Source of the DNA: Bradyrhizobium sp.
Lineage (GTDB): Bacteria > Pseudomonadota > Alphaproteobacteria > Rhizobiales > Xanthobacteraceae
Length of the DNA stretch: 34,244 nt
Direction: 5' to 3'
NCBI GenBank assembly: GCA_021732175.1
Contig: JAKFVP010000559.1
Location: forward strand, 1 to 34,244
A model generated the notes under the pieces. That model saw only the letters and a list, made by a program, of their open reading frames with translations. It ran no database searches and was not told the DNA's origin. The first letter of the stretch is position 1. Every line of letters starts with the position of its first letter. The position numbers were made by a program, and so were the translations under genes. Positions 1 to 34,244 of this stretch are shown one piece after another.

Positions 1-1677
1 ACCCGCATCAATCGGTTTCCCCCGCGTGCAATGACTGGGGCAGAGATTGAACAGACGATCTCGGATTACGTGCGCTGCGCGCTGCTCGCAAAGGAGGCCG
101 GGTTCGATGGCATTGAGATCATGGGATCGGAAGGTTACCTCATTAATCAGTTCACGGTGGTGCGAACCAACAACCGTACCGATGAGTGGGGCGGATCGGA
201 GCAGAACCGCCATCGGCTCGCGGTGGAACTCGTCAAACGCTCGCGAAGCGCCACCGGCGACGACTTCATCATTGTCTACCGAATCTCGGCGCTGGACCTC
301 GTCGAAGGAGGTGCAACCGGCGAGGAGATTGATCGGCTTGCCCAACGGGTCGAGGCCGCGGGCGCCGACATTCTCAACACCGGTATCGGCTGGCATGAAG
401 CGCGCGTTCCCACGATCGCTTACGTCATTCCGCGCGGCGCATGGCGTTTTGCGGCATCGCGTCTGAAGAAAGCGGTCAGGATTCCGGTAGTGGCATCAAA
501 TCGCATTAATACGCCGGATACCGCAGAAGAGATTCTGGCGGCGGGGGATAGCGATCTAATATCGATGGCCCGCCCGATGCTGGCCGATCCGCACTTCGCC
601 AGGAAGGTGCGGGAGGGCAACGCCGGCAAAATCAACATCTGCATTGCCTGCAATCAGGCCTGCCTCGACCTGATCTTTTCCGAGCGGACCGCGAGTTGCC
701 TGGTTAATCCGCGTGCCTGCCGCGAGACTGAGTTTGAGGACGGCCCGGCTCAGACCTCGCGCAGGATCGCAGTGATTGGCGCAGGCGCGGGCGGTCTCGC
801 AGCTGCCGCGGAAGCCAGCCGACGCGGGCACAAGGTAACCCTGTTTGAGGCCGCTGATCGCATAGGCGGGCAACTCAACCTTGCCCGAGCAGTCCCGGGC
901 AAGGTCGAGTTCGACGAAATGCTGAGTTATTACAGCGGCCAAATCGCCGATGGCGGCGTCGATCTCAGGCTGAATTCTGCTCCATCGGTTAGTGACCTGA
1001 AAGACGCGCGGTTCGATGCTGTCGTTGTCGCCTGCGGCGTCCATCCCCGTGTGCCGGAGATTCCCGGCATCAAACATCCCAAGGTGGTGTTCTACAACGA
1101 TTTGTTGAGTGGCAAAAGCCACGCGGGACGGCGAGTCGCCATCATCGGCGCGGGAGGCATCGGTTTCGATGTCGCCGAATACCTCTGCCATTCGCAGCCT
1201 GATGAACCGCCAAAATCACGGGCAATGGATATTCGTGAGTTTCAGCAGGAGTGGAATGTCGATGCCAGCCTTACGAAAGCTGGAGGGCTATCGGGCGATC
1301 CGCTGGCACCAAAGCCAAGTTCGCGCGAAATTACCATGCTGCAGCGCAAGAAGACGCGGCCTGGCCTCGGTCTCGGCGTCTCGACTGGTTGGATCCTGCG
1401 TAGCAGTCTTGAAAAGCGCGGGGTCAAGATTGTCGGAGGGGTTATCTATCAGCGGATCGACGATCAAGGTTTGCATTTCGTGGCCGAGGGTGAGCCAAGT
1501 ACGCTCGCGGTCGATACGATCGTAGTTTGCGCCGGCCAAGTATCTAACCGCGATATGCTCACCGAACTGCTCAAGACCGGAATCGAGACGCATGTCATCG
1601 GCGGCGCCAAGGAGGCTTCCGAACTCGACGCGATGCGTGCGGTCGAGGAGGGCGTGCGGGTCGCGCACGCGCTTTAA
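1..1677 (+). CDS. NADH:flavin oxidoreductase / 2,4-dienoyl-CoA reductase-like (FMN barrel + 4Fe-4S + FAD/NAD domains), 5'-partial
   Basis: Frame is open from base 1 (TRINRFPPRAMTGAEIEQT...). Cys motif CIACNQACLD...SCLVNP and dinucleotide-binding motif AVIGAGAGGLAAA, as in FadH-type enzymes. Confidence 0.88.
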   Translation, partial: TRINRFPPRAMTGAEIEQTISDYVRCALLAKEAGFDGIEIMGSEGYLINQFTVVRTNNRTDEWGGSEQNRHRLAVELVKRSRSATGDDFIIVYRISALDLVEGGATGEEIDRLAQRVEAAGADILNTGIGWHEARVPTIAYVIPRGAWRFAASRLKKAVRIPVVASNRINTPDTAEEILAAGDSDLISMARPMLADPHFARKVREGNAGKINICIACNQACLDLIFSERTASCLVNPRACRETEFEDGPAQTSRRIAVIGAGAGGLAAAAEASRRGHKVTLFEAADRIGGQLNLARAVPGKVEFDEMLSYYSGQIADGGVDLRLNSAPSVSDLKDARFDAVVVACGVHPRVPEIPGIKHPKVVFYNDLLSGKSHAGRRVAIIGAGGIGFDVAEYLCHSQPDEPPKSRAMDIREFQQEWNVDASLTKAGGLSGDPLAPKPSSREITMLQRKKTRPGLGLGVSTGWILRSSLEKRGVKIVGGVIYQRIDDQGLHFVAEGEPSTLAVDTIVVCAGQVSNRDMLTELLKTGIETHVIGGAKEASELDAMRAVEEGVRVAHAL

Positions 1678-1695
1678 AGGGGGGAGGAGCCTGAG

Positions 1696-2568
1696 ATGAG
1701 TTCGCAAAGCAGCCAGCCGAGTTACGGGTTCACCGACGACGAACTCTCCACGATCCCGACAGTGTACCGACCTGATCTGTTCACCGGCCAGACCATCATC
1801 GTCAGCGGCGCGGGGAGCGGACTCGGGAAGGCGATCGCATTCCTGTTTGCGAGGCTTGGCGCCAATCTGGCAATCTGCGGGCGCGACGCCGAGAAGCTCG
1901 CACACGTCGTTCCGGATCTAGAGAGTCTCGGCGCCCGCGTCTTCAGTAGAAGTCTCACCATCCGCGACCCCGATCAAGTCAACGAATTCGTCAAAGACGT
2001 CTGGGATCATTTTGGTCGTGTCGATGTGATGATCAATAATGCCGGTGGGCAGTTCGCCCAGATGGCCATCGACTTCAAGCCAAAGGGCTGGAACGCAGTG
2101 ATCGATACCAACCTGAACGGATCGTGGTGGATGATGCAAGCGGCGGCTCGCGAGTGGATCGAGCGCGGCAAGACCGGCAATATCGTCAATATCGTGGCAT
2201 TGATCTGGCGAGGCCTGCCGGGGATGGCGCACACCGCCGCGGCGCGGGCCGGGGTGATCTACGCGTCCAAGACCGTCGCGGTCGAATGGGCGCCGCACGG
2301 CATCCGGGTGAATTGTGTTGCCCCTGGCGTCAATGAAACCACGGCATTCGACCGCTATGTTCCGGAAGGCTCCGCGACCTACAAGGAAGCGAATCCCATG
2401 AAACGGCACGGCGATGCATGGGATATCGCCGAGGCCTGCGTTTATCTCGCCGCGCCGTCAGGGAAATTCATCACGGGCGAAACGCTTTCGGTAGACGGCG
2501 GGCAGCAAATGTGGGGCGATCCGTGGCCTGCCGGACGTCCGAAATATTTTCGCATTGGTCAGACGTAA
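1696..2568 (+). CDS. SDR family oxidoreductase (DECR-like)
   Basis: Rossmann motif VSGAGSGLGKA, NNAGG, RVNCVAPG, C-terminal VDGGQQMWG; Shine-Dalgarno-like ggggaggag upstream. Confidence 0.88.
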   Translation: MSSQSSQPSYGFTDDELSTIPTVYRPDLFTGQTIIVSGAGSGLGKAIAFLFARLGANLAICGRDAEKLAHVVPDLESLGARVFSRSLTIRDPDQVNEFVKDVWDHFGRVDVMINNAGGQFAQMAIDFKPKGWNAVIDTNLNGSWWMMQAAAREWIERGKTGNIVNIVALIWRGLPGMAHTAAARAGVIYASKTVAVEWAPHGIRVNCVAPGVNETTAFDRYVPEGSATYKEANPMKRHGDAWDIAEACVYLAAPSGKFITGETLSVDGGQQMWGDPWPAGRPKYFRIGQT

Positions 2569-2625
2569 ACAAGCTCCCGAAATCGAATATCCGATATGCC
2601 GCCGCAGCGTTAACGATTTTGACCG

Positions 2626-3492
2626 CTACGACAATCCTGCATCGCCGCGTTCGCGTTTGGCAAATTTAACGGCGTCGATCATATCGCGGGCGTCGTGGGC
2701 CAGATGTAGCGTCTCGCCGCCGTCGATGTACCAGTCCTCGCCGGTGACGAATTGACCGAGCGGCGAGGACAGAAAAATGATTGCTGCAGAAATATCCTCG
2801 ACGCTGCCCATGCGCCCCAGCACGTTGCGGTTGAGCCTGACCCAGTCGTCCGGCGGTATCGGATAGCGGCCAAGCGCCTCGGTCTTGATGGTTCCGGGTG
2901 CGACGCAGTTTAGGCGAATACCGAACTCGGCCCACTCGTAGGCGAGCGTTCGCATCATCGCGGTAACGCCGCCGCGCGCTGCCGCGGTATGCACGAAGCC
3001 GCCAAGGCCGCTGCGGATACAGGCGGTTACGAACACAATCGATCCGCCATTCGCCAACATGAAATGGTCCGCGGCAGCCTTGGTTACCTGCCACGAGCCG
3101 ATCAGGTTGTTGCGGATCACGGTTTCAAAGCCCTTGTTGCTGAGTTCGCGGGCTGGCGTGACGAATTGTCCGCCGGCATTATTGACGAGGATATTGAGCC
3201 CGCCGAACTCGGCTTTGATCTTCTCCATCGCGCGTTCGATCAAGTCGGGTTCGCGAATGTCCGCCGACACGGCAAATGCCTCGCCACCCGCGTCGCGGAT
3301 TACCTTTGCGGTGCTCTCTATCGGATCGATGCGGCGGCCGAGAACGGCGATGCGGGCCCCGCAGCGCGCCATCTCAATGGCCGTGGCGCGGCCCATTCCT
3401 GTGCCGCCGCCGGTGACGAGTGCGACCTGGCCCTTGAGAAGTTCCGGCGCGAAGCGCGTTTTTGAAGGACTCTCGTGCATCACCAATCCCAT
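2626..3492 (-). CDS. SDR family oxidoreductase, paralogous to 1696-2568
   Basis: VTGGGTGMGRA, NNAGGQF, LNCVAPG, YIDGGETL; convergent with the preceding SDR. Confidence 0.88.
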   Translation of the reverse strand: MGLVMHESPSKTRFAPELLKGQVALVTGGGTGMGRATAIEMARCGARIAVLGRRIDPIESTAKVIRDAGGEAFAVSADIREPDLIERAMEKIKAEFGGLNILVNNAGGQFVTPARELSNKGFETVIRNNLIGSWQVTKAAADHFMLANGGSIVFVTACIRSGLGGFVHTAAARGGVTAMMRTLAYEWAEFGIRLNCVAPGTIKTEALGRYPIPPDDWVRLNRNVLGRMGSVEDISAAIIFLSSPLGQFVTGEDWYIDGGETLHLAHDARDMIDAVKFAKRERGDAGLS

Positions 3493-3528
3493 GCCTGAAA
3501 ATACTTTTGCGTTCGGTCGAGTTTAATA

Positions 3529-3550
3529 TATTCTAACATATGTTAGAATA
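3529..3550. promoter_or_regulatory. Perfect 22-bp palindrome, candidate TetR-type operator
   Basis: tattctaacatatgttagaata is its own reverse complement; lies between the divergent SDR (2626-3492) and enoyl-CoA hydratase (3568). Confidence 0.75.
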
Positions 3551-3567
3551 CATAAAAAGGCAGATCG

Positions 3568-4353
3568 ATGTCAGACAATGAACCTATACGTTATTCGCTC
3601 GAGGATGGCATTGCCACGATTACCATCGATCGGCCCGCGCGTAAGAACGCCCTGTCGGTTGAGGCGATGAACGGTTTGACCAATGCCTGGGAGCGTGTCG
3701 AACGGGATTCCCAGGCGAGGGTGGTGATCCTGACCTCGGCTGACTGCGGCGTATTCTCCGCCGGTCTGGACCTCAGGCAGGCAGCCGAGATCAGGGCGCG
3801 TGACGGCGTCGACATACTGACCCTGATGCGCGATCCGATGCAAACGGCCATGCGAACCGTTTCAAAGCCGATCATCGCGGCGATGACTGGGTCGCTGATG
3901 GCGGGCGGGATGCTGCTGGCGCTGAAGTGCGACCTGAGGATCGGCTTACGCGGTACACGCGCCGGGATTACCGAGGTCAAGATGGGGCGGGGATCGCCGT
4001 GGGCAGTACCGCTGCTCTGGATGTTGCCGCAACCCGTGGTGATGGAACTCGTCTTGACCGGCGAGACCCTGCCGATCGAGCGGCTCGCGGAGTATGGTTT
4101 CGTCAATTATCTGGAAGAAACACCCGACGCTGTTCGTGCGCGTGCATTGCAACTTGCGCGCAAGATTGTAGAAGGCGCACCATTGTCGGTGAGGGCGGCC
4201 AAGGCCAGCGTGTTGGCCGCGATGGACCTCGGCTGCGAGAAGGGGCTCGTTGAGGCCAACAGGCTTCATGTCGAAGCCTACGCAAGCCTCGATGCCATTG
4301 AAGGCCCGAGAGCCTTTGCAGAGAAGCGTAAGCCGGTGTGGCAAGGTAAATAA
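3568..4353 (+). CDS. Enoyl-CoA hydratase/isomerase family protein
   Basis: Crotonase fold: ATITIDRPARKNALS, VFSAGLDLRQ, oxyanion-hole region MTGSLMAGGMLLALKCDLRI. Confidence 0.9.
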   Translation: MSDNEPIRYSLEDGIATITIDRPARKNALSVEAMNGLTNAWERVERDSQARVVILTSADCGVFSAGLDLRQAAEIRARDGVDILTLMRDPMQTAMRTVSKPIIAAMTGSLMAGGMLLALKCDLRIGLRGTRAGITEVKMGRGSPWAVPLLWMLPQPVVMELVLTGETLPIERLAEYGFVNYLEETPDAVRARALQLARKIVEGAPLSVRAAKASVLAAMDLGCEKGLVEANRLHVEAYASLDAIEGPRAFAEKRKPVWQGK

Positions 4354-4460
4354 GGCAAGGCAGATGAGGATTGTGCCGAACGATGTCCGCTTTCATGCTT
4401 TCGAGTTGATAGCGGATACCAATCCTTTCCGACAATTTTTCCTTACCCGCAGGGTCAACG

Positions 4461-5633
4461 ATGAGCACGCACCACGTCGGCACCCCGAAACGCTCGGCTT
4501 ATTTCAGAGAAGAGCATGAACTGCTGAAAGCCCAGATACGGCGATTCGTCGAGGAGGAGATCAAGCCGTATGCGCTGCAATGGGAGCAGGACGGCATGGT
4601 GCCGCGCGACGTGCTGCGGCGCATGGGTGAGCTTGGCTTTCTGGGCATCCGCTATTCAGCAGAATATGGCGGCTCGAACATGGATACGTTGGCCACCGTT
4701 GTTTTGGCCGAGGAACTGGGACGGTCGACGTTCTCGGGAGTGGCGATCACGGTTCTGGTTCATACCGACATGGCGTCGGTGCATCTCTACAACGCCGGCT
4801 CGCAGGCCTTGAAGGACCACTTCATGCCGGATGTCATTGCAGGGAAGAAGATCGTCGCTGTCGGCGTCACCGAACCTGGCGCGGGCTCTGACGTGAAAGG
4901 CATTCGCACCACCGCGCGCCGCGAGGGCGACGGCTATGTGCTCAATGGCACCAAGATGTTCATCACCAACGGTGTACATGCGGACCTTTATTGCATCGCC
5001 GCCGTGAGCAGTCCGGATGCACGTCCGTCCCAGCGCTTGTCGATGTTCCTCGTGGAGAAAGGTACGCCCGGTTTCCGGGTTGGTCGCGATCTCGACAAGC
5101 AGGGCTGGAGGTCATCAGACACGGCGGAGTTGCTGTTCGAGGATTGCCGGATCCCCGCAACGAACCTGCTCGGCGAGGAGGGACGCGGTTTCTACGGGAT
5201 CATGCAAAACTTCCAGAACGAGCGGATCGTGCTCGGTGCAATGGCGATGGGTGAGGCGCTAGCTGCGATAGAGATCACGCTGGACTGGGTCACGCAGCGG
5301 CAGACCTTCGGCGCGCCGCTGTGGTCGAGACAGGCTATCCGTCATCGGTTGGCGATGCTGGCGGCCAAGGTTGAGGCAGGGCGGCAACTTGTTTATTGCG
5401 CGGCATGGCTGGTAACGCAGGGGATCGATGCCACCAAGGAAGTATCGATGGTCAAGGCTTATTGCGGCGAGCTCGTCAACGAGGTGATGTACACGTGCCT
5501 GCAATTTCACGGCGGCATGGGTTACATGCGAGAGAGTACGATTGAACGAATGTCGCGAGATGCTCGCGTTCAATCAATTGGCGGCGGCACTACTGAAGTA
5601 ATGCTGGAAGAGGTCGCCAAGCGTATGCGATAA
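4461..5633 (+). CDS. Acyl-CoA dehydrogenase
   Basis: VGVTEPGAGSDVKGIRTTA, MFITNG, FGAPLWSRQAI, QFHGGMGYMRE, IGGGTTEVMLEEVAKRM. Confidence 0.93.
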   Translation: MSTHHVGTPKRSAYFREEHELLKAQIRRFVEEEIKPYALQWEQDGMVPRDVLRRMGELGFLGIRYSAEYGGSNMDTLATVVLAEELGRSTFSGVAITVLVHTDMASVHLYNAGSQALKDHFMPDVIAGKKIVAVGVTEPGAGSDVKGIRTTARREGDGYVLNGTKMFITNGVHADLYCIAAVSSPDARPSQRLSMFLVEKGTPGFRVGRDLDKQGWRSSDTAELLFEDCRIPATNLLGEEGRGFYGIMQNFQNERIVLGAMAMGEALAAIEITLDWVTQRQTFGAPLWSRQAIRHRLAMLAAKVEAGRQLVYCAAWLVTQGIDATKEVSMVKAYCGELVNEVMYTCLQFHGGMGYMRESTIERMSRDARVQSIGGGTTEVMLEEVAKRMR

Positions 5634-5654
5634 CCAACGCACAAACTGGAAACA

Positions 5655-6329
5655 CTAACGCGGCAAGATGCCGTTGAAGATCAGCAACGTGGTCCGGCTC
5701 GCCAATTCCTGTACCGAGCTGCTTTTTCGCGCATCGAACCACTCGACCGTCCAATTCAAGGCACCAAGAATAAACCTGCGTAGCGGAACGATTAGTATCT
5801 CCGGGCGGATTTCGCCGGCACGCTGCGCATCCGCCAGCATGTCATCCCAATATTTGCCATAGGCGCGGCGCAGTGGACGATGGCGCTTCTTGATGCGCTC
5901 CGGCAACTGACCGTAGACGCGCATGTTGGCGGAGGTGTAGTCGCTTTCTTGCAGCAGGGTGACAAGATGAGCTTTGATCGCGGCGCTGATCTTGTTCCGG
6001 TGCGACCCCTTGCCAAGTTCGTTCACACTTGCCTTTACCGCATCGAATATACGTTGCAATCCAAGTTCGAGGATTTCGTCCAATATCGCGGTTTTCGAAT
6101 CGAAGTGGTAGTAGATGCTGCCTGCCTTCATTCCCGCCTTGTCAGCGATCTGTCGAAGCGTAGTGGCGGAATAGCCCTGCTGTCGAAAAAGCTGTGCCGC
6201 GACCCGAAGGATAAGGTCTCGTGAAACGTGCGATTTCGGCGGCACGGAAAGTGCGACATTTTTACGCTTGGGCTCGCGCTTGGCAACCCGCTTCATTCTC
6301 GATGAAGATTTCAAATCTTGCTCGCTCAA
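5655..6329 (-). CDS. TetR/AcrR family transcriptional regulator
   Basis: N-terminal HTH: ILRVAAQLFRQQGYSATTLRQIADKAGMKAGSIYYHFDSKTAIL. Confidence 0.92.
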   Translation of the reverse strand: MSEQDLKSSSRMKRVAKREPKRKNVALSVPPKSHVSRDLILRVAAQLFRQQGYSATTLRQIADKAGMKAGSIYYHFDSKTAILDEILELGLQRIFDAVKASVNELGKGSHRNKISAAIKAHLVTLLQESDYTSANMRVYGQLPERIKKRHRPLRRAYGKYWDDMLADAQRAGEIRPEILIVPLRRFILGALNWTVEWFDARKSSSVQELASRTTLLIFNGILPR

Positions 6330-6556
6330 ACCCGAATGGCATCACCGTACAAAGCCCAGCTCTTGCACCAGATGAGTAATGCCGTGTAATAGACCAACAA
6401 GGCTGTTCGGGCAACATTGCGAAGCGCTGAAACTACTTTCAATGGGCGGCCAGCGAACGACTCAAGCCTCGGACGATACATCATCACGATCCGACCGTAA
6501 TAGACGGATCGGCCTCTTGCAAGGGAGCCGGGCCTTGTCCCCATTGGTCTGGCCGG

Positions 6557-7792
6557 CTACAACTCGATATCGCCGGCCAGCAGCCGCTGCGCGATGGTGC
6601 GTGCCAGGATCTCGTTGGTGCCGTCGGCAATGTTGATGATTCGCAAATCCTGCAAGGCATGGACGAGGCCGACCTCGTTGGTAAGGCCCATGGCGCCGTG
6701 GGCCTGTATCGCTTGATCGACGGCTCGATAGCCCACCTGTACGGCGTAGGCTTTCGCCATCGACAACTCCTTCACGGCCCGCTCGCCACTATCGAGCAGC
6801 ATCGCGGCGTTGAGTCCCATCAGATGCGCGGCGTGAAGTTCAGTGGCGGCGCGCGCGAGCGGGAACGAGACGCCCTGATACTCGGCGATCTTGGCGCCGA
6901 ACGCCTCACGCTGCTTTACATAGCCGAGCGCCTTCTCGATCGCCCAGCGGCCCTGACCAACCGCACGTGCCGAATTGTAGATCCGCCCGAGCGAAACGCC
7001 ATAGAGCGCGAGCTTGAAGCCGTCGTCGAGCGCGCCGACGAGTTGCCACGGCTCAACCCTGATGTTCTCAAGCACCAGCGCGCCTTCATGACCGCCGGGA
7101 TGACCGAAGAGCCGCACCACGCTTTCAACTTCAAACCCCTCGGTGTCGGTCGGCACCAGAAAGCCGCTGATCCCGCCGGCTTTTCGCTGCGCCTTACCCG
7201 GATCGGTGACGGCAAACACGATGCACCATTCCGCGGTGGGCGAGTTCGTGGTCCAGAGTTTCCGTCCGGTGATGCGCCAGCCGTCTCCATCGCCCACCGC
7301 GCGGGTCTTTATCATGCTGGCGTCCGAGCCCGCTCCTGGTTCCGACAGTCCGAAACACATCGAGGTGCGTCCCGTGATCATTGCGTCGAGACAGCGCGCC
7401 TGCGCCTCCGGTGTCGCTTGCGTCAGCATTGCGCTCGGCCCAAAGGCCCAATGAGCGATCACCCAGGGCGTCAGGATCGAATGGCCGCCGATTCGTCGGT
7501 AGACGGCCTCCCAGGCGACGTAATAGGCAAGATGTCCGAGCCCGCCGCCGCCAATCGCGGCTGGCGCACACATCGCGTAGTAACCTGCCGCGGCGGACGC
7601 CATGCGCACCTCGCGGATTAGCGCGCGCACCTCCGGCGCATAACGCCCGTCGGCAGCATAGGTGAGGCGCGGATCATTGAACAACGCGTGGTTGCGCTCC
7701 AGGCGCGGGAGAACCTCGGCTTCGACAAACCGCATGACCCCATCGCGCACCGCAACCACGTCTTCGGGAAGCTGAAAGCCGATTGCGCTCAT
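6557..7792 (-). CDS. Acyl-CoA dehydrogenase
   Basis: CFGLSEPGAGSDASMIKTRA, LWTTNSPTAEW, FGAKIAEYQGV, QAHGAMGLTNEVGL, IADGTNEILARTIAQRLL. Confidence 0.92.
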   Translation of the reverse strand: MSAIGFQLPEDVVAVRDGVMRFVEAEVLPRLERNHALFNDPRLTYAADGRYAPEVRALIREVRMASAAAGYYAMCAPAAIGGGGLGHLAYYVAWEAVYRRIGGHSILTPWVIAHWAFGPSAMLTQATPEAQARCLDAMITGRTSMCFGLSEPGAGSDASMIKTRAVGDGDGWRITGRKLWTTNSPTAEWCIVFAVTDPGKAQRKAGGISGFLVPTDTEGFEVESVVRLFGHPGGHEGALVLENIRVEPWQLVGALDDGFKLALYGVSLGRIYNSARAVGQGRWAIEKALGYVKQREAFGAKIAEYQGVSFPLARAATELHAAHLMGLNAAMLLDSGERAVKELSMAKAYAVQVGYRAVDQAIQAHGAMGLTNEVGLVHALQDLRIINIADGTNEILARTIAQRLLAGDIEL

Positions 7793-7979
7793 GTAACCAT
7801 CTTCCGTGTCGAGACCAGGGGCTGCGGGCGAAGCGACTTTAGTTATAAGGCAAACTCATCTCACGAGCGATTGTACGCTGTCGTGTTCTCCGGCTGCTAA
7901 ACATCGAGGGAGCCGACCAGGGCGTATCAAGGGCGAGCCACTCATCTTTTCTTTTCAGGCTAAAGCCGGAAATACCCCG

Positions 7980-10583
7980 TCAGATCAGATTGCGACGCTC
8001 GGCCTCGCTGATGGCCTGCACGCGGTTGCGTGCTTTCAGGTCAGCGAAAATCCTGCGCATATGCCATTTCACCGTGTCTTCGCTGACCAGGAGTTGGTCA
8101 GCGATCCGCTTGTTCGAAAGTCCATCGCGGGCAAGCCGCAGGACGCTGATCTGCCGGACGGACAGCGTGGTAAGCTCGAGGGGGAACGAGGGCCGCTCAG
8201 TCCTTGGCCTTGGCTTGGCGATCCCGTCGAAATCGAACGTGACAAAGGCATCGGCGGATACCGGGGCCAAGGCGAGCAACAGATCCCGCGTGTCTAGCCC
8301 GGTCCGGTAGCATCCCAACTGCTTGATGAGTTCGAAGGCATTGACCGCCTTTCGTCGCGCGGGCGTCAGCGCCCCGGCGGCGGCGTGGGCCCCAGCTTCG
8401 CACATCAGCGCGCGCACTTCCAATCGACCAGCACCGATCGACCGCGCGATCTTGGCAGCCGCCTCGGCGTTGCGGAGGGCGAGGCTGTGCTGCCCCTTGG
8501 GGATGGCTTCCATCGCGCGCAACAGCGATATTTGGGCACGCAGGGGTCTTGCATGGGGCCCGGTCAGGACCTCACTAGAGTCACGCGGCAGCAGGTAGTC
8601 GATATCCCGCGCGCCGCTTAACAGGGCCAATTCGGCAAGTTCCAACTCGATCAGCATTCCCAGTCGCGGCAGTGCCCTTTCCCCCGCAAGGGCGCGTGCC
8701 CGTTCCAGCAATGCCGCGGCGCCCCTGAGATTGCCATTGGCCCGATGCCAGGTCGCGATGACGCGGCTGACCCCGTAGAACACGTCGGTAACGCCGTAGT
8801 TGGCGACAAAGTCAAGCAACCCGGCGACAGAGTGCTCGGCGATATCCAGCCGCCCCAGTTCGAACAGCACGTCAAGTTCCAGGGCGATCAGCAGCTTTGA
8901 CGAGAAGGATGTGCGCGTCACCTGAACGTCGCTGTCATTGCGGGCGGTATCGATAAGTTGCAGCGCCGTGCGCATGTCGCCCCTGGCGAGGGCTGCCTGA
9001 ATCTCGGCCGCATAAAGCCAGCCAAAGGCATAGTGTTGGTGCGCGGCGCTGTTGACTGAATGGGCCATGACTAGCGCCTGCTTCAGTTCGTCAAACCGGT
9101 ATTCACTCGCTAGCATGAAGGCCAGACAGGTGAGTGCCGCACCCTTGCCGACGGCATTATCGTCGCCAAAGTTACTGATCCAATCGTTGCACAGCCGCTC
9201 GCTCAACTCCAGTTCGTCATGGGTCGCAGCACCGATCGCGCGGACCAGTTGCAGCCAGCCGCGGTCAGGATGCGCACCGGACGACGCGCGCGGGGCGGGC
9301 AGATAGCCCAGCAGCCTTTCGGCCTTGTCGGCCTGTTGGCTGAAATACATCGTCCAAGCGTAGCTGAGGCAGATGATCGGATGCTTGCGCAACTCGCGGG
9401 TTGGGAACCGGCCCAGCCATTCGCGCAACGCCTCGATCTCGCCTTGGCGCAGGGCGAGATCGAGCATGATGTCCTCACTCAGCCCCAGCGCCCAGCGGTG
9501 GTCGCCCGCCCGCAGCGCAAGGTTTACCGCCTTCTGGAACTCGCGCCTCCGCCAGTGCCAGAAGGCCGCACGTTTCAGGACATAGGATTTTCGCTCAGCA
9601 CTGCGCACCAGAAACCGATGCTGAAGGTAATCGCGGAGAACCGGGTGCAGCGAGAACAGCGTTGAGTCATTTTCGGCGGGGCGAAACAGCAGGTGATCGA
9701 GGTCGATCTCCCTGATCAGCGCGTCGGCGTTGGTGGACTTGTAGGCGTAATTGTAGCTTTCCGCCGAAATCGGGTCGATCATCGCTGCGTTTTCAACGAA
9801 CTCAAGCTGCCGACGCGACAGGCGTCTCTCGATCTCCTCATGGAGGAAGGTCACCGTTTCGGGCCAGTTTACCGCGGGCCGGACCGGCAATTCGGTCCGG
9901 CACATGATGTGGCAGAGCGCGGGCCAGCCCTGCGTCTCGGCGATCATCTGCTGTGCTGTTACGTTGGCGACCGGGTGCGCCCGCAAAAACGTTTCGGCAT
10001 CGTCCAAGGTGAAGGCCAGATCGCGGGCATGGACCTCCCGCACTCCGCTTTCCAGCCCCAGCCGGGCAAAACCGCGCCGGGTATCCCCGGCGATAGCGAA
10101 TCGGACATTCGGCGGGGTTTCCAGCACGAAGGTTTCCAGTGCGTGCAGCAGGGCGGGTGCGTGTTCGATGTCGTCGATGCAGATTACATTGGCCGGTCGC
10201 TCAGCGCCGAATTCTTCCCATAGCGTGGCCACTAACTCGGCCAGATCCGCCGGGACCGCTCGGCCTTCGCGGGACGCTGCGTCGAGCAGTTGGCCGTAGA
10301 TGGCCTCCGCCAGCGCGCCTTCCGTTTCGTATCCGTCGCGCAAAGACACCCAGGCTGCGTTGTTTCCAGCAGCCCTGAAGGCCAACCAGTTCTGCGCCAG
10401 AACGACCGATTTTCCATAACCCTGCGTTGCGCGCAAGATCAGTGTCCGGGTCTCCGGTTGGCCTGAAAACGTAAATCGGGGCCGCGCGATACAGCGCCTG
10501 GCGATTGTCCCCAGACGCGCGGAAATGCGGACGGCACGCAGCCGTCCCGGATATGTCGGCTCGTCGCAGGTACCCCTGATCAT
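7980..10583 (-). CDS. alkS: LuxR-family LAL/MalT-like ATP-binding transcriptional activator, AlkS-like
   Basis: Walker-A-like ATQGYGKSVVLAQNW, Walker-B-like VICIDD, C-terminal LuxR HTH (LSVRQISVLRLARDGLSNKRIADQLLVSEDTVKWHMRRIFADL); divergent from alkB. Confidence 0.82.
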   Translation of the reverse strand: MIRGTCDEPTYPGRLRAVRISARLGTIARRCIARPRFTFSGQPETRTLILRATQGYGKSVVLAQNWLAFRAAGNNAAWVSLRDGYETEGALAEAIYGQLLDAASREGRAVPADLAELVATLWEEFGAERPANVICIDDIEHAPALLHALETFVLETPPNVRFAIAGDTRRGFARLGLESGVREVHARDLAFTLDDAETFLRAHPVANVTAQQMIAETQGWPALCHIMCRTELPVRPAVNWPETVTFLHEEIERRLSRRQLEFVENAAMIDPISAESYNYAYKSTNADALIREIDLDHLLFRPAENDSTLFSLHPVLRDYLQHRFLVRSAERKSYVLKRAAFWHWRRREFQKAVNLALRAGDHRWALGLSEDIMLDLALRQGEIEALREWLGRFPTRELRKHPIICLSYAWTMYFSQQADKAERLLGYLPAPRASSGAHPDRGWLQLVRAIGAATHDELELSERLCNDWISNFGDDNAVGKGAALTCLAFMLASEYRFDELKQALVMAHSVNSAAHQHYAFGWLYAAEIQAALARGDMRTALQLIDTARNDSDVQVTRTSFSSKLLIALELDVLFELGRLDIAEHSVAGLLDFVANYGVTDVFYGVSRVIATWHRANGNLRGAAALLERARALAGERALPRLGMLIELELAELALLSGARDIDYLLPRDSSEVLTGPHARPLRAQISLLRAMEAIPKGQHSLALRNAEAAAKIARSIGAGRLEVRALMCEAGAHAAAGALTPARRKAVNAFELIKQLGCYRTGLDTRDLLLALAPVSADAFVTFDFDGIAKPRPRTERPSFPLELTTLSVRQISVLRLARDGLSNKRIADQLLVSEDTVKWHMRRIFADLKARNRVQAISEAERRNLI

Positions 10584-10629
10584 GGGCGTCTCAAGGCAGC
10601 GCAGATAGCTATAGGATACCCCAATCGGG

Positions 10630-10649
10630 AACTACACTTAAGTGTAGTT
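10630..10649. promoter_or_regulatory. Perfect 20-bp palindrome in the alkS-alkB intergenic region, candidate regulator binding site
   Basis: aactacacttaagtgtagtt equals its own reverse complement; about 112 bp upstream of the alkB start. Confidence 0.65.
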
Positions 10650-10761
10650 GTGAGTCCCGGCCCAATGATCTCCGCTTCCTCCGCTCGCTCGGAATCGGGA
10701 TGGGCGTACTGGTGTCACCTGCCGCGCGACGAATGGTGGGGTCAAGGGGAGGACATGCCGA

Positions 10762-11964
10762 ATGATCAATACGCCAGATCAGTCTGTTTCAATCTTAGGC
10801 TACATCGACCGTAAGCGCTATCTTTGGATGCTGTCCACCCTGTGGCCGGCGACGCCAATGATCGGGCTCTGGCTGGTAGCGCAGACCGGATGGAGCATCT
10901 GGTACGCCTTGGTCCTGATCGTCTGGTACGCGATGGTGCCGCTTCTGGACGCCATGTTCGGCGAGGATTTCAACAACCCGCCGGAAGAGGCCGTCGAGAT
11001 GCTTGAGAAGGACCGATACTACCGCGTCCTGACCTATCTGACCGTGCCGATCCATTACGCAGCCCTGATTGTAGCGGCCTGGTGGGTCAGTACCCATGCG
11101 ATGTCTTGGCTCGAAATCATAACCTTGGCGCTCTCGCTAGGAATCGTGAACGGCCTCGCGCTGAACACTGGGCATGAGCTTGGGCACAAGAAGGAGACTT
11201 TTGACCGCTGGCTGGCCAAGCTGGTGCTTGCGGTTGCGGGTTACGGCCATTTCTTCATCGAGCACAACAAGGGCCATCACCGCGACGTTGCCACCCCGAT
11301 GGATCCCGCGACCTCACGTATGGGCGAAAGCATCTACAAATTCTCCACCCGCGAGATACCCGGTGCCTTCCGCCGCGCATGGGCCCTTGAAGAAGAACGT
11401 CTGTCGCGCCGGGGCAAGAGCGTTTGGAGCATAGAGAACGAAATTCTGCAGCCGATGCTGATTACCTTCGCGCTCTATGCGGGTCTGCTTGCCTTCTTCG
11501 GCCCCCTGATGCTGGTCTTCCTTCCGATCCAAATGGCGTTCGGGTGGTGGCAGCTGACTAGCGCCAACTACATTGAGCATTATGGCCTGCTGCGTGAAAA
11601 ACTGCCCAATGGCCGCTACGAGCACCAGAAACCGCACCACTCGTGGAACTCGAACCACATCGTGTCGAACCTGATCTTGTTCCATTTGCAGCGCCACTCG
11701 GATCACCACGCGCATCCGACGCGGTCCTACCAATCGCTGCGCGACTTCAAGGATCTGCCGACGCTGCCCTCGGGCTATCCGGGCATGTTCTTCATCGCGT
11801 TGATCCCAAGTTGGTTCAGGTCGGCCATGGACTCGCGCGTGGTAGATTGGGCCCATGGCGATCTGAGCAAGATCCAGATCGAGGATGGCAAGCACGCGCT
11901 TTACGAACGCAAGTTTGGTACGGTCGGCACCGACGCAAAGCCCGGCTTGGTTGCTGCCGAGTAA
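10762..11964 (+). CDS. alkB: Alkane 1-monooxygenase, integral-membrane di-iron
   Basis: Histidine boxes NTGHELGHKK, EHNKGHHRDVATPMDPATSRMGE, LQRHSDHHAHPTRSYQ; NYIEHYGL motif; extended similarity to remembered GPo1 AlkB. Confidence 0.97.
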   Translation: MINTPDQSVSILGYIDRKRYLWMLSTLWPATPMIGLWLVAQTGWSIWYALVLIVWYAMVPLLDAMFGEDFNNPPEEAVEMLEKDRYYRVLTYLTVPIHYAALIVAAWWVSTHAMSWLEIITLALSLGIVNGLALNTGHELGHKKETFDRWLAKLVLAVAGYGHFFIEHNKGHHRDVATPMDPATSRMGESIYKFSTREIPGAFRRAWALEEERLSRRGKSVWSIENEILQPMLITFALYAGLLAFFGPLMLVFLPIQMAFGWWQLTSANYIEHYGLLREKLPNGRYEHQKPHHSWNSNHIVSNLILFHLQRHSDHHAHPTRSYQSLRDFKDLPTLPSGYPGMFFIALIPSWFRSAMDSRVVDWAHGDLSKIQIEDGKHALYERKFGTVGTDAKPGLVAAE

Positions 11965-12191
11965 ACCGCCAACTTCCGCACCGCTCTCGCTTGCCAAACG
12001 ATGCGGACACCCGACACCACAGCCCTGAGCCACTCGACTCGTTTCAATCGTCGGGCGGCCAGCGGCTGGCCATGTGGGGCGGTCAGGCCGTGCGATAGGG
12101 CAGAGGTTGCGCGCCGATTACGGAAAAAACCAGGGATAGCTGCCATTCGGCCCAGCAATGTCAGATCGGCGGAAAAGGAGGAAAAAGGAAC

Positions 12192-12740
12192 ATGGCCAAG
12201 TACCAGTGTCCTGGTTGTAAATACACCTATGACGAAACGCTGGGCCATCCGCATGAAGGATTTCCCGCAGGCACTGCTTGGGCCAACGTGCCCGACGAAT
12301 GGGCTTGCCCCGATTGCGCAGTGCGCGACAAGGTCGACTTCGAATTGATCGGCGAAGCGCCGGCCGCTACGACGCCGGCCACTCAGGCCGTCGAGTTTGC
12401 CGGGACGGCACGTAGCGCGGTCCCGGTCACCGACACGGCCGTTATCGAAAAGCCCGCCAGCCCGATGTCGAAACCGGCGGCGCGGATGGCCGCCGTACCG
12501 CAGGCCGCGGAGGCTTTGCCCCCCCAATTGTTCAGCCTGCAAAGCGAGCCCGGCTTTGCCGAAAACAAGCCCTTTGTGAAATGGGTCTGCATCACCTGCG
12601 GGCATATCTACGACGAGGCACTCGGCGACCCTTCCGGGGGCATCGCTGCAGGAACCCGGTTCGAAGAGATTCCCGAGGATTGGTGTTGCCCGGAGTGCGG
12701 CGCCACCAAGAAAGATTACGCGCTTTGCCAGGAAACCTAG
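12192..12740 (+). CDS. alkG: Two-domain rubredoxin
   Basis: Two CxxC...CPxC modules: [10 protein letters not shown]...CPDCAVRDK and [14 protein letters not shown]...[12 protein letters not shown], joined by an Ala/Pro-rich linker; strong RBS (aaaaggaggaaaaagg). Confidence 0.95.
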
Positions 12741-12747
12741 TCAACTC

Positions 12748-14247
12748 GTGTTGGCAAAGGGTATCGGGCCGATCAGGCCCGCCATGGAGGTCATTGTGAA
12801 TATTCACGCCGATCCGAACGACATTCCATTGGTGGATACCAGATCTACCGTTGCGGATGTTTTTGCGAAGCAACGGGAGGCGGGCTGGGCGCGTCGCTCG
12901 GATTTCGACCGCAAGGCACGCATCGCGGCGCTGAACCGGCTGAGGGAAGTCCTGCAGCGGCGCGAGACGGACATCATCGCGGCTCTTTATGCGGATTTCC
13001 GTAAGCCCGAGAGCGAGGTGAGGCTGACCGAAATCCTGCCGGTGCTGCAGGAGATCGCGCACACCAAACGCCACTTGAAGGGCTGGATGCGATCGCGCCG
13101 GGCAGCGGCCACGCTGGGTGTTTTCGGCACCAAGGCCAGGATCCGACCCGAGCCGAAAGGGATCTGTCTGATTATTGCGCCGTGGAATTATCCGTTGAAT
13201 CTAGCCTTCGGGCCGCTGGTCTCGGCATTGGCGGCCGGCAACAGCGCGATCATCAAGCCGTCGGAACTGACGCCTGCTACCTCCACCCTGATTGCGGATA
13301 TAGTGGCCGAAACGTTTTCGCCCGATCTGGTGGCGGTGGTCGAGGGCGATGCAGCGGTCGCGCAGGAGTTGCTGGCACTACCGTTCGACCACATCTTCTT
13401 CACCGGCAGCCCGCAGGTGGGCAAGCTGGTGATGGAAGCGGCGGCGAAATCACTGGCCTCGGTTACCTTGGAACTGGGAGGCAAGTCGCCCACCATCGTT
13501 GGCCCCACTGCCAACCTGAAAAAGGCCGCGCGTAATATTGTCTGGGGCAAGTTTGCCAACAACGGCCAGACCTGCATTGCGCCCGACCACGTGTTCGTGC
13601 ATCGCGACATTGCGCAAGAGTTCAACGAGACGGTGATGGCGGAAATCGGTCGCGTCTATGGCAAGACGCCCGAGGTGCAGAAGATGACGCCCGACTATTG
13701 CCGTATCGTGAATGACCGGCATTTCAACCGGGTCGCCGGCCTGATCGAGGATGCCCGTGCCAAAAGCGCGCGGATACTGCTGGGCGGGCAGACGGATGCG
13801 GTGCAGAAATTCGTGGCGCCCACGCTGATCAGCCAGATCACCCCCGAGATGGCGATTTCGCGCGAGGAACTGTTCGGCCCGATCCTGCCGATCATCGAAT
13901 ATGACGATATCGACAAGGTGATTGATCAGATTAACGCCAATCCGAAACCGCTGGCGCTTTATGTCTTCGACAATAGCCGGGCTTTTGCCGAGGACATCAT
14001 CACGCGCACCAGTTCCGGCGCGGTGGGGATCAACCTTACCGTCGTGCATTTCCTGCATCCCAATTTGCCCTTTGGCGGGGTGAACAACTCGGGCATCGGT
14101 GCGGCCCACGGAGTCTTTGGCTTTCGGGCATTTTCGCATGAGAAGGCCGTCCTGCAGGACCGCTACTCGATCGTCCACATGCTGTTCCCGCCCTATACAG
14201 GTTTTGTGAAGCGGCTCATCAGGCTTGTCGTCAAGGTGCTGGGGTAA
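12748..14247 (+). CDS. alkH: Aldehyde dehydrogenase (start may be the internal ATG at 12784)
   Basis: [48 protein letters not shown]; order after alkG as in GPo1. Confidence 0.93.
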
Positions 14248-14255
14248 CTGGTTCG

Positions 14256-16914
<2,659 letters not shown>

Positions 16915-16915
<1 letters not shown>

Positions 16916-16975
16916 GCCGCTGCTGGGGTAACTCCGGTCGGGCTACGCCCTCCCTTCGTCACCCCAGCAGCGGCG
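16915..16975. repeat. Inverted repeat, 15-bp perfect arms (16915-16929 / 16961-16975)
   Basis: cgccgctgctggggt ... accccagcagcggcg, about 31-nt loop, just upstream of the istA remnant. Confidence 0.75.
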
Positions 16976-16981
16976 CATTCT

Positions 16982-17020
16982 CATCCTGATTGTCGCGGGA
17001 TTCCCATCTTGATTGTCGCG
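16982..17020. repeat. Two direct repeats catc(c/t)tgattgtcgcg with 23-bp period, consistent with an IS21-type multi-repeat terminus
   Basis: catcctgattgtcgcg at 16982-16997 and catcttgattgtcgcg at 17005-17020. Confidence 0.65.
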
Positions 17021-17166
17021 CCGCACGACCCGGACATCATCATGAGATGCTCGACGACCTTGGAAAGGACCATGACCCCAGCGATGACATCAGAAAGGAA
17101 CTTGACACGGACCCGCAATTAAAGGGCCGAATAACGGTAAATGTGGCTTGGACATTCTGGTCGTCA

Positions 17167-19353
17167 TCACGCAACGACTCTGGTCTGTCCCCGCATTCTG
17201 GAAAGCAGGGCAGCGATCTCCCCGGCCGGTCGCGCTGGGCTGAACAGATAGCCCTGCACCTCGGTGCAGCCTTCGGCTCGTAGCGCAGCAAGCTGCTCCT
17301 CCGTCTCGACGCCCTCGGCGGTCGTGATCATGCCAAGGTTCACCCCGAGCCCCATCATAGCCCGCACGATCGCCAAGGAATCGGCCCGATCCGGCAAACC
17401 TAGAGTGAAAGACTTGTCGATCTTGATCTTGTCGAACGGGAATTTCCGCAGGTAGCCCAACGAAGAGTAGCCTGTCCCGAAATCATCCATGGCGATGCTG
17501 AGTCCGAGTTGTCGAAGCTCATACAGGACCGCGATGGTCGCCTCCGTATCCTGCAACAACGCGGTCTCGGTGATCTCAATTTCAAGCCGGCTTGCAGGCA
17601 GTCCCGAATGACCTAAGGCTGCCACGACATCGAGGGATAACCTGTTACTCCTAAATTGAAGAGAAGATACGTTAACGGCGAGTTTCAGGTGATCGGGCCA
17701 TCCCATGGCGTCCGAACACGCCTGTTTCAGCACCCAGGCTCCGATTTCGTTGATCAATCCGATCTCTTCCGCAAGCGGTATGAAATTGTCGGGCCCAACC
17801 ATGCCGCGCACGGGGTGTCGCCAGCGCAGCAGCGCCTCGAAGCTGCTGACCTCGTTCGTCTGAAGGTTGACGAGAGGCTGATAGAACACCTCGAACTCCT
17901 CCCGCGCCAGAGCCTTGCGGAGATCGACCTCAAGCGCTCGACGAGCTTGCATTCTCTCGTCCATCCAGGCTTCGAAAAAGAAGTACTTGCCCCGGCCATC
18001 CGCCTTGGCTCGATAAAGAGCCATATCGGCCTTCTTCAGAAGCTGGTCTGGGTCGTGACCATCGGTGGGCGCCACGGCGATGCCGACGCTCGCTCCGATC
18101 ATGAGCTGATGGTCGCCGATGTCGTAGGGCGTGCTGAGCGTCTCGATGATTCGTTGCGCCAGCACGGCCAAGTCGTCCGGCTGACCCACGGCCAACACAA
18201 CTGCAAACTCGTCTCCCCCAAGGCGGGCGACAAAGGCGTCGTCACGCATGCTCGCGCGCAACCGATCCGCGACAGCGACCAGCAACCGGTCCCCGATCGC
18301 GTGGCCAAGCATATCGTTCACGGCCTTGAAACCATCCAGGTCAAGGTAGATAACGGCGAGCTGTTCGCCCCGGCGCGCTCGCTTGAGCGCCTGCTCGGCC
18401 TCTAGACGGAACAGCACCCGGTTGGGCAAGCCCGTGAGCGCGTCGTGATGCGCCATATGCGCGATCCTCGCATCCGCCGCGCGACGTTCGCTGATGTCCT
18501 CGAAGGTCGCGACCCAGCCACCATTCTCCGTTGGTACGGCCGAGATCGAGATCGTGCGGCCATCCGCGAGCCGCTGCTCAGGTAGCAGACGCTCATCCCT
18601 CGCGAGAGCAGCCTTTATCGTCGCGTAAGCTTCCACAAGGTCGCATTCCCAATCGTGGCCCACGCATTCCGGCTCGGCAACGCGGTGGATGGGAGTTCCG
18701 GGCTCGATGGCCTCGGCGGGGAGACCGTAAATATCCTGAAAGCGGCTGTTGCAGACGACAAGCCGGTCATCGGCGTCGTACATGCAAAGCCCCTGCGACA
18801 TGTTCGCCATGGCCGAATTCAGTAGATTTGATTTAAACTGGACGTCCAGGCCACGCTCATGGAACTGGCGGAGCGTTCGGGCCAACGCTCCGATCTCATG
18901 TTTGCGGCCTTCATACTCGGGCAAAAACTCCATCCCCGGATATGCGTCAGCAGATGTTTCGGGCCGCTCGATAGCCGAGGAAGTCCGGGCAAGCGGCGTT
19001 TCGCCGGTGCGTAACCGTTCCATGGCAGCGGTGAGCAATTCGATTGGCCTCAACATGCTCCTATCGACGAAGTACCCGATGGCAAGCCCGATCATCAACG
19101 CCGCCATCACGGCGCAGGAACCGAGAACGAGAGTTAAGTCAATGGCGGCCAAGTGACGATCGGACAGCGCCATGATGCCGTCCGGCTCAGGTTTGGACGC
19201 AAGTTCCAGGAAGCTCGACCGAATGTCGTTTCGCGTGAGGATAAGGTTAGTGACAGCTACCGCCCCGAGAAGCGGTCCAAGTACGCAGAGGAGCGCCACG
19301 GATCCAAGAACAGTTTGCCGAAGATTAAGGTGCATTTTACTCGTTACAGACAT
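17167..19353 (-). CDS. Membrane-anchored PAS-GGDEF-EAL protein (c-di-GMP turnover)
   Basis: Two N-terminal TM stretches, PAS segment (MANMSQGLCMYDADDRLVVCNSRFQDIYGLP), intact LGGDEFAVV and SSFEALLRWRHP motifs, DDFGTGYSSLGYL. Confidence 0.94.
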   Translation of the reverse strand: MSVTSKMHLNLRQTVLGSVALLCVLGPLLGAVAVTNLILTRNDIRSSFLELASKPEPDGIMALSDRHLAAIDLTLVLGSCAVMAALMIGLAIGYFVDRSMLRPIELLTAAMERLRTGETPLARTSSAIERPETSADAYPGMEFLPEYEGRKHEIGALARTLRQFHERGLDVQFKSNLLNSAMANMSQGLCMYDADDRLVVCNSRFQDIYGLPAEAIEPGTPIHRVAEPECVGHDWECDLVEAYATIKAALARDERLLPEQRLADGRTISISAVPTENGGWVATFEDISERRAADARIAHMAHHDALTGLPNRVLFRLEAEQALKRARRGEQLAVIYLDLDGFKAVNDMLGHAIGDRLLVAVADRLRASMRDDAFVARLGGDEFAVVLAVGQPDDLAVLAQRIIETLSTPYDIGDHQLMIGASVGIAVAPTDGHDPDQLLKKADMALYRAKADGRGKYFFFEAWMDERMQARRALEVDLRKALAREEFEVFYQPLVNLQTNEVSSFEALLRWRHPVRGMVGPDNFIPLAEEIGLINEIGAWVLKQACSDAMGWPDHLKLAVNVSSLQFRSNRLSLDVVAALGHSGLPASRLEIEITETALLQDTEATIAVLYELRQLGLSIAMDDFGTGYSSLGYLRKFPFDKIKIDKSFTLGLPDRADSLAIVRAMMGLGVNLGMITTAEGVETEEQLAALRAEGCTEVQGYLFSPARPAGEIAALLSRMRGQTRVVA

Positions 19354-19578
19354 TGCCAGCCGTTGGCTAATATTAGGCTGTCGTTACGAAAGGAAGTATT
19401 AAAGCCGGTTGACGATGTGTGGACACTCACAAATCTTTCAGGCCGCTATGATCTAGCCCGTCTTATTCGCCAGATGGCACCGGAGAGGCTGGCGAGCGTG
19501 GTGTAAAGCGCTGATGCGGCGTAGGATTCGGTTGCGAAGCCAACCCCATCACCTTCAACCGCGAACGCCACGCCCGCC

Positions 19579-20097
19579 ATGACCGATGATACGATTCTGC
19601 CCTTCTCATTTCCAGCCGTTCACACCAAGAAAATTACAGCTGCCTTCGATGGCGGTCGCCTGACCTCGAATGGGGGCGTGATGCTTCTGGCGATGGCCGA
19701 GCGGCGTCTCGGTTTGGCCGACAAGTTGGCCCGGATGTTCCCGGATCGGCGCGACCCGACGCGGGTCGTGCACAGCCTTGTCGATATGTTCCGCGCTCGC
19801 ATGTTTGCGATCTGCTGCGGCTACGAGGACGCCGACGATCTCGACCATCTGCGGTCCGATCCGGCGTTCAAGCTGGCCTGCGGACGGCTGCCGGACAGCG
19901 GTCGCGATCTGTGTTCTCAACCGACGCTGTCGCGCCTGGAGAATGCTCCACGCCTGCGCGACGTGATCCGCCTGACCTACACTTTGGTCGACGCATGGAT
20001 GGATAAAGCCGTAACCGCGCGGCCACGTGGATTTGGATCACTCAAATACCAAAATGCTGGAACAGAAGCGGGGACGGCAACCCTGGGGGAGGTGTGA
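19579..20097 (+). pseudogene. IS1380-like transposase, N-terminal fragment (homology ends near 20003)
   Basis: FDGGRLTSNGGVMLLAMAERRLGLADKLARMFPDRRDPTRVVHSLVDMFRARMFAICCGYEDADDLDHLRSDPAFKLACGRLPDSG...LCSQPTLSRLENAP is typical; after VDAWMD the sequence becomes unrelated and stops. Confidence 0.85.
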
Positions 20098-20105
20098 TTG
20101 TCGTC

Positions 20106-20345
20106 TCAGTCAAATGCGACGCCAATCCGTTTCTCTTTTCGCCATTTGACATGACACGGTCGGCTTAGCTGATCTGCCTCTATAACCAGTCTGAACTCGT
20201 GAGGAATGCCTAGCGGACTTTCGACGTCCAGGGCGGCGCCGCTCGCCGACAAGTTCCGCACGGTACAGCTAATACCACCCCCACCGAATTCTATCGTCCC
20301 GGCTTTCAGCACGCGATGTCGAGGCGCGGTACGTTTGTTGTCCAT
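20106..20345 (-). CDS. PilZ-domain protein (start MDNKRTAPRHR; ORF extends to 20408)
   Basis: RTAPRHRVLKAGTIEF...CTVRNLSASGAALDVESPLGIPHEFRLVIE...CHVKWRKEKRIGVAF. Confidence 0.82.
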   Translation of the reverse strand: MDNKRTAPRHRVLKAGTIEFGGGGISCTVRNLSASGAALDVESPLGIPHEFRLVIEADQLSRPCHVKWRKEKRIGVAFD

Positions 20346-20681
20346 AGGCGGACCATAGCCGAAAATTCTTAGAAATTCGCAAAGGTCATAGTCGACCCGC
20401 ATGAGCATGGGTCATCGACGGGACGTGGTGACGGGAAGACCAAAGCCAGCTCTGTGAACCGTTCCTCGGCGGCGTAGGCCAAGGGTGCAGAAGTCTTGAG
20501 GCCATTCGACACTGACTAAAGATACTACACGCCCTCAAATCGAGCCAGATCTGGACTGCGTCTCCCCAATATTCCCCGACTTACATCGCCTCATTTACAA
20601 AGCGTTAACCTCAATCCGTAGCGGCAACTTAGCCGGGAAGCATCATCGTGACAGCAACCCGATGGAACTTTCGAGATCGAA

Positions 20682-21330
20682 ATGGCGGCGCAACACAACC
20701 GGGCAAGAATGTTCGCGGTACTGAGCGCGACCAACGAAGCGATCTTACGGAGCACTTCCGAACAAGATCTCTATCAAGATGTTTGTAATGCTGCGGTTGA
20801 TGGCGGCAAATTTCTGGGCACGGCCATTTTCCTGATCGAGGACGACTCTTCGTGGTTCCGGATGGCCGCTGGGGCCGGTCCCTTCGTTCATTTGATCGAG
20901 CAACTTCGTTTTTCTTCTGATGCCACCATTCCGCACGGTCAGGGACTCGGTGGCGAGGCGTTTCGCACGGCCAGACCGTGCATTAGCAGCGATGTTCTCA
21001 ACGATCCCAGAACCCAACCGTGGAAGGAACTGGCCGCGAGCGCGGGCCTGACGGCGAGTGCCGTGCTGCCTCTCCTTCGAGACGGCCAAGCGGACAAGAC
21101 ATTGGCACGATAGCCCAATTCCCATCAGATCTGGAGCCGGCCTACCCCTATTGAGAAATGGAGAAGCGGTTGGCGTCCTGCTCTTCCTGTCGAGCGAAAC
21201 GGATGTGTTTACCCCAGAATTTATGAAGCTGCTGGGGCGGCTTGCTGACAACGTATCATTCGCGATGGAAATGCTGGAGCGTGAGGACGCCCGACGCGCT
21301 GCAGAGCAAGCTAAGGACCGGCTGACGCGG
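20682..21330 (+). pseudogene. GAF-domain sensor fragment, frameshifted and truncated
   Basis: First frame FAVLSATNEAILRSTSEQDLYQDVCNAAVDGGKF...SAVLPLLRDG, second frame GAGLPLLRNGEAVGVLLFLSSETDVFTPEFMKLLGRLADNVSFAMEMLEREDARRAAEQAKDRLTRM. Confidence 0.78.
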
Positions 21331-21331
21331 A

Positions 21332-21503
21332 TGCCCCGTCAACGACTTCATGACCAAGAACGGAAGCATCCGCGACGACGGCCGCATGATGCGCGACATG
21401 TACCTTTTGCAGACCAAGAAGCCGTCGGAATCGAAGGGCGAGTGGGACCTGATGAACGCCGCCGCGACCATTCCGGCTGAGGTAGCGTATCGGTCGCTCG
21501 CGG
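21332..21503 (+). pseudogene. C-terminal fragment of a Liv/urea-type ABC substrate-binding protein
   Basis: CPVNDFMTKNGSIRDDGRMMRDMYLLQTKKPSESKGEWDLMNAAATIPAEVAYRSLAD resembles the C-terminus of branched-chain amino-acid-type SBPs; fused to the GAF fragment. Confidence 0.7.
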
Positions 21504-22078
21504 ACCCGCCCAATGGCGCCGAGCACCTTCCCGTCCCTCTTGATGGGAATGCGGGAAACGACTCTGTCTCCGCCGCGCATGCGCTGAATTTTCCCGACCT
21601 CGGCCTTGCCCGTGGCCACGATCTCATGCAGTCGCGTGTTGTCGATGACGGTCTCGACCGGGCGTCCGTTTCCTTCGCCGGCCTTCAGCCCGAAAAACGC
21701 TTCGTGGATCGGAGAAATGTAGACGATCTTGGCCTTGTCATCGACGATCGTCATGGCGTCGAACGGATCCGTCAGCAGGTGCTGCAGGATGTCTCAGGAG
21801 AAATCGACGCTGCCGATGAAGCTGAGAAGTGCGTCGCCCGGCGTTTCGCTGAGAACGAGCATCTCTCTGGACCCGGCCGGAGTGACCAGCACCATGTAGA
21901 TCTTGCGATCGAGATTCAGCGTCGTGATGCGCCGCTCGCGGGCCTCGGCCATCCATGCCTGATCTGCGGTCAACGAATTCAGACGTGGATCGGAGCCCAC
22001 GCCGACCGAAGCGATTACACGAGCCGCAGCGTCGAAGAGAAGCACACCGGCAATCGTGGCGGTAATCGGATTAGGCAT
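21503..22078 (-). pseudogene. PAS-containing N-terminal portion of a probable sigma-54-dependent regulator, one in-frame stop then truncated
   Basis: MPNPITATIAGVLLFDAAARVIASVGVG...LSFIGSVDFS*DILQHLLTDPFDAMTIVDDKAKIVYISPIHEAFFGLKAGEGNGRPVETVIDNTRLHEIV...; same frame on both sides of the TGA at 21794-21796. Confidence 0.7.
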
Positions 22079-22080
22079 TT

Positions 22081-22157
22081 CCTCAGTGTCCTTGTTGAGG
22101 ACACGTGAGCACAGTGAGGACGCCGCTCAAGAAACTTTGCCGCTCCTGAGGACACAA
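22081..22157. promoter_or_regulatory. Cluster of four TGAGGAC-type repeats, candidate enhancer (UAS) for a sigma-54 activator
   Basis: cctcagtgtcc (22081, inverted), ttgaggacacgtgag (22095), agtgaggacgcc (22113), cctgaggacacaa (22145); upstream of a sigma-54 promoter. Confidence 0.6.
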
Positions 22158-22227
22158 ATTTAAGAGGCTCCAAAGGCTACCCCTGCAAAACAAGGAGTTC
22201 CACGACCCAGGAGCAGCAGCGGCGAAA

Positions 22228-22243
22228 TGGCACGGGTGTTGCT
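22228..22243 (+). promoter_or_regulatory. Sigma-54 (-24/-12) promoter
   Basis: TGGCACGGGTGTTGCT matches TGGCACR-N4-TTGCW at every specified base; 62 bp before the [11 protein letters not shown] start. Confidence 0.8.
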
Positions 22244-22304
22244 GATGTCTGGATAGCAGCAACGCCCATGAAGGCAGTTCTCGAATGCTGCATTGCGAGA
22301 TAGG

Positions 22305-22850
22305 ATGAAACCGTACTTAACTCTCCATCACCCTGCGAGCGCGCAGCGCTACTACAGCGAACGGATGGTGGCGCGAAGACACCTTCTACAGTCTGCTCAC
22401 CAGTCATGCGACCGAGCGGCCTGATGCCGTGGCGCTGCAGGATGCTCGCCAAACGCTGACGTGGGGTGAGCTCAAGCGTTGGACGGACGGTGTCGCGGCA
22501 GATCTGCGCGAATACGGGCTGGTCGGCAGCGACCGCGTGATGATGTGGTTGTCCAACCGCATCGAGGCGGTCGTCATGTTCCTCGCCTGCGCGCGTGAAG
22601 GGATCGCCTGCAACCCCTCGGTCCACAAGACCTACACATGCGCCGAGGTCGGCGACCTTCTCAACACGCTGTCGGCGCGGGCGCTTCTGACTGAAGACGG
22701 TTGGGGGACCGACCGTGCGACCGTCGACTACGGCTGGTTTCTATCCGGAGATCTTGGCGTCATGGACGCCAAAGGCAATCTCCGCATCGAGGGGCGCCTC
22801 AAGGACCTGATAATCCGGGGCGGCCACAACATCTATCCGTCGCACTGGCT
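22305..22850 (+). pseudogene. Acyl-CoA ligase (ANL family) remnant with frameshift, large internal deletion and 3' truncation
   Basis: [19 protein letters not shown] then a frame shift to [41 protein letters not shown]...[14 protein letters not shown] joined to [40 protein letters not shown]. Confidence 0.85.
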
Positions 22851-22891
22851 TCTTTCTTACTTATCGCGGCCATGCGGACAGCCAACGTGCG

Positions 22892-22907
22892 TGGCACACG
22901 CTTTGCT
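22892..22907 (+). promoter_or_regulatory. Sigma-54 (-24/-12) promoter upstream of the Bug/TctC gene
   Basis: TGGCACACGCTTTGCT matches TGGCACR-N4-TTGCW at every specified base; 35 bp upstream of ATG 22942. Confidence 0.78.
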
Positions 22908-22941
22908 GACTACCAAAAAATAATGACTTCGGGAGGGTTAC

Positions 22942-23910
22942 ATGAAGAGTTGGTCGGCAATCGTTGGCGCTCTGATCCTAAGCTCGCTACCTATGGCTGT
23001 GTTGGCTGATACGTACCCGTCAAAGCCGATACGGTTGATTATCCCATTTGCTGCGGGTGGCCCGACAGACGCGCTTGGGCGAACGTTCGCTAAGGAACTC
23101 GGGGAAGTACTTGGACAAACAGTCGTCGTCGAGAACAGAACTGGCGCGGGCGGAAACATTGGAACGGACGCCGTCGCCAAGTCCCCTCCAGACGGCTACA
23201 CGATCGGCTTCGGCACGAATGGACCGCTCGCAGGCAATGTCACGCTCTTCAAGTCGCTGCCTTATGATCCGACCACGGCATTCGCCCCAATCACCCGCAT
23301 CGCGTTCGTATCGAACTTAATCGCAGTGCATCCTGCTCTGGGTGTGAAAACGTTGAGCGAACTGATTGAGTTGATTCGAAGAGAGCCCAACAAGCACAAT
23401 TTCGCGCACGGAGGCTCAGGCACTACACAGCATCTCGGCGGAGAGCTGTTCAAATCGATGGCGCAGCTGCAGATGAGCGGTGTGGCTTATCGTGGCGAAG
23501 GGCCCGCGCTTAATGACGTTATTGCGGGTCATGTCCCGATCATCTTTTTGAGTCTTGCGACCGGCATCCCCATCGTGCAGTCGGGTCACCTCATCGCGCT
23601 GGCGGTGACTTCGAAGGATCGCATTCCGGCTCTCGCTAACATTCCGACGGTGGCTGAAGCTGCCCTGCCAGGGTATGTTGCAACAGCTTGGTACGCGCTG
23701 CTCGCGCCTGCCGGTACTCCACAGCAAATAGTTGAGAAGCTGAATGCCGCTTCTCGCAAGGCCATGGAGTCTCCTGGGACGAAGAAGCTTCTCGATCAAG
23801 CCGGAGCGATTACTGCCCCCACCACACCCGGCGAGCTTGGCGAGTTCATCAAGAGTGAAATCAGTCGTTGGAAGCCAATCATTGAGATGTCTGGCGCCAA
23901 AGTCGACTGA
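22942..23910 (+). CDS. Bug/TctC-type tripartite tricarboxylate transporter substrate-binding protein
   Basis: Signal peptide, then YPSKPIRLIIPFAAGGPTDALGR...VVVENRTGAGGNIGTDAVAKSPPDGYTIGFG; full length. Confidence 0.93.
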   Translation: MKSWSAIVGALILSSLPMAVLADTYPSKPIRLIIPFAAGGPTDALGRTFAKELGEVLGQTVVVENRTGAGGNIGTDAVAKSPPDGYTIGFGTNGPLAGNVTLFKSLPYDPTTAFAPITRIAFVSNLIAVHPALGVKTLSELIELIRREPNKHNFAHGGSGTTQHLGGELFKSMAQLQMSGVAYRGEGPALNDVIAGHVPIIFLSLATGIPIVQSGHLIALAVTSKDRIPALANIPTVAEAALPGYVATAWYALLAPAGTPQQIVEKLNAASRKAMESPGTKKLLDQAGAITAPTTPGELGEFIKSEISRWKPIIEMSGAKVD

Positions 23911-23975
23911 CGAGCCGGTAGGACTTCTTGCGCGTCCAACCCCAAATGTGCTCGCACTCCCGAAACTAACGACGC

Positions 23976-23991
23976 TGGTACTTTTATTGCT
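23976..23991 (+). promoter_or_regulatory. Degenerate sigma-54-like promoter
   Basis: TGGTACTTTTATTGCT keeps GG-N10-GC spacing; 52 bp before the second [11 protein letters not shown] start. Confidence 0.45.
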
Positions 23992-24042
23992 CAGGCTTTC
24001 ACAAAGAGAACTTGAAGCACCGTGTTGCATTGCGAGATAGGG

Positions 24043-24102
24043 ATGAAACCGTACTTAACCCTCCATCACCCTGCGAGTGCGCAGCGCTACTACAGCGAGT
24101 TC
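24043..24102 (+). pseudogene. Second copy of the acyl-CoA ligase 5' end, truncated after about 20 codons
   Basis: atgaaaccgtacttaaccctccatcaccctgcgagtgcgcagcgctactacagcga is nearly identical to 22305-22359. Confidence 0.82.
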
Positions 24103-24103
24103 G

Positions 24104-24358
24104 CGTGTCATGACGTACCGGCTCGCGTCCCTCATGGACAAGGGCGTCGCGCCGAATACGGCCGCGGCGGTGACGAAGATATTCGCCACCGAAAGCAATT
24201 CCAAGTGCGCCGATGCCGGCATCCAGATCATGGGCGGCGCGGGACTGATGATGAGTTCGGAAATGCAGATGTATTTCCGCGATTCCAGGGTCGGAACGAT
24301 AGGCGGAGGCACCAGCGAAATCCTCCGCAACGTGATCGCCAAGTCAATGCTCTCATAG
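24104..24358 (+). pseudogene. Acyl-CoA dehydrogenase C-terminal fragment
   Basis: YRLASLMDKGVAPNTAAAVTKIFATESNSKCADAGIQIMGGAGLMMSSEMQMYFRDSRVGTIGGGTSEILRNVIAKSM. Confidence 0.83.
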
Positions 24359-24396
24359 GAGGACGGACAATGCGTGGTATCTCTCGTCGAACCTCC

Positions 24397-24545
24397 CTAG
24401 CCGGAACAGGCGCGCTCGCGCACACGCCGCGCCAGCAATAGCAGCTTTGCGAACGCCGCTTCGAGCCCGCCGTCACCTTCGATCTTGCGGCCAATGTCGC
24501 GGATGACGCGGCCGAGATAGGTGCCCAGCTTCCTGAGGATCATAC
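24397..24545 (-). pseudogene. Possible IS5-like transposase fragment
   Basis: [42 protein letters not shown] resembles an internal transposase segment; no complete ORF. Confidence 0.4.
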
Positions 24546-24768
24546 ACAACTCCCACCGTATCGCCCTTGAAGGCGACAGCATGCGAAGGAAAAAATCCGC
24601 GCGCCCCTTGACCGACGTCGAAAACAGCGAAACGAATCCCGGTTGACCTCAACAACCAGGTAACCAAAAGCCCTTACCCCAGCTGTCCGTCAGTTAGCAA
24701 AATTGCTGTCCAATTTTTGCGAAATACGCAGGATGAAACATCTTCAACGTACCGCTGCTTGAGAAGCG

Positions 24769-24903
24769 ATGAGAAGGGCTATTTGGGGCGTGCTGATAAT
24801 TTCGGTGGTTAGCGCCTTCGGCGGCGTTGCCTCGGCGCAGGTGTCCGATGAGGTTGTGCGTCTGGGCGTACTTGACGATATGACCAGCCGCGTTTTAGAC
24901 TAG
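24769..24903 (+). pseudogene. N-terminal fragment of an ABC substrate-binding protein
   Basis: MRRAIWGVLIISVVSAFGGVASAQVSDEVVRLGVLDDMTSRVLD*: signal peptide plus first strand, then stop. Confidence 0.6.
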
Positions 24904-25163
24904 CTGCGTCGGGCAAGGCTTCTAAGTGTGGTCAGGCTGATGGGCGCAAATTCTCCCCCCGGGGGACGATGGACAGGCCCCCGTCTTCGCGCGAGTGAAG
25001 ACTGAGCGCGCTCTTGCTCACCACCCTCGACGAGACGGAGCACAGCATTGATGTACGCAAGTTCGTGCTGAGCCTGCTCGATCTTGGCTTGGTAGGCAGC
25101 AATCATGCCGCTGATCTCGGCGCGCTTTTGCTTGAACATTTGAATGATGAGCTGATCGGCCAT
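24900..25163 (-). CDS. Small hypothetical coiled-coil protein
   Basis: MADQLIIQMFKQKRAEISGMIAAYQAKIEQAQHELAYINAVLRL...; heptad-like composition; C-terminal part looks chimeric. Confidence 0.45.
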   Translation of the reverse strand: MADQLIIQMFKQKRAEISGMIAAYQAKIEQAQHELAYINAVLRLVEGGEQERAQSSLARRRGPVHRPPGGEFAPISLTTLRSLARRS

Positions 25164-25313
25164 GCTGCATTGAAGCCGAAATCAGCCGGCCGCGACCAGC
25201 CCCGAACTTGGTGCCGTTGCTCCATAATTCGAGCGATGGCGGCGTTACTACGACAACGTTACGCCGCGCTCCTCGCTCGGCTATCGGCCGCCGGCACCAG
25301 AAACGATCTTCCC

Positions 25314-25364
25314 GCCAGCATCTGGCCTGGCCTGTGCTTCGCTCCGGCCAGGCCAAATGCTGGC
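25314..25364. repeat. Long stem-loop: 19-bp arms (one mismatch), 13-nt loop
   Basis: gccagcatctggcctggcc - tgtgcttcgctcc - ggccaggccaaatgctggc. Confidence 0.7.
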
Positions 25365-25420
25365 CGATCACGGCCGGACTCTAACATGAGCCGTGGTACC
25401 GCTCCGTGGGGCAGGCCAAT

Positions 25421-26260
25421 CTAACGCCCGTGCGCGCCGTGGTATCCGAGCGAGGCCGATAGTTCGGCTGCGGTATCGGCGACGAGTTTTCCAAGTGCTC
25501 CATTTGGTTTCGCGTCGACGCGTGTTGAGCGACCAAACACTGTCAGGGCCATGATCAACTTGCCGGTGATATCGAACACCGGTGCACTTACGGCGCCGAA
25601 GCCGTCACCACCGCCGTCTGACAGGCAAGAATAACCGCGCTCCTTGATTTCACGCATCATTCCAGCCAGAGACGCCCGTTCTTTCGGTACGTTGAGACGG
25701 CCCGACCGTCGGTTCTGGTCCAACTCGCGCTCGATTGCGGTGGCCGTACGAACCGGGTCTTCGTAGGCACAAAACAAGAGCCCCGTCGCGGAATAGGTCA
25801 GCGGGCAGTGGTGCGACGGCGCCATGGTACTCGCCAGGTCATGCCGGGCCTCGACGACCTTGATCATCGTAGGGCCCTTTTCGCCCCAGACGGCTAGCGC
25901 CGCTGTCTCGCCGACCTGATCGACAAGTGTGTGCAGCGTCGCTTCAGCCACTTGCAACGGCTCGAAGCGACTGAACCCCTTGAGCCCAAGCTGGAAAGCT
26001 ACAGGTCCGAGGTCGTATCGAGACGTCGCCGCATCCTGCCGCGCCAATCCGACGCGCATCAAACTGACGAGATATCGGTGCGCTTTGGCAGAGGGCATGC
26101 CTGCCCTCTGCGCCAGATCGGCCAATTTGAGCGGCCCATCGGCCTGGATCAGTGCGTGAATTAGATCGCCAGCAACCTCTACCGATTGGATGCCGAGTTG
26201 TGTCGGCTTGTCTGCGCCAGGCGCGTTTTCCGGCAGAGGTTCGGTTGAGCGGTCTACCAT
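25421..26260 (-). CDS. IclR family transcriptional regulator
   Basis: LIHALIQADGPLKLADLAQRAGMPSAKAHRYLVSLMRVGLARQD HTH and IclR effector domain (YSATGLLFCAY, GYSCLSDGGGDGFGAVSAPVFD). Confidence 0.92.
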   Translation of the reverse strand: MVDRSTEPLPENAPGADKPTQLGIQSVEVAGDLIHALIQADGPLKLADLAQRAGMPSAKAHRYLVSLMRVGLARQDAATSRYDLGPVAFQLGLKGFSRFEPLQVAEATLHTLVDQVGETAALAVWGEKGPTMIKVVEARHDLASTMAPSHHCPLTYSATGLLFCAYEDPVRTATAIERELDQNRRSGRLNVPKERASLAGMMREIKERGYSCLSDGGGDGFGAVSAPVFDITGKLIMALTVFGRSTRVDAKPNGALGKLVADTAAELSASLGYHGAHGR

Positions 26261-26436
26261 GAGTGTCCTTCACAGCGGCAAAGTTGCCTAATCCGACAGG
26301 CTTGACAGCCTGGCTCGCAGGAAGCATCATTACAGAATAGGAAGTTTATTACGAATTGTATAACTATCGAAGCTAGTACGAACAATACGAGACGTAACTG
26401 TGCGCAGCAACAGTTGATGCTAGGGGAGAGAGGCAG

Positions 26437-27207
26437 ATGCACGACGGATCCATTTCTGGCCTGCTGGCCGGCGATGTCGCTGTCGTCACGGGGGCGGCGC
26501 AGGGCATTGGAGCCGCTATCGCCCGCGGACTTGCCACATCCGGAGCCTCAGTAATCGTCGTCGATCGATACGCCGAGGGTGCCTGCGCAACGGCCAACGC
26601 GATCAAGGCTGTGGGCGGACACGCCGAAGGGTATGGGCTCGATGTTGCGGACCGTGCTGCGTGCTTTGCTTTTGCAACCACTGCAAGGGAGGTGTTCGGT
26701 GATGTGGCTGTGCTGATCAATAATGCAGGGATCACGCGCCGCACCGCACCCGACGACCCTGAATTTCTCAACCACCTCGACGCGCAGATTGCCGTCAATC
26801 TGAACGGCACTGCCAACATGACGATAGCTCTGCTGCCGCAGCTGCGGCGCACCAAGGGACGCGTCGTCAATGTCGGCTCGATTGCTTCCTTCGTCGCCTA
26901 TCGGAATTCGGCCAGCTACGCCGCCACCAAGGGCGCTGTCATTCAGCTGACCAAGGCGCTGGCGGCCGATCTGGCAGCGGACGGGGTACGCGTCAACGGG
27001 ATTGCACCAGGTGTCATTGCCACGCCTATGACCGAAGGGACGCGCGCTAATCCCGAGGTGATGGCCCGGTTTCTGAATCATACGCCGATGGGGCGCGTAG
27101 GCGAGCCCGAAGAGCTCGTGGGGCCGACGCTATTTCTTGCCTCACGCATGTCCTCCTACGTGACCGGTGTCATGCTACCTGTCGAGGGTGGGTATCTTAC
27201 TTCATGA
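26437..27207 (+). CDS. SDR family oxidoreductase (canonical YxxxK)
   Basis: VTGAAQGIGAAIA, NNAGITRR, SYAATKGAVIQLTKALAADLA, RVNGIAPG. Confidence 0.92.
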   Translation: MHDGSISGLLAGDVAVVTGAAQGIGAAIARGLATSGASVIVVDRYAEGACATANAIKAVGGHAEGYGLDVADRAACFAFATTAREVFGDVAVLINNAGITRRTAPDDPEFLNHLDAQIAVNLNGTANMTIALLPQLRRTKGRVVNVGSIASFVAYRNSASYAATKGAVIQLTKALAADLAADGVRVNGIAPGVIATPMTEGTRANPEVMARFLNHTPMGRVGEPEELVGPTLFLASRMSSYVTGVMLPVEGGYLTS

Positions 27208-27254
27208 ACGCCACCACCATAACCGCTTGTATCTTGTATTATGGATGATCTGCC

Positions 27255-28982
27255 ATGGTTGCCTCTTCCAAGCACGCGATTCCAAATGAAACCCAGCATT
27301 GCGATGTGTTGGTCGCCGGCTCCGGCGCAAGCGGCATGGTTGCCGCCATCGTTGCCGCGAAGAAGGGGCTGAAGGTTATCGTTGCCGAAAAGGAAGCGGT
27401 GTTCGGTGGCACAACAGCGTTATCGGGCGGCTATCTCTGGGTGCCGAACAATCCGGTGAGCATCGAAGCTGGGGTCAAGGACAGCAAGGACGCGGCGCTC
27501 GCGTATATGAAGCACGAATCGGGCAACCACTACGACGCTGCGAGGGTCGATGCATTTCTCGACGCAGGTCCCGAGATGGTTGCCTTCATGCATGCGTATA
27601 CGCAGGTGCGGTTCGAAGCGGCTCCCGCATTCTCGGATTACCATCCGGATGCGCCGGGTGGCACGCCGGGCGGTCGCTCGATACTGACGCAACCTGTCAG
27701 TGCGACAATTCTCGGATCGGATATTGACAAGCTGCGACCGCCGCGGCCTGAGCTAACGCTCTATGGCCTCGCAATCGGCTCTGGTAAAGAGCTTTGGCAC
27801 TTCTATCGCGCCACGCAGCGGCTGGAATCCTTCCTCTACGTCGCCAAACGTTTGGTCAAATTCGGGTTCGACCGCTCCGTGCGGGGCCGGTCGATGCTGT
27901 TGACCAACGGCAATGCGCTGGCCGCGCGACTGTTTCGGTCGGCGTGCGAACTCGGCGTGCCGATCTGGCTCGACAGCCCGGTGAGAACGCTCATCCGAAA
28001 CGACAGAGGCCATGTCGTCGGTGCGGAAGTGCTGACACCAAAAGGCAGGCGCCGTGTGCTGGCGAACAAGGGCGTCGTACTGGCCTGTGGCGGCTTTCCG
28101 TTTGATTTTGCCAGGCGGCAGACCCTCTACAATCACTGCGCCGGTGAGAGCGAGCATTGGTCGGCGGCGAGTCCTGGAAACACTGGAGACGGCGTACGTC
28201 TGGGCGAGTCGGTTGGCGGCGAGGTCGTCAAGGATTATCCCAACGCGGGTGCCTGGGCTCCGACCAGCCTTGTGCCGCGCAAGGATGGTACCAAGGGCCC
28301 GTTCCCCCACTTCATCGACCGCGGCAAGCCGGGCGTCATCGCTGTCTCGCGAGCCGGACGCCGCTTCGTCAACGAAGCCAACAGCTATCATGATTTCGTG
28401 CAGGGCATGGAATGTGCGTGCCCTTCGGACCAACCGGCGGAGGCATTCCTGATCGCCGATCACCGCACCATCCGCAAATACGGTCTTGGCCATGTGAAAC
28501 CGGCGCCGCTACCTCTTCAACCTTCGATCCGCTCCGGCTACCTGATGCGCGGCAACACTCTTGCCGAGCTTGCATCAGTGGCGGGCATTGAACGAAACGC
28601 TTTCGAGGAAACGGTCGCCCGCTGGAACGCGGACGTTCCGACTGGCACGGATACTGCCTTCGGCAAAGGCTCGACCGCCTACAACCGTTTTCACGGCGAT
28701 CCAGAGGTCAAGCCGAACCCGTGCCTCGCGCCGATCGCGACCGGTCCATTCTACGCTGTGCGGGTCGTCCCCGGCGATATCGGCACTTTCGCAGGCCTCA
28801 AAACCGACGAACACGCGCGTGTGATCGGCCCTGACAATACGCCGCTCAAGGGGCTTTATGCCGTCGGCAATGACATGGCGAGCGTGCTTGGCGGGAATTA
28901 TTCCGGCGGCGGCATCACGCTCGGACCGGGCATGACCTTTGGTTACATCGCGGGCCTCCATGCGGCCAGCGAACGCAACTGA
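27255..28982 (+). CDS. FAD-dependent oxidoreductase, KstD / fumarate-reductase flavoprotein family
   Basis: CDVLVAGSGASGMVAAIVAAKKGLKVIVAEKEAVFGGTTALSGGYLWVPNN; C-terminal GLYAVGNDMASVLGGNYSGGGITLGPGMTFGYIAG. Confidence 0.92.
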   Translation: MVASSKHAIPNETQHCDVLVAGSGASGMVAAIVAAKKGLKVIVAEKEAVFGGTTALSGGYLWVPNNPVSIEAGVKDSKDAALAYMKHESGNHYDAARVDAFLDAGPEMVAFMHAYTQVRFEAAPAFSDYHPDAPGGTPGGRSILTQPVSATILGSDIDKLRPPRPELTLYGLAIGSGKELWHFYRATQRLESFLYVAKRLVKFGFDRSVRGRSMLLTNGNALAARLFRSACELGVPIWLDSPVRTLIRNDRGHVVGAEVLTPKGRRRVLANKGVVLACGGFPFDFARRQTLYNHCAGESEHWSAASPGNTGDGVRLGESVGGEVVKDYPNAGAWAPTSLVPRKDGTKGPFPHFIDRGKPGVIAVSRAGRRFVNEANSYHDFVQGMECACPSDQPAEAFLIADHRTIRKYGLGHVKPAPLPLQPSIRSGYLMRGNTLAELASVAGIERNAFEETVARWNADVPTGTDTAFGKGSTAYNRFHGDPEVKPNPCLAPIATGPFYAVRVVPGDIGTFAGLKTDEHARVIGPDNTPLKGLYAVGNDMASVLGGNYSGGGITLGPGMTFGYIAGLHAASERN

Positions 28983-29020
28983 AGACCAGTATCGAGAAAC
29001 TCTAAGGGAGGAAACCCATC

Positions 29021-30184
29021 ATGACAACATGCAGAAACCTGCTTTCCGCCGGTCTGGGCCTGACTATGGCCGTCGCTTTATTGGGAGCAGCGCAGGCCCA
29101 GGATAAGGAAATCCGCATTGGTGCGTTGATCGCAGCCTCGGGGCCAACGGCCTTCATCGGCGCATCACAGAAGAACGCCTTCGAGATGCTCGTCGAACAG
29201 ATCAATGCGCGCGGCGGCATGGCCGGTAACAAGATCAGGCCGTTCCTCTACGACACCGAAGGCAACGGCACAATCGCGGCCCAGCAGTTCCGCCGCCTAA
29301 TAGATTCAGACAAGGTGCATGTTGTGGTCGGCCCCTCGACGACCGGCGAAAGCCTGGCGATCCGCGCGGTCGCAAACGAAAACAAGGTGCCGCTCGTCAG
29401 CTTCGCAGGCGCGGAAGCGGTTGTTGTGCCCCCAACCCCTTACGTCTTCAAGACTCCACCGACCGACCGCATCGTTGCCGAGCACCTGATTTCTTTCATG
29501 AAGGTCAAGGGCGCCACCTCCGTCGGCATCCTGTCCTCCGCCGATGGTTTTGGGCAGGCCGGTGCCGCAGTCGTCAAAGAGGTAGCCAGCCAACTCGGAC
29601 TGAAGGTCAACGCAGCGGAAGAGTTCGGCCCACGCGATACCGACATGACGCCGCAGATCCTCAAGATTCGGTCGAGTGGCGCCGATGCGATGCTGATCTG
29701 GAGCGTCAACCCCGGTCCGACCATCATACTCAAGAACGCGGCGGCCATTGGCTACAACAAGCCGATCTACAACAGCTATGGTGCTGCCTCGCCGCAGCTG
29801 ATCGAGCAGGCCGGCGCGGCAGCGGAGAAGTCTTACGTATCGTCCATGCGTCTGCTCGCGCCCGAGAGCCTTGCCGCAAACGATCCGATGCGCCCAGTGG
29901 TGACCAAACTCGCGGCCGATTACAAGGAGAAGTTCAAAGCCGACGCCACGACCTTCATCGGGCATCCCTCGGACGCGATGCTGCTCATCGAGGAAGCGCT
30001 GAAAAAGGCTGGCGGGTCCCCGGATCGCGAGAAGCTGGCGGAAGCCATGCGCAGTGGCATTTCCTTCCCCGGCGCCAACGGGATGTTTCGCTTCACTGAC
30101 GCCAACCACAACGGCCTCGACCGGGAGTCGCAGTCGATGGTGATGCTGCAGGTTCAAGGCGGCAAGTTCGTCACCGTGAAGTGA
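29021..30184 (+). CDS. Liv-type ABC transporter substrate-binding protein
   Basis: Signal peptide; IRIGALIAASGPTAFIGASQKNAFEMLVEQINARGGMAGNKIRPFLYDTEG. Confidence 0.92.
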   Translation: MTTCRNLLSAGLGLTMAVALLGAAQAQDKEIRIGALIAASGPTAFIGASQKNAFEMLVEQINARGGMAGNKIRPFLYDTEGNGTIAAQQFRRLIDSDKVHVVVGPSTTGESLAIRAVANENKVPLVSFAGAEAVVVPPTPYVFKTPPTDRIVAEHLISFMKVKGATSVGILSSADGFGQAGAAVVKEVASQLGLKVNAAEEFGPRDTDMTPQILKIRSSGADAMLIWSVNPGPTIILKNAAAIGYNKPIYNSYGAASPQLIEQAGAAAEKSYVSSMRLLAPESLAANDPMRPVVTKLAADYKEKFKADATTFIGHPSDAMLLIEEALKKAGGSPDREKLAEAMRSGISFPGANGMFRFTDANHNGLDRESQSMVMLQVQGGKFVTVK

Positions 30185-30246
30185 CCTGCAGGGCGGGCGG
30201 TCTTGCAATCCGTCCGTCAGCGACCGAAGCAAAGCCTGGAGGTAAA

Positions 30247-31128
30247 ATGGATACCCTGCTGCAAATCCTGATCACGGGCCTCGTCGTCGGCTGCATTTAC
30301 GGCATGGCGGCACTTGGTTTCACCATTGTGTACAATGCTACCAAACTGATCAATTTCGCCAACGGCGAATTCCTGATGCTCGGCGGCGTTCTTCTTGCCT
30401 GCGCGGCGCAGGCCGCCAAACTGCCGATGTCGCTGGCGCTCCTGCTCGCTGTAGCGGGTGCGGCGCTTACCGGCTGGCTGATGCAGCGCTGCATTCTCGA
30501 TATGGCGATGGCGCGCAGTTCCGATCCGTTGACGCTGGTGATGCTGACCATCGGCGTGGCGCTCGCCTTGCGCGGGGCAGCCGCGCTCGCCTTCGGGCGT
30601 GAAATCACGTTCGTGCCGGAATTCGGGCTTTTGCCGCTGGTGTTGATAGGCAACGTCTACATTCCGAGCCAAGGCCTCTGGATCATCTTCGTCCTGGCGC
30701 TGACCAGCACCGTTTTGTGGTACATGTTCTCGAAAACCATGTTCGGCAAGGCAATGCGCGCCGCGAGTCAAGAACCGAGGGCCGCCGCCCTTTGCGGCAT
30801 CGAGCCGAAGCGCGCCGCCGCCATCGCCATGACCTTGGCGGGTGCGCTCGGTGGTTTGGCCGGCGCGATGCTCGCCCCGATATCCGCAGCGTTCTACGAA
30901 AACGGCATCTTCCTTGGTCTCAAGGGCTTCGCGGCGGCTGTCGCCGGCGGGCTGGGCAACCCCATCGGAGCTATTGTCGGTGGACTGTTGATCGGCGTTG
31001 TTGAGAGCCTGTCCGCCGGATACGTCGCCTCCGGCTTCAAGGATGCCGTCGGTTTTATCCTTCTCATTCTCGTTCTAATCCTTAGGCCGCAGGGCCTCGT
31101 CGGTCGCGCCATCGTTACACGGGTCTGA
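30247..31128 (+). CDS. livH: Branched-chain amino acid-type ABC permease (LivH family)
   Basis: LLQILITGLVVGCIYGMAALGFTIVYNATKLINFANGEFLMLGG; RBS ggaggtaaa places the start at 30247. Confidence 0.9.
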   Translation: MDTLLQILITGLVVGCIYGMAALGFTIVYNATKLINFANGEFLMLGGVLLACAAQAAKLPMSLALLLAVAGAALTGWLMQRCILDMAMARSSDPLTLVMLTIGVALALRGAAALAFGREITFVPEFGLLPLVLIGNVYIPSQGLWIIFVLALTSTVLWYMFSKTMFGKAMRAASQEPRAAALCGIEPKRAAAIAMTLAGALGGLAGAMLAPISAAFYENGIFLGLKGFAAAVAGGLGNPIGAIVGGLLIGVVESLSAGYVASGFKDAVGFILLILVLILRPQGLVGRAIVTRV

Positions 31129-31131
31129 GCC

Positions 31132-32097
31132 ATGACCACTTCGACATCGAATTCCAACCTCCGGCATGACGCGGTTATCCTCGCAGGCCTTGCTGTGGTT
31201 CTTACGCTCGCAGAACTAGCGCTGACCAGCCAGTTCCATCGCTCGATTCTGATCCTGTCGATGATCCACGCTATCGCGGCCATTGGCCTTACGTTGCTGC
31301 TGGGCTACGCAGGGCAGGTCTCGCTCGGCCAAGGCGCCTTCATGGGCATTGGCGCTTATGCGGCGGCCTTTGCCCTGCAGAAGCTGGCGCTGCCAGCGCC
31401 CGTGGCGCTGGTGGCTGCGGTGCTATTGCCGGGGCTGCTCGGCTTCTTGATCGCCCGACCGATCCTGCGCCTGTCGGGCCACAATCTCGCGCTGGGCACA
31501 TTGGCGCTCGGCGCCGTGTTTTTCGTCGTGGCGGCGCAATGGCGCAGCGTTACCGGTGGCCTCGACCCCGGTATCGTCGATCTGCCGAGTCTGGCGATCG
31601 CGGGTTTCAGCCACGAGCGTATACTCTACATTCTGGCGGGCATCTCGTTGCTGTCGGCGATCGCCGTCGCCGTATCACTCGTAGACGGGCGGTTCGGGCG
31701 CGGCCTGATGGTGCTAAGAACATCCGAACTCGTTGCCGCTTGCATGGGCGTCGATACGGTTCGGGCCAAGTCTATGGTCTTCGCCATCGCCGCCGCTTTG
31801 TCCGGCCTGTCTGGCGCTCTTCTGGCGCTTTATCTACGCTCATTCAACGCCAGCGCCTTCGGTGTCGGGCTCTCCATCGAGCTTTTGATGATGGTCATCC
31901 TCGGGTCGCTTTCGACCGTCTGGGGCGCGATCTTCGGCGCCTTCGCCATCATAGTCCTGCCCAACCTACTCGAAGGCTTCGATCACGCCAAACACCTAAT
32001 CTATGGTCTTGTCATGGTAGGCATCATGATGTTCGCTCCCCGGGGTCTTGGAGAAACGTTGTTCCGCCTTGTCACCCGCAAGAGAAGCGTCGCATGA
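31132..32097 (+). CDS. livM: Branched-chain amino acid-type ABC permease (LivM family)
   Basis: AIAAIGLTLLLGYAGQVSLGQGAFMGIGAYAAA; 4-bp overlap with the next CDS. Confidence 0.9.
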   Translation: MTTSTSNSNLRHDAVILAGLAVVLTLAELALTSQFHRSILILSMIHAIAAIGLTLLLGYAGQVSLGQGAFMGIGAYAAAFALQKLALPAPVALVAAVLLPGLLGFLIARPILRLSGHNLALGTLALGAVFFVVAAQWRSVTGGLDPGIVDLPSLAIAGFSHERILYILAGISLLSAIAVAVSLVDGRFGRGLMVLRTSELVAACMGVDTVRAKSMVFAIAAALSGLSGALLALYLRSFNASAFGVGLSIELLMMVILGSLSTVWGAIFGAFAIIVLPNLLEGFDHAKHLIYGLVMVGIMMFAPRGLGETLFRLVTRKRSVA

Positions 32098-32876
32098 GCA
32101 GCACGCCTCTGGCTTCGATCAAGGGCCTGTCGAAGCGATTCGGCGGCATTGCGGCCGTGTCTGACGTGTCGTTCGACCTGGTCGCCGGGGAAGTCACGGC
32201 GCTGATAGGTCCGAATGGCGCAGGCAAGACCACGCTGATCAATCTCGTTACGGGTGTTCTCGCCTGCGACGGTGGCACAATCAGCCTCGAAGGAGAGGAC
32301 ATCACCGCTCGGCCGACGCATCAGCGCGGCACGGCCGGCATCGCGCGAACGTATCAGACCCCGCAGATAGCGCATGGCATGAGTGTTCTGACCAACGTAA
32401 TGGCGGGCGCTTACCGGTTCGGCCAGCATGGCCTGTTGAGTTCCGTGTTCCGACCCTGGGTGGTCATGAAAGAAAATGACGAAATGGCTGCTCGCGCCGC
32501 GCAGTGTCTTACGCGTGCGGGCGTCGCCGAGCAGTGGTGGCAGCGTCTGGCGACGGATCTGCCCTATGGGCTTCAGCGCCGCGTCGAAATCGCCCGCTCA
32601 TTGGCGCAAGATCCCAAGCTGCTGTTGCTGGACGAGCCCGCCGCGGGCCTCAATCCAAGCGAAACGGCGGACCTGTCGCGTCTGCTTTCTGAGATCGCCG
32701 CAGATGGCCGCGCCGTCCTGCTTGTCGAACACGACATGGGCATGGTGATGTCGATTTCCTCGCATATCGTTGTGGTGAATTTCGGTCGCAAGCTTGCAGA
32801 GGGTACGCCGAAAGACATCGCATCGAACAAGGACGTGATTGCTGCCTACCTCGGCGCGGATGAGGCGGTGGCCTGA
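32094..32876 (+). CDS. livG: ABC transporter ATP-binding protein (LivG family)
   Basis: MSSTPLASIKGLSKRFGGIAAVSDVSFDL..., Walker A GPNGAGKTT, LLLLDEPAAGLNPSE; internal start of ORF 31539-32876. Confidence 0.9.
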   Translation: MSSTPLASIKGLSKRFGGIAAVSDVSFDLVAGEVTALIGPNGAGKTTLINLVTGVLACDGGTISLEGEDITARPTHQRGTAGIARTYQTPQIAHGMSVLTNVMAGAYRFGQHGLLSSVFRPWVVMKENDEMAARAAQCLTRAGVAEQWWQRLATDLPYGLQRRVEIARSLAQDPKLLLLDEPAAGLNPSETADLSRLLSEIAADGRAVLLVEHDMGMVMSISSHIVVVNFGRKLAEGTPKDIASNKDVIAAYLGADEAVA

Positions 32877-32877
32877 A

Positions 32878-33603
32878 ATGACCGAGCTTCTCTCTATTGC
32901 CGATTTGAAGGCTGGCTACGGCCCGGTCGAAGTGCTTCACGGCATTTCCATCGCCATTCGAAAAGGTGAAATCTTCTCCATCGTCGGCGCCAACGGCGCC
33001 GGGAAATCGACGCTTCTCAATACGATTTCAGGCTTCAACCCGATCCGCTCCGGCGCCATCGTGTTTGACGGACGACCGATTGCTGGAACCGCTCCAGCAA
33101 TGATCGCGCGCGCTGGCCTACGTCATGTGCCGGAAGGACGACGCGTTTTTGCCGAGATGACGGTGGAAGAAAACCTGTCTCTCGGCGGCTATGGCCAGCC
33201 GCATGCTGAAGTCGCCGATCGGATCGACCGGATTTACGAGCTGTTTCCGCGCCTCGTAGAGCGGCGGACGCAGGCGGCGGGCACTATGTCCGGCGGCGAG
33301 CAGCAGATGTTGGCCATTGGCAGGGCCCTGGCGGCTAAACCAAGGGTGCTGATGCTTGATGAGCCATCGATGGGGCTCGCACCTCAGGTCGTTGCTGAAA
33401 TATTCCGCCTGATCTTGCGCATGCGACACGAATTGGGACTTGGGATACTTCTGGTTGAGCAAAATGCCAAAGCAGCGCTGCGTATCGCAGACCGCGCCTG
33501 CGTGCTGTCTCTGGGGCAGATCACTCTGCGCGGCGCAGGCGCAGATCTCTTGAATGATCCGAGTGTCGTCGAGGCGTTTCTTGGGGGGAACGCGGCTACT
33601 TGA
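32878..33603 (+). CDS. livF: ABC transporter ATP-binding protein (LivF family)
   Basis: MTELLSIADLKAGYGPVEVLHGISIAI, GANGAGKST, MSGGEQQMLAIGRALAAKPRVLMLDEPSMGLAP. Confidence 0.92.
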   Translation: MTELLSIADLKAGYGPVEVLHGISIAIRKGEIFSIVGANGAGKSTLLNTISGFNPIRSGAIVFDGRPIAGTAPAMIARAGLRHVPEGRRVFAEMTVEENLSLGGYGQPHAEVADRIDRIYELFPRLVERRTQAAGTMSGGEQQMLAIGRALAAKPRVLMLDEPSMGLAPQVVAEIFRLILRMRHELGLGILLVEQNAKAALRIADRACVLSLGQITLRGAGADLLNDPSVVEAFLGGNAAT

Positions 33604-33962
33604 TGGAAACCCACCGCATCTCCGAGTCAGGACCGGATCGCGAACTGCTTGGATCGCTGCGTGCTCTTACAGGACTGGATACCCCCGCAACCATAGAGCG
33701 TTTCGAGACCGAGTATCCGAATGCAACTTTCTGGGCGACGTTCGGTCAATCCGAAGCCTCGGGCTTGGCGATGCTTTCGCCGTACCGCGACCGTCCGAAA
33801 TCCGCGGGCCGGCCGCTGTTTTGGCGCAGCATCGCGGTCGTCGATGGCGATGACCGCGCGAATCCGGCCGGCGAAATCATCGACTTCGTGAACGGACAAA
33901 TCGCTCGCTACAAACGGCCGAAGCACGTTGTGTTGGTCGATAAACTTCCGAGGACTGCGGGG
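33603..33962 (+). pseudogene. Second acyl-CoA ligase (ANL) remnant lacking the N-terminal half and an internal segment
   Basis: LTGLDTPATIERFETEYPNATFWATFGQSEASGLAMLSPYRDRPKSAGRPLFWRSIAVVDGDDRANPAGEI joined directly to NGQIARYKRPKHVVLVDKLPRTA; no TGK-type catalytic-lysine end. Confidence 0.83.
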
Positions 33963-34039
33963 GCGACCTCGATCGGGCTGCTGTTAAATCAGCGCACGGC
34001 AGACGTAGCGGTAAAGGTAACCCGCCACGACGGGCTGCC

Positions 34040-34243
34040 TCATCCGACCGCGGCAGAGAGGCGCCGAATACCATCGCGCCATTCCCGCTGTAGCCGCGCG
34101 CAGAGTTCTGCGACCGGAATGATGTCGTTGACGCCGCCGACTCCCTGTCCCGCGGTCCAGATATCCTTCCACAGTTTCGGGCTGATCTCGCGCGCGACGT
34201 TGAAGCTGCTGTGGTCCTTCGGGTTGTCGTACGGGCGGTTCAG
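34040..34243 (-). CDS. Nitronate monooxygenase / 2-nitropropane dioxygenase-like, C-terminal part (extends beyond window)
   Basis: Reverse frame reads LNRPYDNPKDHSSFNVAREISPKLWKDIWTAGQGVGGVNDIIPVAELCARLQREWRDGIRRLSAAVG*; not in the supplied ORF list. Confidence 0.72.
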   Translation of the reverse strand: MNRPYDNPKDHSSFNVAREISPKLWKDIWTAGQGVGGVNDIIPVAELCARLQREWRDGIRRLSAAVG

Positions 34244-34244
34244 C

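Follow-up and report, generated by a model that had tools for sequence, protein, structure and literature searches.

A full-consensus sigma-54 promoter before an intact bug/tctC gene in Bradyrhizobium sp., probably orphaned in a decayed activator and acyl-CoA ligase regulon

In the stretch of Bradyrhizobium sp. DNA analyzed here (the window, 34,244 nucleotides), an intact bug/tctC gene stands directly behind a -24/-12 element, which we call P2, and among the remnants of other genes. The locus contains the following features.

21503-22078, minus strand: truncated pseudogene of a divergent sigma-54 activator (EBP), sensor part only, ~190 residues
22086-22155, no strand: UAS-like cluster, with AGGACACGTGAGCA at 22098-22111 and half-sites at 22086, 22097, 22116 and 22148
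22228-22243, plus strand: P1, predicted sigma-54 promoter of the ligase remnant, zero mismatches, with a counterpart at the same position before the intact ligases of relatives
22305-22845, plus strand: acyl-CoA ligase pseudogene, by tblastn against intact P0003
22846-22891, plus strand: 46 nt that separate the ligase remnant from P2, lacking the dyad that would be expected 63-65 nt before the -24
22892-22907, plus strand: P2, predicted sigma-54 -24/-12 promoter of bug, TGGCACACGCTTTGCT, zero mismatches to TGGCAC-N5-TTGCW
22930-22936, plus strand: ribosome-binding site of bug, GGGAGGG, assigned from sequence
22942-23910, plus strand: bug/tctC, intact, 322 aa, signal-peptide-like N terminus, Pfam PF03401 (TctC) at 2.3e-67
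23976-23991, plus strand: P3, a third -24/-12 element, TGGTACTTTTATTGCT, with one mismatch (TGGTAC; L043 has TGGCAC and so the full consensus)
24043-24099, plus strand: second copy of the ligase N terminus (97% 58-nt repeat), followed by an acyl-CoA dehydrogenase-like remnant (tblastn)

Full -24/-12 matches occur twice in the window (22228 and 22892), whereas its base composition leads one to expect 0.03 by chance. Genome-wide, we counted 14 full-consensus sites versus 5 for a reversed control pattern (~4e-5 per 100 nt per strand). A scan that allowed two mismatches performed at chance (23 versus 17.5), so only sites with zero or one mismatch were counted. These results uphold a sequence-only reading of the same DNA, which had proposed a second full-consensus sigma-54 promoter right before an intact Bug/TctC gene. 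The closeness to the ATG at 22942 that it described stands as well, but the spacing is 34 nt by our count instead of 35 bp. It had also explained the apparent C terminus of the upstream ligase ORF (22429-22923) as promoter DNA read as protein, and this stretch is indeed the promoter translated in frame. From the -12 position of P2, transcription is predicted to start near 22918, which would give bug a leader of ~24 nt. P2 is identical in L043 and in the copies of the same region, and P3 stands after bug and before the second copy of the ligase N terminus.

The PF03401 match spans residues 47-317 of the bug product, which is a full-length member of the TctC/Bug family with a signal peptide judged by eye. 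The tctAB genes do not lie beside bug, and four TctA copies lie elsewhere in the genome; the absence of adjacent tctAB is shared with the orphan Bug/TctC proteins (PMC5812351). Between the window and L043 the gene has accumulated 15 synonymous and 12 non-synonymous changes (dN 0.017, dS 0.063), for a dN/dS of ~0.27 that rests on 27 changes. The sequence-only reading had suggested checking whether orthologous bug genes have a promoter of this kind; of 163 bug-like matches that we examined, none but the five copies of this locus did. One-mismatch -24/-12 sites occur at two other bug-like genes versus 0.9 expected by chance. Our search found no relative having bug behind a complete P2, and the closest outside relative, from Pollutimonas (51%), immediately follows an acyl-CoA dehydrogenase gene and has no promoter of this type. 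We also looked for plasmid-borne close relatives, none of which exceeded 60%. Full-text searching of the literature returned no publication describing a sigma-54 promoter at a Bug gene, which is weak evidence.

The genes upstream of bug are broken. In the ligase pseudogene, residues 1-141 (1-19 and 20-141 in different frames, with a frameshift near 22362) are joined to residues 401-438, after which the gene is cut and its homology stops at 22845, 46 nt upstream of P2. The EBP remnant, which aligns at 67% identity with residues 2-190 of intact P0002, has a TGA at codon 95 and contains neither an AAA+ nor an HTH domain; this truncation and stop, adjacent to the UAS-like cluster, had been missed in the sequence-only reading. 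L043 is 97.5% identical over 20755-24051 and has a common layout, and its match runs continuously across the EBP truncation point but has a different stop. Downstream, the acyl-CoA dehydrogenase-like remnant matches, at the DNA level, the acyl-CoA dehydrogenase region of Pollutimonas. The window also contains a truncated IS1380-family transposase at 19579-20097.

The window matches contigs from genomes assigned to two genera (G256 and G541) at >99.9% identity. The near-identical stretch, 99.99% in these two bins, is at least 84 kb long and has different flanks, and the match ends beyond the window, adjoining a tyrosine integrase gene (L181:16339-17724; contigs of the shared stretch, L168-L171 and L181-L187). 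Copies of 2 kb at 100% are also present in G445 and G553. This pattern points to a putative mobile island, and assembly error or mis-binning of metagenome bins is a less likely cause. In G541, contig L041 carries a 1.04-kb insertion (L041:4233-5268, at window 20210-20225), transposase-like by eye, that is absent from the window.

Searches with the EBP and with the DNA yielded intact relatives (L128, L129 and L161-L167) whose EBP, ligase and promoter layout is shared with the window. At seven of these loci (L128, L129, L162-L166) the EBP gene is divergent from the ligase gene and the latter is preceded by a -24/-12 site with 0 or 1 mismatch; L161 (in G148) has its EBP ~10 kb away, and L167 fits the pattern more loosely. 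Protein identities are 60-89% to the L128 EBP and 70-89% to the L128 ligase. Six loci (L128, L129, L161, L162, L164 and L165) contain an ABC solute-binding gene with a -24/-12 site of its own, which ends 31-38 nt short of the ATG, compared with 34 for bug; most of these genes have a GGGAGG leader. The geometry of P2 equals that of these promoters. The ABC family was tested in L128 (Peripla_BP_6), the other loci being assigned by similar N termini. In each of the six, a dyad (best form AGGACAYGTGTCCT), which we take as a putative UAS, lies 63-65 nt upstream of the -24 of the solute-binding-gene promoter, with scores of 14/14 in L128 and L129, 12 in L161, 11 in L162, 10 in L164 and 9 in L165. 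Because 9/14 is also reached by chance, the dyads of L164 and L165 rest on position, and the expected dyad is not strictly defined given these weak scores of 9-10/14. L166 has the binding-protein promoter, but its dyad scores only 9/14 and is spaced differently. For the ligase promoter, the top-scoring dyad lies 116-120 nt upstream in the window, L128, L129, L164, L165 and L166; the window dyad, within the UAS-like cluster, is 116 nt from P1, compared with 118-120 nt in the five relatives.

The window differs from these clusters in being decayed where they are intact, and in having a TctC/Bug-type binding protein where their sigma-54-driven binding protein is of the ABC type. Bug genes near some intact clusters lack such a promoter, unlike the window bug. 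In Bradyrhizobium strains such as DOA9 (PMC13207237), sigma-54 solute-binding promoters have the -24/-12 element tens of nucleotides before a periplasmic binding-protein gene, as at bug, and the listing includes TGGCATGCTCCTTGC at -36. A sigma-54 regulon whose binding-protein genes have their own promoters is an already known kind in this genus (PMC13207237). The DOA9 examples considered here encode ABC-type binding proteins, whereas the window gene is of the TctC/Bug type and lacks its own dyad and a known activator.

P2 has no dyad at 63-65 nt from its -24; that position falls inside the ligase remnant, and the best match in the 250 nt upstream of P2 scores 9/14, at chance level. An activator-binding site is absent from the position usual in the regulon, and the nearest UAS-like cluster lies 740 bp away, a distance that the sequence-only reading had right. 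Enhancer position is variable in general, so the missing nearby dyad does not remove P2 from the sigma-54-dependent class; judged by its sequence, P2 is a genuine promoter of the sigma-54 type and part of a sigma-54 regulon.

RpoN itself is encoded in the genome (PF04552 match, 240 bits). The activator is a different matter. In the bacterium's own genome (G000, 88% complete), the broken copy is the only match to the EBP sensor; four further EBPs turned up, all with different HTHs. Searches of G000 and of G256 (99% complete) detected no EBP that carries the cognate HTH. G256 shares the region and has only the broken copy of the cluster's EBP, and searches of G541, G445 and G553 gave no intact orthologue. 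The full dyad is likewise absent elsewhere in G000, except for one site with 1 mismatch. In G117, which carries the 97.5% allele, an intact EBP of the same family with a similar HTH (NKKRTAESLGISRSYLYRKL) is present on another contig; the bin is 81% complete with 6% contamination, and the cluster of this EBP has no -24/-12 site within one mismatch.

We consider it likely that P2 is a genuine RpoN promoter of a binding-protein gene in a decayed EBP/acyl-CoA-ligase regulon, now orphaned and most likely silent or weakly cross-activated. The full consensus far above chance, the geometry of the intact relatives and the presence of rpoN support this reading, and the broken EBP, the lack of a cognate HTH in our searches and the end of ligase homology 46 nt upstream make P2 a probable orphan. 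In the intact form, the EBP would bind dyads 63-65 nt upstream of each binding-protein promoter and another ~118 nt before that of the ligase, and once bound would drive open-complex formation. Deletions would then have taken most of the ligase and, with it, a dyad that presumably once lay upstream of P2, and would also have truncated the EBP, leaving an orphan bug that retains its ribosome-binding site, leader and core promoter. P2 can probably still be bound by E-sigma54 but has no known cognate activator in the cell. Sigma-54 promoters as a rule need an activated EBP and are otherwise silent (PMC3844500); P2 is probably idle in this bacterium unless another activator serves it. Several points weaken the orphan reading: conservation is higher in the regulatory DNA than in the remnants, as if the former were still used; an activator could have been missed in a genome that is 88% complete (G256, 99%); the weak dyads of L164 and L165 leave the expected dyad loosely defined; and our search gave no relative with bug behind a complete P2. 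With respect to conservation, the regulatory DNA (22079-22304 and 22846-22907) has 1/288 substitutions between the window and L043 versus 35/835 in the EBP and ligase remnants (p=4e-4), for stretches picked after the alignment was seen. Taken alone, P2 and its upstream 46 nt (0/62) do not differ significantly from the remnants (p=0.16), and divergence is highest in the leader that follows P2 (5/33). The same picture could arise from a recombination tract.

The sequence-only reading had suggested that bug may still be under RpoN control through the cluster 740 bp upstream. The part concerning a genuine sigma-54 promoter before bug and a resident rpoN holds; the part concerning continued reading through the cluster is not supported, given the truncated EBP pseudogene, the failure to find the cognate HTH in G000 and G256, and the relatives' own dyads at 63-65 nt. 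One natural enhancer works from 1.5 kb downstream, and enhancers placed up to 3 kb upstream have acted in constructs (PMC3844500), so 740 bp alone is no bar to activation of P2, and control by this route is possible as far as distance goes. An active P2, looped from the cluster by an activator still in the cell, would agree with such kilobase-range action, with a UAS cluster and two promoters that are present and little diverged, and with the presence of rpoN; we nevertheless judge it unlikely, given the truncation of the neighboring EBP, the failure to find a matching HTH in G000 or an intact orthologue in G256, G541, G445 or G553, and the near absence of the full dyad elsewhere in G000. Also doubtful is a host-dependent target, read in trans in hosts such as G117 that have a relative of the activator, and silent elsewhere. 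The similar HTH in G117, the conserved regulatory DNA, the dN/dS of bug and the occurrence of the region in two genera all speak for it; against these stand the incompleteness and contamination of the G117 bin, the missing -24/-12 site in the cluster of its EBP, a conservation that may stem from a recombination tract and a dN/dS drawn from few changes. A broader form of this idea, for which we see only a slim chance, is that the mobile island carries a binding-protein gene, a sigma-54 promoter and a distant enhancer without a working activator and relies on the resident activators of its recipients, with selection keeping the regulatory DNA while the neighbors decay.

Expression of bug from another promoter or by read-through, with P2 irrelevant, would suit the lack of a dyad at P2 and the Pollutimonas relative, which sits right behind an acyl-CoA dehydrogenase gene with no such promoter. 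We regard this as highly improbable; a simple scan of 22000-24200, which misses other promoter types, found no sigma-70-like promoters and no terminators. Chance similarity of P2 to the -24/-12 consensus is hardly credible. The motif is only 16 nt long and two-mismatch matches occur at chance level, but two full matches lie within 700 bp where 0.03 are expected in the window, in a sigma-54 cluster and with the regulon's leader geometry.

On the orphan reading, a perfect promoter consensus before an intact gene need not mean continued regulation, and both enhancer and activator need checking. The EBP, the dyad and the ligase and binding-protein promoters would form a candidate regulon with fixed geometry that is testable in the intact relatives. 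A scan of the combined UAS and promoter pattern across 272 genomes of the genus returned only the two known loci. At window 24769-24903, a remnant resembles by eye the N terminus of the ABC-type binding protein that the intact clusters encode (AQVSDEVVRLGVLDDM), with no preceding -24/-12 site. Further full-consensus -24/-12 sites lie before a MaoC-like dehydratase gene in L164 (near 13076) and L165 (near 13240).
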